From Thermotogae bacterium (lineage in GTDB: Bacteria > Thermotogota > Thermotogae > Mesoaciditogales > Mesoaciditogaceae), in contig JALSLY010000043.1 in NCBI GenBank assembly GCA_026988035.1, positions 1 to 55,548 on the forward strand: a stretch of DNA of 55,548 nucleotides. The letters are read 5' to 3'. The translations under genes and the position numbers were made by a program. Under the pieces are notes generated by a model. It saw only the letters and a list, made by a program, of their open reading frames with translations, was not told the origin of the DNA and did not search any database. Of the stretch, positions 1 to 55,548 are shown piece by piece (the first letter of the stretch is position 1; every line of letters begins with the position of its first letter).

Positions 1-741
1 ACTTGCTGCTTCCATTAATTCAACAGATTCTGCTTTTCCAGGAAATTTGTCGAGAAAAAATTTGAAATGCTCTATCATGATCTCTATGGCTTTTTTAAGA
101 GCCTCAGAAGGCGTAATGGATCTTTTGGTCCATACTTCCAATATAAGGCGATCATAGTCTGTCTTCTTCCCAACTCTAAAATCCTCTGTTCTGAAATTCA
201 CCTTCACGACCGGGCTGAAGATCCCATCAATTGGGAGAGTTTGGATGTCATTACCCAAATCCATTTCAGAAATGGGAAGATATCCCTTACCAACTTCTGC
301 AAACAATTCCATATAAACATCCGCATCTTCGTTGAGAGTTGCGATCTTTAGTTCTGGATTCGCAATCTTGACTTCAAGGGGGCACTTTATATCTTTTGCC
401 CTAAGTATTCCAGGACCTTTTTTCTGCACGATAAAGACTATTGGCTCATCTCTTATTGGAGCAATTGCTTTTATCTGGAGCTGTTTTATACTTAAAAGAA
501 TTTGAAGCACATCTTCCTTAACGCCTACTATTGAATCGTATTCGTGATACACATCCCTGATCTTTACCCTTGTAACTGCTATAGAAGGTATGGAAGACAG
601 GAGAACTCTTCTCAAAGAGTTTCCGATCATTATCGAGTAACCACGCTCAAGAGGCTGAACAGCATATCTGGCGTAAAGGTAGCCCCTTTCTTCTTTTTCC
701 TCCTCAATGATGAACCTCTCAGGTTTAACATAATTAAGCAT
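1..741 (-). CDS. rpoA: RNA polymerase alpha subunit (partial)
   Basis: Alpha subunit of RNA polymerase, which dimerises to start core assembly. The 247 visible codons read in frame from an ATG at 741 and run off the left edge without a stop. They cover the N-terminal assembly domain, including the conserved stretch GNSLRRVLLSSIPSIAVT near residues 40-57. The C-terminal promoter-contact domain lies outside the window. It is the last visible gene of the ribosomal super-operon, 26 nt after rpsD, as in other bacteria. rplQ would be expected next. Confidence 0.95.
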   Translation of the reverse strand, partial: MLNYVKPERFIIEEEKEERGYLYARYAVQPLERGYSIMIGNSLRRVLLSSIPSIAVTRVKIRDVYHEYDSIVGVKEDVLQILLSIKQLQIKAIAPIRDEPIVFIVQKKGPGILRAKDIKCPLEVKIANPELKIATLNEDADVYMELFAEVGKGYLPISEMDLGNDIQTLPIDGIFSPVVKVNFRTEDFRVGKKTDYDRLILEVWTKRSITPSEALKKAIEIMIEHFKFFLDKFPGKAESVELMEAAS

Positions 742-767
742 TTAACCACCTCACGTAGGGTTGTACG

Positions 768-1391
768 TCACTTGGAGTACAACTCAACGATGTCTTGAAC
801 ATCTATCGGAAGATCCACTTCTTCCCTTTCGGGCATCCTCACAAATGTCCCTTTGAAGAGATCGTAATCGACCTCAAGCCAGGGAGCCACATTCTTGGAG
901 GAAGAAACCTCTATAGCTTGTTTGACGTCTGAATTAGATCTAACTTTTTCGGCGAGCTCTATCGTATCTCCCGCTCTCAATTCATATGAAGGTATATCAA
1001 CCTTTCTGCCATTCACAAGAATATGGCCGTGATTAACCATCTGACGTGCGTGAGCCCTTGAAAGGGCAAAGCCGAGTCTATAAACTGTGTTATCCAGTCT
1101 GGATTCCACTATTTTGATCAGCATAGTTCCAGTGACCTCTTTGGCTTTCACAGCTTTGTCAAAATATTTCCTAAATTGTTTTTCAAATATTCCATAAGTG
1201 CGCTTCATGGCTTGCTTTGATCTCAATTGTCTAGCATAGTGAGTCATTTTCATTCGATCTCTGCCATGTTGTCCAGGAGCATAAGGCCTTTTCTCAAACG
1301 GGCACTTAGTGTAGCACTTATCCCCTTTTAAGAAAAGTTTCATTCCTTCTCTTCTGCAAAGTCTGCAAACTGAATTAGTGTACCTTGCCAT
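768..1391 (-). CDS. rpsD: 30S ribosomal protein S4
   Basis: Primary 16S rRNA-binding protein that nucleates assembly of the 30S body. 207 aa, normal family length. Cys9, Cys12, Cys26 and Cys30 at the N-terminus form the zinc-binding pattern of the C-plus type of S4. The S4 RNA-binding fold covers roughly residues 95-160 ([20 protein letters not shown]). The ATG has a clear AGGAGG-type Shine-Dalgarno (seen as cctcct at 1400-1405). It lies between rpsK and rpoA in the alpha-operon order. In E. coli S4 is the translational repressor of this operon; whether that holds here is not visible. Confidence 0.97.
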
Positions 1392-1406
1392 CTGTTTAGA
1401 ACCTCC

Positions 1407-1805
1407 TCACATTCTCCGCCTTTTCTTGGGACGGCAACCATTGTGTGGAATCGGAGTAACATCTTTTATACTTTGAACGTCAAGGCCGGCAGCTTGAAGT
1501 CCGCGAACTGCTGATTCTCTTCCTGGTCCCGGTCCACTTACCAAAATATCAATCTTCTTCATTCCCATATTCATAGCATCTTTTGCTACTTTATCGGCCG
1601 CGATTTGAGCTGCGTACGGAGTGGACTTCTTTGAACCGGTAAAACCAATGTCTCCGCCGCTTGACCACGTTAAAACATTCCCGTTCTTATCCGTGATCGT
1701 TATTATCGTATTGTTAAATGTGGATGATATATGAGCCATACCATAATCTACATGAATCTTTTTCTTACTTGCCCTACTTTTAGACCGCACTTTTCTTTTA
1801 GCCAT
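1407..1805 (-). CDS. rpsK: 30S ribosomal protein S11
   Basis: Platform protein of the 30S subunit, near the E site and the anti-Shine-Dalgarno region of 16S rRNA. 132 aa, with a basic start ([16 protein letters not shown]), the core [19 protein letters not shown] and the typical tail [12 protein letters not shown]. It lies 22 nt after rpsM and 15 nt before rpsD, so it is co-transcribed within the alpha-operon part of the cluster. Nothing unusual is seen in length or motifs. Confidence 0.97.
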
Positions 1806-1827
1806 TAAAGATCTCTCCTATCATATC

Positions 1828-2190
1828 TCATTTCCTACCAACACCGTGAGACGGTCCTTTGCGGGTTCGAGCATTGGTTTTCGTTCTTTGACCTCTGACC
1901 GGAAGTCCTTGTCTATGTCTAAGACCTCTGTAAGAACCTATCTCTATCAATCTTTTCACGTTTCTTTGAATTTCTTGTTTAAGTTCACCTTCAACTTTGT
2001 AATGAGAATTTATGTATTGTGTGATCTGGCGGATCTCATTGTCCGTAAGATCTTTGATTTTCTTGTTGAAAGGTATCCCAGTTTCTTTAAGTATCTTCAT
2101 CGATGTGGTTCTTCCTATACCGTAAAGGTAAGTAAGTCCAACAAAAGCATGTTTCTCATTTGGCAAATCAACACCAAGAACACGAGCCAT
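1828..2190 (-). CDS. rpsM: 30S ribosomal protein S13
   Basis: Head protein of the 30S subunit that contacts tRNA and forms bridges to the 50S. 120 aa, beginning MARVLGVDLPNEKHAFVGLT. It contains the helix-two-turns-helix region YGIGRTTSMKIL and the basic C-terminal tail RGLRHRQGLPVRGQRTKTNA. It follows rpmJ by 19 nt and precedes rpsK by 22 nt. Length, start and gene order are all standard for this operon. Confidence 0.97.
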   Translation of the reverse strand: MARVLGVDLPNEKHAFVGLTYLYGIGRTTSMKILKETGIPFNKKIKDLTDNEIRQITQYINSHYKVEGELKQEIQRNVKRLIEIGSYRGLRHRQGLPVRGQRTKTNARTRKGPSHGVGRK

Positions 2191-2209
2191 ATTTTCTCAG
2201 ATCCCTCCT

Positions 2210-2326
2210 TCAGCCTTGCCTTTGGTTGTGCTTTGGATTTTTGGAACAAATAACTCGCACAACACCTTTTCTCCGTACTATTTTGCACGCATCACAGCGC
2301 CTTTTCACAGAAGCTCTAACTTTCAT
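2210..2326 (-). CDS. rpmJ: 50S ribosomal protein L36
   Basis: Small zinc-ribbon protein of the 50S subunit. I found this 38-residue gene by reading the gap between infA and rpsM on the minus strand. It begins [15 protein letters not shown] and carries Cys11, Cys14, Cys27 and His33, the zinc ligands of the C-plus form of L36. The ATG at 2326 has an AAGGAGG site just upstream (seen as cctcctt at 2336-2342). It lies 16 nt after infA and 19 nt before rpsM, the usual infA-rpmJ-rpsM order. Confidence 0.96.
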
Positions 2327-2342
2327 TATAGAAACCTCCTTT

Positions 2343-2564
2343 TTAACTTCTTTTTCTATATACTATCCGTCCTTTTTTGAGATCGTAAGGTGAAAGTTCG
2401 ACGACAACTTTATCTCCCGGCACTATTTTTATGAAATTCTGCCTCATTTTTCCAGATATGTGTGCCAGAACCTCAAGTCCATTGTCTAAACGAACTTTGA
2501 ACATAGTATTAGGAAGAGAATCCAAAATTCGCCCTTCTATCCTTATAACATCCTTTTCAGACAT
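2343..2564 (-). CDS. infA: Translation initiation factor IF-1
   Basis: IF-1 binds the 30S A site during initiation. 73 aa making a single OB fold ([21 protein letters not shown], then [21 protein letters not shown]). The start overlaps the end of map by 8 nt, so translation is probably coupled. Its place between map and rpmJ is the normal bacterial arrangement. Confidence 0.97.
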
Positions 2565-3321
2565 CTAACCCCTCCGGCATGGTCAAAATTTCAACTTTAT
2601 CTTTGTAAAGGACCACGGTGTTTTCGTAATGAGCACTGGGCGATCGATCTAAAGTTACTACTCCCCAACCATCTTTTAGCACTTCAACCTTCCAGTCGTC
2701 CATGCTTACCATAGGTTCTATTGCAATCGTCAATCCATTCATTAAAGGTACCCCGGTAGAAGGCTTTCCAAAGTTTGGGACCTGTGGATCCTCATGAAGA
2801 TTTCTCCCTATTCCGTGTCCAACATAATCTCTTATCACTGAAAAACCGTGAAGTTCTACAAATGACTGAATTGCATGTGAAACATCACCGAGTTTATTTC
2901 CAACTCTCAATTGCTTTATCCCTTCAAAAAATGAAGCTTTGGTAACTTCCACAAGTTTTTTGCGCTTTGGATCAGCATCACCAACAATGAAGGTTCTCGC
3001 ACCATCGCCGTACCAACCATTATGCATGGTTCCGACATCTATGGATACTAAATCTCCATTCTTGACAACGATCTTCTTTGAAGGTATGCCATGTACTACC
3101 ATCTCATTCAAGCTAATACAAGATGTTGCAGGAAAGCCTTCATAACCTTTAAAAGCCGGAAATACATTTCGCTTTTTAAGATATTCTTCTATCAATCTGT
3201 CGAGATCGTAAGTGGTAACCCCGTCAACAACATAATCTCTAATATATGCCAAAACTTCCCCTACCACGGCATTTGGATATCTCATCTCGTCTATGTCGTG
3301 TTCATTCTTAAGTTTTATCAC
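2557..3321 (-). CDS. map: Methionine aminopeptidase, type I
   Basis: Removes the initiator methionine from nascent proteins, using two metal ions. 254 aa with all five metal ligands in place: Asp95 (SIDVG), Asp106 (YGDGA), His169 (VGHGIG), Glu202 (IEP) and Glu233 (HYEN). His77 is the substrate-contacting histidine. The start is a GTG whose GTGA overlaps the adk stop, which points to translational coupling. The end overlaps infA. Type I is inferred from the lack of the insert seen in type II enzymes. Its place inside the spc operon is common. Confidence 0.96.
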
Positions 3322-3968
3322 TTGGCACCACCAAGTATATTTAACACCATATCTTTGACTTTTTCTACAGGTAAAGTACCATCAATCGTGAAAAGAACAT
3401 TTCGTTTTCGATAATATTCAATTACAGGAAGTGTTAAATCCAAATAAACTCTGTACCTATTTCTTACAGTCTCTGGCTTATCATCTCTTCTAATTATGAG
3501 AGAAGCGTGACAAACATCACATAGGTTATCATCGTGCGGAGGATTTGAAATAATATTGTACACACGACCACACTTTGGGCAAATTCGACGCGATGAGAGC
3601 CTCTTTACAATTACGTCCTCTGAAACTTCTACGTAGAGCACAAACTCAATGCGCTTTCCCATGCTTTTAAGAATCTCATCAAGAGAACGAGCTTGAGAAA
3701 CGGTACGTGGAAATCCATCAAGTATAAATCCCGATTTCGTATCCGGTTGTGAAAGTCTTTTCTTTATGATAGCAACCATCAAATCATCTTTCACCAATTT
3801 TCCGGCATTTATTATTTCTTCAACTTTTTTACCGAGATCTGTTTTTCTTTCCATTTCATCACGCAACATATCACCGGTGGAAATGTGGGGCAACGAAAAC
3901 TTGCCGGAAATGAATTTTGCTTGTGTTCCTTTTCCGGCCCCAGGAGGGCCCAACATGATAATGTTCAT
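3318..3968 (-). CDS. adk: Adenylate kinase, zinc-containing LID
   Basis: Interconverts ATP plus AMP with two ADP. 216 aa, the long form. The P-loop GPPGAGKGTQ is at residues 7-16 and the AMP-binding DGFPRT at 84-89. The LID domain carries Cys130, Cys133, Cys150 and Cys153, a four-cysteine zinc site typical of Gram-positive and thermophilic enzymes and thought to stabilise the lid. It overlaps secY by 1 nt (TAATG) and map by 4 nt, inside the secY-adk-map-infA block. Confidence 0.97.
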   Translation of the reverse strand: MNIIMLGPPGAGKGTQAKFISGKFSLPHISTGDMLRDEMERKTDLGKKVEEIINAGKLVKDDLMVAIIKKRLSQPDTKSGFILDGFPRTVSQARSLDEILKSMGKRIEFVLYVEVSEDVIVKRLSSRRICPKCGRVYNIISNPPHDDNLCDVCHASLIIRRDDKPETVRNRYRVYLDLTLPVIEYYRKRNVLFTIDGTLPVEKVKDMVLNILGGAK

Positions 3969-5269
3969 TAAACCCTCCCCTTAAGCCTACCACGTTTTAT
4001 GAAACCTTCATAATGGCGCATAATAAGATGGGCTTCCATTTGTTGAACAACATCAAGCGCAACACCAACTGCGATCATCATTCCCACACCTCCAACAATA
4101 AATTGTGCACTGATCACTCCAACAAGTGAAGATGTGAGATTTGGAAGTAGTGCTATTGCAACAAGTGCGGCGGCTCCCAAAAAAGTTATGCGCGTCAATA
4201 CCTTTGCAAGGTAATTTTCAGTTGATCTTCCAGGTCTTATCCCAGGAACAAAACCACCATACTCTTTTACATTTTCTGAGACTTCGTGCACGTCAAACGT
4301 AAGGGCACTATAAAAATACGTGAAGAAGAAAACCAAAAGTGCATATGTAGCAATGTACAGCACAGAATTGTAGCCAAAAATGCGTTGAAGAGTGTAATTC
4401 TTAGCAAATTGCGCAAGCATAGCTGGAATCATAACAATTGCAACCGCAAAAATTATAGGAATAACTCCGCCCTGATTTACTTTTATTGGTATGTATGTAG
4501 ATTGACCACCGTACATTTTTCGACCAACAACTCTTTTGGCGTATTGGACCATAACTCTTCGTTCACCTTGCATAATATAGATAAGCCCAATAATGGTTGC
4601 CACAAAGATCAATGCAAAGAGCGTCCATGTTACCGCTCCTATGTTGGCGATCACCATTTGACCTAAATAAAACGGATAAGTTGCAACAACACCTGCGTAT
4701 ATCAAAACGGAAATACCGTTTCCTATTCCTTTATCAGTGATCCTCTCACCAAGCCACAAGAGGAACATACTTCCACCTATCATGCTGGTAGTAGAAAGGA
4801 TTATGAAAACGATTCTGCTCATTCCCGGAATGATGAAGGCTGGATTTCCGATCGCGATGAAAACAGACATTGCTAAACCTTGAAGAAGTGCCAAAACAAG
4901 TGTTAATTGTCTTGTGTACTTCTCGATCTTCTGACGTCCTTGTTCACCTTCCCGAGCAAGTTCTTTCAAACTCGGCATAACCGCCATCAAAAGTTGTAAG
5001 ATAATCGATGCGTTTATGTAAGGAGTAACACTCATGGTAAAAATCGACATACGCCTTACCGCACCACCAGCGAAAGCATTGAAAAGCGTGAAAAGTCCCC
5101 CCGCTGCTCCTCTCGTAGCACCTTCAAAAAATCGAGACCATTCGTGAAGGTTAATACCTGGAATTGGAATGTAAATTCCAAGCCTAAAAATTGCAAGCAT
5201 GAGAAACGTAAAAATAATCCTGCTGCGTAGTTCGGGTATCTTAAAAGCATTCTTAAGTGCGTTCCACAC
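3968..5269 (-). CDS. secY: Preprotein translocase subunit SecY
   Basis: Central channel of the Sec translocon in the inner membrane. 433 aa with the usual ten hydrophobic segments. Recognisable motifs are IPIPGINLHEW near residue 35, FNAFAGGAVRRMSIF, GERITDKGIGNGISVLIYAG and the cytoplasmic loop FVPGIRPGRSTENYL. The start is GTG, because the ATG 5 nt upstream opens a short frame that stops at once. It begins directly after the rplO stop, with a GAGGTG site inside the rplO end. The secreted proteins at 22-30 kb presumably use this channel. Confidence 0.97.
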   Translation of the reverse strand: MWNALKNAFKIPELRSRIIFTFLMLAIFRLGIYIPIPGINLHEWSRFFEGATRGAAGGLFTLFNAFAGGAVRRMSIFTMSVTPYINASIILQLLMAVMPSLKELAREGEQGRQKIEKYTRQLTLVLALLQGLAMSVFIAIGNPAFIIPGMSRIVFIILSTTSMIGGSMFLLWLGERITDKGIGNGISVLIYAGVVATYPFYLGQMVIANIGAVTWTLFALIFVATIIGLIYIMQGERRVMVQYAKRVVGRKMYGGQSTYIPIKVNQGGVIPIIFAVAIVMIPAMLAQFAKNYTLQRIFGYNSVLYIATYALLVFFFTYFYSALTFDVHEVSENVKEYGGFVPGIRPGRSTENYLAKVLTRITFLGAAALVAIALLPNLTSSLVGVISAQFIVGGVGMMIAVGVALDVVQQMEAHLIMRHYEGFIKRGRLKGRV

Positions 5270-5713
5270 TCATATCACCTCTATTTTACCACCTGCTGCT
5301 TCAATCTTTTGCTTGGCCAAAGCACTAAATGCCTGTGCTTTTACAACAAGCGGTTTGGTTATCATACCATCACCAAGAATTTTGACCCCATCTTGTATGT
5401 CCTTGATCACATTAGTTTTCACAAGAACTTCCGGGGTGATCTCTGAGTTCTCATCGAAAAGCTCACTTAATCTGCCCACGTTCACAACAACATAAAACTT
5501 GCGATTAAAATTCTTAAAACCACGTTTTGGCAGTCTTCTATAAAGAGGCATTTGTCCGCCCTCAAAACCAGGTCTCACATTTCCACTTTTTCTAGAACCT
5601 TGACCTTTCGTACCACGTGTAGAAGTTTTACCATGACCAGAACTTCTACCTCTACCAAGGACTTTGGATTTCTTTCTTGAGCCTGGCGTTGGAACTATAT
5701 CTTTGAATTCCAT
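5270..5713 (-). CDS. rplO: 50S ribosomal protein L15
   Basis: Late-assembly 50S protein. 147 aa with the Gly- and basic-rich N-terminal tail ([20 protein letters not shown]) that threads into 23S rRNA, followed by [19 protein letters not shown] and a globular C-terminal domain. It ends directly at the secY start, giving tight coupling. A 38-nt gap separates it from rpmD upstream. Confidence 0.97.
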
Positions 5714-5751
5714 TATTTAGAAACCTCCTTATTTATACAGGCACTCATGAA

Positions 5752-5946
5752 TTATTTTTCGAGCAATTCATGAATTGCCTTTACACTTAATAGGTGAGAA
5801 ACCTTGCGTATCATTCCACGAATTGTTGGGGTATCCTCGACAACAACAACATTATGCATTTTCCGCAGCCCTAAAGCTTTTAAAGTTTCTCTTTGATCGT
5901 ACTTGTATCCTATCGGGCTTTTCACAAGCTCTACCTTTAATTTCAC
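5752..5946 (-). CDS. rpmD: 50S ribosomal protein L30
   Basis: Small 50S protein. 64 aa beginning [20 protein letters not shown], with the typical [26 protein letters not shown] core. It overlaps rpsE by 4 nt (ATGA). Its last codons contain the perfect 16-nt palindrome GCAATTCATGAATTGC (5763-5778), which recurs in the tRNA-Ser terminator at 20221-20236. That may be chance, because the codons also fit the L30 C-terminus. Confidence 0.95.
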
Positions 5947-6539
5947 AGCTCTTCATTCCTTTCAACGCTTCCATGGAAAAGTTGCCCGAGACTTATGCCT
6001 CTGAGCTTTGCATAATACTCCGGTGACTTAATTTCCTCAAAAGCTTTGAAAATCGCCCTCAAAACAGTAAGCGGTGTAGACGAACCCAAAGATTTGCAAA
6101 GCACATTTTTAACACCAGCAAGTTCCAACGCTGGTCTTGCTGTTGTACTGGATATAACCCCTGTTCCAGGAACAGCAGGTTTTAAAAGTACCTTTGCTGC
6201 ATTGAATTTGATCGTTATTTCATGTGGTATTGTATCATTTATAATAGGTAATTCTATCACATTACGCTTGGCTAAATTCACCGCTTTTCTTATTGCAGCT
6301 ATTACTTCTCTGGCACTGGCAACACCAAGACCAACCTTGCCTTTCTTGTTTCCAACCACAACAACTGCCCGGAAACTAAGATTTTTCCCACCTTTAACAA
6401 CTTTAACAACTCTTCTGATTTCTACAACACTTTCTTCGAATTCATCTTGTGGTTGATTTTGATCGTGACGACCTCGAGACTGCTGTTTCTTGACAAATGC
6501 TCCTTTTCCACTTTTGGTTACATTTCTTTCTTCTGGCAT
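5943..6539 (-). CDS. rpsE: 30S ribosomal protein S5
   Basis: S5 sits near the mRNA entry and decoding region and affects fidelity. 198 aa. A polar N-terminal extension of about 40 residues rich in Gln, Arg and Asp precedes the double-stranded RNA-binding fold ([19 protein letters not shown]) and the C-terminal domain ([20 protein letters not shown]). The ATG is preceded by AGGAGG (seen as cctcct at 6547-6552). It overlaps rpmD by 4 nt and follows rplR by 12 nt. Confidence 0.97.
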
Positions 6540-6551
6540 CAGTTTACCTCC

Positions 6552-6923
6552 TTAAAATTCCAGTCCGCTTTCACGGGCACCATCAGCTATCTCTTTGATT
6601 CTACCATGATAGAGAAAACCACCACGATCGAAAACAACCTTCTTTAATCCCATTTCTATGGCACGCTTTCCAATTTCTTCACCAATGCGCCGAGCGGCAG
6701 CTTTATTCCATGTTTTACCGTTTAAAGCTTCCCTAATGGATTTTTCAGTTGTAGAAGCACTAACAAGCGTTTTGGAATGCTCATCATCTATTATCTGCGC
6801 ATAAGCGTGCTTCTCACTAACAAACACCGAAAGCCTTGGTGCCGCCATCGTACCGCTTACTCTTCTCCTAATTGCCAGATGCCTTTTTATCCTTTTGGCT
6901 TTTCTATTAAAAGGTTTGATCAC
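6552..6923 (-). CDS. rplR: 50S ribosomal protein L18
   Basis: 5S rRNA-binding protein of the central protuberance. 123 aa with a basic N-terminus (NRKAKRIKRHLAIRRRVSG) and the conserved end FDRGGFLYHGRIKEIADGARESGLEF. The start is a GTG at 6923 preceded by a GGGAGGTAAT site (seen at 6930-6939). It lies between rplF and rpsE with 12-15 nt gaps, the usual spc order. Confidence 0.96.
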   Translation of the reverse strand: MIKPFNRKAKRIKRHLAIRRRVSGTMAAPRLSVFVSEKHAYAQIIDDEHSKTLVSASTTEKSIREALNGKTWNKAAARRIGEEIGKRAIEMGLKKVVFDRGGFLYHGRIKEIADGARESGLEF

Positions 6924-6938
6924 GATGATTACCTCCCA

Positions 6939-7493
6939 TTAGGCTTTCTTAACTTCTTTAGTTATCACATGCTCACCAAGGTATCTAACACCTTTGCCTC
7001 TTGCAAAGACCATTGGTTTGCGCGTCTTGCGTATGTTTGCCGCAACTTGACCGACTAATTCTTTACTCGTACCTTTAACTACTATTAAAGAAGGTCTTGG
7101 TACTTCTATGGTTATTCCTTCTGGCGGATCGATCTTTATGGGATGGGAGTATCCAAGTGTAAGCACAAGTGATTTACCTTGAAGTTGTGCTCTGTAACCC
7201 ACGCCTTGCACTTCAAGCTCTCTTTTAAAGCCTTGAGATACTCCAATGATCATGTTCCGCAGTAAAGACCATCTGGTTCCTAAAAAAGCTTTTGCTTTTT
7301 TCATGAGTCTCGGTGGAAGTTTTGCATCATCGTTCTTCTCAACCCATACTTTATTTCCATCAACTCGAAATTTCACAAAGGTGTAATCCATAGAGAATTG
7401 ACCGAGTGGCCCTTTTACCGTTACTTTACTGGGTTCTACTTTAACTTCGACACCATTCGGTATTTCTATCGGTTTTTTAATAAGACGAGACAT
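6939..7493 (-). CDS. rplF: 50S ribosomal protein L6
   Basis: L6 binds 23S rRNA near the sarcin-ricin loop and helps form the factor-binding site. 184 aa with the duplicated L6 fold. The start is MSRLIKKPIEIPNGVEV, and the second half contains VQGVGYRAQLQGKSLVLTLGYSHP followed by the GQVAANIRKTRKP-type stretch. It lies between rpsH and rplR with 14-15 nt gaps. Confidence 0.97.
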   Translation of the reverse strand: MSRLIKKPIEIPNGVEVKVEPSKVTVKGPLGQFSMDYTFVKFRVDGNKVWVEKNDDAKLPPRLMKKAKAFLGTRWSLLRNMIIGVSQGFKRELEVQGVGYRAQLQGKSLVLTLGYSHPIKIDPPEGITIEVPRPSLIVVKGTSKELVGQVAANIRKTRKPMVFARGKGVRYLGEHVITKEVKKA

Positions 7494-7507
7494 TCAAAGC
7501 ACCTCCA

Positions 7508-7921
7508 CTACCAGACGTAGGCGATCAGCTCTCCACCTATACCAAGAGAGCGCGCTTCTTTGTCTGTCACAACCGGCTTTTCCGGATTAGAAGTGGTTAA
7601 TATGGCAATACCGAGACCACTGTTAACTGTTGGGATCTTGTCTTTCGAGACGTAAACGCGTCTTCCAGCATGCGAAACTCTCACAATAGAGTTTATTGTC
7701 CTAATTTTGTTTCGCTTCTTGCCGTGATACTTCATGTAGACGCGCAATATCCCTTGCTTACCATCCTCGATATACTTGTAATCCTTTATAAAACCTTCGT
7801 TTTTAAGTATATTAAGTATATCTCTTTTCAAGTTTGAAGCTGGTATGTCCACCACTTCTTTGTAGATCATATTCGCATTTCTGATTCGTGTAAACATATC
7901 AGCTATTGTGTCACTGTACAT
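7508..7921 (-). CDS. rpsH: 30S ribosomal protein S8
   Basis: Primary 16S rRNA-binding protein; in E. coli it is also the repressor of the spc operon. 137 aa beginning [18 protein letters not shown]. The C-terminal domain [29 protein letters not shown] is intact. The ATG lies 14 nt after the rpsN stop with an AAGGATG-like site. Order rpsN-rpsH-rplF is standard. Confidence 0.97.
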
Positions 7922-7935
7922 TTCAGCTCACATCC

Positions 7936-8121
7936 TTACCAGCTGGCTTTTCTGACGCCAGGGAGCTTGCCTTCAAGCGCCATTTCTCTGAAACAAATTC
8001 TGCAAATTCCAAACTCATTATAAACCGAATGTGGTCTCCCACATATCTTACAACGCGTGTATTTACGAGTCTTGTACTTCGGTTGTCTTTTACTTTTATT
8101 TATGAGAGCCTTCTTTGCCAT
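7936..8121 (-). CDS. rpsN: 30S ribosomal protein S14, zinc-binding type
   Basis: S14 of the 30S head. At 61 aa it is the short zinc-binding form. Cys24, Cys27, Cys40 and Cys43 (CKIC and CRIC pairs) are the zinc ligands. It ends with the common C-terminus GVRKASW. It lies between rplE and rpsH, where this S14 type normally sits. No second, zinc-independent S14 is visible in the window. Confidence 0.97.
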
Positions 8122-8135
8122 CTCATCACTCCCTT

Positions 8136-8684
8136 TTAAACATTTCTTCGGAAAGGCATGCCAAGTTTCTCAAGCAGCACTCTTGCCTCTCTATCAGTCT
8201 TAGCTGTTGTGACAATAATGATATGCATGCCTTGCGTACGCGTAACGTCTTCAGGAGAAATTTCAGGAAATACAAGCTGTTCTGTTAAACCCATGGCATA
8301 GTTTCCTCTTCCATCAAAAGCATTAGGATTCGTACCCCTGAAGTCACGAACTTTGGGAAGAGATATGTTAAAAAGCTTGTACAAAAAATTGTACATTCTT
8401 TTTCCTCGTAAGGTAACCATAGCACCTACTGGCATTCCTTTTCTGATCTTGAAATTTGACACACTTTTTTTGGCTTTTGTCACAACCGCTTTTTGCCCTG
8501 CAATTTGAGTAAGTTCCTGAGCGTGCTTTTCTACGATCGCCTGATTTCTTGCTTCCGCCCCGATTCCCATGTTTATGATCACTTTATGAAGACTCGGCAC
8601 AGCCAATCTATTCTTATAGCCAAATTCTTTCATGAGCGCCGGGACGACCTCGCGTTCGTAGATTTCTTTAAGAGCTACGGACAT
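8136..8684 (-). CDS. rplE: 50S ribosomal protein L5
   Basis: L5 binds 5S rRNA in the central protuberance and contacts P-site tRNA. 182 aa with the conserved stretches [41 protein letters not shown] and [22 protein letters not shown] 25-nt gap follows rplX. Length and order are standard. Confidence 0.97.
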
Positions 8685-8709
8685 TCAAAATCTTCCTCCT
8701 TTCAGGAGA

Positions 8710-9048
8710 TCACATTTTGTCTATGATCTCATCGCATTTCTTGCAAAATCTAACAATCTTGCCGCCCTCAACAGCTCTATGCCCAATTCTTGTTGGATTT
8801 CCGCAACTCGGACAAACAACCTGAACTTTTGAAGCATATATGGGTGCTTCTCTTTCGATTATACCGCCTTCTCTAACGGTAGCTGTTGGTCTTTGATGTT
8901 TCTTCATCATATGGACGTTTTGAACGACAACTTTTCCTTCATTAGGAAGCACTCTGAGTACTTTACCTTTTTTGCCCTTATCTTTGCCGCTCAAAACAAT
9001 AACAGTATCGTCTTTCCTTATGTTCAAAGCGTGTCTTCTCTTATTCAT
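8710..9048 (-). CDS. rplX: 50S ribosomal protein L24 with zinc ribbon
   Basis: Assembly-initiating 50S protein. 112 aa with the KOW motif at about residues 14-40 ([20 protein letters not shown]). The C-terminal part carries Cys79, Cys82, Cys102 and Cys105 (CPSC and CKKC), a zinc-ribbon pattern seen in some bacterial L24 proteins and absent from E. coli L24. It lies between rplN and rplE. With S4, S14 and L36 this makes four zinc-cysteine ribosomal proteins in one cluster. Confidence 0.95.
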
Positions 9049-9059
9049 AATTCATTACC

Positions 9060-9428
9060 TCACAATACTTCGGGTGCCAAAGAAATAATTTTCATGTACC
9101 CTTTTTCCCTAAGTTCTCTGGCCACGGGACCGAAGATTCTTGTACCACGCGGCTCGTTATCCTTGCTTATGAGTACCGCCGCATTGTCATCAAAGCGTAT
9201 ATAAGAACCATCTCGCCTTCGAATCTCTTTTCTTGTCCTAACAATAACGGCCCTTACAATCTCACTTTTTTTAACTTCGGCTCGCGGAATGGCTTCTTTG
9301 ACCGTTCCAATAACTACATCTCCGATACTCCCTGTTTTTCTTCTTGAGCCTCCCATAACTCTAATCACGAGTATTTTCTTTGCTCCTGAATTATCGGCTA
9401 CATTTAAGACGCTTTCTTGCTGAATCAT
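9060..9428 (-). CDS. rplN: 50S ribosomal protein L14
   Basis: L14 forms bridges to the 30S subunit. 122 aa, the classic length, beginning [19 protein letters not shown] and containing [19 protein letters not shown] and [21 protein letters not shown]. It overlaps the rpsQ stop by 4 nt (ATGA), so translation is probably coupled. rplX follows after 11 nt. Confidence 0.97.
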
Positions 9429-9715
9429 TCCGGAACACCTTCTCCCTTACTTGCTTCTTCTTCCTCAGAGGTTAGGATGTTCTTTTTAATCACAGACACA
9501 AGCTTCCAATTTTTCTCTTTACTAAGTGGTCTTGTTTCTTCAATTTCTACGATATCTCCTTCACGACATTCGTTATTCTCGTCGTGAACTTTGTACTTGG
9601 ATGTTCTAACAAGCGTCTTACCAAATCTTCGGTCTTGTATAGTCCTTTCCACAGCTACCACTATGGTTTTATCCATCTTATCACTGACAACTTTTCCAGT
9701 AAGTCGTTTCCTCAT
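9425..9715 (-). CDS. rpsQ: 30S ribosomal protein S17
   Basis: Early-assembly 30S protein with an OB fold. 96 aa. The conserved core runs [20 protein letters not shown] to [18 protein letters not shown]. About 15 residues of acidic tail ([10 protein letters not shown]) extend past the E. coli end, as in other Thermotoga-like sequences. It is 15 nt after rpmC and overlaps rplN by 4 nt. Confidence 0.96.
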
Positions 9716-9730
9716 TTTTCACCTCTCCCT

Positions 9731-9964
9731 TCAATCAGAGGTGGCTTTCTTGCCGTTTTTTCCGGTTTTTTCAAGCCTAAGTTCTTTTTCTCGCATCAGA
9801 GTTTTTATTCTTGCTATGTCTCTCTTGACCTGACGAATTTGGGTTGTATCATCCAATTGGGAGAGTTCCAACTGAAATCTGAGACTGTAGAGTTTCTCTT
9901 TTTGCTCAATCACAAGGCTTTCCAGCTCTTCCATAGTCATATCTCGAAGATCTTTTGCCCTCAC
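9731..9964 (-). CDS. rpmC: 50S ribosomal protein L29
   Basis: L29 lies at the peptide exit tunnel, near the SRP and trigger-factor docking site. 77 aa, mostly a two-helix hairpin ([38 protein letters not shown]). The start is a GTG whose GTGA overlaps the rplP stop. The Lys-rich C-terminus is slightly longer than in E. coli. Confidence 0.95.
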
Positions 9965-10389
9965 ATCGATTCACCTCCGAATGGCGGTCGCAAAACGATC
10001 TTTGTTCTTATTGGGAGCTTTGCTGCAGCTAATCTCAATGCTTCTTCGGCAAGTGCTTTGCTTACGCCTCCGATCTCGAACATGATCCTTCCAGGCTTGA
10101 CAACCGCCACCCATTTTTCAGGCGCACCTTTACCACGACCCATTCTACTTTCGGCAGGATGCTGAGATATAGGCTTATCCGGAAAAACCCTTATCCAAAT
10201 CATCCCGTTCCTCTTCAATTTTCTAGTTATTGCCACACGGCATGCTTCTATCTGCCTGTTGGTTATCCAAGCAGGCTCTAATGCTTTAAGGCCCCACTCG
10301 CCAAATTTAACTTCTGTACCACCTTTGGCAAGACCTCGCATTCTGCCGCGTTGTTGTTTTCTATATTTGACCCTTTTGGGGATAAGCAT
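9961..10389 (-). CDS. rplP: 50S ribosomal protein L16
   Basis: L16 organises the A-site tRNA region of the 50S. 142 aa. I chose the ATG at 10389 ([17 protein letters not shown]) because AAGGAGG lies 7 nt upstream; an upstream in-frame TTG at 10395 would be too close to that site. The segment [19 protein letters not shown] is typical. It lies between rpsC and rpmC. Confidence 0.96.
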
Positions 10390-10412
10390 CTTCAAACCTC
10401 CTTATCAACGAG

Positions 10413-11057
10413 TCAGGCGGACTTCGCCGTCGGTTTATCACCCGTAAAAATCCAAACCTTAATTCCGAGGACCCCATATTTCGTTTTTGCGACAGCAAAA
10501 CCGTAATCCACCTTGGCTCTGAGTGTTTGAAGTGGCACTCTGCCCTCTCTGTACCACTCTGTTCTTGCTATTTCAGCACCGTTAATTCTGCCACTTACCA
10601 TAATTTTAACTCCCTGCGAACCTCTTTTCTGCGCTAATTGAATGCTACGTTTCATAGTTCTCTTATAGGAAGCTCTCTTTTCAATCCTCGCCGCTACAAA
10701 CTCGGCGGTAAGTTGTGCATCTAATTCGGGCGTTTTAACCTCTTCGATACTGATACCTATATCTCTATCTTTAGGAACCATTGATTGAATAAGATTTCTT
10801 ATTTTCTTTATTTCTGAGCCCTTTTTGCCTATCAGTATCCCAGGTCTACCAGTGACAATGGTAATGTTCGCCCTTTTACCAGATCTTGCAATTTTTATCT
10901 CAGAAATTCCCGCATGATAATAGGTACTCTTAACAGCTTTGCGAATTCTTTCGTCTTCTATCAGATAACTGGCATAATCTTTTTCGTTAAACCATGTAGC
11001 TTGCCAATCTGTGGATATTCCCAGTCTGAAACCTCTTGGATGTACCTTTTGACCCAC
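10413..11057 (-). CDS. rpsC: 30S ribosomal protein S3
   Basis: S3 of the 30S head lines the mRNA entry tunnel and has helicase activity in the ribosome. 214 aa from the GTG at 11057. That start gives the family N-terminus (M)[14 protein letters not shown], has a GAGGTG site within the end of rplV, and lies 1 nt after the rplV stop. Longer in-frame extensions only overlap rplV. The KH domain includes [16 protein letters not shown] (GxxG near the middle), and the C-terminal domain includes [13 protein letters not shown]-like sequence. Confidence 0.96.
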
Positions 11058-11058
11058 T

Positions 11059-11523
11059 TTATTGCACCTCGCTCTCGTCGGCAGTTGCTTTTTTCTGTTC
11101 AAGATTTTCTTTTGACCTATCTCTGACAACGATCGTTATATGTGATTGCCTTTTTAACACCAGCGAAGCACGTCCACGGGCCATGGGATTCATTCTTTTA
11201 AGCCTTGGTCCATCATCAGCGGTACATTTAACTACGTATAGAGAATCTACATTAAGATCAAAATTGTTCTCAGCATTCGCAATAGCAGAATTCAAAACTT
11301 TTTCCACAAACCGAGCTCCCTTCCTATTTGAAAACTCTAATAATTGAAGAGCCTCGTCTACATTTTTACCTCGAATAGCGTTCAAGATAGGTCTCACCTT
11401 ATAGGGACTTATTTGAAGATATCTTCCAATTGCGACTGCCTCTATGGGAGCAGGCTCTGAGGCTTTCCTCATTCTATGGAAGATCGAACGCTTTTGTCTC
11501 CTTTTATTTTCACTTTCGGGCAT
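11059..11523 (-). CDS. rplV: 50S ribosomal protein L22
   Basis: L22 lines the peptide exit tunnel; its beta-hairpin is the usual site of macrolide-resistance changes. 154 aa, longer than E. coli L22 because of about 28 basic N-terminal residues and a C-terminal tail. The core runs [20 protein letters not shown] to [22 protein letters not shown]. The ATG has a GAGGAGGA site (seen at 11530-11537). rpsC starts 1 nt after its stop. Confidence 0.95.
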
Positions 11524-11537
11524 TCAAATCATCCTCC

Positions 11538-11825
11538 TCATTTCCTCACTTCTCCCTTGGAGGCGCGCTTGTCGGCATGTCCACCAAAATGTCTGGTGGG
11601 AGAAAATTCTCCAAGTCTATGACCAACCATCGCCTCTGTTATGTAAACTGGAATATGCTTTCGACCATTATGAACGGCTATGGTGTGACCAATCATATCA
11701 GGAACGATCATCGACGCTCTTGACCATGTCTTAATGACCTTCTTCTGACCTGCTTCGTTAAGGGCCTGCACTTTTTTAAGAAGTTTTAAATCCACATAAG
11801 GCCCTTTCTTGGTCGAGCGACTCAC
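11538..11825 (-). CDS. rpsS: 30S ribosomal protein S19
   Basis: Head protein of the 30S near the A-site finger. 95 aa from the GTG at 11825, which gives the family start (M)[11 protein letters not shown] and has AAAGGAGG six nt upstream. Upstream in-frame codons only extend into the rplB-rpsS gap. The conserved TWSRAS-like stretch, [29 protein letters not shown] (in part) and RTF-like end are present. Confidence 0.95.
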
Positions 11826-11844
11826 ACTTTTTCCTCCTTTCATG

Positions 11845-11868
11845 TTGGGCAGGCACAAAAGGCTCTGC
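11845..11868 (-). other. Hairpin in the rplB-rpsS gap
   Basis: The 56-nt gap holds an inverted repeat GGGCAG / CTGCCC with a 12-nt loop, just upstream of the rpsS ribosome-binding site. No T-run follows, so it is not an obvious terminator. It may affect processing or translation; this is inference. Confidence 0.4.
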
Positions 11869-11881
11869 CCTTACAGCATCA

Positions 11882-12715
11882 TCATTTGCCAGTTTTTCTG
11901 CGTCTAATTATAAATTTATCAGATGCTCTCTTGCCTCTGCGAGTTTTATAGCCCTTTGCCGGCGTTCCCCATGGGCTTTGAGGTATATTTCCGCCCTTTC
12001 CTTTTCCTTCTCCACCACCCATTGGATGATCAACAGGATTCATGGTCATACCGCGCACCGTCGGTCTGATTCCAAGCCACCTTTTCCTACCGGCTTTTCC
12101 ATAGGACTCATTAGAATGCTGCTCGTTTCCAATGGTTCCAATTGTTGCCATACAAGTTTCTCTCACCTTACGAAGTTCTCCAGAAGGCATTTTGAGAAGA
12201 GCATATCCACTTTCTCGAGCCATAAGTTGCACAGATGAACCAGCGCTTCTTGCTATTTTACCGCCAAGACCTGGTTTAAATTCAACATTGTGAACAAATG
12301 TTCCTACTGGAATGTTAATTAGAGGCAAAGCATTTCCCGATTTTATTTCCGCATCAGGACCAGACATTAACGTGTCACCAACTTTTAGTCCTTTAGGTGC
12401 GAGAATATATCTCTTTTCGCCATCAACGTAATGGAGTAGCGCAATTCTCGCACTTCTGTTTGGATCATATTCTATCGAGAAAACTTTCGCAGGGATCCCA
12501 ATTTTATCTCTTTTGAAATCAATAATTCTGTATCTTCTCTTATTTCCACCACCCTGATGTCTAACGGTGATCCGACCTTGGGAGTTTCTACCAGCTTTGG
12601 ATTTTAGAGCTTTTGTTAGCGACTTTTCCGGCTTTTCCCTTGTTATCTCGCTAAAATCGGATGCTATCATGTGTCTTCTACCAGGACTGGTGGGTTTAAA
12701 TTTCTTAAGACCCAT
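11882..12715 (-). CDS. rplB: 50S ribosomal protein L2
   Basis: One of the oldest 50S proteins, required for subunit association and near the peptidyl-transferase centre. 277 aa. It contains [20 protein letters not shown], the central [18 protein letters not shown] region and the essential C-terminal loop [18 protein letters not shown] with the conserved histidine. It lies between rplW and rpsS in the S10-operon order. Confidence 0.97.
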
Positions 12716-12741
12716 ATGGAATTTCTCCTTTCAGCAATTCG

Positions 12742-13041
12742 TCAGATCAGGCCTTCAAATTCTTGAATTTTGAAGCCTTCTTTCAGTTTAACAATTGCTT
12801 TTTTGTAAGATCTTGAATATCCTTCAGCTCTTCCATATCTTTTTGGCTTCCCCTTGCAATTCATGATTCGAACATCTTTGACTTCAACGTTGTAAAGTTT
12901 TTCAATCGCATCGCGAACCTGATATTTGTTCATTCTTGAATCAACTTCAAAGGTGTAAGTACCATCTTGGATACTAGCAAGTGCCTTTTCAGTTATTATT
13001 GGTCGCATTATCACGTCGTGCGGTGTAATATCATTTGCCAT
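12742..13041 (-). CDS. rplW: 50S ribosomal protein L23
   Basis: L23 is the docking protein for trigger factor and SRP at the tunnel exit. 99 aa from the second of two close ATGs (MANDITPHDVIMRPIITEKA). GGAGGTG lies 8 nt upstream of it but only 2 nt from the first ATG at 13047. It overlaps the rplD end by 11 nt, which suggests coupling. Order rplD-rplW-rplB is standard. Confidence 0.95.
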   Translation of the reverse strand: MANDITPHDVIMRPIITEKALASIQDGTYTFEVDSRMNKYQVRDAIEKLYNVEVKDVRIMNCKGKPKRYGRAEGYSRSYKKAIVKLKEGFKIQEFEGLI

Positions 13042-13702
13042 TTTCATACACCTCCACTATCTTCTCAACTGTACGTCGTGTAAGCACAAGCCACTCATGT
13101 TTCACAATATCGAAAACGTTGAGTCCATCAACATTGACTTCTTTCTTCCCGGCATTATCAGCAATTATGACTTTGACGTTTGGAAGATTATCTGCAGATC
13201 TTTTCACATTTAACTGTTTCTCAGAACGAGTATCCAAGATGCACAGGAGATTCATGGATGGAACCAACTTTTTGATAAACCCTAAGAACTGTTTGGTTTT
13301 AGGCTCTTTCATTTCCATATTATCAACCACGATGAGCTTCCCATCTTTGAATTTCAGAGACAGAGCAGATTTAATAGCCCCGGCTCTCATTTTTTTGTTA
13401 AGGCGCTCCGACCAATCTCTTGGCCTTGGACCAAAAGTTATGCCACCGTGTCTCCAAAGGGGAGATCTGTTCGATCCGGCTCTAGCTCGTCCAGTATGTT
13501 TTTGAGCCCACGGTTTTCTTCCACCGCCAGAGACTTCTGCCTTTGTTTTTGTAGAAGAATTGCCCTTTCTTCTGTCTGCCAATTGCTTATGTATATATCT
13601 AAAAATCAAATCTCTATTTGGCTCTATTTCAAAAATTTCGGCCGGCAGAGAGATCTTGCTTACTTTCTCCCCTTCTAAATTGATTACGTCTATTTCGGCC
13701 AT
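13031..13702 (-). CDS. rplD: 50S ribosomal protein L4
   Basis: L4 has a tunnel-lining loop and, in gamma-proteobacteria, regulates the S10 operon. 223 aa. The loop region GGGRKPWAQKHTGRARAGS followed by PLWRHGGITFGPRPRDW is well conserved. It starts with ATG at 13702, six nt after rplC, and overlaps rplW. No S10-type leader is visible upstream, because transcription continues in from tuf. Confidence 0.97.
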   Translation of the reverse strand: MAEIDVINLEGEKVSKISLPAEIFEIEPNRDLIFRYIHKQLADRRKGNSSTKTKAEVSGGGRKPWAQKHTGRARAGSNRSPLWRHGGITFGPRPRDWSERLNKKMRAGAIKSALSLKFKDGKLIVVDNMEMKEPKTKQFLGFIKKLVPSMNLLCILDTRSEKQLNVKRSADNLPNVKVIIADNAGKKEVNVDGLNVFDIVKHEWLVLTRRTVEKIVEVYENGK

Positions 13703-13708
13703 AAAAAA

Positions 13709-14380
13709 TCACTTCCTTCTCAGCTGCTGCTTCGGTCGTGAAGGGGAAGAAGATGTCTTCCCACCCCGCACGGCGGATCTCACGTAGACAAGAGAACCCC
13801 GAGCACCTGGTACAGCGCCTTTTATAACGAGTAAAGAATTGTCCTTATCAACTTTGGCGATTTCAAGATTAAGAATTGTCATGTTGACATTTCCCATTCG
13901 GCCTGGCATTTTGGTTCCTTTCAAAACTTTACCAGGATAGGTATGCATGCCAGTCGAGCCGTGTCTTGGGTATTTCGTACCGTGTGTTTTGACATGTCCA
14001 GCAAAGTTCCATCTTTTTACTGGTCCTTGGAAACCTTTTCCTTTTGTCTTTCCAGATACATCCACAAACTCTCCTTCTTTAAAAATGGAAACGTCTATGA
14101 TTTGCCCAATTTTGTAATCATCAACGTTATCGATTCTTACTTCCCTAAGATAGCGAACTGGTTCTGTGCCCGCTTTTTTGAAATGACCACTCATAGGTTT
14201 GTTAACTCGTTTCTGAGACAATTCTTCAAATCCTATCTGTATGGCGTTATATCCATCAGTTTCAACTGTTTTTTTCTGTACGACAATACACGGTCCCGCT
14301 TTGACAACGGTAACTGGTACGGCTACGCCGTCTTTGTATATCATCGTCATCCCTATTTTTTTCCCAAGCAACGCTTTCAT
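13709..14380 (-). CDS. rplC: 50S ribosomal protein L3
   Basis: Early-assembly 50S protein reaching toward the peptidyl-transferase centre. 223 aa starting MKALLGKKIGMTMIYKDGVAV. The loop region VKRWNFAGHVKTHGTKYPRHG and the end MPGRMGNVNMTILNLEIAKVD are typical. A short basic, Ser-rich C-terminal tail (SPSRPKQQLRRK) extends past the core. It lies between rpsJ and rplD. Confidence 0.97.
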   Translation of the reverse strand: MKALLGKKIGMTMIYKDGVAVPVTVVKAGPCIVVQKKTVETDGYNAIQIGFEELSQKRVNKPMSGHFKKAGTEPVRYLREVRIDNVDDYKIGQIIDVSIFKEGEFVDVSGKTKGKGFQGPVKRWNFAGHVKTHGTKYPRHGSTGMHTYPGKVLKGTKMPGRMGNVNMTILNLEIAKVDKDNSLLVIKGAVPGARGSLVYVRSAVRGGKTSSSPSRPKQQLRRK

Positions 14381-14403
14381 TCAAAGCACCTCCAGCCGCT
14401 CTG

Positions 14404-14712
14404 TCAAAGTTTTAGCTCCACTTCCACGCCGGCCGGGAGATCCATTTTCATCAAAGATTCCACTGTTTGAGGTTGAGTTTCAAGGATGTCTATCAACCTT
14501 TTGTGAACAATCTTTTCAAAATGTTCTCTCGAGTCCTTGTTAACATGGGGAGATCTCAAAACACAATAAACTGTTCTCTCAGTTGGAAGAGGTATAGGAC
14601 CTGATACCTTGGCATTTGTTTTCTTGACAGTTTCCACAATCTTTCTGGCTGACTGATCAAGTAATTCGTGATCATAAGCCTTTAACTTTATACGTATCTT
14701 CGATTTTGCCAT
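14404..14712 (-). CDS. rpsJ: 30S ribosomal protein S10
   Basis: S10 of the 30S head; also the antitermination factor NusE. 102 aa starting [20 protein letters not shown] and containing [25 protein letters not shown], the exposed loop. It is the first gene of the S10 block. A hairpin terminator lies in the 58-nt gap between it and tuf, and no separate promoter is evident, so expression probably depends on read-through. Confidence 0.97.
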
Positions 14713-14729
14713 TCAAACGAGCCTCCTTC

Positions 14730-14763
14730 AAAAGCTGAGAGGGGAAATACATCCCCTTTCAGC
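14730..14763 (-). terminator. Terminator between tuf and rpsJ
   Basis: Read on the minus strand, a strong hairpin (GCTGA-AGGGGA pairing with TCCCCT-TCAGC, 14734-14763) is followed by TTTTG. It ends the str part after tuf. Read-through would feed the S10 operon and set a lower level for it than for EF-Tu. Confidence 0.75.
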
Positions 14764-14770
14764 CTTAAAA

Positions 14771-15967
14771 TCACTCAATGATCTTTGAAACAACACCGGC
14801 ACCAACAGTTCTGCCACCTTCACGGATAGCAAATCTCATACCTTCCTCAAGTGCCACGGGTTTAATAAGTTCCACCTTCATAACAGTGTTATCACCGGGC
14901 ATTACCATCTCAACACCTTCTGGAAGCCCAGCTATTGAACCAGTAACATCAGCGGTTCTTATAAAGAACTGGGGCCTGTAACCTGTTACAAATGCAGTAT
15001 GCCTTCCACCTTCTTCTTTTTTCAAAACGTAAACATTGGCTTCAAATTTTGTGTGTGGAGTTATAGTTCCAGGTTTTGCAAGGACTTGCCCTCTTTCCAC
15101 TTCTTCTTTCTTCACACCTCTAAGAAGACACCCAATGTTATCTCCAGCTATACCCTCGTCGAGTAATTTCCTGAACATTTCAACACCGGTAACAACTGTT
15201 TTCTTAGTAGGTCTAAGTCCAACCATTTCAACTTCTTCGTTGACGTGAATTTTTCCACGTTCTACTCTACCGGTAACAACTGTACCACGACCAGTAATCG
15301 TGAAAATATCCTCGATTGGCATGAGGAAGGGCTTATCAACATCTCTGGTTGGATCTGGAATGTAATTATCGACCGCTTCCATGAGCTCTAAAATTTTCTT
15401 GGCTTCAGGATCGTCAGGACTATTAGCCTCAAGTGCTTTGAGTGCGCTTCCACGAATAACCGGAACATCATCACCTGGATATTCATATTTGGAAAGAAGC
15501 TCTCTCACTTCCATTTCAACTAGATCCACGAGCTCTGGATCGTCAACAGCATCAACCTTATTTATGAAAACTACCATCGCTGGAACGTTAACCTGTCGTG
15601 CGAGCAATATATGCTCTCTCGTCTGTGGCATTGGCCCATCAGTAGCTGCAACAACAAGAATAGCACCATCCATTTGAGCAGCACCTGTTATCATGTTCTT
15701 AATGTAATCAGCATGACCAGGGCAATCTATGTGAGCATAATGTCTTTTATCAGTTTCATACTCAACATGTGCAGTGTTTATAGTTATACCTCTAGCTTTC
15801 TCTTCTGGAGCCTTATCAATTTCCTCAAATGGAATGAAGTCGGCACCGCCTTTCATAGCAAGTATCTTCGTAATAGCCGCAGTCAAAGTGGTCTTACCAT
15901 GATCGATGTGTCCTATCGTTCCAATGTTGAGATGGGGTTTTGTTCTTACGAATTTCTCTTTTGCCAT
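14771..15967 (-). CDS. tuf: Elongation factor Tu
   Basis: GTPase that delivers aminoacyl-tRNA to the ribosome. 398 aa. The P-loop GHIDHGKT is at about residues 18-25, with DCPGH, NKVD and SALK as the other G motifs; domains 2 and 3 are complete. The sequence is clearly of Thermotoga type. It lies 34 nt after fusA and is followed by a terminator hairpin. No second tuf copy is seen in the window. Confidence 0.98.
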
Positions 15968-16001
15968 TGAAATTCAACCTCCTTGAGATATTTTTTAAGG
16001 T

Positions 16002-18068
16002 TTATTCTCTATTCAAAACCTTATCCGCGAAGTTCTGAGGAACTTCTGCGTAATGTGAAAATTTCATCGTGTAAATGGCTCTTCCTTGACTTAGGGATCT
16101 CAAAATAGTCGCAAAGCCAAAAAGTTCTCCCAAGGGGACATAAGCTTTTATAACGCGCGCATTACCACGCGTGTCAAATCCAAGAATTTGTGATCTCTTA
16201 GAATTGAGATCCGCTACAATATCCCCCATGTACTCTTCCGGAGTGGTAATCTCAAGCTCCATAATGGGTTCCATCAGTCTTGGTTTTCCCTTAGAAAGGC
16301 CTTCTTTTACTGCCATCGATGCGGCTATTTTAAAGGCCATTTCTGAAGAATCAACTTCATGGTAAGAGCCATCGTACAAAGTCGCTTTGATGTCAACTAC
16401 TGGATACCCTCCAAGGCTTCCAGAAGTCAAAGCTTCCCTTATCCCTGCTTCGATAGCGGGTATATATTCCTTTGGAATAACACCACCAACGATTCTATTT
16501 TCGAAAACAACTCCTTGTCCCCTGTCAAGAGGTTCAAAGCGAATCCTAACATGCCCATATTGTCCACGGCCACCGCTTTGTCGCACATATTTTCCTTCAG
16601 AGTCTACAGGAACACTGATGGTTTCACGATATGCAACTTGAGGACGCCCTACTCTTGTTTGAACTTTGAATTCCCTCTTCAATCTATCTATTATAATCTC
16701 GAGGTGTAATTCACCCATTCCCGAAAGAATTGTCTCCCCGCTTTCTTCTTCTGTCGAAACTTTCAATGTTGGATCTTCGTCCAAAAGGCGAGTAAGAGCG
16801 TTTTCAAGTTTAGCTTCTTCATCTCTGGTTTCGGGCTCAACTGCTATAGATATAACAGGTTCAGGAAATTCAATTGATTCCAGCACTATCGGATTTTCTT
16901 CGCTAGAAAGCGTATCTCCTGTTTTGGTGACCCTAAGTCCTATTCCTGCAACAATATCTCCTGCCATAACATAATCCACGTCTTGCCTTTTATCTGCAAA
17001 CATAAACATCAGTCTTGAAACTCTTTCTTTCACGTTCCTGGTGGAATTATAGACATAGCTTCCTTTGTTTAATCTTCCAGAGTAAACTCTAAAATATGTT
17101 AGTTTTCCAACATAAGGATCAGACATGATCTTAAAAGCCAATGCACAAAACGGCTCATCCGGTGACGGATGGCGTTCAGTCTCTTTTCCATCCGACCAAC
17201 CTTTAACAGGTGGCATATCCAGCGGAGATGGAAGATAGTCAACTACGGCATCTATCAGTGGTTGAACTCCCTTGTTTTTAAAAGCAGATCCGCAAAAGAC
17301 AGGTACGAATTTTGACTCAATAGTCCCTTTGCGAATGATCATTTTCATCTTATTTACAGGTATATCTTCTCCATCAAGGTACATTTGAAGTATTTCATCA
17401 TCAATGTCAGCAAGTTGAGTTATGAGTTCATCTCTGAGCTCTTCTGATTTCTCGACGAGTTCTTCGGGAATTTCACCATATTCCATTTTGAGACCAAGAT
17501 CGTCGATCCACCTTATAGATTTCATCTCGAGAAGATCTATCACACCTTCAAATTCATTCTCTGCTCCTATTGGATATTGCAAAACAAGCGGATTGGCACC
17601 AAGTTTTTCAATCATAGACTTGACAGACATGTCAAAATCCGCTCCCATTTTGTCCATCTTATTCATAAAGGCAAGTCTGGGAACATTGTATTTGTTAGCC
17701 TGTCTCCATACTGTTTCAGACTGGGGTTCCACACCTGCTGCAGCGTCAAAAACCGCTATGGCCCCATCAAGTACTCTAAGAGCGCGCTCTACCTCAACTG
17801 TGAAGTCCACGTGCCCGGGCGTATCAATTAAATTAACACGATGATCCTTCCAATCAAAAGAGATGGAAGCGGATGTGATCGTGATTCCGCGTTCTTTTTC
17901 CTGAGCCATCCAATCAGTTGTTGTATTGCCTTCATCCACATTGCCTATAGCATGTTTTTTTCCAGAATAAAAAAGTATACGCTCAGTCGTCGTGGTCTTA
18001 CCAGCGTCAATGTGTGCCATTATCCCTATATTTCTTAGTTTACTAAGTAAAAAAGTGCGCTCTGCCAT
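16002..18068 (-). CDS. fusA: Elongation factor G
   Basis: GTPase that drives ribosomal translocation. 688 aa with P-loop [15 protein letters not shown] near residue 18, switch regions, [18 protein letters not shown] and the domain IV segment [16 protein letters not shown]. Full length, with domains I-V. It lies 8 nt after rpsG and is transcribed with rpsL, rpsG and tuf as in the str operon. Confidence 0.98.
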
Positions 18069-18076
18069 ACATTACC

Positions 18077-18544
18077 TCACCATCTGTAATGCGCAAAAGC
18101 TCTGTTAGCTTCTGCCATTTTTTGTACGTCTTCCCTTTTCTTAACAGCTGCACCAGTATTTTCATAAGCACTTAAAAGTTCCTCTGCCAATTTTTGGCTC
18201 ATTGGTTTGCCTTTTTTCGCTCGAGCGGCCCCTATGATCCACCTAACAGCAAGAGAGGTTCTTCTTGGTTCCTGAACTTCTATTGGCACTTGATAGGTCG
18301 CACCTCCAACTCTTTTGGGCCTGACTTCCAACACTGGCGCAACGTTTTCAAAAGCCTTTTTGAAAACTTCTAAGGGATCTTTTCCAGTTTTTTTCGCAAG
18401 CACATCCATTGCTTCATAAAAGATTTTCTGGGCTTTAGATTTTTTCCCATCCCACATAATCTTGTTTATAAACTTTGTTACAAGCACATCATGATAAACC
18501 GGATCTGGAGAAACGGGTCTTATTTCAGCTCTTCGTCTTCTCAT
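18077..18544 (-). CDS. rpsG: 30S ribosomal protein S7
   Basis: Primary head-assembly protein of the 30S, near the E site. 155 aa starting [22 protein letters not shown]. It includes [23 protein letters not shown] and the end [20 protein letters not shown]. In E. coli S7 represses the str operon. It lies 19 nt after rpsL and 8 nt before fusA. Confidence 0.97.
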
Positions 18545-18563
18545 CTTTCAATACCTCCGAAAC

Positions 18564-18941
18564 TCACGAGCTCTTTGGGCGTTTCATGCCGTATTTGCTT
18601 CTGGCTTTCTTCCTGCCCTCAACACCTTCGGCGTCTAATGCTCCTCTTACGATCTTGTATCTAACACCAGGAAGATCTCTAACTCTTCCACCTCTTATAA
18701 GAACCACAGAGTGTTCTTGCAAATTATGACCTATCCCAGGAATGTAGGTTGTTACCTCTATACCATTTGTCAACCTTACCCTCGCGATCTTTCTCAATGC
18801 AGAATTAGGCTTTTTGGGAGTTGTGGTGGTAACACGCACGCAAACTCCTCTCTTCTGTGGGTTTCCACCAAGTGCTGGTGACTTGCTTCTACCTTTGATC
18901 TTACGTCTACCTTTTCTTATCAATTGATTTATTGTAGGCAT
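18564..18941 (-). CDS. rpsL: 30S ribosomal protein S12
   Basis: Decoding-centre protein that controls accuracy. 125 aa from the ATG at 18941 ([20 protein letters not shown]), the family start. A GGAGG site lies 15 nt upstream, farther than usual, and an in-frame TTG at 18980 lies almost at the predicted transcription start and so is unlikely. The [11 protein letters not shown] loop is intact with Lys43. At the second streptomycin-linked position the usual Lys88 is Arg ([10 protein letters not shown], Arg88). Confidence 0.95.
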
Positions 18942-18989
18942 CTGTCGGTTCTCTTGCCTCCTTTCGATTTGACGAATCAACGCTTCTGT

Positions 18990-19019
18990 ATTCTACACCA
19001 GTGTGACCCAAATAGTCAA
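18990..19019 (-). promoter_or_regulatory. Promoter of the ribosomal super-operon
   Basis: Minus-strand sigma-70-type promoter. The -35 is TTGACT (19014-19019), the spacer 18 nt and the -10 TAGAAT (18990-18995). The predicted start near 18983 leaves a leader of about 40 nt before rpsL. It is divergent from the rpsB promoter, about 55 nt away. Confidence 0.75.
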
Positions 19020-19069
19020 TATGGTAACTTTACGTGTTCGAAAAAGTTACCTTAAATTCAAAGAACTTC

Positions 19070-19078
19070 TGATATAAT
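19070..19078 (+). promoter_or_regulatory. rpsB: Promoter of rpsB (extended -10)
   Basis: TGATATAAT: a consensus -10 (19073-19078) with an upstream TG. No good -35 lies 16-18 nt upstream, so it looks like an extended -10 promoter. It faces away from the super-operon promoter and would start rpsB transcription near 19085. Confidence 0.6.
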
Positions 19079-19103
19079 TTCTTCACAACACACACAACTT
19101 GAT

Positions 19104-19180
19104 CTTCCGATTGGTGCCTTTGCAACCTGCAAGGTGATCGGAAGAAGGGATGGTTGTGGTGGTAAAACCATATGGAGGTG
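19104..19180 (+). promoter_or_regulatory. rpsB: Structured rpsB leader RNA
   Basis: The roughly 100-nt leader contains an outer perfect stem CTTCCGAT / ATCGGAAG (19104-19111 with 19137-19144). It encloses CCTT / AAGG and GCA / TGC (19117-19134) with one bulged T. A second stem ATGGTT / AACCAT (19150-19171) ends just before the GGAGGTG site (19174-19180). E. coli rpsB is autoregulated through its leader by S2; this element may do the same here, which is inference. Confidence 0.5.
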
Positions 19181-19185
19181 TTTTT

Positions 19186-19986
19186 GTGTCAGAAATTATA
19201 AAAATGAAACAACTTCTGGAAGCAGGAGTACATTTCGGTCATCAAACAAAACGATGGAATCCGAAGATGAAACCTTACGTTTACACAGCGAGAAAGGGGA
19301 TCTATATAATAGATCTCCAAAAAACTGTGACTCTTTTAAGAGAAGCTTACAACTTCGCACTTGAACTTGGGAAAAGCGGTAAGAGTATCATGTTCGTTTG
19401 CACCAAACATCAAGGTGCACAGACAATTGAGGAAGAAGCGAAGCGCTGTGGAGCTTTTTACATCAACAAACGATGGGTTGGAGGACTTCTCACTAATTTT
19501 TCCACGCTTTCCAAAAGAATTGAGAGGCTTCATGAATTAGAAAAAATGGAAGAGAACGGGGAAATTGATCAGAGACCGATAAAAGAAGCCAACTCTCTTA
19601 GAAAAGAATTGGAGCGTTTGAGGAAATATCTTGGTGGAGTGAAAGAAATGAAGAAAATTCCAGATGCGCTTTACATAGTAGATCCCAAGCGCGAGTACAA
19701 CGCTGTAAGAGAAGCTCAACTTCTCAATATTCCGACTATATCTGTAGTCGATACAAATTGTGATCCGGATGACGTTGATTATATAATACCCGGAAATGAT
19801 GATGCGATTCGTGCTATAAAGCTTATCACTTCTAAGATAGCCGATGCCTACATTGAAGGCAAAGAAGGAAGAAGCGCAGAGGCGAAAGAAGAAAACGTCG
19901 AAACTGCATCTGTGATTCCTTCTGCCGAACAAGAACAAGAAATAGAAGAAAAACCTATTGAAAAAGTTGTGGAAGAAAATTATTGA
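19186..19986 (+). CDS. rpsB: 30S ribosomal protein S2
   Basis: S2 sits on the back of the 30S platform and is needed for mRNA binding. 266 aa from the GTG at 19186, which follows GGAGGTG by 5 nt and gives the family-like start [21 protein letters not shown] possible start 36 nt earlier adds only unconserved residues and lies in the leader structure. The C-terminal 35 residues are acidic ([13 protein letters not shown]). tsf, its usual partner, does not follow; two tRNA genes do. Confidence 0.96.
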
Positions 19987-19999
19987 TCTTCAATAGAGT

Positions 20000-20075
20000 G
20001 TGCCCGTGGCTCAACGGATAGAGCGTTGGACTCCGGATCCAAAGGTTGTGGGTTCGATTCCCACCGGGCACACCA
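20000..20075 (+). tRNA. tRNA-Arg (anticodon CCG)
   Basis: Complete cloverleaf: acceptor GTGCCCG pairs with CGGGCAC, D arm GCTC / GAGC, anticodon loop CTCCGGA with CCG at 20033-20035, T arm GTGGG-TTCGATT-CCCAC, discriminator A and encoded CCA. It reads Arg codon CGG. It starts 13 nt after the rpsB stop and is probably cut from the rpsB transcript. Confidence 0.95.
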
Positions 20076-20104
20076 TTGACGAGACGAATCACACAATGTA
20101 TAAT
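20076..20104 (+). promoter_or_regulatory. Promoter of tRNA-Ser
   Basis: TTGACG (20076-20081), a 17-nt spacer, then TATAAT (20099-20104). The predicted start near 20111 is just before the tRNA-Ser 5' end at 20117. It lies directly behind the tRNA-Arg CCA. Confidence 0.7.
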
Positions 20105-20116
20105 AGATTTGGTGAT

Positions 20117-20203
20117 GGAGGCGTGCCCGAACGGCTAAGGGGCCGGTCTCGAAAATCGGTGGTGCTCTGCACCTTCTGGGTTCGAATCCCAGCGCCTCCG
20201 CCA
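20117..20203 (+). tRNA. tRNA-Ser (anticodon CGA)
   Basis: Class II tRNA with a long variable arm (TGGTGCTCTGCACC region). Acceptor GGAGGCG pairs with CGCCTCC, anticodon stem CCGGT / ATCGG has the loop CTCGAAA with anticodon CGA, the T arm is CTGGG / CCCAG, the discriminator is G and CCA is encoded. It reads Ser codon UCG. Confidence 0.95.
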
Positions 20204-20216
20204 ATTGAATTTATGT

Positions 20217-20245
20217 AAGGGCAATTCATGAATTGCCCTTATTTA
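20217..20245 (+). terminator. Terminator after tRNA-Ser
   Basis: A 24-nt perfect palindrome (20217-20240: AAGGGCAATTCA then its complement) followed by TATTTATT. It probably works in both directions and also overlaps the stop codon of the convergent sigma-54 activator gene. Its core GCAATTCATGAATTGC recurs at 5763-5778. Confidence 0.7.
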
Positions 20246-21549
20246 TTACGCCGATCCAAATGATATCTTTTTATCATGTTATCGATCGTTCGACGACTCA
20301 CTGACAATTTTTTCGCCGCTTCTTCTTTATTCCACTTACACGATTTTAAAACTTTCTTGACGATTTCACTCTCAAGACGTGCATGCAATTTTTCCATCAT
20401 GTCTTTCAGTGGCTCGTTTTTAGCCATATAAAGATCCACCATTGATTCTACAAAACGCTCTGTGAGTTCCGTTTTTGCGAAAGCATTAGGATCGTACTTA
20501 GTGCCATTTCCAACATTGGGAGATTCAGAAAACTCAACGAAACGCGTGACAATGTTCCGAAGCTCTCGAACATTTCCAGAATAATTATGCCCCAAAAATG
20601 CACGTTGAACCTCTGGTGGGAAATCCTTAAATTTGATCGTATAGCCAACGTCTGTTAGAAAGTTGTCTACAAGAATTGGAATATCGTCACGTCTTTCCCG
20701 TAATGGAATCATATCAATCTTCAGTTCCGAAAGTCTGTGGTAGAGATCAGGTCGTACACGTCGTGTCGGTTCTTGATTTGTCGCAGCGTAAAAGCGAACA
20801 TTCACCTCTACTTCTTTATTTGAACCAAGCGGTAAAAACTTTCCATTATCCATGGCAAGCAATAATTTTGACTGCACATGCTGCGGCATCTCTCCGATTT
20901 CATCAAGAAGTAAAGCACCATTATTTGTTTCTTCAAGAAGTCCTCTTTTGTTGGCGAATGCCCCGGTGAAAGCACCTTTCATGTGACCAAATAGTTCACT
21001 TTCCAATAGATCTTCTGGCACGTTGGCACAGTTCAGTTCAAGAAATCTATTCTCCCTTCTGTGCGAAATCGCATGAATGATCTGAGCCACCATGGATTTG
21101 CCTGTGCCTGTTTCTCCTGTCAAAAATAAGCTGGAATCACTAAACGCAAAAAACACCAGATCCTCACGTAACTTTCTTGCAAACTGACTCATACCAGCCA
21201 GGCGAGAAACGTGTTTTTTCACATTCACTATGTAATCTTTCAATCCGCCGTTCCCAAAATCAAATGAAAATATCAAGCCATTCTCGAGTTTTGGCTTTAA
21301 ATCAGCTTTGTTAACAAATATTCTTGCTGTTATACCATGTGAAATCGTAAAATCTCTTATAACACGCGATTCTGATAAATGCTCGCGACCAACGAGAATT
21401 AATACACGTTTACACTCGTCTCCACACGAAAGATTAGACAGCAATTTCCCTACATCATTGTATACTTCCACATTTTCTTCCGAAAAGCCACTGTATTCTA
21501 AAGATTCACCAATATTTTTCAATGGTTCGCCAAGAAAAACAATTTTCAT
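20239..21549 (-). CDS. Sigma-54-dependent AAA+ transcriptional activator
   Basis: Enhancer-binding protein that opens sigma-54 promoters using ATP. 436 aa from the ATG at 21549, chosen because GGGGGTG lies 6 nt upstream. Residues 1-120 form an alpha/beta N-domain that resembles a receiver but lacks an obvious phospho-acceptor Asp at the third strand (LILVGREH), so the input may not be phosphorylation. The AAA+ domain has Walker A GETGTGKS (145-152), the sigma-54 contact loop GAFTGA (192-197) and Walker B LLLDEIGEMP (213-222). A Fis-type helix-turn-helix ends the protein (EEAAKKLSVSRRTIDNMIKR). It sits next to a locus with two sigma-54-like promoters, which it probably controls. Confidence 0.9.
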   Translation of the reverse strand: MKIVFLGEPLKNIGESLEYSGFSEENVEVYNDVGKLLSNLSCGDECKRVLILVGREHLSESRVIRDFTISHGITARIFVNKADLKPKLENGLIFSFDFGNGGLKDYIVNVKKHVSRLAGMSQFARKLREDLVFFAFSDSSLFLTGETGTGKSMVAQIIHAISHRRENRFLELNCANVPEDLLESELFGHMKGAFTGAFANKRGLLEETNNGALLLDEIGEMPQHVQSKLLLAMDNGKFLPLGSNKEVEVNVRFYAATNQEPTRRVRPDLYHRLSELKIDMIPLRERRDDIPILVDNFLTDVGYTIKFKDFPPEVQRAFLGHNYSGNVRELRNIVTRFVEFSESPNVGNGTKYDPNAFAKTELTERFVESMVDLYMAKNEPLKDMMEKLHARLESEIVKKVLKSCKWNKEEAAKKLSVSRRTIDNMIKRYHLDRRNK

Positions 21550-21680
21550 ATTGAACACCCCCTTACAAAAAAATATTAACACACTTTACAAAAAATTGGA
21601 AAGCTATTTCCATGGAAGAAATTACCTTCTTCGTCGGGAAGCTCATTTCACGCCACGGAAACAGATTTCACAACATAAAA

Positions 21681-21874
21681 TCATCCTGAACCGACCGTAG
21701 GTCGTCCCGGACCTGATCCGGGATCTCATCCTTAGATTCCGGCTCGTAGGCCGGAATGACATTATGGTCAAGGACTCCATTCAACGGCTCGTAGGCCAGA
21801 ATGACGTTATGGTTAAAGACTCTATTATGATTGTCAAACCCGCAATGACATTATGACAAGGACTCCATTCAAGG
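21681..21874. repeat. REP-like palindrome cluster A
   Basis: A tandem mosaic of imperfect palindromes, including GTCCCGGACCTGATCCGGGA and TTCCGGCTCGTAGGCCGGAA followed by TGAC. Segments of 49 nt (21681-21729) and 60 nt (21732-21791) are identical to cluster B at 30789-30837 and 30912-30971. The last units are degenerate. It lies between the activator and the secreted-protein locus. Confidence 0.85.
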
Positions 21875-21945
21875 CTCAGTAGCAGCATCGAAACATAAAA
21901 AAGTGTAAATCATTTGTCCATACAGGATCCAATTTGTTTTGTGCT

Positions 21946-21963
21946 TTGGAATGAATTACGCTA
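21946..21963 (+). promoter_or_regulatory. Candidate sigma-54 promoter 1
   Basis: TTGGAATGAATTACGCTA has the GG-N10-GC spacing of -24/-12 promoters (GG 21948-21949, GC 21960-21961). It matches the site at 24821 in 15 of 18 positions. Start of transcription would be near 21973, 44 nt before the first secreted-protein gene. The -12 part (TACGC) departs from the usual TTGC, so this is a candidate only. Confidence 0.55.
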
Positions 21964-22016
21964 ATAAAAACGAAAGAGTCTGTAAAAAACCTTTTTCAAT
22001 AAAGGAAGTGGGGGGC

Positions 22017-22640
22017 ATGAAAAAATTTACTTTGATAGGCATCTTGTTGGTATTGCCGTTTATAGTACTTGCAGGAGTAATTGAGATTTCAATATATAAA
22101 TATGATAAAGATACTTCTCAATGGAAAATAGTAAAAACAGTGGGGATCTATGCAACAGCGGAAGGTTCTTTTACCACTCAAAATATAGGCGGCAATATCA
22201 ATGGATTTGTTCCATTAAGCAAAAATTGGTGGAATCCTACGCGCATCAAATGGAGCGTTAACATTCCCCAATCTTTTGTTGGAACTACGAGTTTCAACCA
22301 AAATTTGAGAACACATGTTTACGGAAAATGGGTGACTGATGATGTATTTCTCATGTTCCGATCGAACGACACACTTAACGTGGGGTACTCGGTGAAAGGA
22401 ACAAATATCAAGGGGAACTCCGCCTACTACCAAGCTAAAATGGACAATAGTTCTGCCCCTTCAAGTAATTTTAAAAATTGGAATAAGGTGAATAACCAGC
22501 CACAAACTTCAAATATGCGCGTAGGTGCTGGAAATCATAGTTTCCATCTGTGGTGGGGATTTGATATCGCAAAAAATCGAAACGTCGCTTTTAAGGGAAT
22601 CGTGATCTTTTTTGATACTTATATAGTGCCGGATATTTGA
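22017..22640 (+). CDS. Secreted beta-rich protein, family member 1
   Basis: Function unknown. 207 aa from the ATG at 22017, which follows GTGGGGGG. The N-terminus is a Sec signal (Lys2-Lys3, then LIGILLVLPFIVLAG). The mature part is rich in beta-type residues, Asn and aromatics. It shares with the genes at 22664, 24928 and 25674 an N-terminal IYKYD / FSIYRY-like strand, a hydrophobic near-C-terminal strand (HLWWGFDIAKN) and an ending with a K-G strand (AFKGIVIFFDTYIVPDI). It is the most divergent of the four and lacks the TNFDIHV-MPG motif. It is probably a surface or periplasmic subunit, first gene behind sigma-54-like promoter 1. Confidence 0.75.
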   Translation: MKKFTLIGILLVLPFIVLAGVIEISIYKYDKDTSQWKIVKTVGIYATAEGSFTTQNIGGNINGFVPLSKNWWNPTRIKWSVNIPQSFVGTTSFNQNLRTHVYGKWVTDDVFLMFRSNDTLNVGYSVKGTNIKGNSAYYQAKMDNSSAPSSNFKNWNKVNNQPQTSNMRVGAGNHSFHLWWGFDIAKNRNVAFKGIVIFFDTYIVPDI

Positions 22641-22663
22641 AAAAGATTAAGGGGATGAGAGAG

Positions 22664-23281
22664 ATGAAAATGCGATTTTTAACATTATTCTTGTTATTAA
22701 CAGCAATTTCCGTGATGATTTTCGCCACGGGTGTGAAAACTTACGTTTTCGATGGAAACGATTGGTCTGGCATACTGAATACTAATTCTCTCAATAACAA
22801 TGCAAATTCTCTCAATAAAGGAGCAGATAGCCAACATGGTAACCCTTCTTCTCCCACCACAGACCCACCAGCCACTCCAATGGTTTACGTTTCAATTGAG
22901 TATACCAACCTGTCCGCTCACATAGATATGCCCGGAGAATGGATGTTTGGTGGAGTTAACATCACGACCATTGCCAGCCATACACCCGTACGATTAACCT
23001 TTTCTACAAGTGGCGATCTTAGTAATGGAAGTCTCACAATACCAACCTACTATCAAGAACATGATGGAAATGATCCAAACTATGTACCAAGCCAACCTTT
23101 GCACACTGGTAATTGGAAAAGAGCAAGTGAAGATTGGCCAACCGGCATGAGAGGATTTCAAATGAATCGTGGCATAGGAAACTACTCATTCAAATTATGG
23201 GTGGGACTTGATGTTGGCAACAACACTCCAAAGGGAAGGTACATTGGGTGGATCAAGTTCAGCATAGCCCAGAACCCTTGA
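22664..23281 (+). CDS. Secreted beta-rich protein, family member 2
   Basis: Function unknown. 205 aa from the ATG at 22664; the AAGGGG 9 nt upstream favours it over nearby earlier codons. Signal peptide MKMRFLTLFLLLTAISVMIFA. A low-complexity Asn/Ser/Pro segment (about residues 35-70) follows. The family core is present: SIEYTNLSAHIDMPGEW, then FSTSGDLSNGSLTIPTYY, then YSFKLWVGLDV and the terminal strand KGRYIGWIKFSIAQNP. It follows member 1 by 23 nt and precedes the lipoprotein by 17 nt in the same operon. Confidence 0.75.
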   Translation: MKMRFLTLFLLLTAISVMIFATGVKTYVFDGNDWSGILNTNSLNNNANSLNKGADSQHGNPSSPTTDPPATPMVYVSIEYTNLSAHIDMPGEWMFGGVNITTIASHTPVRLTFSTSGDLSNGSLTIPTYYQEHDGNDPNYVPSQPLHTGNWKRASEDWPTGMRGFQMNRGIGNYSFKLWVGLDVGNNTPKGRYIGWIKFSIAQNP

Positions 23282-23298
23282 TTTGGTGGCGCTGAATC

Positions 23299-24690
23299 AT
23301 GAAAAACATAAAATTTCTCTATCTGATTACCGTTTTAACGGTAATTTTTCTTCTTTCTGGATGCATTCTCATCTTTCCACCACCAACAACCCCAACAAAT
23401 CTCAGGCTGGTTTGGCGTGCATCAAATGGGATAGCGCTTTCCTGGAATGATAATTCAACAAATGAAAAGGGCTTTAAAATTGAACGTTCAACAGATGGAG
23501 CTACATTTTTGCAAATAAAAATTCTTCCTTCCAACATCACATCGTACACAGATCTTACAGTTGAGCCTGATTCCACATATGTTTACAGGGTAAAGGCGTA
23601 CAATTTCTCTGGCAGTTCCAAATGGTCGAACACTTTGAGTGTCAAAACTCTGTCTGCAAGCCCCGGAAATCTCAAATGGAAATTTCTAACCAAAGGAGAA
23701 ATTTATTCGAGCCCAGCAATCGACTTAAACGGCATCGTGTATGTTGGCTCCAAAGATGGCAACCTGTACGCGATAAATTCCGACGGCAGCTTAAAATGGA
23801 AATATTTAACAAGTGGAAAGATATACTCAAGCCCGGCTATTGATTCCAACAATGTTGTGTACATCGGATCTGAAGACGGCAATCTCTACGCAATAGAGCC
23901 AAGTGGTACTTTGAAATGGAAATATCAAACAAATGGTACCCCATCATGTCCAGCAATCGGAGCAACCGGTACTGTTTATGTAAGATCTGGAAGCAATCTT
24001 TACGCCATAAATCCAGATGGTACTTTAAAGTGGAAATACCCCATAGGATTGGCGTTTTCAAGCCCGGCTATTGATTCAAATAGTACGATTTATGTTGGCG
24101 GAGGAGATTGGTACCTCTACGCGATAAATCCCAATGGAACTCTGAGATGGAAGTTCAAAACCGGTGTGGTCTTTTCAATGCCCCTCGTTTCGAGCCCTTC
24201 AATTGGCGCATCTGACACTATTTATATGGCAAGTGTAGATGGAAATCTCTATGCCATCACGCCAATTGGGACTTTATTGTGGAAATACAAGATGAACGGC
24301 ATAAAGACACAATCAAGTCCTGTCGTAGGCAAAGGAGACGACATTTACATTGGTGGGCCTGATGGCAACCTTTATGCTGTCAACAACGGCATTTTAAAAT
24401 GGAAATATTCAACAACTTACACATCGTCAGTACCAGCAATTGGTGAGAATGCAACTGTCTACGTAGGTGGAACAGATGGGTTGTATGCCGTAAAAGACGG
24501 CGCACTGATGTGGAAACTTAAAACGTCCGATCGAATCGATTCAAGTCCAACGATAGGTAATGATGGCACAATATACGTTGGCTGCGAAGATGGATACCTT
24601 TACGCGATAAATTCTAATTCCCAGGGCCTTGCAAATTCACCATGGCCCGTTTTTCACCACGATCCACTTCATACGGGAAGACAAAAGTGA
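23299..24690 (+). CDS. Lipoprotein: fibronectin type III domain plus PQQ-like beta-propeller
   Basis: 463 aa. The lipobox LLSGC puts the lipid-anchored cysteine at Cys22. Residues about 38-118 look like a fibronectin type III domain (PTNLRLVWRASNGIALSW, VYRVKAYNFSGSSKWSN). From about 125 to the end come repeated blades with the pattern LKWKYxTxGxIYSSPAID and IYVGxxDGNLYAI, typical of PQQ/quinoprotein-like propellers. I count about eight. No enzyme residues are evident, so a structural or binding role is likely, as for BamB-like proteins. The end WPVFHHDPLHTGRQK is common in outer-membrane members of this family. It is co-transcribed with secreted members 1 and 2. Confidence 0.85.
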   Translation: MKNIKFLYLITVLTVIFLLSGCILIFPPPTTPTNLRLVWRASNGIALSWNDNSTNEKGFKIERSTDGATFLQIKILPSNITSYTDLTVEPDSTYVYRVKAYNFSGSSKWSNTLSVKTLSASPGNLKWKFLTKGEIYSSPAIDLNGIVYVGSKDGNLYAINSDGSLKWKYLTSGKIYSSPAIDSNNVVYIGSEDGNLYAIEPSGTLKWKYQTNGTPSCPAIGATGTVYVRSGSNLYAINPDGTLKWKYPIGLAFSSPAIDSNSTIYVGGGDWYLYAINPNGTLRWKFKTGVVFSMPLVSSPSIGASDTIYMASVDGNLYAITPIGTLLWKYKMNGIKTQSSPVVGKGDDIYIGGPDGNLYAVNNGILKWKYSTTYTSSVPAIGENATVYVGGTDGLYAVKDGALMWKLKTSDRIDSSPTIGNDGTIYVGCEDGYLYAINSNSQGLANSPWPVFHHDPLHTGRQK

Positions 24691-24820
24691 CTTCGGAAAG
24701 TCCTTTCCAAAAACGAATCGCTTTTCAAAAGAAAGAAAAATCTTTCCAATCCAAGAAGGCCTCTACACAAAACAAAAAGAAGACTTCTGAATTTAACAGC
24801 ACTTCTCAATTTCTAAAGTT

Positions 24821-24838
24821 TTGGCACGAAGTACGCTA
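24821..24838 (+). promoter_or_regulatory. Candidate sigma-54 promoter 2
   Basis: TTGGCACGAAGTACGCTA: GG (24823-24824), N10, GC (24835-24836). TGGCAC matches the -24 consensus fully. It is nearly the same as promoter 1 (15 of 18 positions). Transcription would start near 24848, 80 nt before the member 3 gene. Confidence 0.6.
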
Positions 24839-24852
24839 CTTAAAGTGAAAAG

Positions 24853-24876
24853 CCTTTTGAGCGGCCGATCAAAAGG
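24853..24876 (+). other. Hairpin at the 5' end of the second transcript
   Basis: Perfect inverted repeat CCTTTTGA / TCAAAAGG with an 8-nt loop. No T-run follows, so it is not a terminator. If promoter 2 is real it lies within about 5 nt of the RNA 5' end, where such hairpins protect mRNA from decay. That role is inference. The rest of 24691-24927 holds no gene. Confidence 0.45.
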
Positions 24877-24927
24877 TGAACTGAATTTCAAAAATTCTTT
24901 CAAATTCCTCGAAAGGGGTGATAGGTA

Positions 24928-25605
24928 ATGAAGAAAGTAGTACTTTTGAGTATGGTTGTCCTCTTAATCATTTTTGGGACAATAGCTTTCGCAGGAGGAA
25001 TAAAGATTTTTAGATGGGAGGCTAGTACTTGGGCATCGGTCACTAATAAAGCTTTAGCTGCTGCAACTGGTACCGGTGTATTTACCTTTTCCGGATTTCC
25101 AAATTCATTCACTTATGACGGTGGCACTTACATACCTCTCCCAGGAACTCCAACCTGGACACAGGCAGGCACAATTACATGGAACGTTAGTATAAGTCAA
25201 TGGGTATTCGTGTATATTGGAAATACCAACTTCGATATTCACGTTGACATGCCAGGTACGTACACTGTAGATGATCTTCAAGTTCACATAATAAGTAATG
25301 CTAAGGTTTATGCTTACTTTGCAAGTGGTGGAGATCTAAATGATGGAAGTGGTGACACACTTCCAACTTATCTTACATACGAAACAGATCAAGACACAAA
25401 ACCATCAGCACCCTGGACTGGTAACTGGACCAGTATAAATAGCCTACCAAGTGAAAGTAACTACTTAACTGTAGAAGGAAACAAAAATCCTTGTGGTGGG
25501 ATGGATGTAACGTATTACATTTGGTTTGGATTTGAAGTTGACTTGTTTGCCCAGAAAGGACAATATACAACTTACGTTACCACTTACCTTATGGGAGATC
25601 CATGA
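24928..25605 (+). CDS. Secreted beta-rich protein, family member 3
   Basis: Function unknown. 225 aa from the ATG at 24928, which follows GAAAGGGGTG. Signal peptide MKKVVLLSMVVLLIIFGTIAFAG. The mature protein shows the family pattern best: VSISQWVFVYIGNTNFDIHV, then DMPGTYTVDDLQVHI, ASGGDLNDGSGDTLPTYL, a conserved Cys (NPCGG), YYIWFGFEV and the terminal strand KGQYTTYVTTYLMGDP. The KG-Y-T terminal strand ending in DP recalls the end of WxL-domain proteins of Gram-positive bacteria, but the WxL motif itself is absent. It is first behind sigma-54-like promoter 2 and followed by a terminator, so it may be the main subunit. Confidence 0.75.
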   Translation: MKKVVLLSMVVLLIIFGTIAFAGGIKIFRWEASTWASVTNKALAAATGTGVFTFSGFPNSFTYDGGTYIPLPGTPTWTQAGTITWNVSISQWVFVYIGNTNFDIHVDMPGTYTVDDLQVHIISNAKVYAYFASGGDLNDGSGDTLPTYLTYETDQDTKPSAPWTGNWTSINSLPSESNYLTVEGNKNPCGGMDVTYYIWFGFEVDLFAQKGQYTTYVTTYLMGDP

Positions 25606-25619
25606 TAAAAAATTCTTCA

Positions 25620-25650
25620 AAAAAGAGGCTCCGAAAGGGGTCTCTTTTTT
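25620..25650 (+). terminator. Terminator between members 3 and 4
   Basis: Hairpin AGAGGCTCC-gaaa-GGGGTCTCT (with two G-T pairs) followed by six T. It would end much of the transcript after member 3 and lower downstream expression. Confidence 0.7.
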
Positions 25651-25673
25651 CCAAAAATGGGGGGTGGGTTGGA

Positions 25674-26357
25674 ATGAGAAAAATTGTATTGATAACTTTG
25701 ATAATTCTGATTGTGACATCGATTTTTGCTCTTACAACAGGTTTCTCTATTTACAGATACTATAAAAAAACGCCGGGCGGTTTGAAATGGTGGGAAGAAA
25801 CAAATCCTATAATTGCAGATGCAACAGCAACAGGCTCTTGGAATACAGGAGGATACATTATCCTGCCGGCAACACCAAACTATTACCAGGTTCCGCAACA
25901 AATTACATTGAGTGTGGAGATCAGTCAATGGATATATCTGAAAATCAGTTATACAAATTTTGATATACACGTAAACATGCCTGGCGATTATGCGATCAAC
26001 AATCTAAACATCACAATTAAAACGAACGGTGGAATCAACATTTACTTCAACACCGGTGGAAATTTAAATGACGGCAATGGTCACACCATTCCTACATGGC
26101 TTGGTTACCTGGAAAACTCAAATCAGGCTACTCTCCCTCCACTGGGGAGTTCTAACACATCCTTTGCATGGACAAAAATTGGAGATCTCCCCAAAAAAAG
26201 TGATTTTATAACTATTCTAAAACCATATGGAACTATCTTATCGTGTGGATTAGGAAAGATAGTGTACAAAATTTGGTTTGGGTTTCGTGTAAATGATGAT
26301 GTGTGCAAAGGTGACTACACTACGTGGGCAGATATATATATTCAGTCCGATCCATAA
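25674..26357 (+). CDS. Secreted beta-rich protein, family member 4
   Basis: Function unknown. 227 aa from the ATG at 25674, which follows GGGGTGGGTTGG. Signal peptide MRKIVLITLIILIVTSIFA. Clear paralogue of member 3: VEISQWIYLKISYTNFDIHV, then NMPGDYAINNLNITI, NTGGNLNDGNGHTIPTWL, KIWFGFRVNDD and the terminal strand CKGDYTTWADIYIQSDP. Two cysteines near the end (LSCGLG and VCKG) could form a disulfide. It lies behind a terminator and in front of the chaperone-like gene. Confidence 0.75.
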   Translation: MRKIVLITLIILIVTSIFALTTGFSIYRYYKKTPGGLKWWEETNPIIADATATGSWNTGGYIILPATPNYYQVPQQITLSVEISQWIYLKISYTNFDIHVNMPGDYAINNLNITIKTNGGINIYFNTGGNLNDGNGHTIPTWLGYLENSNQATLPPLGSSNTSFAWTKIGDLPKKSDFITILKPYGTILSCGLGKIVYKIWFGFRVNDDVCKGDYTTWADIYIQSDP

Positions 26358-26378
26358 AGTATTGCAAAATATTTAAAG

Positions 26379-26411
26379 GAGAGACTCTAAGAGAAAGAGG
26401 GGCCTCTCTAT
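26379..26411 (+). terminator. Possible terminator after member 4
   Basis: GAGAG-CTCT pairing with AGAG-CTCTC around a short loop, followed by TATTTCT. It is weaker than the one at 25620 because of an internal GGGC bulge. It may reduce transcription into the chaperone-like and secretin genes. Confidence 0.4.
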
Positions 26412-26433
26412 TTCTAAAAAAGGGGTGAGAAAG

Positions 26434-28080
26434 ATGAAAAAGAATAATATTCTGGTGTATTTTTCTGTTTTGCTCTTTTCGTTGTTCTCAATTGGATTTG
26501 GGATAAGTTACAGGCTTGGACTCAGTCCATTGAGAACAGAACTTGAAATGTATCCAGGCGAAGAAAAGAGTTTTGAAATCACTTTAATGAATAGCACGCT
26601 CGGTAACATCTCTTACCAGATAGAAGTGGGAAGTTTCAAATTGAATGAGAATGGGGACTATATTTATCTCAGCAAAGATCAGAAATATCCATATTCTGCC
26701 TCTAAATGGGTTACCTTCGATTTAAATGACGTGAACAATGTAGTTGTCAGACCTTTAGAAAGTTTGAAATTCAAGGTACATGTGAAAGTTCCGCGCAACC
26801 TCAAAAATGGCGGGGATTACTATGCGATGATATGGGCAAATTTTGTACCTCCGAATCAACGACCCTCTAAAAGTGCAACTGGTATGAGTATTGGAATAGA
26901 GAGACGTTTTAGATTCGGTAGCATTCTTCACATTAGCATAAAGGGTAGATACGCAAAGTCTAAGCTAAAAATTGAAGGAATGAAGGTAATAAATTTTGAT
27001 CGTATCGCAACCGCGACACAAAGAGGCCTTGAAATAGACGTATTTTTGAAGAACGATGGAGACGTGTCATTCAGGCCAACCGGTAGCTTGCTCATAGTCT
27101 CACCAGATCATAAAGTTTGGGGAAGAGTGGATATGAAACTGAACACAACGAATCTTGTCATGCCAGGACTTGTTAGAAAAATGTACGCCCTCTATGACAG
27201 GACTCTTCCAGCTGGTGAATATATCGCTAAAATAAGTGTGAAATCCGAAAAACGCTACATCGGGCAAAAAGAGTATAAATTCTCGATAAAATCCTCCAAG
27301 GGAACAACAAAGCCACTTGACATCAACATCCAACTTTCTCCCAAAGAAATGATTTCCGACGCAAGAAGTGGTTCTTCCAATATGGGTAAAATCGAAATTT
27401 ACAACAAGGAGTTCGCACCAATCACAGCAAAGTTTTCGGCAGTTTCTTTGGATATGAATGAAAATGGTAAATACGTTTTTGGAACTTCTTCCCTAAAAGA
27501 TGTGAGGATCTATCCCCCTTCTTTCTCACTTCGAGAGAATCAAAAACGTGTTGTGCCATTTTCATACAGAATTCCTAAAAATTCTAAAGGCCAACTGGTA
27601 TTTGCGATAAAGATTAAAACTACCTTAGGTAAATCCAAAACAAACGAATCTAATTTCTACATTCCAGTGATGATAAGGCTGGAAGGTACGACGAAATACG
27701 GCTTCGAAATCACAAAGGTTAAAAAAATAATTAGTGGCCAGTCAACACAAGCAACCCAAATTTTGAGAATATGGGTGAAAAACACTGGCAACGTCTTTAC
27801 CAATTTCAACATCGCGTATGACATTTTAGATCCTGAATCTAACTATTTGACAAGTCAAGCACAGTATTTATCTAACAAGGGCTTTGCAATCTTTCCAGGG
27901 AAAGAAAGGTACGTGGACATATCTCTTAGAGGATACGCTTTCAAAAAAGCGGGTGAGTACAGACTGCCTTTTGTCTTTCTTTATAAAGTTGAGAAGAACA
28001 AAACAAAACAAAGGAAAATGGAGGTCAAGTTCGAAATAACGGACAAGGATCTTCGAAAACTGGTAGAAGGGACGACCTAA
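26434..28080 (+). CDS. Duplicated PapD/WxL-interacting-like exported protein
   Basis: 548 aa from the ATG at 26434 (AGGGGTG lies 6 nt upstream; a GTG at 26425 is too close to it). Signal peptide to about residue 23. The start of the mature part, GLSPLRTELEMYPGEEKSFEI, then NGDYIY and VPRNLKNGGDYYAMIWANF, resembles DUF916-type WxL-interacting proteins and fimbrial chaperones: an immunoglobulin-like fold that acts on other beta-sandwich proteins. Near residue 295 the pattern starts again (LDINIQLSPKEMISD, NENGKYVF, VPFSYRIPKNSKGQLVF), so the protein seems to be two copies of a two-domain unit. It has no C-terminal membrane anchor. It is translated with the secretin, 1 nt downstream. Family assignment is by pattern only. 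Confidence 0.65.
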   Translation: MKKNNILVYFSVLLFSLFSIGFGISYRLGLSPLRTELEMYPGEEKSFEITLMNSTLGNISYQIEVGSFKLNENGDYIYLSKDQKYPYSASKWVTFDLNDVNNVVVRPLESLKFKVHVKVPRNLKNGGDYYAMIWANFVPPNQRPSKSATGMSIGIERRFRFGSILHISIKGRYAKSKLKIEGMKVINFDRIATATQRGLEIDVFLKNDGDVSFRPTGSLLIVSPDHKVWGRVDMKLNTTNLVMPGLVRKMYALYDRTLPAGEYIAKISVKSEKRYIGQKEYKFSIKSSKGTTKPLDINIQLSPKEMISDARSGSSNMGKIEIYNKEFAPITAKFSAVSLDMNENGKYVFGTSSLKDVRIYPPSFSLRENQKRVVPFSYRIPKNSKGQLVFAIKIKTTLGKSKTNESNFYIPVMIRLEGTTKYGFEITKVKKIISGQSTQATQILRIWVKNTGNVFTNFNIAYDILDPESNYLTSQAQYLSNKGFAIFPGKERYVDISLRGYAFKKAGEYRLPFVFLYKVEKNKTKQRKMEVKFEITDKDLRKLVEGTT

Positions 28081-28081
28081 A

Positions 28082-29227
28082 ATGATAAAAATTAAAATTT
28101 TGATTTTGATATCCATTTTTTTGATGGTTACGCTTGCCATGGGACAAAAACTCATAAACGAATCCTTTTTCGAAATGGATCTTCGGCAAGCTCTCAGCCA
28201 GCTATCCTATGATACAGGCCAAACTATCATAGCTGACGATTCAGTTGGCGGTTACGTAACGGTTGATCTCAAAGATGTAACTCTTGAAAGAGCTCTGGAT
28301 CTCGTTCTCCTGGCAGGCGGGTTTTCTTGGACAAAAATAAACGGCGTTTACTTTGTTTCTTTAGCCACACCATCCAGCGATAAGTTCAGATATTTTACAA
28401 CAACTGTTGAATATCACTCGCAAAACTACAAATCGGCTGATTTAGTTTCCTTACTTCCTCAATATATGAGAAAGTATGTAAACACAGCCAGTGGTGATCC
28501 GTACACTCTAACGATCACAGCACCAAAAGAAATCTCATCCAGGATAATTTTATTACTCAAAAAACTCGATAAACCCCGATTAGAAATCAATTTGGAAATC
28601 ACTGTGGTAGAAGTCAGCGACTCTCTCTTCAAAAAGTGGGAAAGAGATTGGGGATACAGTACTTCGACCGGGACGTCGACTACTTTTTCAATATCTGGAG
28701 ATTGGTTCAAAATCAACGTTCTCAATGCTTTAGGAAGTTTCACAGGAAGCTTCAATCTCAATCGCACCTCTGAAGATCTTAAGGTGCTCTCAGATTCCAA
28801 CATTCACGTGCTCAATGGCGCTCAGTCTAAAATTTATTCGAAAACAACGAGGGTTTACCAATACACAGAAAACAACACAGTAAAGTACAAAAGCATTGAA
28901 GTAGGGGTAGAGACAAATATACTTCCAATGTTCATGGGGAAAAAAGTGGTTCTTAACATATCTCAAACTCTTTCCTCAGCTGAGGAATCTGGTGCGACAA
29001 TACCATCAGCGGTTCAGCAAGGCATTCAAACGACGATCATCATGAACATTGGAACAAGAATGTCTGTTGCATCTTTGAGTTTTAAAACACTTGCGAGCGT
29101 TGAGTCAAAAATCCCTCTTCTTGGTGATATACCGCTTGTAGGCAAGCTGTTTACACAGTTGAGTTACAAGAATGTCCAAAAACGAATCGTGCTTTTTGTG
29201 GCTTCGAAAGGTGGTGATGGGCAATGA
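28082..29227 (+). CDS. Secretin (type II/III/IV pilus outer-membrane channel family)
   Basis: 381 aa with signal peptide (to about residue 21). Residues 29-95 form an STN domain (FFEMDLRQALSQLSYDTGQT). Residues about 105-163 look like a secretin N1 ring domain. From about 165 the secretin beta-barrel domain follows, with the hallmark IPLLGDIPLVGKLF at 344-357. It is short for a secretin: only one N1-type ring and no pilotin tail or AMIN domain. It starts 1 nt after the chaperone-like gene and overlaps the next gene by 4 nt. No ATPase, prepilin peptidase or platform protein is near, so it is not an ordinary pilus or type II system gene. Confidence 0.88.
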   Translation: MIKIKILILISIFLMVTLAMGQKLINESFFEMDLRQALSQLSYDTGQTIIADDSVGGYVTVDLKDVTLERALDLVLLAGGFSWTKINGVYFVSLATPSSDKFRYFTTTVEYHSQNYKSADLVSLLPQYMRKYVNTASGDPYTLTITAPKEISSRIILLLKKLDKPRLEINLEITVVEVSDSLFKKWERDWGYSTSTGTSTTFSISGDWFKINVLNALGSFTGSFNLNRTSEDLKVLSDSNIHVLNGAQSKIYSKTTRVYQYTENNTVKYKSIEVGVETNILPMFMGKKVVLNISQTLSSAEESGATIPSAVQQGIQTTIIMNIGTRMSVASLSFKTLASVESKIPLLGDIPLVGKLFTQLSYKNVQKRIVLFVASKGGDGQ

Positions 29228-30624
29228 AAAGCAAAATGTTAGTGATGTTTTTCGCTTTTTTGCTTGCATCGTCATTAGCTCTTGCTGTCTCGTTTTCCTA
29301 TTATGATATGGATCTCAGGCAAGCACTTTACGATATCTCAAAAACTTTTGACTCTTCTGTGATCCTGTCTGACGATGTTGGGGGTTGGATTGACATGTCT
29401 TTCGAAGCCGATAACATTGAGGAAGCCTTAAAAACAGTTCTTTTGAGTACAAACTACACTTTTTCAAAATGGGATGGAATATATCTCATTGGAAGCGTAA
29501 ACTCACCTGATACCAATCGTGTGATACTTTTCAAAAGCAAAGTTGTGCTTTTGAAAGACACATATCCTAAAACCGTTTACGATCTTTTAGGAACTCTATC
29601 GAAATATGTAGTTTACTCTCCAGATTCCATGTTCATGGTTATAGACGCAAACGATGAGATACGCCAAAAGATCATGAATATGATATCCAAAATTGACGTT
29701 CCGAATTCCAACAGATTTTTCTCTTACGAGATACATGAAATGACGACAGATGAATATCAAAGATTCAGGAGATTTGAACAATACAACAAATCAGGCATAC
29801 TAAGCCTTTCAAATGTCACCTTTGATATCTTTAAAGAAATTATAAAAATAAACGGCGAGTCGGATACTTTTGGCACTGTGGCTTTACCAACAATAGGTGA
29901 GATGGAGATAAATACAACAGATCCCGCTTTAACTATAAACCTTAAATCTTTTGAAAATACCGTGAACATCTCCGTAAGAACGGCGGGAAATGCCGTTGCA
30001 TCTGTGATGAGTTCCGAAAAAAATCATACAGTGATAAGCTTGAAAGAAGGCAACAAACGTTTTCTCGTGCTTACAAGTTTTGCTAAAACTCCAGAAGAAT
30101 CGGAAATTTTCCCATCAAATGAGAAAAAGCCTGTTACCCGTTTAACCATTGTTGGAAGGAGCAATACGACTATTGGTCAATACGGTGGAACAATAACTTA
30201 CGGTTCTACCGATCTATCGATCATTGCCGAAGTGAACTTTGGAGCTGACGCTACACCAACTATTGCACTTGGGTTGAAAGCAAACCTGATAGATAATATG
30301 TATGGAACGATCGAATTGAAGCTTGAAAACGGACAACCCTTGGTATATGCCAAAGTTATTGATACGACATTTGTAGAATTTTTCAAGTTGAGGGCCTCGG
30401 TAAGCGAAGAAATCGGTTTTGAAAGTTTCAAACCATTACAACTGTCTGTTGGCATTGGTTTAAAACTTTGGAACATTGATATGTTTGGGGGATTGATAGG
30501 GGAGTGGAACGCACTTCAACCCTATATAGAAGCAAGTTTGAGCTATGAATGGCTATACAGCTTGCTTCTGTGGAAACAAACAGGTGGTTACACTTTTGAA
30601 TTTGGTGCAACCACTACATGGTGA
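29224..30624 (+). CDS. Secretin-like N-terminus fused to a putative outer-membrane barrel
   Basis: 466 aa, overlapping the secretin by ATGA. Signal peptide to about residue 21. Residues 24-90 (SYYDMDLRQALYDISKTFDSS, in part) and about 100-158 are clear paralogues of the STN and N1 domains of the upstream secretin. The rest differs: no LGDIPL motif. From about residue 325 it has alternating strands (TIALGLKANLIDNMYGTIEL, LQLSVGIGLKLWNIDMFGG) and ends in Trp (FEFGATTTW), as outer-membrane barrel proteins do. It could be a partner of the secretin or a second channel. No known family name is offered. Confidence 0.7.
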   Translation: MKSKMLVMFFAFLLASSLALAVSFSYYDMDLRQALYDISKTFDSSVILSDDVGGWIDMSFEADNIEEALKTVLLSTNYTFSKWDGIYLIGSVNSPDTNRVILFKSKVVLLKDTYPKTVYDLLGTLSKYVVYSPDSMFMVIDANDEIRQKIMNMISKIDVPNSNRFFSYEIHEMTTDEYQRFRRFEQYNKSGILSLSNVTFDIFKEIIKINGESDTFGTVALPTIGEMEINTTDPALTINLKSFENTVNISVRTAGNAVASVMSSEKNHTVISLKEGNKRFLVLTSFAKTPEESEIFPSNEKKPVTRLTIVGRSNTTIGQYGGTITYGSTDLSIIAEVNFGADATPTIALGLKANLIDNMYGTIELKLENGQPLVYAKVIDTTFVEFFKLRASVSEEIGFESFKPLQLSVGIGLKLWNIDMFGGLIGEWNALQPYIEASLSYEWLYSLLLWKQTGGYTFEFGATTTW

Positions 30625-30650
30625 GAAAGGTCGTCTTTCTCTACCCCTTT

Positions 30651-30680
30651 TGTGGCCGCTTACGCGGCCACACTTTTATA
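30651..30680 (+). terminator. Terminator of the secretin locus
   Basis: Perfect 9-bp stem TGTGGCCGC / GCGGCCACA with loop TTAC, followed by CTTTTATATT. A smaller hairpin AGAAAG / CTTTCT lies just after the stop codon. This closes the accessory locus. Confidence 0.8.
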
Positions 30681-30787
30681 TTGTTATAAACTCATCCTGT
30701 GCGTCAATGTTACAACCTATGAGTATTTATCAAATGAACATCGCCTTTCAAGCGATAAAGGAATTTTTTTCGAAGTCTTATCAAGCG

Positions 30788-30987
30788 TCATCCTGAACCG
30801 ACCGTAGGTCGTCCCGGACCTGATCCGGGATCTCATACTTGATTCAGCGTAGCAACTTGTTGCGAAGGTCATGCCGTACCTGATACGGCATCTCTTATTT
30901 GACTTAGTGCTTTAGATTCCGGCTCGTAGGCCGGAATGACATTATGGTCAAGGACTCCATTCAACGGCTCGACGGCCGCAATGACAA
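30788..30987. repeat. REP-like palindrome cluster B
   Basis: Copy of cluster A with an extra unit: ATGCCGTACCTGATACGGCAT, plus a linker (TTGATTCAGCGTAGCAACTT) also found in cluster C. The 400-nt gap 30625-31024 contains, besides this, the terminator at 30651 and the ribosome-binding site of the next gene. Confidence 0.85.
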
Positions 30988-31024
30988 TAGAATAATGATA
31001 AAATCAATTAAGGAGGCGATGAGA

Positions 31025-31804
31025 ATGATAGCTTTCATATCAGATTGGGGATATGATTCTTACTATGTAGGTGTTGCAAAGGCCGTAATTTACGGAATAT
31101 CTCCGAAATCCACTGTAATTGACATAACGCATGGCATAACGCCTTTTAACATCAAAGAAGCTTCTTACATTATTGAAAGAATATTTGATGATCTTCCAAG
31201 AGGAACTGTGTTGCTTTCTGTAGTTGATCCTGGAGTAGGGACAAAAAGAAAAGCAATAGCCATGAAAATCGAAGGAAAATACTGCGTTGGTCCTGACAAC
31301 GGAATATTCACTCGCCTTTTTAACCGAGATGTTGTTTCATGCTTCTCTATTGAAAACCCAAAGTATATGTACAAAAATCCACCTTCTGCAACATTTCATG
31401 GTCGAGATATCTTTGCTGCAGCTGCTGCTCATATTGACAATGGAGTCTTTATCGATAAACTTGGACCTAAATGGTTGGAAGTTACAAAACTTGATTACAA
31501 CATTCCAGAAATAAAAAACGGTTTAATAAAGTCCGAGGTAGCTTACATAGATAGCTTTGGTAATGTTGAAACGACGATAACCATGGACGATCTATCTCAA
31601 GCCGGGATTACAGAAAATGTCCTTTTGATAAATGGTAAGCGTGCTGCTTACGTTAAAAATTATTCCGAGGGCTTAGAAGATCTAATACTTGTACATTTTG
31701 ATAGCTCTGGATATCTTGAAATATCATCAAATTGTGGAAAAGCTGCGGAAATTCTGAGGCTTTCAACGGGAGATCGCATTATTTTTGAAAAAAAGAAAAT
31801 GTGA
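31025..31804 (+). CDS. SAM hydrolase / SAM-dependent adenosyltransferase family (DUF62)
   Basis: 259 aa. Members split S-adenosylmethionine using hydroxide (giving adenosine and methionine) or, in fluorinase and chlorinase relatives, a halide. Motifs seen are the start FISDWGYDSYYVGVAKAV, VDPGVGTKR, GPDNGIFT and FHGRDIFAAAAAH. The start is the ATG at 31025, 9 nt after GGAGG; an earlier ATG at 31019 is too close. It stands alone between a repeat cluster and an ABC operon. The ordinary hydroxide-using function is most likely. Confidence 0.88.
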   Translation: MIAFISDWGYDSYYVGVAKAVIYGISPKSTVIDITHGITPFNIKEASYIIERIFDDLPRGTVLLSVVDPGVGTKRKAIAMKIEGKYCVGPDNGIFTRLFNRDVVSCFSIENPKYMYKNPPSATFHGRDIFAAAAAHIDNGVFIDKLGPKWLEVTKLDYNIPEIKNGLIKSEVAYIDSFGNVETTITMDDLSQAGITENVLLINGKRAAYVKNYSEGLEDLILVHFDSSGYLEISSNCGKAAEILRLSTGDRIIFEKKKM

Positions 31805-31870
31805 TTTCAATTTCAAATGTCCTTAAAAAGATTATATCTTTTGTTAATTATAGGCTACTATTCAAGAAAC

Positions 31871-31899
31871 TTGATATAAAACATTAACTATGATAATAT
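31871..31899 (+). promoter_or_regulatory. Promoter of ABC operon 1
   Basis: TTGATA (31871-31876), 17-nt spacer, TAATAT (31894-31899). The leader then carries a small inverted repeat GCGCA / TGCGC just before the ribosome-binding site of the binding-protein gene. Confidence 0.55.
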
Positions 31900-31944
31900 A
31901 TAAGTGACGCGCAAAATGCGCAAAGTGCACGAGGGGGTGTTTAC

Positions 31945-33513
31945 ATGCGTAAAAGTGTAATTTTGTTAGTAGGGGCAATGCTCCTTATCGGAATCGTTGG
32001 GTTCTCAGCTATACCAAAAAACACGCTTGTTATAGGTGCAAACACAGGTATATTTATAACACTTGATCCGGCAGTTTGCTACGAAGTGTTACCAAGCGTG
32101 GTGGACATGAATGTCTACAGTGGACTCTTCAAACTTCAAGACATAAACGGCACAATTAAAGCCGTTCCCGAACTTGCCAAAAGCTACGATATATCCAAAG
32201 ATGGAAAGACATGGACATTCCATTTGAGACATGGCTTAATGTTCTCTAATGGAGATCCTTTAACAGCAGATGCGGTTGTATATTCATATAAGAGGGTATT
32301 GAAACTTCATAAATCACCTGTTTGGCTGTATGAATCCCTCGGCCTCACGGCTAATAACATGAATGAAACCATCAAAAAAATAGATGATTACACGGTTCAA
32401 ATCGTAACAAACAAACCATTTGCTCCCAACGTGGTCATGTCAATATTGGCCCAGAGTTGGGGAGGCATTGTTGATCCCAAAGTTGCCGAAGCACATGCTG
32501 TTAACGGTGACATGGGCTCTGCTTGGCTCACTGACCATAGCGCTGGCTCAGGGCCATACGTGCTCAAAATGTGGAAGAGAAATTCCATGATCGTTCTTGA
32601 AGCAAACGAAAACTACTGGAAAGGTGCTCCAAGAATTAAGAGAGTCATAATAAGAGATATCCCAGAATCCACCGATCAGTTACTGCTTCTTAAAAAAGGT
32701 GACATAGATGTTGCGTGGAACTTGACACCAGATCAAATGAATTCTTTAAAGGGTTCCAAGAACGTTTCCATAGTTACAGTACCTGGCCAATCCGATGAAT
32801 ACGTTGGAATGAATGCAGGATGGGGTCCTTTCAAAAATCCCAAAGTCCGATTAGCTGTTAAATACGCTATAGACTACAAGTCGATTATTAAAGATGTGGT
32901 TGGGGGATACGCTATAAATAATCAAGGATTTATACCCTATGGCTATTTTGGATACGTTTCTAAGACACCTTTTCATCAAGATATTGAAAAGGCAAAGAAG
33001 TTGATGGAAGAAGCCGGATATCCCAACGGATTCAAAGTTGAACTGGTTACCAACACAACAGAAAGGCGGAGAAGTGAAGCAATAGCTATACAAGCAAATC
33101 TCGCAAAAATAGGAATCAAAGCTCAGATAACCATTATGCAAGCTTCGCAGATGTACTCAAAGTACAGGCAACAAGGTATACAAATGATCGTTGCTGGATG
33201 GGGAGTCGATTTCCCTGATGCGGATGCGCTTGCAAAACCATTTGCGGATTACAGGGTAAAGCAGCTTGCGTGGAGACTCATGTGGTACGACGATTATGCA
33301 GCTGATCTTGCCGAGAAAGCTGGATTTGAAAAGAATCCTGCTAAGCGTGAGCAAATGTACGAAGATCTGACTAATTATTGGTTCTTAAACGGTCCATTTG
33401 CCATGCTTTACCAACCTCTGCAATACTGGGGAGTAAGAAATGAACTGAAAGGATTCAAAGAGGCTGCTGAAGGATACGGACTGGTTTTCGATCTCACTAA
33501 AGTCTATAAATAA
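31945..33513 (+). CDS. ABC transporter substrate-binding protein (peptide/oligosaccharide type, family 5)
   Basis: 522 aa. Signal peptide MRKSVILLVGAMLLIGIVGFSA without a lipobox, so it is probably periplasmic and soluble, as in other Thermotogota. Family 5 features: LDPAVCYEV, YDISKDGKTWTFHLRHGLMFSNGDPLTADAVVYSY (in part) and the C-terminal half AEAAGY-type repeats. In Thermotoga many relatives bind oligosaccharides rather than peptides, so the ligand cannot be told. It is the first gene of the operon, followed by a hairpin that would leave it in excess over the permease. Confidence 0.92.
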   Translation: MRKSVILLVGAMLLIGIVGFSAIPKNTLVIGANTGIFITLDPAVCYEVLPSVVDMNVYSGLFKLQDINGTIKAVPELAKSYDISKDGKTWTFHLRHGLMFSNGDPLTADAVVYSYKRVLKLHKSPVWLYESLGLTANNMNETIKKIDDYTVQIVTNKPFAPNVVMSILAQSWGGIVDPKVAEAHAVNGDMGSAWLTDHSAGSGPYVLKMWKRNSMIVLEANENYWKGAPRIKRVIIRDIPESTDQLLLLKKGDIDVAWNLTPDQMNSLKGSKNVSIVTVPGQSDEYVGMNAGWGPFKNPKVRLAVKYAIDYKSIIKDVVGGYAINNQGFIPYGYFGYVSKTPFHQDIEKAKKLMEEAGYPNGFKVELVTNTTERRRSEAIAIQANLAKIGIKAQITIMQASQMYSKYRQQGIQMIVAGWGVDFPDADALAKPFADYRVKQLAWRLMWYDDYAADLAEKAGFEKNPAKREQMYEDLTNYWFLNGPFAMLYQPLQYWGVRNELKGFKEAAEGYGLVFDLTKVYK

Positions 33514-33534
33514 TTAGAATTGTAATCTTCATCT

Positions 33535-33565
33535 GAAAGGCGTGCATCGTCACGCCTTTCATTTT
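33535..33565 (+). terminator. Attenuating hairpin after the binding-protein gene
   Basis: Perfect 10-bp stem GAAAGGCGTG / CACGCCTTTC with loop CATCGT, followed by ATTTT. Such hairpins commonly give high binding protein and low permease from one promoter. Confidence 0.7.
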
Positions 33566-33577
33566 AAGCACGGGGAG

Positions 33578-34594
33578 ATGAATCTGAAATTGGGAAGATA
33601 TGTACTTAGACGTTTGTTACTCATGGTACTTGTCTTGTTTGGCGTATCTGTGATCGTTTTTTTTATAGTTCATGTTATCCCAGCTGATCCTGTGGGAGCT
33701 TTGCTTGGAGGAAATGCACCTCCACAACTCGTTGATCAGATGAAGCATCAACTCGGATTAGATAAACCTATTTGGGCACAATTTGGAGATTATATGCTTG
33801 GAATTTTACACGGAAATTTGGGAATTTCTCTAAAATCTAACCGTCCTGTAACCCAAGATATAGCTGAGTATTTTCCCGCTACACTCGAACTTGCAATATT
33901 TTCTATCATAATTTCTGTCGCTCTCGGGGTGGTGCTTGGAATTCTTTCAGCTGTTTACAGAAACAGTTGGGTGGATCACTTTTCAAGGATATTTTCTATA
34001 CTCGGCGTTTCCATGCCGGTCTTTTGGACAGGACTTATCTTGCTGCTGATATTCTATTACATTCTTGGATGGCTTCCAGGAACAGGGCAATTAAGCTTGT
34101 TTACAATTCCCCCACATCGTATAACAGGCATGCTCTTACTTGATTCCATTTTAACAGGCAATTGGGAAGCATTTCGAGATGGGCTTGCTCATATAATACT
34201 TCCTGCCGCTGTGCTTGGATATTCTGCCACAGCTTCTATAGCGCGTATAACTCGCGCGAGTATGTTAGATGTGCTAAGACAGGACTTTATAAGAACCGCA
34301 AAAGCAAAGGGATTATCAGGAAGAGTGGTGATATATCGCCATGCTCTTAAAAATGCTTTGATTCCTGTGGTAACTCTCATTGGCTTAACTTTTGGCAGCC
34401 TACTTGAAGGAGCTGTACTAACCGAAACAATATTTGGCTGGCCAGGTTTAGGTCGTTACATAGTCAATGCACTTCTCGTTCTTGACTATCCAGCCATAAT
34501 GGGTGGCACTCTTTTTATCGCTTTGATGTACTCCTTAGCCAATTTAATCGTCGATTTGACCTATGCTGTGCTGGACCCAAGAATGCGTATTTGA
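33578..34594 (+). CDS. ABC transporter permease, DppB type
   Basis: 338 aa inner-membrane subunit with six membrane segments. Typical sequence: GRYVLRRLLLMVLVLFGVSVI, HVIPADPVGALLGG, and the EAA-like loop DFIRTAKAKGLSGRVVIYRHALKNALIP. The ATG at 33578 has GGGGAG almost touching it; a TTG at 33590 is an alternative start closer to the conserved residues. It pairs with the DppC-type subunit 12 nt downstream. Confidence 0.9.
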   Translation: MNLKLGRYVLRRLLLMVLVLFGVSVIVFFIVHVIPADPVGALLGGNAPPQLVDQMKHQLGLDKPIWAQFGDYMLGILHGNLGISLKSNRPVTQDIAEYFPATLELAIFSIIISVALGVVLGILSAVYRNSWVDHFSRIFSILGVSMPVFWTGLILLLIFYYILGWLPGTGQLSLFTIPPHRITGMLLLDSILTGNWEAFRDGLAHIILPAAVLGYSATASIARITRASMLDVLRQDFIRTAKAKGLSGRVVIYRHALKNALIPVVTLIGLTFGSLLEGAVLTETIFGWPGLGRYIVNALLVLDYPAIMGGTLFIALMYSLANLIVDLTYAVLDPRMRI

Positions 34595-34605
34595 GGAGGT
34601 GTGCG

Positions 34606-35511
34606 ATGAAATCAATAACCATAGAGAAAAGAGGGAAACTCAGGGATTTCATAGCCCGCAGAAAACCTATTATAGAAGATTGGAAACACACACTATACCT
34701 CTGGAAAAGTACAAAACTTGCGATGATCGGAACGGTCATTATCGTGATATTCATCCTAATTGCAATCTTCGCCCCTATCATTGTCCCATACGATCCCATT
34801 TCATCTAACATGAGTGCACGACTGCAGCCTCCAAGCTGGGATCATTTATTTGGAACGGATCAGTTTGGAAGAGATATCTTCAGTCGGGTAATCGTAGGAT
34901 CTCGCATAGAACTGTGGATAATATTTTTGGTTTCCTTAATAAGCGGGGGGCTTGGAACATTTCTTGGAGTTGTTGCAGGTTATTTCGGAAAATTTGTGGA
35001 TGAAATCATAATGAGAATCACCGACATGTTCTTGGCATTTCCAAGTTTGGTGCTTGCCATGGCATTCGCTGCAGCACTTGGACCAAGTCTTACGAATACC
35101 ATCATTGCCATTTCAGTTGTAGGTTGGACAGTTTTCGCAAGACTTGCACGTGCTGAAGCTATGAAAATTAAAAAGCAACCATACATTGAGGCGATACGTG
35201 CAGTAGGTGCTGGTAATTCAAGAATCATGTTTTTACATGTTTTACCAATGTGCCTCTCCCCAGTACTCGTTCAGCTTACCTTGAGAATGGGTACAATAAT
35301 ATTAACCGCGGCTGGTCTTGGATTCCTTGGTCTTGGAGTTAGACCACCTCTACCAGAATGGGGATCAATGGTCAGTGATGGAAGAAGCTACCTTGTAGCT
35401 CAGTGGTGGATCTCAACTTTTCCTGGTATTGCCATAGCTTTTGTGGTACTCGGATTTAATTTTCTGGGCGATGGGATAAGGGACATAATGGATCCAAGGC
35501 TCAGGAGGTGA
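34606..35511 (+). CDS. ABC transporter permease, DppC type
   Basis: 301 aa inner-membrane subunit from the ATG at 34606, 8 nt after GGAGG. Contains HLFGTDQFGRDIFSRVIVGSR, the family mark, then the EAA-like loop YIEAIRAVGAGNSRIMFLHVLP, and ends GDGIRDIMDPRLRR. It overlaps the frame of the ATPase gene region by the shared GTGA at its stop. Confidence 0.92.
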   Translation: MKSITIEKRGKLRDFIARRKPIIEDWKHTLYLWKSTKLAMIGTVIIVIFILIAIFAPIIVPYDPISSNMSARLQPPSWDHLFGTDQFGRDIFSRVIVGSRIELWIIFLVSLISGGLGTFLGVVAGYFGKFVDEIIMRITDMFLAFPSLVLAMAFAAALGPSLTNTIIAISVVGWTVFARLARAEAMKIKKQPYIEAIRAVGAGNSRIMFLHVLPMCLSPVLVQLTLRMGTIILTAAGLGFLGLGVRPPLPEWGSMVSDGRSYLVAQWWISTFPGIAIAFVVLGFNFLGDGIRDIMDPRLRR

Positions 35512-35519
35512 TATGGAGA

Positions 35520-36503
35520 ATGCGTGGGGATCTTTTAGACGTAAGAGAATTAAAAGTTGTATTCTACACCTATCGGGGAATTATAAAAGCACTCAACGGT
35601 GTTGAGCTTTGGATGAATCATGAAGAGAGGCTTGGCCTTATTGGTGAAACCGGCTGTGGTAAGTCGGTAACCTCTCTTTCCATAATGGGACTCATTGAAC
35701 AACCTGGAGAAATAATTAGCGGAGATGTGTATTTCGAAGGGAAATCCATGCAAAAAATGAGCATGGAGGAACTACATGATATGAGAGGAAAAAAGATTTC
35801 CATGATCTTTCAAGAACCTGTATCCGCGTTAAATCCCGTGATGAGAATAGGATTTCAAGTGGCAGAAAGTATTTCAAGAGCTAAAGACATTAAAATAAAA
35901 GAAGCTTATCCTGAGGTTCTAAAAATGCTTGAATTGGTTGGACTTGATTCCAAAAGAACTGCCAGTCTCTATCCTCATGAGCTCAGTGGAGGTATGGCTC
36001 AAAGGGCAATGATCGCAATGGCTCTCTCTTCAAATCCAAAACTTCTGATTGCCGACGAACCAACCTCTGCTCTTGATGTCACCATACAGGCCCAAATAAT
36101 GGAGCTACTGGATGAGCTCGTAAGGGAAATGGGCAATGCTGTTATTTTAATCACACATGATATGGGAGTTGCAGCTGAATTTTGCGATAAGATAGCCGTA
36201 ATGTATGCCGGAAACGTTGTCGAACGTGCATCTACCGTAGATATATTCGAAGAACCCTTGCATCCTTATACTAAAGGGCTCTTAAAAGCCGTTCCCAAAA
36301 TAGGACAGTCAAAAGAACTTGTGGGCATTACAGGGACAGTCCCCGATCTTGTAAATCCCCCAACGGGTTGTCGATTTCATCCAAGATGTCCTTATGCTAT
36401 GAATAAGTGTTCACAGAAAATGCCGCCTCTTATCGAGGCAAAACCTGGGCATCATGTTGCTTGCTATCTCTACACTCAAGAAGGTGAACACAATGCCAAC
36501 TGA
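35520..36503 (+). CDS. ABC transporter ATPase, DppD type
   Basis: 327 aa. Walker A GETGCGKS, signature ELSGGMAQRA, Walker B LLIADEPTSALD and H-loop ITHD. The C-terminal extension with GCRFHPRCPYAMNKC is the oligopeptide-ATPase cysteine region, which in relatives binds an iron-sulfur cluster. Start at the ATG at 35520, 9 nt after AGGAGG; an in-frame GTG at 35508 abuts the Shine-Dalgarno. Confidence 0.93.
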   Translation: MRGDLLDVRELKVVFYTYRGIIKALNGVELWMNHEERLGLIGETGCGKSVTSLSIMGLIEQPGEIISGDVYFEGKSMQKMSMEELHDMRGKKISMIFQEPVSALNPVMRIGFQVAESISRAKDIKIKEAYPEVLKMLELVGLDSKRTASLYPHELSGGMAQRAMIAMALSSNPKLLIADEPTSALDVTIQAQIMELLDELVREMGNAVILITHDMGVAAEFCDKIAVMYAGNVVERASTVDIFEEPLHPYTKGLLKAVPKIGQSKELVGITGTVPDLVNPPTGCRFHPRCPYAMNKCSQKMPPLIEAKPGHHVACYLYTQEGEHNAN

Positions 36504-37479
36504 AGTCAAAACTGAAACTTTGTTAAGTGTTGAAAATTTGAAAAAATATTTTCCTGTTAAGAGAGGAGCTTTTCGTCGTCTCCTTTATGTTAGAGCAGTT
36601 GATGACGTCACATTTCAAGTTCCTAAAGAAAGCGTATTCGCCGTGGTGGGGGAATCTGGTTCAGGGAAAACCACTCTTGGCCGAACCGTTCTCCGACTAA
36701 TAGAACCAACTTCTGGAAAGATAATTTACAAGAACGAAGACTTTACAAAAATTAGTTTAAAGAGCCTGAGAATTTTTAGAAGAAAGATGCAAATTATATC
36801 ACAAGATCCATATAACTCCTTACATCCACGAAAACTCGTGAAGGACATAATAGGTGAAGGTTTGAAGATACATTTTCATATGTCTTCAAATGAAATACTT
36901 GATACCGTTAAGGAAACACTCGAACGAGTTGGATTACGTGAAGAACACATGTTTAGATATCCCCATGAATTCAGTGGTGGTCAAAGACAAAGAATAGCTA
37001 CCGCACGTGCCATTGTTCTAAAACCGGAATTTCTTGTTCTTGATGAACCCACATCCGCTCTTGATGTTTCTGTTCAAGCAATAATATTAAAAATGTTTAA
37101 GGATTTGAAATCTTCTCTGTCATTAACGTACTTGTTCATAACGCACGATCTTGCGGTAGTTGATTACATGTCTGACTACGTTGCGGTCATGTACTTAGGC
37201 CAAATCATGGAGATGGGTACTAAAGAAGATGTTTTTAACAATACCGCTCACCCCTATACAATTCTTCTTATGAATTCCATACCGGTCCCAGATCCGCGCC
37301 ATAAAAATAAAAAGATGATTCCAAAGGGTGAAATTCCAAGCTCGATTAACCCTCCATCTGGATGTAGATTTCATACGAGATGTCCTTATGCCAAAGAAGT
37401 TTGTAAAAAAGAAGAACCAAAGTTTGTCAAGATTTCAAAAGGACATTTTGTTAAATGTCACTTTCCAATCATTGAATAG
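36493..37479 (+). CDS. ABC transporter ATPase, DppF type
   Basis: 328 aa. Walker A GESGSGKTTLG, signature EFSGGQRQR, Walker B LVLDEPTSALD, H-loop ITHD and the C-terminal GCRFHTRCPYAKEVC cysteine region. The ATG at 36493 lies 6 nt after GAAGGTG and overlaps the previous gene by 11 nt. It is the last gene of ABC operon 1. Confidence 0.93.
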   Translation: MPTEVKTETLLSVENLKKYFPVKRGAFRRLLYVRAVDDVTFQVPKESVFAVVGESGSGKTTLGRTVLRLIEPTSGKIIYKNEDFTKISLKSLRIFRRKMQIISQDPYNSLHPRKLVKDIIGEGLKIHFHMSSNEILDTVKETLERVGLREEHMFRYPHEFSGGQRQRIATARAIVLKPEFLVLDEPTSALDVSVQAIILKMFKDLKSSLSLTYLFITHDLAVVDYMSDYVAVMYLGQIMEMGTKEDVFNNTAHPYTILLMNSIPVPDPRHKNKKMIPKGEIPSSINPPSGCRFHTRCPYAKEVCKKEEPKFVKISKGHFVKCHFPIIE

Positions 37480-37509
37480 ATTCCGAAATATACTGTACCA
37501 GCTGTTTAC

Positions 37510-37566
37510 ATCAAGTGTTCTTTACATTGCCACTTGATAAAGACGCAAAGCATTCTTATGAGAATG
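37510..37566 (+). other. Two hairpins between ABC operon 1 and gdhA
   Basis: ATCAAGTG / CACTTGAT (37510-37538, 13-nt loop) and CATTCT / AGAATG (37551-37566) followed by TAATTTTA. The second may be a weak terminator. No clear promoter for the next gene could be fixed in the AT-rich stretch after it. Confidence 0.4.
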
Positions 37567-37648
37567 TAATTTTAGATTTATGAGTATTTTTTTCAAAAAG
37601 CGTTAAAATTTGATCGAAGTTTTTACCATTCAATGAGGAGGTAAAATG

Positions 37649-38899
37649 ATGACAAAGGAAAGCCTTTTCGAAGGTGCGCTCAGGCAGTTTAACAAAGCAG
37701 CTGACTTGATGAAACTTGACAGCGGAATGCGCGAAGTTCTTTCAACACACAAAAGGGAATTAACCATTCATTTCCCAGTTAAAATGGATGACGGTTCAGT
37801 GCGTGTTTTTACTGGTTACCGGTTTCAACACAACATCGCACGTGGTCCAGCGAAAGGCGGTGTTAGGTATCACCCCAATGTCAACGCTGACGAAATAAAA
37901 ACTCTCTCTTTTTTGATGACTTGGAAATGTGCGGTAGCCGGCGTTCCCTACGGTGGGGCAAAAGGCGGAGTCAAAGTTGATCCAGCTAAGCTTTCAGAAA
38001 CTGAGCTCGAAAGATTATCCAGAAGATATTTCTCAGACATTTCGATTATCATCGGCCCCGCAGAAGATATCCCGGCACCTGATGTAAACACAAATGGTAG
38101 AATAATGTCATGGTTCCTCGATACATACTCAATGAATGCCGGGCATTCAACTCTTGGCATTGTAACAGGTAAACCTCTTGAATTGGGAGGTTCTCTTGGG
38201 AGACCCGAAGCTACAGGTCGCGGCGTTAGCATTATAGCCAATGAAGCTAGTAAATATTTCCTCGGAGATGAATTAAAAGGAAAAACGGTTGCCATTCAAG
38301 GGTTTGGTAATGTTGGCTCCTACACTGCGCTCATTCTCGATCAGGAGTATGGTGCAAAGATCGTTGCAATCAGTGATATTACTGGCGGATATTACAACCC
38401 TGATGGTATAAATGCAAAAGAGGCTTTCGATTATGTGACAATCAACAAAAGCCTTAAAGGATATAATGCTCAAAAGATCACCAACGAAGAACTTCTTGAA
38501 CTTGATGTTGACGTTCTCATTCCGGCAGCTCTTGAAAGAGCTATTACTGTGGAAAATGCCGACAAAATACGTGCAAAAGTTATCGTAGAGGCTGCAAATG
38601 GTCCAACAACTCCTGAAGCAGATGAAATACTCAATTCAAAAGGTATAAAGATCGTTCCCGATTTTTTAAGTAACGCCGGCGGCGTTACAGTTTCTTATTT
38701 TGAATGGGTCCAGGGGCTTTATTCTTACTTCTGGGATCTTGATGATGTTAGAAAAGCTCTTGACAAAGCGATGAAAAATGCGTTCAAGGATTCTGTGAAA
38801 ATGCGGGAAGAGCACAAAACAGACATGAGAACCGCTTCATACATGGTTGCCATTAACAAGGTTGCAACTGCCACAAGACTGCGCGGGATTTTCCCTTGA
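37649..38899 (+). CDS. gdhA: Glutamate dehydrogenase
   Basis: Links 2-oxoglutarate plus ammonia with glutamate. 416 aa, the usual length of hexameric enzymes. Substrate-site residues are visible: GGVRYHP, Lys93 (TWKCA), the catalytic Lys105 in YGGAKGG, and PAPDVNT. The Rossmann motif GFGNVGS and the late stretch SNAGGVTVSYFEWVQ are intact. Two ATGs are adjacent; the second (37649) is 7 nt from GGAGG and is preferred. It is flanked by a terminator. Coenzyme choice cannot be read from sequence. Confidence 0.95.
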   Translation: MTKESLFEGALRQFNKAADLMKLDSGMREVLSTHKRELTIHFPVKMDDGSVRVFTGYRFQHNIARGPAKGGVRYHPNVNADEIKTLSFLMTWKCAVAGVPYGGAKGGVKVDPAKLSETELERLSRRYFSDISIIIGPAEDIPAPDVNTNGRIMSWFLDTYSMNAGHSTLGIVTGKPLELGGSLGRPEATGRGVSIIANEASKYFLGDELKGKTVAIQGFGNVGSYTALILDQEYGAKIVAISDITGGYYNPDGINAKEAFDYVTINKSLKGYNAQKITNEELLELDVDVLIPAALERAITVENADKIRAKVIVEAANGPTTPEADEILNSKGIKIVPDFLSNAGGVTVSYFEWVQGLYSYFWDLDDVRKALDKAMKNAFKDSVKMREEHKTDMRTASYMVAINKVATATRLRGIFP

Positions 38900-38918
38900 T
38901 CCAAATGCCAATAAAAAC

Positions 38919-38950
38919 AAGGAGGACGCTCTAAGCGTCTTCTTTGTTTC
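38919..38950. terminator. Bidirectional terminator between gdhA and the DUF1385 gene
   Basis: GACGCT-CTA-AGCGTC (38925-38939), with TTCTTTGTTTC on the plus side and TTGTTTTTATT on the minus side. It serves two convergent genes; the loop is the stop codon of the DUF1385 gene. Confidence 0.75.
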
Positions 38951-39947
38951 TTGCTTCATTACAATCCTCGATTTGCTCCCGTTCTTCATATTCAAGATTC
39001 AACGAAGCTTTCAAAGCAGCCAATCCAACTTCCAATTGAGAACTATCCGGTTCTTTTGTCGTAAGTTTCTGAAGCCATAAACCGGGCATAGCTAAGGGTT
39101 TAAACACAGGGTTATTTAAATGCTTGGCGGTGAAACGTTGGAATTCATAAGCGAGTCCGGCAACTACTGGAATAAGTACAATCCTCCAAAATATTTTCCA
39201 CAAAATACTCATCGGTCCAAAAGCACCAAGTATGCTGAAAACTATTATAGCTGCTATCATGGTGATCATTAGAAAACTCGTGCCGCATCTTGGATGCAAA
39301 GTGGAATATTTCTTGGCATTTTCAACTGTTAAATCTTCTCCTGCTTCATAAGTGTGCACTGATTTGTGTTCAGCGCCGTGATATTGAAAAACCCGCTTTA
39401 TGTCTGGAATAAAAGATATGATCCAAATATATACCAAGAAGATCACAGTTCTTATGGCACCTTCAACAAGAGCAAAAAGAACTCCGTTTCGTCTGAGAGG
39501 CTTGAACAGAGAAGTTATAAAAACAGGCAAAATGGAAAAAAGACCTACAGCAACCGCAAAAGCGATCAAAAGTGACAGCACTATATCCTTTGTTGTCAAT
39601 TTCGTATCTTCGTCCCCAGATATATTTGCAGAAAAGTTTAATGCCTTTATTCCCGTTACCAGTGCGTCGTACAACACAAAAGTTCCTCTTATAAGCGGCC
39701 ATCCTTTCCAACCTTTGGGGCGTTCCATATTTCCATAATCTGAAACGGTGATCGTACCATCTGGTTTTCTAACAGCTACGACAGTCTTTATCCCTTTCAT
39801 CATCACGCCTTCTATAACTGCTTGACCTCCCACACTCAAACTGCGAGAAGAAGTGCCTTCAGGCAATAGTTTTTCTTCCTTGTGTTCATTTTCCTGATTT
39901 TGCAAGGCACATAAATGCAAATAACAGTCAAGTAGGCAATTTGCCAT
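38931..39947 (-). CDS. DUF1385 family membrane protein
   Basis: 338 aa, function unknown (YqhQ-type family). Family marks: SVGGQAVIEGVMMKG, HGAEHKSVHTYEAGEDLTVENA (in part), HPRCGTSFL and RFTAKHLNNPVFKPLAMPGLWLQKLTT (in part). Four or five hydrophobic segments suggest an inner-membrane protein. The N-terminus is unusual, with three cysteines before residue 15 (MANCLLDCYLHLC). The ATG at 39947 has AAGGAAGG 7 nt upstream. It is last in the dus-spoVS operon. Confidence 0.85.
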   Translation of the reverse strand: MANCLLDCYLHLCALQNQENEHKEEKLLPEGTSSRSLSVGGQAVIEGVMMKGIKTVVAVRKPDGTITVSDYGNMERPKGWKGWPLIRGTFVLYDALVTGIKALNFSANISGDEDTKLTTKDIVLSLLIAFAVAVGLFSILPVFITSLFKPLRRNGVLFALVEGAIRTVIFLVYIWIISFIPDIKRVFQYHGAEHKSVHTYEAGEDLTVENAKKYSTLHPRCGTSFLMITMIAAIIVFSILGAFGPMSILWKIFWRIVLIPVVAGLAYEFQRFTAKHLNNPVFKPLAMPGLWLQKLTTKEPDSSQLEVGLAALKASLNLEYEEREQIEDCNEARNKEDA

Positions 39948-39951
39948 ATTT

Positions 39952-40197
39952 TTACCTTCCTTTCAAGCGATGAGTAACAGCAGATCTAATTTTATCATCA
40001 AGCAATAGCTTAAAAAAATTGTAAGCGTGAATATCTGAAACAGAATTTTTTGACAAGAAGTAAACGTCCACTTTTTTTGAAAAATCTTTTCGCTGAATGG
40101 GATCCATCTTGTTAATCTCAAAAACAATGCGCCGAAGCTCTTCATCCTCGGCGCAGGATTTTACAATTTCTTCTATTTCTCGCTGAAACCCATCCAT
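39952..40197 (-). CDS. Small helical protein of unknown function
   Basis: 81 aa from an ATG at 40197, 10 nt after the spoVS stop; a longer reading would overlap spoVS. The ribosome-binding site is weak (AAAAGAAA). Charged, mainly helical sequence with DPIQRKDFSKKVDVYFLSKN in the middle; one Cys; no signal or membrane segment. It lies 4 nt before the DUF1385 gene. I do not recognise a family. Confidence 0.6.
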   Translation of the reverse strand: MDGFQREIEEIVKSCAEDEELRRIVFEINKMDPIQRKDFSKKVDVYFLSKNSVSDIHAYNFFKLLLDDKIRSAVTHRLKGR

Positions 40198-40207
40198 TCG
40201 TTTCTTT

Positions 40208-40507
40208 TCATTCTTCGCTTTCGGTGGGCACGCTATCTTTATTTTCTCCAGTTGTGAACACTTTAATGGATATACCGGTCCTTTTTTCCCCACCAATTTC
40301 GATATCGACAAACCCCGGTATCATGCCAATGTCCTTACCACCTTCCTTTAGAAAACGGCGTGCCACTGCCACTGCTTTCACGGCTTGATTTACCGCTCCT
40401 GCTCCAATTGCTTGAAGTTCAACCACTGGTTCTTTACTAAGTGCTCCAGCTATAGCACCTGCAACAGAATTAGGATTGGACTTTGAACTAACCTTAAGTG
40501 TTTCCAC
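40208..40507 (-). CDS. spoVS: SpoVS-family protein, copy with acidic tail
   Basis: 99 aa from the GTG at 40507, which follows GGAGG by 8 nt and gives the family start (M)ETLKVSSKSNPNSVAGAIAG. The core QAIGAGAVNQAVKAVAVAR is nearly the same as in the second copy at 53658. A 12-residue polar and acidic tail (ENKDSVPTESEE) is extra. SpoVS proteins are small Alba-like, possibly nucleic-acid-binding proteins named for sporulation but found in non-sporulating Thermotogota. It overlaps dus by 14 nt. Confidence 0.9.
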   Translation of the reverse strand: METLKVSSKSNPNSVAGAIAGALSKEPVVELQAIGAGAVNQAVKAVAVARRFLKEGGKDIGMIPGFVDIEIGGEKRTGISIKVFTTGENKDSVPTESEE

Positions 40508-41450
40508 GCTCAACGCCTCCTTGTTCGCATGAGATGAGTTTATCAAAATAAGCATTTACAATTTCCATGAGCAACTTTAAATTACTCGTCTGCAACGCTT
40601 TTACCTTAACGGCATGAGAACCGGGTAATCCTTTAAGGTATGCAGCGAGAAACTTCCTAAAAATCATTATACCATGAATACCATGCTCTTCGATCGAATT
40701 CAGTAAATGCCGTCTCAAGATATCGTGACGTTCTTTAAAAGAAATATTTTTTAACTTTTGCCCAAAAGACATCTCCTTTATCTGACGAAAGATCCATGGA
40801 TTTCCAATAGCACCACGTGCAACAAATACCATATCTGCACTCGTGAAATTTATTGCTTTCATTGCATCAAATGCAGAAAAAATGTCCCCAGATACGCCAA
40901 CCTTTATCGCTAATTCTTTCTTCAGCATGCGTGCTGGCTCCCAATCTACTTTTCCCGTATATCCTTGCTCTACCGTGCGTCCGTGTATCGAAACAAGAAA
41001 AGCTCCACCATCTAATGCGGCACGCGCAACTTCCATAAAATTTCGTTCTTCTTTCCACCCGATTCTCATCTTCACAGAAACGAGAAATCCTCTTGATACC
41101 AACACCTCAACTAATTTTCTTACAAGCATTGGAGATTTCATTAAAGCAGCGCCATATCCATTTTTGACAACCTTCGGAACTGGACAACCAGCATTTAAAT
41201 CCACCCATTTAGGGTGGCGATCTTGTACCACATCCACAACACGGGCAAAATATTTCGGATCGTTCCCAAAGAGCTGGATCACTGCATTTTCCTTCGGATT
41301 GGGTAACATCTCAAAACTTTTTCTATTTCCATTCACCAGTCCATTCACGCTTATCATTTCAGTGTAAACCACATCTGCGCCCATGGATAAACATAAATTT
41401 CTAAATGTTTTATCGTTAACTCCAGCCATAGGAGAAAGAACTGTTATCAA
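40494..41450 (-). CDS. dus: tRNA-dihydrouridine synthase
   Basis: FMN enzyme that reduces uridines in the tRNA D loop. 318 aa. Motifs: SPMAGVNDKTFRNL, then NAGCPVPKVVKNGYGAALMK with the catalytic Cys, VKMRIGW, SIHGRTVEQGYTG and ARGAIGNPWIFRQI. The start is a TTG at 41450 preceded by GAGGTGG. A TATAAT on the minus strand (41501-41506) probably gives its promoter. First gene of the dus - spoVS - small ORF - DUF1385 operon. Confidence 0.92.
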   Translation of the reverse strand: MITVLSPMAGVNDKTFRNLCLSMGADVVYTEMISVNGLVNGNRKSFEMLPNPKENAVIQLFGNDPKYFARVVDVVQDRHPKWVDLNAGCPVPKVVKNGYGAALMKSPMLVRKLVEVLVSRGFLVSVKMRIGWKEERNFMEVARAALDGGAFLVSIHGRTVEQGYTGKVDWEPARMLKKELAIKVGVSGDIFSAFDAMKAINFTSADMVFVARGAIGNPWIFRQIKEMSFGQKLKNISFKERHDILRRHLLNSIEEHGIHGIMIFRKFLAAYLKGLPGSHAVKVKALQTSNLKLLMEIVNAYFDKLISCEQGGVERGNT

Positions 41451-41695
41451 ATAACCACCTCAACCCACAAACAAAGTACATATTTGCAACATGTATTTCT
41501 ATTATATACTCGATACATTTCAAAATTGAAGTCCAGAAAGTAATCATCGGCGATGACATTGCCTTGCAGGAGCCTCCGCAGCGTAACGAGGACAGTCCGA
41601 AAGACAATTGTCAGAGTCATCAACACTTATCTTTTAAAGTTAAATTAGTATACTTCAAAATTGGAGTTTTGTAGGGGTATGCATGCCGTCACATG

Positions 41696-41721
41696 AAAAA
41701 GAAGGGGGTTATAACCCCTTC
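41696..41721 (-). terminator. Terminator after the AhpD-like gene
   Basis: On the minus strand GAAGGGG-TTATAAC-CCCCTTC followed directly by TTTTT. Confidence 0.7.
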
Positions 41722-41735
41722 CGCCACAAAAATGA

Positions 41736-41761
41736 GATTCCGGCTCGGTAGCCGGAATGAC
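41736..41761. repeat. Single REP-like palindrome (D)
   Basis: GATTCCGGCTCGGTAGCCGG then AATGAC: one unit of the family seen in clusters A-C, with a shifted loop. It lies between the AhpD-like stop codon and its terminator, so it is transcribed. Confidence 0.8.
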
Positions 41762-41772
41762 AAAATGAAAAA

Positions 41773-42135
41773 TTACTTTGCCCCAAATTGATCGCATGCA
41801 TCGATAACATATCGCATGTAAGCTACCGCAGGCCCGCCACCCATTACTCCAGCAACAAGGGCAGATTCCAGGATCTCTTGACGAGTAGCACCTTCTTTGA
41901 TGGCATTTTTTGTATGAAACGCTATGCAATATGGGCAATGTGCTGTTATACCTAACGCTATCGACATCAACTCTTTTATCTTGGTAGAAAGTGCTCCCGG
42001 CTTTTCAGCTTGTTTTACGAATTCTACAAAAGTTTTCTCATAGCCTGGCTCTGCCTTCCCCGCTTCCTTCAGTAAATCCATAAATTGATCGTAATAACGC
42101 TGCATGTCAGCCGCTAACGGTTTCTTTCCTTCCAT
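41773..42135 (-). CDS. AhpD-like carboxymuconolactone decarboxylase family protein
   Basis: 120 aa. The redox motif HCPYCIAFHT (Cys-x2-Cys with a His three residues on) marks the AhpD/CMD family, which mostly act as thiol peroxidase partners. The C-terminal Gly-rich segment GVMGGGPAVAYMRYV is typical. The start is the ATG at 42135, 9 nt after GGAG; the earlier ATG overlaps the Shine-Dalgarno. A role in oxidant defence in an anaerobe is inferred. Confidence 0.88.
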   Translation of the reverse strand: MEGKKPLAADMQRYYDQFMDLLKEAGKAEPGYEKTFVEFVKQAEKPGALSTKIKELMSIALGITAHCPYCIAFHTKNAIKEGATRQEILESALVAGVMGGGPAVAYMRYVIDACDQFGAK

Positions 42136-42190
42136 TTTTCTCATCTCCTTGTGAAATATATAACATAATTATTATATCACGTCCATCATT

Positions 42191-42571
42191 TTATTCAAAA
42201 CCAAGTACAAGCAAAGCAATAAGATTTCCCAAAACCGCCAGTACATACAATGAAGATGCCGTTATAACTATCGAGCTTGAAGTTAAATTAGTAGCCATCA
42301 AACTTGGCATAGAACCAAAAGTTTGAAGCACAACCTTTCCAGCCCAAAAGTAAGCTATCGTGGCAATTACAGCACCTATTACAGTAACAAATGCTCCTAT
42401 CTTAAAATCACTAACGGCTATGACTACGGCAAACCCCAACATCATACTCAAAAGATACAAAAGCCACGTCGGAAAGAATTCAAAGGGAGATAACAAGATC
42501 GAAAGTTCCATAAATAAAAAGGGAACAGAAAAGATTAAGGACCATAAGAGAATTCTTGTTTTCGATCGCAT
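42191..42571 (-). CDS. Four-helix membrane protein, unknown
   Basis: 126 aa with four hydrophobic segments (about residues 8-30, 35-52, 57-80 and 98-123) and short loops. No family recognised. The ATG at 42571 overlaps the upstream stop by 1 nt (TGATG) and has GGAGGG about 8 nt before it, so it is coupled to the 168-aa gene and through it to ABC operon 2. It might be an accessory of that transporter. Confidence 0.65.
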   Translation of the reverse strand: MRSKTRILLWSLIFSVPFLFMELSILLSPFEFFPTWLLYLLSMMLGFAVVIAVSDFKIGAFVTVIGAVIATIAYFWAGKVVLQTFGSMPSLMATNLTSSSIVITASSLYVLAVLGNLIALLVLGFE

Positions 42572-43077
42572 CAAGATCCCTCCCTTCCAATAATTCCCTC
42601 AATTGGCATTACACTTCTCAGGTCATGCCCTCCACTTAAGGTGTGTATGATCATATAGCCACTGTAACGTAATGGCATTTTTTCGAAATTGGTTTCAAAG
42701 TTTTTCATTTCATATCCCGTGAGCTTTACATTTTCAATTGAAGAGAAAGTTTTTCCTTTAAATCTGCCAATCATTCCTCCATTGCCAACTATTCGATGAT
42801 AACCAAGATCGGCAAAACCAATCTTTAAAAAAAGCTGCACGCCAGAAACATATGCTCCTTTTTGCATCACACTGGATTCTCCCTTTAAACGAATTTTCAT
42901 ATCAACACTTGTTGTACTTGTTGAAAACTCAACGAGCGAGATATCAACTCTCAAGCCTCTCAAAAATGTGGTAAGTGAATTGAACCTCGCGATCTGAATC
43001 GCGAGGTTCGCAAATAATACAAAAGCTATTATCAAAAAGAATATAGTCCTTTTGAATGAAAAATTCAAAAGCGTCAC
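42571..43077 (-). CDS. Membrane-anchored protein, unknown
   Basis: 168 aa. One N-terminal hydrophobic segment (FFLIIAFVLFANLAIQIARF) followed by a beta-rich exported domain. No cysteines, no catalytic motif seen. The GTG at 43077 shares GTGA with the stop of the ABC ATPase gene; a TTG at 43068 is 10 nt from AGGAGG and is an alternative start. It is co-translated with the transporter ATPase and the next membrane protein. Confidence 0.65.
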   Translation of the reverse strand: MTLLNFSFKRTIFFLIIAFVLFANLAIQIARFNSLTTFLRGLRVDISLVEFSTSTTSVDMKIRLKGESSVMQKGAYVSGVQLFLKIGFADLGYHRIVGNGGMIGRFKGKTFSSIENVKLTGYEMKNFETNFEKMPLRYSGYMIIHTLSGGHDLRSVMPIEGIIGREGS

Positions 43078-44087
43078 TCCTCCTTCTTATCATACAAAAA
43101 GCACGCAACCTTGTGTCCATCGTCAACATCTACTAAAGAAGGCTCTTCCTTCGCACAAACATCCATTGCAAATGGGCAACGATCATAAAACCTGCATCTT
43201 GGCAATGGATCAATAGCCTTCCCAATACCACCTTTTATTTGAATCGACTTGCGCTTGAATTCCGGATCGGGCACCGGCACAGCTGAAATTAAAGCCTTAG
43301 TATAGGGATGAAGGGGATTCTGAATAACCTCTTCTGTTTCGCCATATTCCACCATCTTGCCAAGGTACATAACACTTATGTAATCCGACATATAGCGCGC
43401 GACAGCAAGATCGTGTGTTATGTACAAAAAGCTCATGTGCATATCAGAAATAAGGTTCATCATCAATTTCATAACCTGTGTTCTTATGGAAACGTCAAGC
43501 ATAGATGTTGGTTCATCTGCGACAACGAATTCCGGATTCATGACAAGCGCACGAGCAATGGCAACACGTTGTCTTTGACCACCACTGAGTTCATGAGGAT
43601 ATCTCCACAAAAACGCATTTGGCGGAGATATTCCTACTCTCTTAAGAATTTCCATTGTCTTTTCTTCTCGATACTTTAAGCTTCCTTCACTTTGTATGTT
43701 CATGGGTTCCGAGACTATATCAAATATCGTTTTTCTAGGATTCAAAGATTCAAACGGATCCTGAAAGATCATCTGACTTTTGCCATGAAACCATTTTCTA
43801 TCCACAGCTGAGCGAAGGTGGGTTACATCACGATTCAAGAACGTTATTTTCCCGTCTGTTGGACTGTGAAGCCTTACAAGAGTTTTACCAGTCGTGGTTT
43901 TGCCACATCCAGATTCTCCGACAAGAGCCAGTACTTCTCCACGTTTTATTTCGAAACTTACATCATCCACTGCATGGAGAAAACTTCTTACCCTTGAGAA
44001 AACTCCCTTACGAACCGGGAAAAATTTTTTCAGATTCTCGACTTTGAGCACGACATCCGTAGCGTCCACCATTTCAACCTCTGGCAT
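43074..44087 (-). CDS. ABC transporter ATPase, OppF type
   Basis: 337 aa. Walker A GESGCGKTTTGKT, signature ELSGGQRQR, Walker B VVADEPTSMLD (Met in place of the usual Ala), H-loop ITHD, and the C-terminal RCRFYDRCPFAMDVC cysteine region. Start at the ATG at 44087, 6 nt after AGGTGA; the in-frame GTG at 44093 is closer to it. It overlaps the OppD-type gene by 14 nt. Confidence 0.93.
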   Translation of the reverse strand: MPEVEMVDATDVVLKVENLKKFFPVRKGVFSRVRSFLHAVDDVSFEIKRGEVLALVGESGCGKTTTGKTLVRLHSPTDGKITFLNRDVTHLRSAVDRKWFHGKSQMIFQDPFESLNPRKTIFDIVSEPMNIQSEGSLKYREEKTMEILKRVGISPPNAFLWRYPHELSGGQRQRVAIARALVMNPEFVVADEPTSMLDVSIRTQVMKLMMNLISDMHMSFLYITHDLAVARYMSDYISVMYLGKMVEYGETEEVIQNPLHPYTKALISAVPVPDPEFKRKSIQIKGGIGKAIDPLPRCRFYDRCPFAMDVCAKEEPSLVDVDDGHKVACFLYDKKEE

Positions 44088-45078
44088 ATTCACTCACCTG
44101 CTTTCTGAGATTCTGAGGATGGAAACATGCAAGGAAGTGATTGGGTTCTATTTCCTCATAAGGTGGCTCTTTTTCCCAACATTCTTTCGTAGCAAACGGA
44201 CACCGCGGAGCAAATCTACAAGAATCTGGAGCATTAAGTAGATTTGGTGGTTCACCTGGTATTGTTACCAACTCTTTTTTTTCTCCTTTTATAGAAGGAA
44301 ACGAAGACATGAGTCCCACAGTATATGGATGTGCAGGCTTTTTGAATATCGTTACGGAGTCTGAAAGCTCGACCAACTTTCCAGCATACATGATTCCGAT
44401 CTTCTCAGCGACTTCCGCTATAACGGCAATATCATGTGAAATGTATATCATTGACATGTTGAGTTTTTTCTGAATTCTGGACATTTCTTTGAGTATCATA
44501 TCCTGGACGATCACGTCAAGGGCCGTTGTTGGCTCATCAGCTATGATTATATCCGGGTTGCACGAAAGACTCATTGCAATGACTGCCCTTTGTTTCATTC
44601 CTCCAGAATATTCATGAGGATAATTATCCATCCTTTTTGGGTCAAGCCCTACAAGTTTGTACAGACTCGCAACACGTTCCCGCGCTTCTTCAAATGTAAC
44701 ATTAGGCTCATGCGTGACGATGGCTTCTATAATTTGATCTCCGACTCTGTAAACTGGATTGAGAGAGTTCATCGCAGCTTGAAATATCATCGAGATGCCA
44801 GCCCACCTAACTTTGTTCATTTCCTCTTCGCTGAGTTTCAAAAGATCTTTGCCTTTAAAGTATATATGGCCAGAAATTATCTCTGCATTTTCTGCAAGTA
44901 ATCTCATTATTGCCATTGAAGTGGTAGTTTTTCCACAGCCGGATTCTCCAACAAGCCCCATCGCTTCACCTTCATTTAGCACGAATGAAACATCGTCAGC
45001 AGCTTTGACGTATCCTGATCTTGTATTGTAATACATTTTCAGATTCTTAACTTCAAGAATAGGTTTCAAGATGCTCAC
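44074..45078 (-). CDS. ABC transporter ATPase, OppD type
   Basis: 334 aa. Walker A GESGCGKTTTSMA, signature EYSGGMKQRA, Walker B IIADEPTTALD, H-loop ISHD (Ser for Thr) and the C-terminal SCRFAPRCPFATKEC region. The GTG at 45078 shares GTGA with the previous stop; a TTG at 45069 is possible. Both ATPases end with the oligopeptide-type cysteine cluster. Confidence 0.93.
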   Translation of the reverse strand: MSILKPILEVKNLKMYYNTRSGYVKAADDVSFVLNEGEAMGLVGESGCGKTTTSMAIMRLLAENAEIISGHIYFKGKDLLKLSEEEMNKVRWAGISMIFQAAMNSLNPVYRVGDQIIEAIVTHEPNVTFEEARERVASLYKLVGLDPKRMDNYPHEYSGGMKQRAVIAMSLSCNPDIIIADEPTTALDVIVQDMILKEMSRIQKKLNMSMIYISHDIAVIAEVAEKIGIMYAGKLVELSDSVTIFKKPAHPYTVGLMSSFPSIKGEKKELVTIPGEPPNLLNAPDSCRFAPRCPFATKECWEKEPPYEEIEPNHFLACFHPQNLRKQVSEYARG

Positions 45079-46064
45079 CTTCTCCTAAGCCTTGGATTCA
45101 CAACTTCATCCAAGCCACGTCCTATAAAGTAAAACGCTCCACATATTAAAGTAATTGCCATACCAGGTGGAAGCCACAGCCACCAATAAGTACCTATATT
45201 CGTTCCAACTATGTACCCAGCTGTGTCAGCGGTGTAAATCATCAAGCCCCACGACATACGGATGTTCAATAAGCCAAAGAACGATAAAACAGCTTCAGAA
45301 AAGATCGCACCCGTCACATTAAACATCATGTACAAAAACGAAAGGGGCATAATGTTTGGAATTATGTGGTTAACTATTATATACGGATCACTTGCACCGG
45401 AGACTTTTGCCGACTCAATAAAGGGTTTTACTTTGACTATCATGGCTTGCGATCTCAAGATTATGGTTATGCCACCAAAGCCTGATAACAAACCAATTAT
45501 CAAGGCAAGCGTTAGAAGGTTTACTTGCATCATTCCACTTATAACGATCAAGAATGGTATGAAAGGAAAAAGTAAAACAAGATCGGCCAGTCTCATAAAG
45601 AAAGTGTCAACAACACCGCCATAAAAGGCTGATACCGTACCTATGAGAGTACCTAAAAAGACAGTTATCAGCGCGGCAATAATTCCAAGTGCAAATTCTC
45701 TAGGGGTTGAATAGAGAAGTTGTGCCAGAATGTCCCTTCCGAGGGGATCAGTCCCCAAAAGATGTGCTAACGACGGAGGAGCGGGATTATTCGCAATAGT
45801 AAAATCGTAACCGGTTACTGGATTGTATGAGACCATGGCATTCAAACTCGTCGATTTCCATATAGTCGAAGCCAATATTGGATAAACAACGAATCCAGCC
45901 ACAGCAAATATTATGACTATCCAGAGTCCCAACATGCCTATCTTGGATTCTGAAAAGATCCTCCAATTTTCTTTGAAAGCCCTCCACATTAACTTTACTT
46001 TTATTTTGAACGGTGATTCGAAGATCTCTGAGGAGGCAGTCATTCCTTCTGTTGTATTTGCCAT
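45075..46064 (-). CDS. ABC transporter permease, OppC type
   Basis: 329 aa inner-membrane subunit. After the first membrane segment there is an external loop of about 45 residues, then AHLLGTDPLGRDILAQLLYSTP, the EAA-like loop FIESAKVSGASDPYIIVNHIIPN and the end LDEVVNPRLRRR. The ATG has GAGGAGGTG 6 nt upstream. It follows the OppB-type gene by 13 nt. Confidence 0.92.
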   Translation of the reverse strand: MANTTEGMTASSEIFESPFKIKVKLMWRAFKENWRIFSESKIGMLGLWIVIIFAVAGFVVYPILASTIWKSTSLNAMVSYNPVTGYDFTIANNPAPPSLAHLLGTDPLGRDILAQLLYSTPREFALGIIAALITVFLGTLIGTVSAFYGGVVDTFFMRLADLVLLFPFIPFLIVISGMMQVNLLTLALIIGLLSGFGGITIILRSQAMIVKVKPFIESAKVSGASDPYIIVNHIIPNIMPLSFLYMMFNVTGAIFSEAVLSFFGLLNIRMSWGLMIYTADTAGYIVGTNIGTYWWLWLPPGMAITLICGAFYFIGRGLDEVVNPRLRRR

Positions 46065-46077
46065 TGTTCACACCTCC

Positions 46078-47232
46078 TCAATATCGAATCCTTGGGTCAA
46101 GAAACGCATACACGATGTCAATGACTAAATGGGCAAAGAGCACGAATATCCCAGTAAAAATCAGAGCGCCTGAGGCAAGAGGATAATCTTTGGCAAGAAC
46201 AGAATCAAGTAGCGTCATGCCCATACCTGGCCATGAGAAAAGTGTTTCGGTGATGACCCCGCCGCTGACAACAAAACCCATTGACAACACAAAATTTGTA
46301 ATAACAGGTAACATAGCAGTGCGCGCAGCATGTTTGTCACGCACTACTTTATCCGGAAGCCCCTTAGCGCGTGCCGTGGTTATAAAATCTTCCTTGATCG
46401 TTTCAAGCATCGAATCACGCATAACAAGCATCGTACCAGCATAAGAAATTATGGTTACCGCCATAACCGGCAAGATCATGTGCCACAGTATATCAAAACC
46501 ATATATTCCAACAGGACTTACTGCCCACCAAAATACAGCTAAAGCTATCGCGATCGCAGTTGAAATATAAAAAATGATCTTTCTCGTTTTAACCCTATGT
46601 GAAACTTTCTGTGCTATTGCAAAAGAGGCAAGCATCGCAAGTCCAATAAGTGATATGGTAAGAAGCAGATACAGAAAGATCGTTTGAGCATTAAGGTTGG
46701 TACGAATCCAAAGATCGGGATTTAGGAACTGGTTCAGTGGGAAAATACCCAAATAAGATCCGAAAAACCATATCAAAGTGAAAATCAAAAGAGGTGTGAA
46801 GACGGTATATGCTATAACGCCAACGACTGTTGAAACATACTCCGAAGTTTTTCCTCTTTTCCATGCAAGGGATTTTCCTGAAGCAAAGCCTACAAAAAAA
46901 GCAATAAGAGTTGCTGTTGTGAAAAGCAAAATGGTCCTTGGCAATCTCCGCGCGATAATTGTCCAAACTGGGGTCGGATAAAATGAATAGGAGATCCCCA
47001 GATTGAATGTAAAAATATTTTTCAGGTAGAGCACAAATTGCACGGGCAGAGGTTGAGTAAGGCCAAAGGCTTTTAAAATGGACTCACGAGCTGCAGGGGT
47101 AAGATTAGGATTAGTGGCTAATACTGCCTCAATGCCGCCAGGCATAGAATGAAGCAGAAAAAAAACTACTGCCACATAAATTACTAACAGTATGAGAATT
47201 TGCGCAAGCCGATTTCCTATATACTTGATCAT
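46078..47232 (-). CDS. ABC transporter permease, OppB type with extra membrane segments
   Basis: 384 aa, about 45-50 residues longer than the partner in operon 1 (338 aa). The ends match the family (GNRLAQILILLVIYVAVVFF; DFITTARAKGLPDKVVRDKH; IDIVYAFLDPRIRY). The extra length is in the middle, about residues 190-250, where two more hydrophobic segments lie around the basic loop AQKVSHRVKTRKI. This form is known to me from transporters of Thermotoga thought to carry sugars; the link is inference. ATG with GGAAGGTG upstream. Confidence 0.9.
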   Translation of the reverse strand: MIKYIGNRLAQILILLVIYVAVVFFLLHSMPGGIEAVLATNPNLTPAARESILKAFGLTQPLPVQFVLYLKNIFTFNLGISYSFYPTPVWTIIARRLPRTILLFTTATLIAFFVGFASGKSLAWKRGKTSEYVSTVVGVIAYTVFTPLLIFTLIWFFGSYLGIFPLNQFLNPDLWIRTNLNAQTIFLYLLLTISLIGLAMLASFAIAQKVSHRVKTRKIIFYISTAIAIALAVFWWAVSPVGIYGFDILWHMILPVMAVTIISYAGTMLVMRDSMLETIKEDFITTARAKGLPDKVVRDKHAARTAMLPVITNFVLSMGFVVSGGVITETLFSWPGMGMTLLDSVLAKDYPLASGALIFTGIFVLFAHLVIDIVYAFLDPRIRY

Positions 47233-47269
47233 ACGATTTCACCTTCCACTGTTCTTCCTCCTTCTTTAG

Positions 47270-47300
47270 TTTTTAAAAGCCGGGCCGTTTATGGCCCGGC
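47270..47300 (-). terminator. Attenuating hairpin after binding-protein gene 2
   Basis: Minus strand: 8-bp stem GCCGGGCC / GGCCCGGC (47279-47300) followed by TTTTAAAAAC. It mirrors the arrangement in operon 1 and would leave binding protein in excess over permease. Confidence 0.7.
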
Positions 47301-47320
47301 AAGAAAACTATAAATTTCGT

Positions 47321-49180
47321 TTATTTTGCATACTCAACAGCTTTGACAAGGGATGTTTCACCATAGCCAGAATAGCCAGACTGTATTCCATCGAGAGCCT
47401 TGGTGTAAGCAAATTCAATCTTGTCAGTACGATAGGCTTCGAGCATTGGCGATGTAAAGAGCACCACATAAGGTACATCTTTGTTAAGTATTTCTTCAGC
47501 TTTAAACGCATACTCGCGCGCTTTGTCCATGTTTGTTTGATCGACAAATTCATCGGCAACCTTGTCAAATTCGGGGTTATCATAACCAGGAGTGTTAAAT
47601 CCACCAGGTCCTGCGTTCTTCGAATAGAAGAAATCTCTGATGTAATCTGGATATATGGTGATCCCCCAACCAAGCATGTATATATCAAAATTGAAATTTT
47701 CACTCCACACTGCGCTAACAATATTGTTGAAGCTTGTTAGGTCAGCAACTATCGGTATGCCTATATCATTGGCCCATTTTTCAATCCACAACGCCGCCGT
47801 GGCTCTCATTGGGTCATACCCAGCAGATGGAGCCATCATTTTTATCTGCTTGATCAGTTTACCATCAGGAGCAATGAGTCCCATTCCACGCTGAACAAGA
47901 TGACCATTCTTGATCTTTGGCGGAACAAGCCATGTGTAACCTGCATCCTTAAGAACTTTGATGGCAGCCTCATAACGCTGAATAGTGGTCATTCCCGCAC
48001 CGTATGGTTTTATATTTGGATCGTACCAGAACTTGTTGCCGGGTGGTACAACCGTGGAAAGCGGTATTGCCACACCTTGCAATATTTTGTTGCAAAGCAT
48101 ATTTCTGTCGACCAAATAAGCAACGGCAACACGGAACGCTCTATCACTCATCGGATAACGTCTCATATTGAAAGCGATGTATCTAAATCCAAGAGACGGG
48201 TTGCTTACGATTTTGATATTCGGATTAGTCTTGAGCTGTGCAACGAAGCCTTTCTGCATACCGTTTGGATTAAGTATGAACCCTACAGTACCTTTAAGAA
48301 GAGCAGAAACAGCGGCAGACTGGTTCTGGTAAATCTTATAGACTATTGAGTCCACATAAGGACCTGTAACGAACTTGTGATCGATCTTTCCTTCAGCCTT
48401 GCCATAATATGTATCATCCTTGTTGAGTTTTGGAATAACGTAGCGAATCGCGCCATTTGCATATTCTATTTCCTCTTGCCCTTTGAAAGTATAGTTTGGA
48501 ACAGCTTTAGCCTCAAGGAAAGCACCTTTTTGCCATTTCGGAAGTGTGAAAGCTCCTATAGACGGTTCATTCAAAACAGGGCCATAAGACATCATGTATT
48601 TTGATGGATCTTTTGTCTTGAGAGCTTTTTCATATATAGGTTCCCAATATTTCTTCTGAACGATCGTACTCATAAGGACACCAAAGATGAACTTTCCACT
48701 TGGTTTATGAATATAGATTTTAACTGTGTAATTGTCCACCTTTACGATCTTATCGAAGACAGTTGGATCGAGGGCAGATTTCCAGTTACCTGGCATTCCA
48801 AGTTTAAAAGGTACCTCGTAAGAGAAAACCACATCATCTGCGGTAAAAGGTGTTCCATCAGACCATTTTACACCTTTAAGTAGCTTAACAGTTGTAACGT
48901 ACAGAGTTTTCCCATTTTCGGTGACTTTCTTGAGTGGCGTCCAAAAACCATCCGCAAGATTGGGTACCACCTGGTAGGTTAAATCTGATTGCCCATACAA
49001 ACTTCCATATTTTACCAGACCGGGATAGAAATTCCATGCCGTTGCATTTGGTCCAAGCATAGACCAAATGTTAAGAGTTGTTACGCCTGAAAGCATTGCA
49101 TAGTTGACCACTCCCGCGCCAAGGGTTAAGACACCAAGAGCTACCACCACTACCAATACCAACATAGAGACTTTCCTCAT
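47321..49180 (-). CDS. ABC transporter substrate-binding protein 2 (family 5)
   Basis: 619 aa, longer than the 522-aa protein of operon 1. Signal peptide MRKVSMLVLVVVVALGVLTLGA, no lipobox. Family features: VVPNLADGFW, then LLKGVKWSDGTPFTADDVVFSY (in part), FRVAVAYLVDRNMLCNKI and the end YSGYGETSLVKAVEYAK. Long relatives in Thermotogota bind oligosaccharides; the ligand here is unknown. The ATG has GGGGGG 8 nt upstream. It is the first gene of operon 2 behind a consensus promoter. Confidence 0.92.
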   Translation of the reverse strand: MRKVSMLVLVVVVALGVLTLGAGVVNYAMLSGVTTLNIWSMLGPNATAWNFYPGLVKYGSLYGQSDLTYQVVPNLADGFWTPLKKVTENGKTLYVTTVKLLKGVKWSDGTPFTADDVVFSYEVPFKLGMPGNWKSALDPTVFDKIVKVDNYTVKIYIHKPSGKFIFGVLMSTIVQKKYWEPIYEKALKTKDPSKYMMSYGPVLNEPSIGAFTLPKWQKGAFLEAKAVPNYTFKGQEEIEYANGAIRYVIPKLNKDDTYYGKAEGKIDHKFVTGPYVDSIVYKIYQNQSAAVSALLKGTVGFILNPNGMQKGFVAQLKTNPNIKIVSNPSLGFRYIAFNMRRYPMSDRAFRVAVAYLVDRNMLCNKILQGVAIPLSTVVPPGNKFWYDPNIKPYGAGMTTIQRYEAAIKVLKDAGYTWLVPPKIKNGHLVQRGMGLIAPDGKLIKQIKMMAPSAGYDPMRATAALWIEKWANDIGIPIVADLTSFNNIVSAVWSENFNFDIYMLGWGITIYPDYIRDFFYSKNAGPGGFNTPGYDNPEFDKVADEFVDQTNMDKAREYAFKAEEILNKDVPYVVLFTSPMLEAYRTDKIEFAYTKALDGIQSGYSGYGETSLVKAVEYAK

Positions 49181-49206
49181 GCATGAAGCCCCCCTTCAAA
49201 AATTTT

Positions 49207-49223
49207 TTCTCCTTACCGGAGAA
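49207..49223 (-). other. Leader hairpin of ABC operon 2
   Basis: TTCTCC-GGTAA-GGAGAA on the minus strand followed by AAAAAATTTTTG, in the leader between promoter and binding-protein gene. It may protect the 5' end; not a terminator, because A precedes the T-run. Confidence 0.4.
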
Positions 49224-49234
49224 TCACAATCGAT

Positions 49235-49263
49235 ATTATAACGCGCTCTTAACAAGTTGTCAA
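49235..49263 (-). promoter_or_regulatory. Consensus promoter of ABC operon 2
   Basis: Minus strand TTGACA (49258-49263), 17-nt spacer, TATAAT (49235-49240): a perfect sigma-70 consensus, the best in the window. No clear operator overlaps it, so the operon may be expressed strongly. Confidence 0.85.
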
Positions 49264-49319
49264 GGCTTAGACGAAAGACACATCCGAAAGTTAACACCCC
49301 AATCAGCGAAATCATTTCG

Positions 49320-50315
49320 TTACGAATTTGTATTTTGATCCACGTTCCACTCATGTTCTTTTTTCAAGGGACGATTCATGAGTTCGAAAACCATTGCCTT
49401 AGGTGAAATACCTTCATATACCAAAGAATAAACAGCTTGAGCTATTGGCACCTCAACATGAAGTCTTTTCGCCAAATTAAGTTCTGCCACAACAGTGTGA
49501 AGTCCCTCTGCAATAAAAGTACTTTCCTTTGGAACACCAAGCCCCTTTCCTATGATCTCTCCAACTTTTCGATTTCTGCTATGACGGCTTGTACATGTTA
49601 CCACTAGATCCCCTAATCCCGAAAGTCCCATGAATGTCAAAGGGTGCGCACCTAATTTAACACCTATTCGTGTGATTTCAGCAAGACCACGCGTCACGAT
49701 CGCCGCTTTGGAATTATCCCATCCACCAAGTCCGTCTACCACCCCCGCCGCAATTGCTATAACATTTTTTAGAGCACCTCCCACTTCAATACCCGTGAGA
49801 TCCTCACTCGTATAAACTCTGAATTTTGAAGAGCTAAAAAGCTTTTGAACGATTTCAGAGAATTCGAACTTCCTTGATGAAACAACAACACTGGTTGGAA
49901 TATCGGTCGCAACTTCCTCCGCATGGCTTGGTCCCGAAAGTGAAGCATAATCGATGTTCTTGATGTACTCCTTAAAAACTTCTTCCATGCGCTTTAAAGT
50001 TTTGATCTCTATTCCCTTGGCTAAATTTACAATTCCATCCGCTTTGAATTTCACAAACTCAAGTGTCTCACGAACATGCTGTGCAGGTACGCCAAAAACT
50101 GCGATGTCACAAGTTGGAATTTCTTCAAACCAAGAAAACTTTAAGGAATTGGGAAGTTTCACTCCCGGAAGGTGCTTTTTGTTTTCCTTGACTTCTTTCA
50201 TTTTATCTGCATCACACCGTCGTCTTGCGCAAAGCGTTACTTCGTGACCATTTTTGATCAGCAATCTTGCAATTGCCGTTGACCATGCCCCTGCGCCTAC
50301 GATTGATATTTTCAA
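49320..50315 (-). CDS. gpsA: Glycerol-3-phosphate dehydrogenase [NAD(P)+]
   Basis: Makes sn-glycerol 3-phosphate for phospholipids. 331 aa. N-terminal nucleotide motif GAGAWSTAIA, NLAKGIE, SGPSHAEEVA and the catalytic-lysine segment GALKNVIAIAAGVVDGLG. The start is a TTG at 50315 preceded by GGAGGTG at 9 nt, giving the normal MKISIVGAG beginning. It stands alone, divergent from the next gene. Confidence 0.94.
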   Translation of the reverse strand: MKISIVGAGAWSTAIARLLIKNGHEVTLCARRRCDADKMKEVKENKKHLPGVKLPNSLKFSWFEEIPTCDIAVFGVPAQHVRETLEFVKFKADGIVNLAKGIEIKTLKRMEEVFKEYIKNIDYASLSGPSHAEEVATDIPTSVVVSSRKFEFSEIVQKLFSSSKFRVYTSEDLTGIEVGGALKNVIAIAAGVVDGLGGWDNSKAAIVTRGLAEITRIGVKLGAHPLTFMGLSGLGDLVVTCTSRHSRNRKVGEIIGKGLGVPKESTFIAEGLHTVVAELNLAKRLHVEVPIAQAVYSLVYEGISPKAMVFELMNRPLKKEHEWNVDQNTNS

Positions 50316-50483
50316 TTCTCGTTACACCTCCATTAGATACTTGCACTGCATAGGGAACCCACCTCTCAAAAGAAGTATAGTATAATCAAAACACAATATC
50401 AAAGAGAAGTGATTTAGAGGAAAAAACATCGCCAGAGGTGTTAATATCGAAAGGAGGAGTTTAAAATTAAAAGATACAACATT

Positions 50484-51254
50484 TTGAAGCGGGTGGCAAG
50501 AGAAAAAACAAAAGAGGCTAAAATCTCTGATTACGTTATGGGAATATCCCTATGCGCAGTTACTTTGAGTGACGGAAGAGCTGGTGTTGCTTATACTGAC
50601 AGAAAAGCGATCCCATGGGGTTGTTCTATTTACGATGAACTGCCAAAGGTGGGAGTTCCAGCAGAAGAATTCATCAACATGTTTGACTCAAATGACACTT
50701 TAACACGCTCTTTGGGAATGGCAACAATAAATGCATGTATAAATGAGTGGGATCGTGCGACACATAATGTTTCTCCCACTTCCGCGACCAAGGCAACAGC
50801 CACGAAGGGAACATTTAAAGCGGTTGATGTCATGGAAGAAGTCGAGATGTCAAAATCAGACGTGGTGGGAATGGTTGGCTATTTTGACCCAATGATCGAT
50901 GATATAAAAAAGCAATCGAAAGAACTATACATCTTTGAACAAGAGAGAATGCCGGAAACATTTTCACCTGAAAAGATACCGGAACTTCTTCCGAAATGTG
51001 ACGTTCTACTCATTTCGGCTACGACAATAATGAACAGAACATACGATTCCATAATTAAATACGCGAAAACGAATAAAGTAGTTATACTTGGCCCTTCTAC
51101 GCCAATATGCCCCGAAGCTTTTCCGGAAGTTAAGGTTTTCGGCGCAACAATTGTAACACCTGATGCAATCAAAATTGTCTACCATGGAGGAGGAACTAGA
51201 AATTTGTACAAAGAAAAAGCGGGGAAAAAAGTGACATTGGTGGTAAAAAACTGA
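50484..51254 (+). CDS. DUF4213/DUF364 family protein (Rossmann-like)
   Basis: 256 aa from the first standard start, TTG at 50484. N-terminal part (GISLCAVTLSDGRAGVAYTD) matches the DUF4213 type and the C-terminal part (GPSTPICPEAFPEVKVFGATIV and YHGGGTRN) the DUF364 type; this family is suspected to bind metal or a metal chelate. The best ribosome-binding site, GGAGG at 50453-50457, is 26 nt from the TTG but 8 nt from an in-frame ATT at 50466, so the true start may be ATT, six residues longer. A TATAAT lies at 50381-50386 with no good -35. Confidence 0.82.
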   Translation: MKRVAREKTKEAKISDYVMGISLCAVTLSDGRAGVAYTDRKAIPWGCSIYDELPKVGVPAEEFINMFDSNDTLTRSLGMATINACINEWDRATHNVSPTSATKATATKGTFKAVDVMEEVEMSKSDVVGMVGYFDPMIDDIKKQSKELYIFEQERMPETFSPEKIPELLPKCDVLLISATTIMNRTYDSIIKYAKTNKVVILGPSTPICPEAFPEVKVFGATIVTPDAIKIVYHGGGTRNLYKEKAGKKVTLVVKN

Positions 51255-51432
51255 TGTCATCCTGAACCGATCATAGGTCATCCTGAACTTGATTCAGGAT
51301 CTTATACTTGATTCAGCGTAGCAACTTGTTGCGTAAGTCATGCTGTACCTGATACATCTGATAGAGTCTTAAACCGACATGTCATCCCAGACTTGCTCCG
51401 GGATTTCATCCTTAGATTCCGGGTCAAGCTCG
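51255..51432. repeat. REP-like palindrome cluster C
   Basis: A third, more diverged copy of the palindrome family: ATCCTGAACTTGATTCAGGAT, the TTGATTCAGCGTAGCAACTT linker shared with cluster B, TCATGCTGTACCTGATACAT and a broken TTAGATTCCGGGTC unit. It lies between the DUF4213 gene and rsmG. GCAATTCATGAATT follows at 51448-51461. Confidence 0.8.
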
Positions 51433-51513
51433 AGATCTTTGATAGGAGCAATTCATGAATTTATAAAGCTTGTTTTAAAAATCAAACATGAGATAAGTGA
51501 GGAAGGAGGCATC

Positions 51514-52149
51514 ATGGAATTACTTGTGCCACTTAGAACCAACGATCTTGATATTGAAATAAAAACGATGGACAGTTTGAGAAAATATGTTAAATTTCTT
51601 GAAAAGTGGAATAATGTCCGTGCTCTCACATCAGTATCGGCAAGAGAAATTCCCTATGTCTTTGTGGTTGAACCCTTGCTGGCTGCTAAAGCACTTTCGG
51701 AATTTGTGAAGCCAGTGACGTGCATCGATATAGGAACCGGCTTTGGAAATCCAGGTGTGGCCATGTCAGCTTACTTCAAAGATACTCAATTTCTGTTAGT
51801 CGATTCATCTCAAAAGAAAACAGCTTTGCTCAGGAGTGCTCTTGATATGGCTGGAATCAAAAATGTTGAGGTGATAACAAAGCGAGTCGAGGAACTCGCT
51901 AAAACGCATAGCAATTCTTTTGATTTAGTTGTGTCAAGAGGTGTAGGCTCACTTGAAAAAGTGACCATGTATGCTAAGGATTTTGCTAAGCCTAACGGAG
52001 TTGTTGCAATATTCAAGGCACGGATTGATCAACAAGAAGCATCTGAAATAGGAAATGATCTGAAATTTGAACGTATTATTAATCTCAACGTTCTATACCC
52101 ACTGAAAAAAGTTCACAGGTACGTAGTTGTGTACAGGAAGATGATCTGA
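51514..52149 (+). CDS. rsmG: 16S rRNA m7G527 methyltransferase
   Basis: Adds a 7-methyl group to G527 of 16S rRNA using SAM. 211 aa from the ATG at 51514, which has GGAGG 5 nt upstream. SAM motif CIDIGTGFGNPGVAMSA and the family stretch DLVVSRGVGSLEKV are present; ends LKKVHRYVVVYRK. Upstream codons in frame lie in the repeat region and are rejected. Loss of this enzyme gives low-level streptomycin resistance in E. coli. Followed at once by the LipM-like gene. Confidence 0.92.
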   Translation: MELLVPLRTNDLDIEIKTMDSLRKYVKFLEKWNNVRALTSVSAREIPYVFVVEPLLAAKALSEFVKPVTCIDIGTGFGNPGVAMSAYFKDTQFLLVDSSQKKTALLRSALDMAGIKNVEVITKRVEELAKTHSNSFDLVVSRGVGSLEKVTMYAKDFAKPNGVVAIFKARIDQQEASEIGNDLKFERIINLNVLYPLKKVHRYVVVYRKMI

Positions 52150-52150
52150 G

Positions 52151-52909
52151 TTGAAATGGTATTTGATCGATTCAGGTGCTTTTAACGGAGAGCGCAATAT
52201 GTCAATTGATCTCGCGATGATGGACACAGTACAAAACGGAACTCCCATTTTGCGTTTATATGAGTGGGATATTCCAACACTTTCACTTGGAAAGTTCCAA
52301 AATCTCGACGAAATAAACGTTGATTACCTGAAAAAAATGGGATTTGGTCTGGTAAGGCGTCCAAGTGGTGGGCGTGCCGTTCTTCATTATGACGAGTTAA
52401 CTTATGCTGTCGCAGTCCCGGAATCCATGATGCCAAAAAGTATTATAAAGACTTACCTTGAAATTTCTAAAGCACTTGTGAAAGGATTAAACGCAATTGG
52501 ATTAAACTGTGAGATCGCTAAAGAACATGTCAAAGAGAGATATACAAAATTTGCAGCGTGCTTTGCCACTACCTCTCTTCACGAGATAACAATAGATAGC
52601 AAAAAATTCATTGGAAGTGCACAAACACGCAGAAATGGAGTTGTTCTACAGCATGGCTCCATTCCGATGAAATGCCATTTCAATGAATACGCAAATAGCT
52701 TTAAAACAACACAAGAACAAGTAAAAATACTTGCCAAAAGGCTTGAAAAATCAACTACATGTGTTTCAAAGCACGTAAATGTTGGAATTGAAGATGTGAA
52801 AAATGCAGTTATTAATGGTTTTTGCAGCGTTTTCGGCGCGGAATTCGTGCCTTTTTACGAAGAGATAGATTGGAAAAAACACGTTATGGATGTGAAGATA
52901 TGGGATTAA
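52151..52909 (+). CDS. lipM: Octanoyltransferase, LipM type (lipoate biosynthesis)
   Basis: 252 aa of the biotin/lipoate ligase fold. Moves octanoyl groups from acyl carrier protein to the glycine-cleavage H protein or other lipoyl domains. RRPSGGRAVLHYDELTYAV is the acyl-binding motif. The stretch CFATTSLHEITIDSKKFIG (Cys followed by GSAQTRR and LQHGSIPM) matches LipM, where this Cys is catalytic. A lipoate ligase is the alternative. The start is a TTG 1 nt after rsmG, with AGGAAG upstream. It overlaps rsmI by 10 nt. Confidence 0.8.
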   Translation: MKWYLIDSGAFNGERNMSIDLAMMDTVQNGTPILRLYEWDIPTLSLGKFQNLDEINVDYLKKMGFGLVRRPSGGRAVLHYDELTYAVAVPESMMPKSIIKTYLEISKALVKGLNAIGLNCEIAKEHVKERYTKFAACFATTSLHEITIDSKKFIGSAQTRRNGVVLQHGSIPMKCHFNEYANSFKTTQEQVKILAKRLEKSTTCVSKHVNVGIEDVKNAVINGFCSVFGAEFVPFYEEIDWKKHVMDVKIWD

Positions 52910-53580
52910 AACTTGTCGGAACCCCAATTGGAAATCTCTCAGACATATCTAAAAGAGCTTTAGAAGTTTTGAATGGAGTTGATGCAATATTGTGTGAAGA
53001 TACGCGGCAAACAATAAAACTGTTGAATCACTACTTGATATCCAAAAAATTGATATCTTTTAATGATCGAAATTCGTCCAAAAAGATACCAAAGATCGTA
53101 GAAGAAATGAGGAAAGGTGCGGAGTATGCACTTGTCAGTGATGCTGGCATGCCAGTGATTTCTGATCCAGGACTGAAATTAGTTGATGTTTGCCACGAAC
53201 AGCACATTCCAGTAGATGTTATTCCAGGACCGAGTGCTGTTGTGAGTGCTATAGCTGCAAGCGGTTTAAATGCTTCGCATTTTGTATTTTTAGGTTTCCT
53301 ACCACGCGGATCAAAATTGCGTAAAGTCCTTAAAATAGTTTCCCAGCTCAACATGGCAACGGTTTTCTACGAATCTCCTTACCGATTAAAGGAAACTTTG
53401 AAGGAAATATGTAATATTTCACCTGCCTCAAGAGTATTTGTTGCTAGAGAGATGACAAAAGTACATCAGACCTTTTACAGAGGTTATCCTTGCGAGCTAA
53501 CTGATATAGTAAAGCCAATTGGAGAAATGACTGTTGTTGTTGAATGGAAAAAAGAAAACAAAAATGTTAAGACCTGTTGA
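52900..53580 (+). CDS. rsmI: 16S rRNA 2'-O-ribose C1402 methyltransferase
   Basis: Methylates the ribose of C1402 in the decoding centre. 226 aa from the ATG at 52900. Tetrapyrrole-methylase fold with LVGTPIGNLSDISKRALEVL, CEDTRQT, LVSDAGMPVISDPG and VIPGPSAVVSAIAASGL. The ribosome-binding site is weak (GTGAAGAT) and lies inside the lipM end, so translation is probably coupled. Its stop region holds the -35 of the spoVS promoter. Confidence 0.93.
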   Translation: MGLKLVGTPIGNLSDISKRALEVLNGVDAILCEDTRQTIKLLNHYLISKKLISFNDRNSSKKIPKIVEEMRKGAEYALVSDAGMPVISDPGLKLVDVCHEQHIPVDVIPGPSAVVSAIAASGLNASHFVFLGFLPRGSKLRKVLKIVSQLNMATVFYESPYRLKETLKEICNISPASRVFVAREMTKVHQTFYRGYPCELTDIVKPIGEMTVVVEWKKENKNVKTC

Positions 53581-53606
53581 CTTCATTGTTGAATTTTGTG
53601 TATAAT
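53577..53606 (+). promoter_or_regulatory. spoVS: Promoter of spoVS (second copy)
   Basis: TTGACT (53577-53582), 18-nt spacer, TATAAT (53601-53606). The -35 overlaps the rsmI stop codon. The leader is about 45 nt. Confidence 0.75.
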
Positions 53607-53657
53607 GTTTCGTTGTAGTTTGTATTTTAAAAGCATCTACCAAGGGAGGCAGAAAAG

Positions 53658-53921
53658 ATGGAAGCTCTGAAGGTCTCATCCAAGTCTAGACCGAATGCTG
53701 TTGCAGGTGCACTTGCTGGAGTATTGAGAGAAAATGGTAGAGCAGAAATCCAAGCGATCGGTGCCGGGGCTGTTAATCAGGCCGTAAAGGCAATTGCCAT
53801 CGCGAGAGGATACGTTGCACCAAGCGGAATGGATCTGGTGTGCATTCCGGCGTTTGTGGACGTCGAGATTGATGGTGACACCAGAACTGCACTCAAATTT
53901 GCTATTGAACCCCGCAAGTAA
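53658..53921 (+). CDS. spoVS: SpoVS-family protein, short copy
   Basis: 87 aa, the usual SpoVS length. MEALKVSSKSRPNAVAGALAG start, QAIGAGAVNQAVKAIAIARG core and FVDVEIDGDTRTALKF end. The ATG follows GGGAGG. It has its own good promoter and its own terminator, so it is a single-gene unit and likely well expressed. In Bacillus SpoVS affects sporulation and division; in this group it may be a small nucleic-acid-binding protein (inference). Confidence 0.94.
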   Translation: MEALKVSSKSRPNAVAGALAGVLRENGRAEIQAIGAGAVNQAVKAIAIARGYVAPSGMDLVCIPAFVDVEIDGDTRTALKFAIEPRK

Positions 53922-53945
53922 ACTAACAAAGTTTTGCGGTTGCAA

Positions 53946-53968
53946 AGCGCCCAAAAGGGCGCTCTTTT
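53946..53968 (+). terminator. Terminator of spoVS
   Basis: Perfect 7-bp stem AGCGCCC / GGGCGCT with loop AAAA, then CTTTT. On the other strand it may also serve trpB, though with a poorer T-run. Confidence 0.8.
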
Positions 53969-54010
53969 GATGTGTTTCACAAAGCGAATGAAGTTTTTAA
54001 GGTCTTGCTC

Positions 54011-55279
54011 TCACGCATAGGCGTTCAAATCAAGTAGGCCATGGCCGCTTAAATTGAAGACAATGACCTTTTTTTCTCCTGTTTGGGCCGATTCCTTTGC
54101 ATATCGAATTACCCCAGCAATTGCATGACTTGTCTCCGGCGCTGGTATAATCCCTTCTGCGATGCCAAAGAGTTTTGCGGCATCGAAAGCTTCTTTCTGA
54201 TCAATAGCTATTGCTTTTACTAACCCCTCGTGTATCAATCTGCTGATTATCGGAGCCGCACCATGGTATCTCAATCCCCCTGCGTGAATTGGTGGTGGAA
54301 CGAAATCTTTTCCTAACGTGTACATTTTTAACAAAGGAGTTAATCCAGCCGAATCGCCGTAATCATAACGATATTCTCCTTTTGTAAGCGATGGACATGC
54401 TATAGGCTCACAAGCAACTATTTCTAACTTGTCGTTTTTCAACTTTTCCGGCATGAATGGGAGCGTGAAACCACCAAAATTGGATCCACCTCCAAAACAG
54501 CCAAGGAGAACATCTGGCTCTTCGCCAACTATGTCCATTTGCTTTTTTGTTTCCTCACCTATGATCGTTTGATGAAGCAAAACATGATCTAGTACGCTCC
54601 CCAAAGAGTAATTAACATTTTTAGATTTGAAAGCAAATTCAACAGCTTCACTTATTGCCATTCCAAGACTTCCAGTCGTGTTTGGATCTTTACTTAGAAA
54701 CATTTTTCCATTTTCTGTTAAAGAGCTCGGGCTCGGATGGATTCTTCCACCAAAAAAGTTGACCATGCACCTTCTGAATGGTTTTTGTTCTAAGCTGACT
54801 TTTACCATGAAGACCTCAACATCCATATCGAGGATCTCAGTTGCATATGCAAGTGCGCTTCCCCATTGACCTGCACCTGTCTCAGTTGAGAGTTTGGTAA
54901 CTCCTTCAACTTTGCTGAAGTAAGCTTGAGCAATAGCCGTGTTGAGTTTGTGACTTCCTGTCGGACTAACTGATTCGTTTTTGTAATAAATATGGGCCGG
55001 CGTGTTAAGCACACGTTCAAATCTTGCCGCACGTACAAGAGGAGTCGGTCTATAAATAGAGTACGCTTCACGAACCTCTCTGGGAATGGGAATTTCCCTT
55101 TCCAAAGTCATTTCTTGCTCTATCAACTGTTTGGGAAAAATTGCACCCAATTTTTCTGGCTCCATTGGCCTATTCGTTTCTGGATCCAAGGGTGGATCAA
55201 AACTGAACGGTAGATCGGCCTTAACGTTGTACCAGTATTTTGGTATGTCTTCATCCTTCAGATACACTCTTCTTTCCAT
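54011..55279 (-). CDS. trpB: Tryptophan synthase beta chain, TrpB2 type
   Basis: PLP enzyme joining indole and serine to tryptophan. 422 aa with the long N-terminus of the TrpB2 group ([20 protein letters not shown]), which usually is not tied to TrpA. The PLP lysine is Lys111 in [11 protein letters not shown] and the phosphate loop is [10 protein letters not shown]. The ATG at 55279 has AGGAGGTG 6 nt upstream; a start 3 codons earlier lies over it. No trpA or other trp genes are in the window. A leader peptide with three Trp codons and an attenuator precede it, so it is probably controlled by tryptophan supply. Confidence 0.93.
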
Positions 55280-55303
55280 TGTTACCACCTCCTATTTGAT
55301 ATG

Positions 55304-55346
55304 AAAAAGCCGGGGACTCTCTTAATAGAATCCCCGGCATTCTGGC
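55304..55346 (-). promoter_or_regulatory. trp attenuator: terminator and antiterminator arm
   Basis: Minus-strand RNA. Terminator: GCCGGGGA (55331-55338) pairs with TCCCCGGC (55309-55316), followed by TTTTT (55304-55308). The 5' arm overlaps segment 3, GCCAGAATGCCGG (55334-55346), which can instead pair over 13 bp (two G-U) with CCGGTATTTTGGC at 55381-55393 in the leader-peptide gene. The two pairings exclude each other. Confidence 0.85.
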
Positions 55347-55371
55347 TTTTGACATCAATTAAAAATACGCA

Positions 55372-55452
55372 TCAAGTACGGCCAAAATACCGGTCGTACC
55401 ACCACCACACATTGTTTTCAGAAGAACTTCGAAATTTCGGAGCTATTTTCAT
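55372..55452 (-). CDS. trp leader peptide (26 codons, three consecutive Trp)
   Basis: Short gene too small for usual gene finders. ATG at 55452 is preceded by GAGGAGGT with 6-nt spacing. The 26-residue peptide starts MKIAPKFRSSSENNV and continues with Trp16-Trp17-Trp18 (TGG codons at 55399-55407), Tyr and Asp, and ends at TGA 55372. A hairpin GTACG-CC / GG-CGTAC (55376-55399) begins at the last Trp codon. A ribosome stalled on the Trp codons for lack of charged tRNA-Trp would block this hairpin and free the antiterminator segment, the classic attenuation layout. It controls the trpB gene 93 nt downstream. Confidence 0.88.
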   Translation of the reverse strand: MKIAPKFRSSSENNVWWWYDRYFGRT

Positions 55453-55466
55453 TCTTTTACCTCCTC

Positions 55467-55541
55467 TGGTGAGTGCGGCAGGGATTGAACCTGCGACCTC
55501 TTCCGCGTCAAGGAAGCGCTCTCCCACTGAGCTACGCACTC
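55467..55541 (-). tRNA. tRNA-Val (anticodon GAC)
   Basis: Minus strand. Acceptor GAGTGCG / CGCACTC, D arm GCTC / GAGC, anticodon stem CTTCC / GGAAG with loop TTGACGC (anticodon GAC), T arm GCAGG-TTCAATC-CCTGC, discriminator A and encoded CCA. It reads Val codons GUC and GUU. The nucleotide after CCA is the first base of the GAGGAGGT site of the trp leader peptide, so the two are very likely on one transcript. Confidence 0.95.
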
Positions 55542-55548
55542 AACACCA

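Follow-up and report, generated by a model that had tools for sequence, protein, structure and literature searches.

What controls a tryptophan synthase gene that stands outside the trp operon, and what does its product do for the cell? The question is raised by trpB2, which encodes an orphan enzyme whose physiological role is debated, in a member of the Thermotogota. The window considered here is the whole stretch of DNA that was analysed, 55,548 nucleotides long; on its minus strand trpB2 (start codon ATG at 55279) stands alone, with a convergent SpoVS-family gene as its downstream neighbour. The regulated protein is a genuine TrpB2, scoring above the curated cut-offs of both NF009057 (683 bits, cut-off 366) and TIGR01415 (643.5 bits, cut-off 518.85). 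Before the gene, at 55304-55452, lie a leader and an attenuator that a preliminary description had read as a complete ribosome-mediated Trp attenuator. The parts of this element are confirmed here (Table 1), and they are conserved before the trpB2 genes of relatives. Sequence and comparison together make it very probable that this is a classical ribosome-mediated transcription attenuator, which would sense charged tRNA-Trp and control trpB2.

Table 1. Features of the trpB2 attenuator region, in window coordinates.
Feature	Position	Strand	Basis or remark
tRNA-Val (GAC) gene	55467..55541	(-)	CCA end 14 nt before leader ATG
Shine-Dalgarno region of leader peptide, contains GAGGAGGT	55458..55466	(-)	sequence
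Leader peptide ORF MKIAPKFRSSSENNVWWWYDRYFGRT*, 26 sense codons + stop	55372..55452	(-)	sequence; WWW kept in 59/68 relatives
Three consecutive Trp codons (UGGUGGUGG), control codons	55399..55407	(-)	sequence and comparison
1:2 hairpin (protector), first base = last base of third UGG	55376..55399	(-)	folding
Strand 2 of antiterminator	55381..55393	(-)	folding; shuffle test
Strand 3 of antiterminator	55334..55346	(-)	5 nt shared with terminator 5′ arm; folding, shuffle test
Intrinsic terminator hairpin 3:4, 12 bp	55309..55338	(-)	folding; covariation
Terminator T tract, five T	55304..55308	(-)	sequence
trpB2, TrpB-like PLP enzyme, 422 aa, regulated gene, monocistronic	54011..55279	(-)	profile match; gene context

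The leader, its Shine-Dalgarno sequence and its three UGG codons are present in the sequence as first described, with the ATG at 55452-55450 and the TGA stop at 55374-55372. Folding at 37 °C, the temperature used for all RNA energies given here and one above which the host may grow, reproduces the 1:2 hairpin (-9.4 kcal/mol, z -2.6) and the 13 continuous base pairs of the 2:3 antiterminator. The proposed mutual exclusion of the helices also holds, in that the 2:3 helix is the minimum free energy fold once strand 4 is removed and overlaps the 5′ arm of the terminator. For the terminator itself, position and T tract had been given correctly, but folding yields a stem of 12 bp (-24.2 kcal/mol, z -7.2) in place of the 8 bp proposed. 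Compared with shuffles of its own upstream region, the 2:3 helix stands 8 standard deviations above chance. The sequence TGGTGGTGG occurs 29 times in the whole 2.04-Mb genome, and 27 of these copies lie in long open frames, the exceptions being the leader copy and one intergenic copy. The tRNA-Val gene upstream of the leader was absent from the preliminary description.

Across the phylum, trpB2 is present in 75 of the 101 Thermotogota genomes searched. Leaders were counted for the 68 copies with at least 120 nt of upstream sequence, and 59 of these, from eight families, carry an unbroken UGGUGGUGG in a short ORF before trpB2. Nine genes were first scored as leaderless; two of them proved to have displaced leaders. 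In one (G068, L213:192-1508) the attenuator is followed by a gene for a branched-chain-type periplasmic binding protein and then directly by trpB2, which suggests that trpB2 shares a unit with a gene for Trp or indole uptake. In the other (G022, L214:380-1812) the WWW leader is separated from trpB2 by a transposase gene of the IS110 family. The seven copies of the 68 at which no leader was found all belong to two genera of one family (f11, g22 and g26), presumably Thermotoga-like, where a neighbouring gene leaves room for only a short 5′ region before trpB2. The switch is thus not essential for TrpB2, and its absence from Thermotoga-like trpB2 may explain why it has gone unseen in the best-studied genus.

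Among 49 aligned leaders, 12 columns are invariant, and nine of these are the in-frame UGG run. The peptide that follows WWW varies freely, with family-specific ends such as YDRYFGRT, YCPDSVG, ISPPI, SCPFGGG and NSGNCPPPLLW, which points to translation of the codons, and not to the peptide, as the signal. Outside the Thermotogota, a Trp-run leader was found at one of 71 trpB2 loci with enough upstream sequence (L025). At this locus, from a deltaproteobacterial MAG, the leader MTNAATNNWWWWRRL lies some 150 nt before trpB2, accompanied by a strong terminator and what may be an antiterminator; it perhaps reflects transfer or independent origin.

Because the families do not align, and folding the 49 leaders to a consensus left just 3 pairs, each leader was tested separately for the alternative helices. 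In 58 of the 59 cases the stretch separating leader and gene folds into a terminator, with energies from -16 to -27 kcal/mol (mean z across leaders -6.0); in the exception (G042) the gene start is misplaced, the complete element, terminator included, being visible in refetched upstream sequence. The 1:2 hairpin has a mean z of -2.0 and in most leaders begins with the G residues of the last UGG, although it is weaker in part of family f10. The best gapless 2:3 helix, in which sequence downstream of the UGG run pairs with the 5′ side of the terminator, is mostly 10-17 bp long and beats shuffled sequence in 50 of 58 leaders (no more than 5 of 100 shuffles as good). Gapless helices are weak in G005, G014, G024, G078 and the f7 genomes, with 5-7 bp when bulges are disallowed and most not clearly above shuffles.

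In all 58 leaders the distance from the last UGG to the start of the 2:3 helix is 3, 4, 5 or 6 nt, while the pairing sequence of the helix is wholly different between families (CCGGTATTTTGGC, GCCCCAATTCGGTG, CCCCCGATCTG, AGCCCCTTCA, GGCAATTGTCC, CCGGTGGTTGTCC); this family-to-family difference is a wholesale compensatory change. Within the window's family, 7 of the 12 terminator pairs have changed on both sides, 98.1% of cells are paired (slid versions reach no more than 67%), and covariation reaches 0.475 against 0.276 (sd 0.038) in shuffles. Counts of 2:3 pairs from an alignment in which the sequences of genus g2 of family f1 are misaligned in strand 2 were not used as a statistic. Loss of the Trp codons or of the alternative pairings in close relatives had been named as the outcome that would speak against an attenuator; the search for it found the codons and helices kept.

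Each part that characterises this mechanistic class is thus found: a translatable leader ORF with a Shine-Dalgarno sequence and a run of Trp codons, an intrinsic terminator between leader and gene, an antiterminator that excludes the terminator and is kept despite sequence change, and a protector that excludes the antiterminator. RNA polymerase would enter the leader, in this genome probably having started at the tRNA-Val promoter, and a ribosome would begin to translate the leader peptide. When Trp is plentiful, this ribosome would pass the three UGG codons to the stop codon beside the 1:2 region and cover strand 2, leaving strand 3 to pair with strand 4, and transcription would stop. When Trp is scarce, it would pause once the first UGG had entered its A site, with its leading edge just short of strand 2; strand 2 would be free to pair with strand 3, the terminator would be broken and trpB2 transcribed. 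If the leader were not translated, the 1:2 hairpin would tie up strand 2 and the terminator would form.

The geometry is tight. Counted from the first base of the first UGG, strand 2 begins 12-15 nt downstream; the bacterial ribosome footprint, as in Escherichia coli, reaches about 15-16 nt beyond the first P-site base. Strand 2 would therefore begin just beyond the front of a ribosome whose A site holds the first UGG, and a ribosome waiting at the second or third UGG would be expected to cover its first bases. With control codons and antiterminator this close together, the position of the ribosome can be tested.

In five of nine family members, namely this genome and four relatives, the leader lies right behind a tRNA-Val gene. 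Promoter-like TTGACA/TATAAT sequences precede that gene in the relatives; the window ends short of the corresponding point. The tRNA is probably co-transcribed with the leader, to judge from this arrangement, and we infer that tRNA-Val is made constitutively while trpB2 is expressed on readthrough only. The Shine-Dalgarno sequence of the leader lies within a few bases of the CCA end of the tRNA, and the leader mRNA may owe its 5′ end to processing of the tRNA.

Elements of this kind extend beyond trpB2. The genome's own trpEGDCFBA operon (L153:7741-9578, G000:C46) is preceded by a second complete Trp attenuator, with leader MKTFFYIFSIKQLNLKNNGWWYRARC (..NNGWWYRARC*), a 2:3 pairing of CCCGGTGTTGA with TCAACATCGGG, and a terminator. 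A covariance model built from the trpB2 leaders, which is mainly a sequence model, was searched in the 101 genomes, and twenty further matches were inspected. Related elements precede trp operons in G000, G003, G012, G025, G060 and others. A lone trpB1 in G085 (L258, C53) also has a WWW leader and attenuator before it, in a genome that yielded neither TrpA nor IGPS above cut-off. Before the DAHP synthase gene of the present genome (L247, G000:C31:47554-47651, minus strand) lies an aromatic FWYY leader (..EYNFWYYHRTRF.. / ..EYNFWYYHRTRFMVCEV*) with a 13-bp antiterminator, CCCGATTTATGGT:ACCATAAATCGGG, and a terminator; a related element precedes DAHP synthase in G001 (L248).

Genes for TrpX-like ABC substrate-binding proteins in several families (L251, L254, L255, L260, L264) have leaders with aromatic runs, such as AYAYWWFRG, LWWWKR and GFWYRT, followed by terminators. 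These proteins score below the curated TrpX cut-off, so that Trp is only suggested as their substrate. In G012, which has no trpB2, a WWW leader and terminator precede a TIGR04076/4Fe-4S ferredoxin-domain gene (L249:262-1065, C43). A short ORF and terminator in the same genome stand before a gene of the methanogenesis-marker-16 kind (L250, C72:11135), possibly another amino-acid attenuator. Weak matches of the model were false: L252 and L253 resemble 5S rRNA, L259, L263, L265 and L266 are coding sequence, and L257 was likewise rejected.

What TrpB2 is for can be approached through the company it keeps. TrpB1 occurs in 34 of the 101 genomes, with TrpA above cut-off in 32 and IGPS in 30, and 58 of the 75 trpB2 genomes lack TrpB1, a count that includes some incomplete genomes, most being more than 90% complete. 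In these 58 genomes trpB2 appears, from gene content, to encode the only Trp synthase, and Trp would consequently come from external indole alone, which TrpB2 would join with serine or phosphoserine. Where the upstream region of a TrpB1-less genome is readable, the leader is directly present in 50 of 52 cases and displaced in the other two, which bears out the proposal that TrpB2 serves Trp supply. Across dozens of species, this is regulatory evidence for such a role of orphan TrpB2.

The accompanying suggestion of indole salvage fits the TrpB1-less relatives, and TrpB2 is probably an indole-salvage enzyme in most Thermotogota. It fits less well here, because a full trp operon with its own Trp attenuator makes TrpB2 a second Trp synthase; in this genome it would back up that operon. 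The prediction follows that most Thermotogota make Trp from scavenged indole only. We lean towards the broader view of an old, phylum-wide aromatic attenuation regulon comprising trpB2, the trp operon, lone trpB1, the TrpX-like transporter and DAHP synthase, in which the antiterminator edge matches the front of a ribosome waiting at the initial UGG of the three; on this view salvaged indole sustains most members through trpB2, and one lineage has borrowed the promoter of tRNA-Val.

Other readings of the locus have to be set against these data. A short Trp-containing leader, with Pro and a stop soon after WWW in several families, recalls TnaC-type nascent-peptide arrest, in which free Trp stalls the ribosome through the peptide and the gene would be induced rather than repressed. 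Yet the three Trp are the only residues common to all leaders, the C-terminal ends differ by family, and no conserved peptide sequence besides Trp, the mark of TnaC, was found among the leaders. In the window's leader no Pro follows WWW, there are intrinsic terminators together with antiterminators that exclude them, and the targets are biosynthetic and uptake genes, all of which makes peptide arrest highly improbable. T-boxes binding tRNA-Trp, Trp riboswitches and TRAP-like proteins likewise place an antiterminator before Trp genes, and under any of them the ORF would be incidental. It is hardly credible that one acts here, given that the in-frame UGG run supplies three quarters of the invariant leader columns, that no (G/U)AG repeat array for a TRAP-like protein is visible in the leader, and that Rfam searches at gathering thresholds and at E up to 5 gave chance matches only, with no T-box and no RF00513.

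The tRNA-Val gene directly upstream, here and in four related genomes, might suggest an ordinary tRNA terminator followed by a chance Trp-rich ORF. The comparative data contradict this and leave it a negligible probability: four of nine family members, and the other families inspected, have the leader without the tRNA, and the WWW run with its fixed spacing is kept throughout the phylum. It could also be that the attenuator is real and the main role of TrpB2 lies elsewhere, for example in serine deamination, a role proposed earlier and discussed in the literature (PMC1854888); the presence of TrpB1 in this genome would allow it. We regard this as very unlikely, since the Thermotoga maritima and Sulfolobus enzymes are reported to be poor serine deaminases (PMC1854888) and genomes that lack TrpB1, TrpA and TrpC have trpB2 under a Trp attenuator.

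How does this attenuator compare with known ones? Like the enterobacterial trp attenuator (trpL, RF00513), it combines a short leader with consecutive Trp codons, exclusive 1:2, 2:3 and 3:4 pairings and an intrinsic terminator. The two nevertheless have no detectable sequence homology (no Rfam match), the target here is a stand-alone trpB2 rather than trpE onwards, and there are three UGG codons instead of two. In the E. coli trp leader, strand 2 starts about 14 nt after the last UGG; here it starts 3-6 nt after it, inside the span of the 1:2 hairpin.

Actinobacterial trp attenuators (Corynebacterium, Streptomyces) also have leaders with double or triple UGG and a classical terminator and antiterminator, and in C. 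diphtheriae one precedes trpB2A (PMC1262725). They belong to another phylum and differ in sequence; moreover, C. diphtheriae trpB2A is named as a second biosynthetic operon beside trpB1EDGC and includes trpA, whereas the gene here is isolated; the "trpB2" of that operon is comparable by name. uORF and amino-acid leader motifs identified by comparative genomics, such as uORFC-8-2 before cysS, share conserved control codons and alternative stems but differ in amino acid, gene and phylum; a Thermotogae genome was among those scanned in that study, whose passages on leader peptides report no trp motif (PMC8632094). No such description for Thermotogota or TrpB2 was found in the open-access literature searched; Thermotogae may be mentioned in a survey of bacterial attenuation by Lopatovskaya et al. 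2010 (cited in PMC10272879). What seems new is the target gene, the spread and the compact geometry of an already known mechanism. About 60 diverse natural examples now place classical attenuation in an early-branching, often thermophilic phylum.
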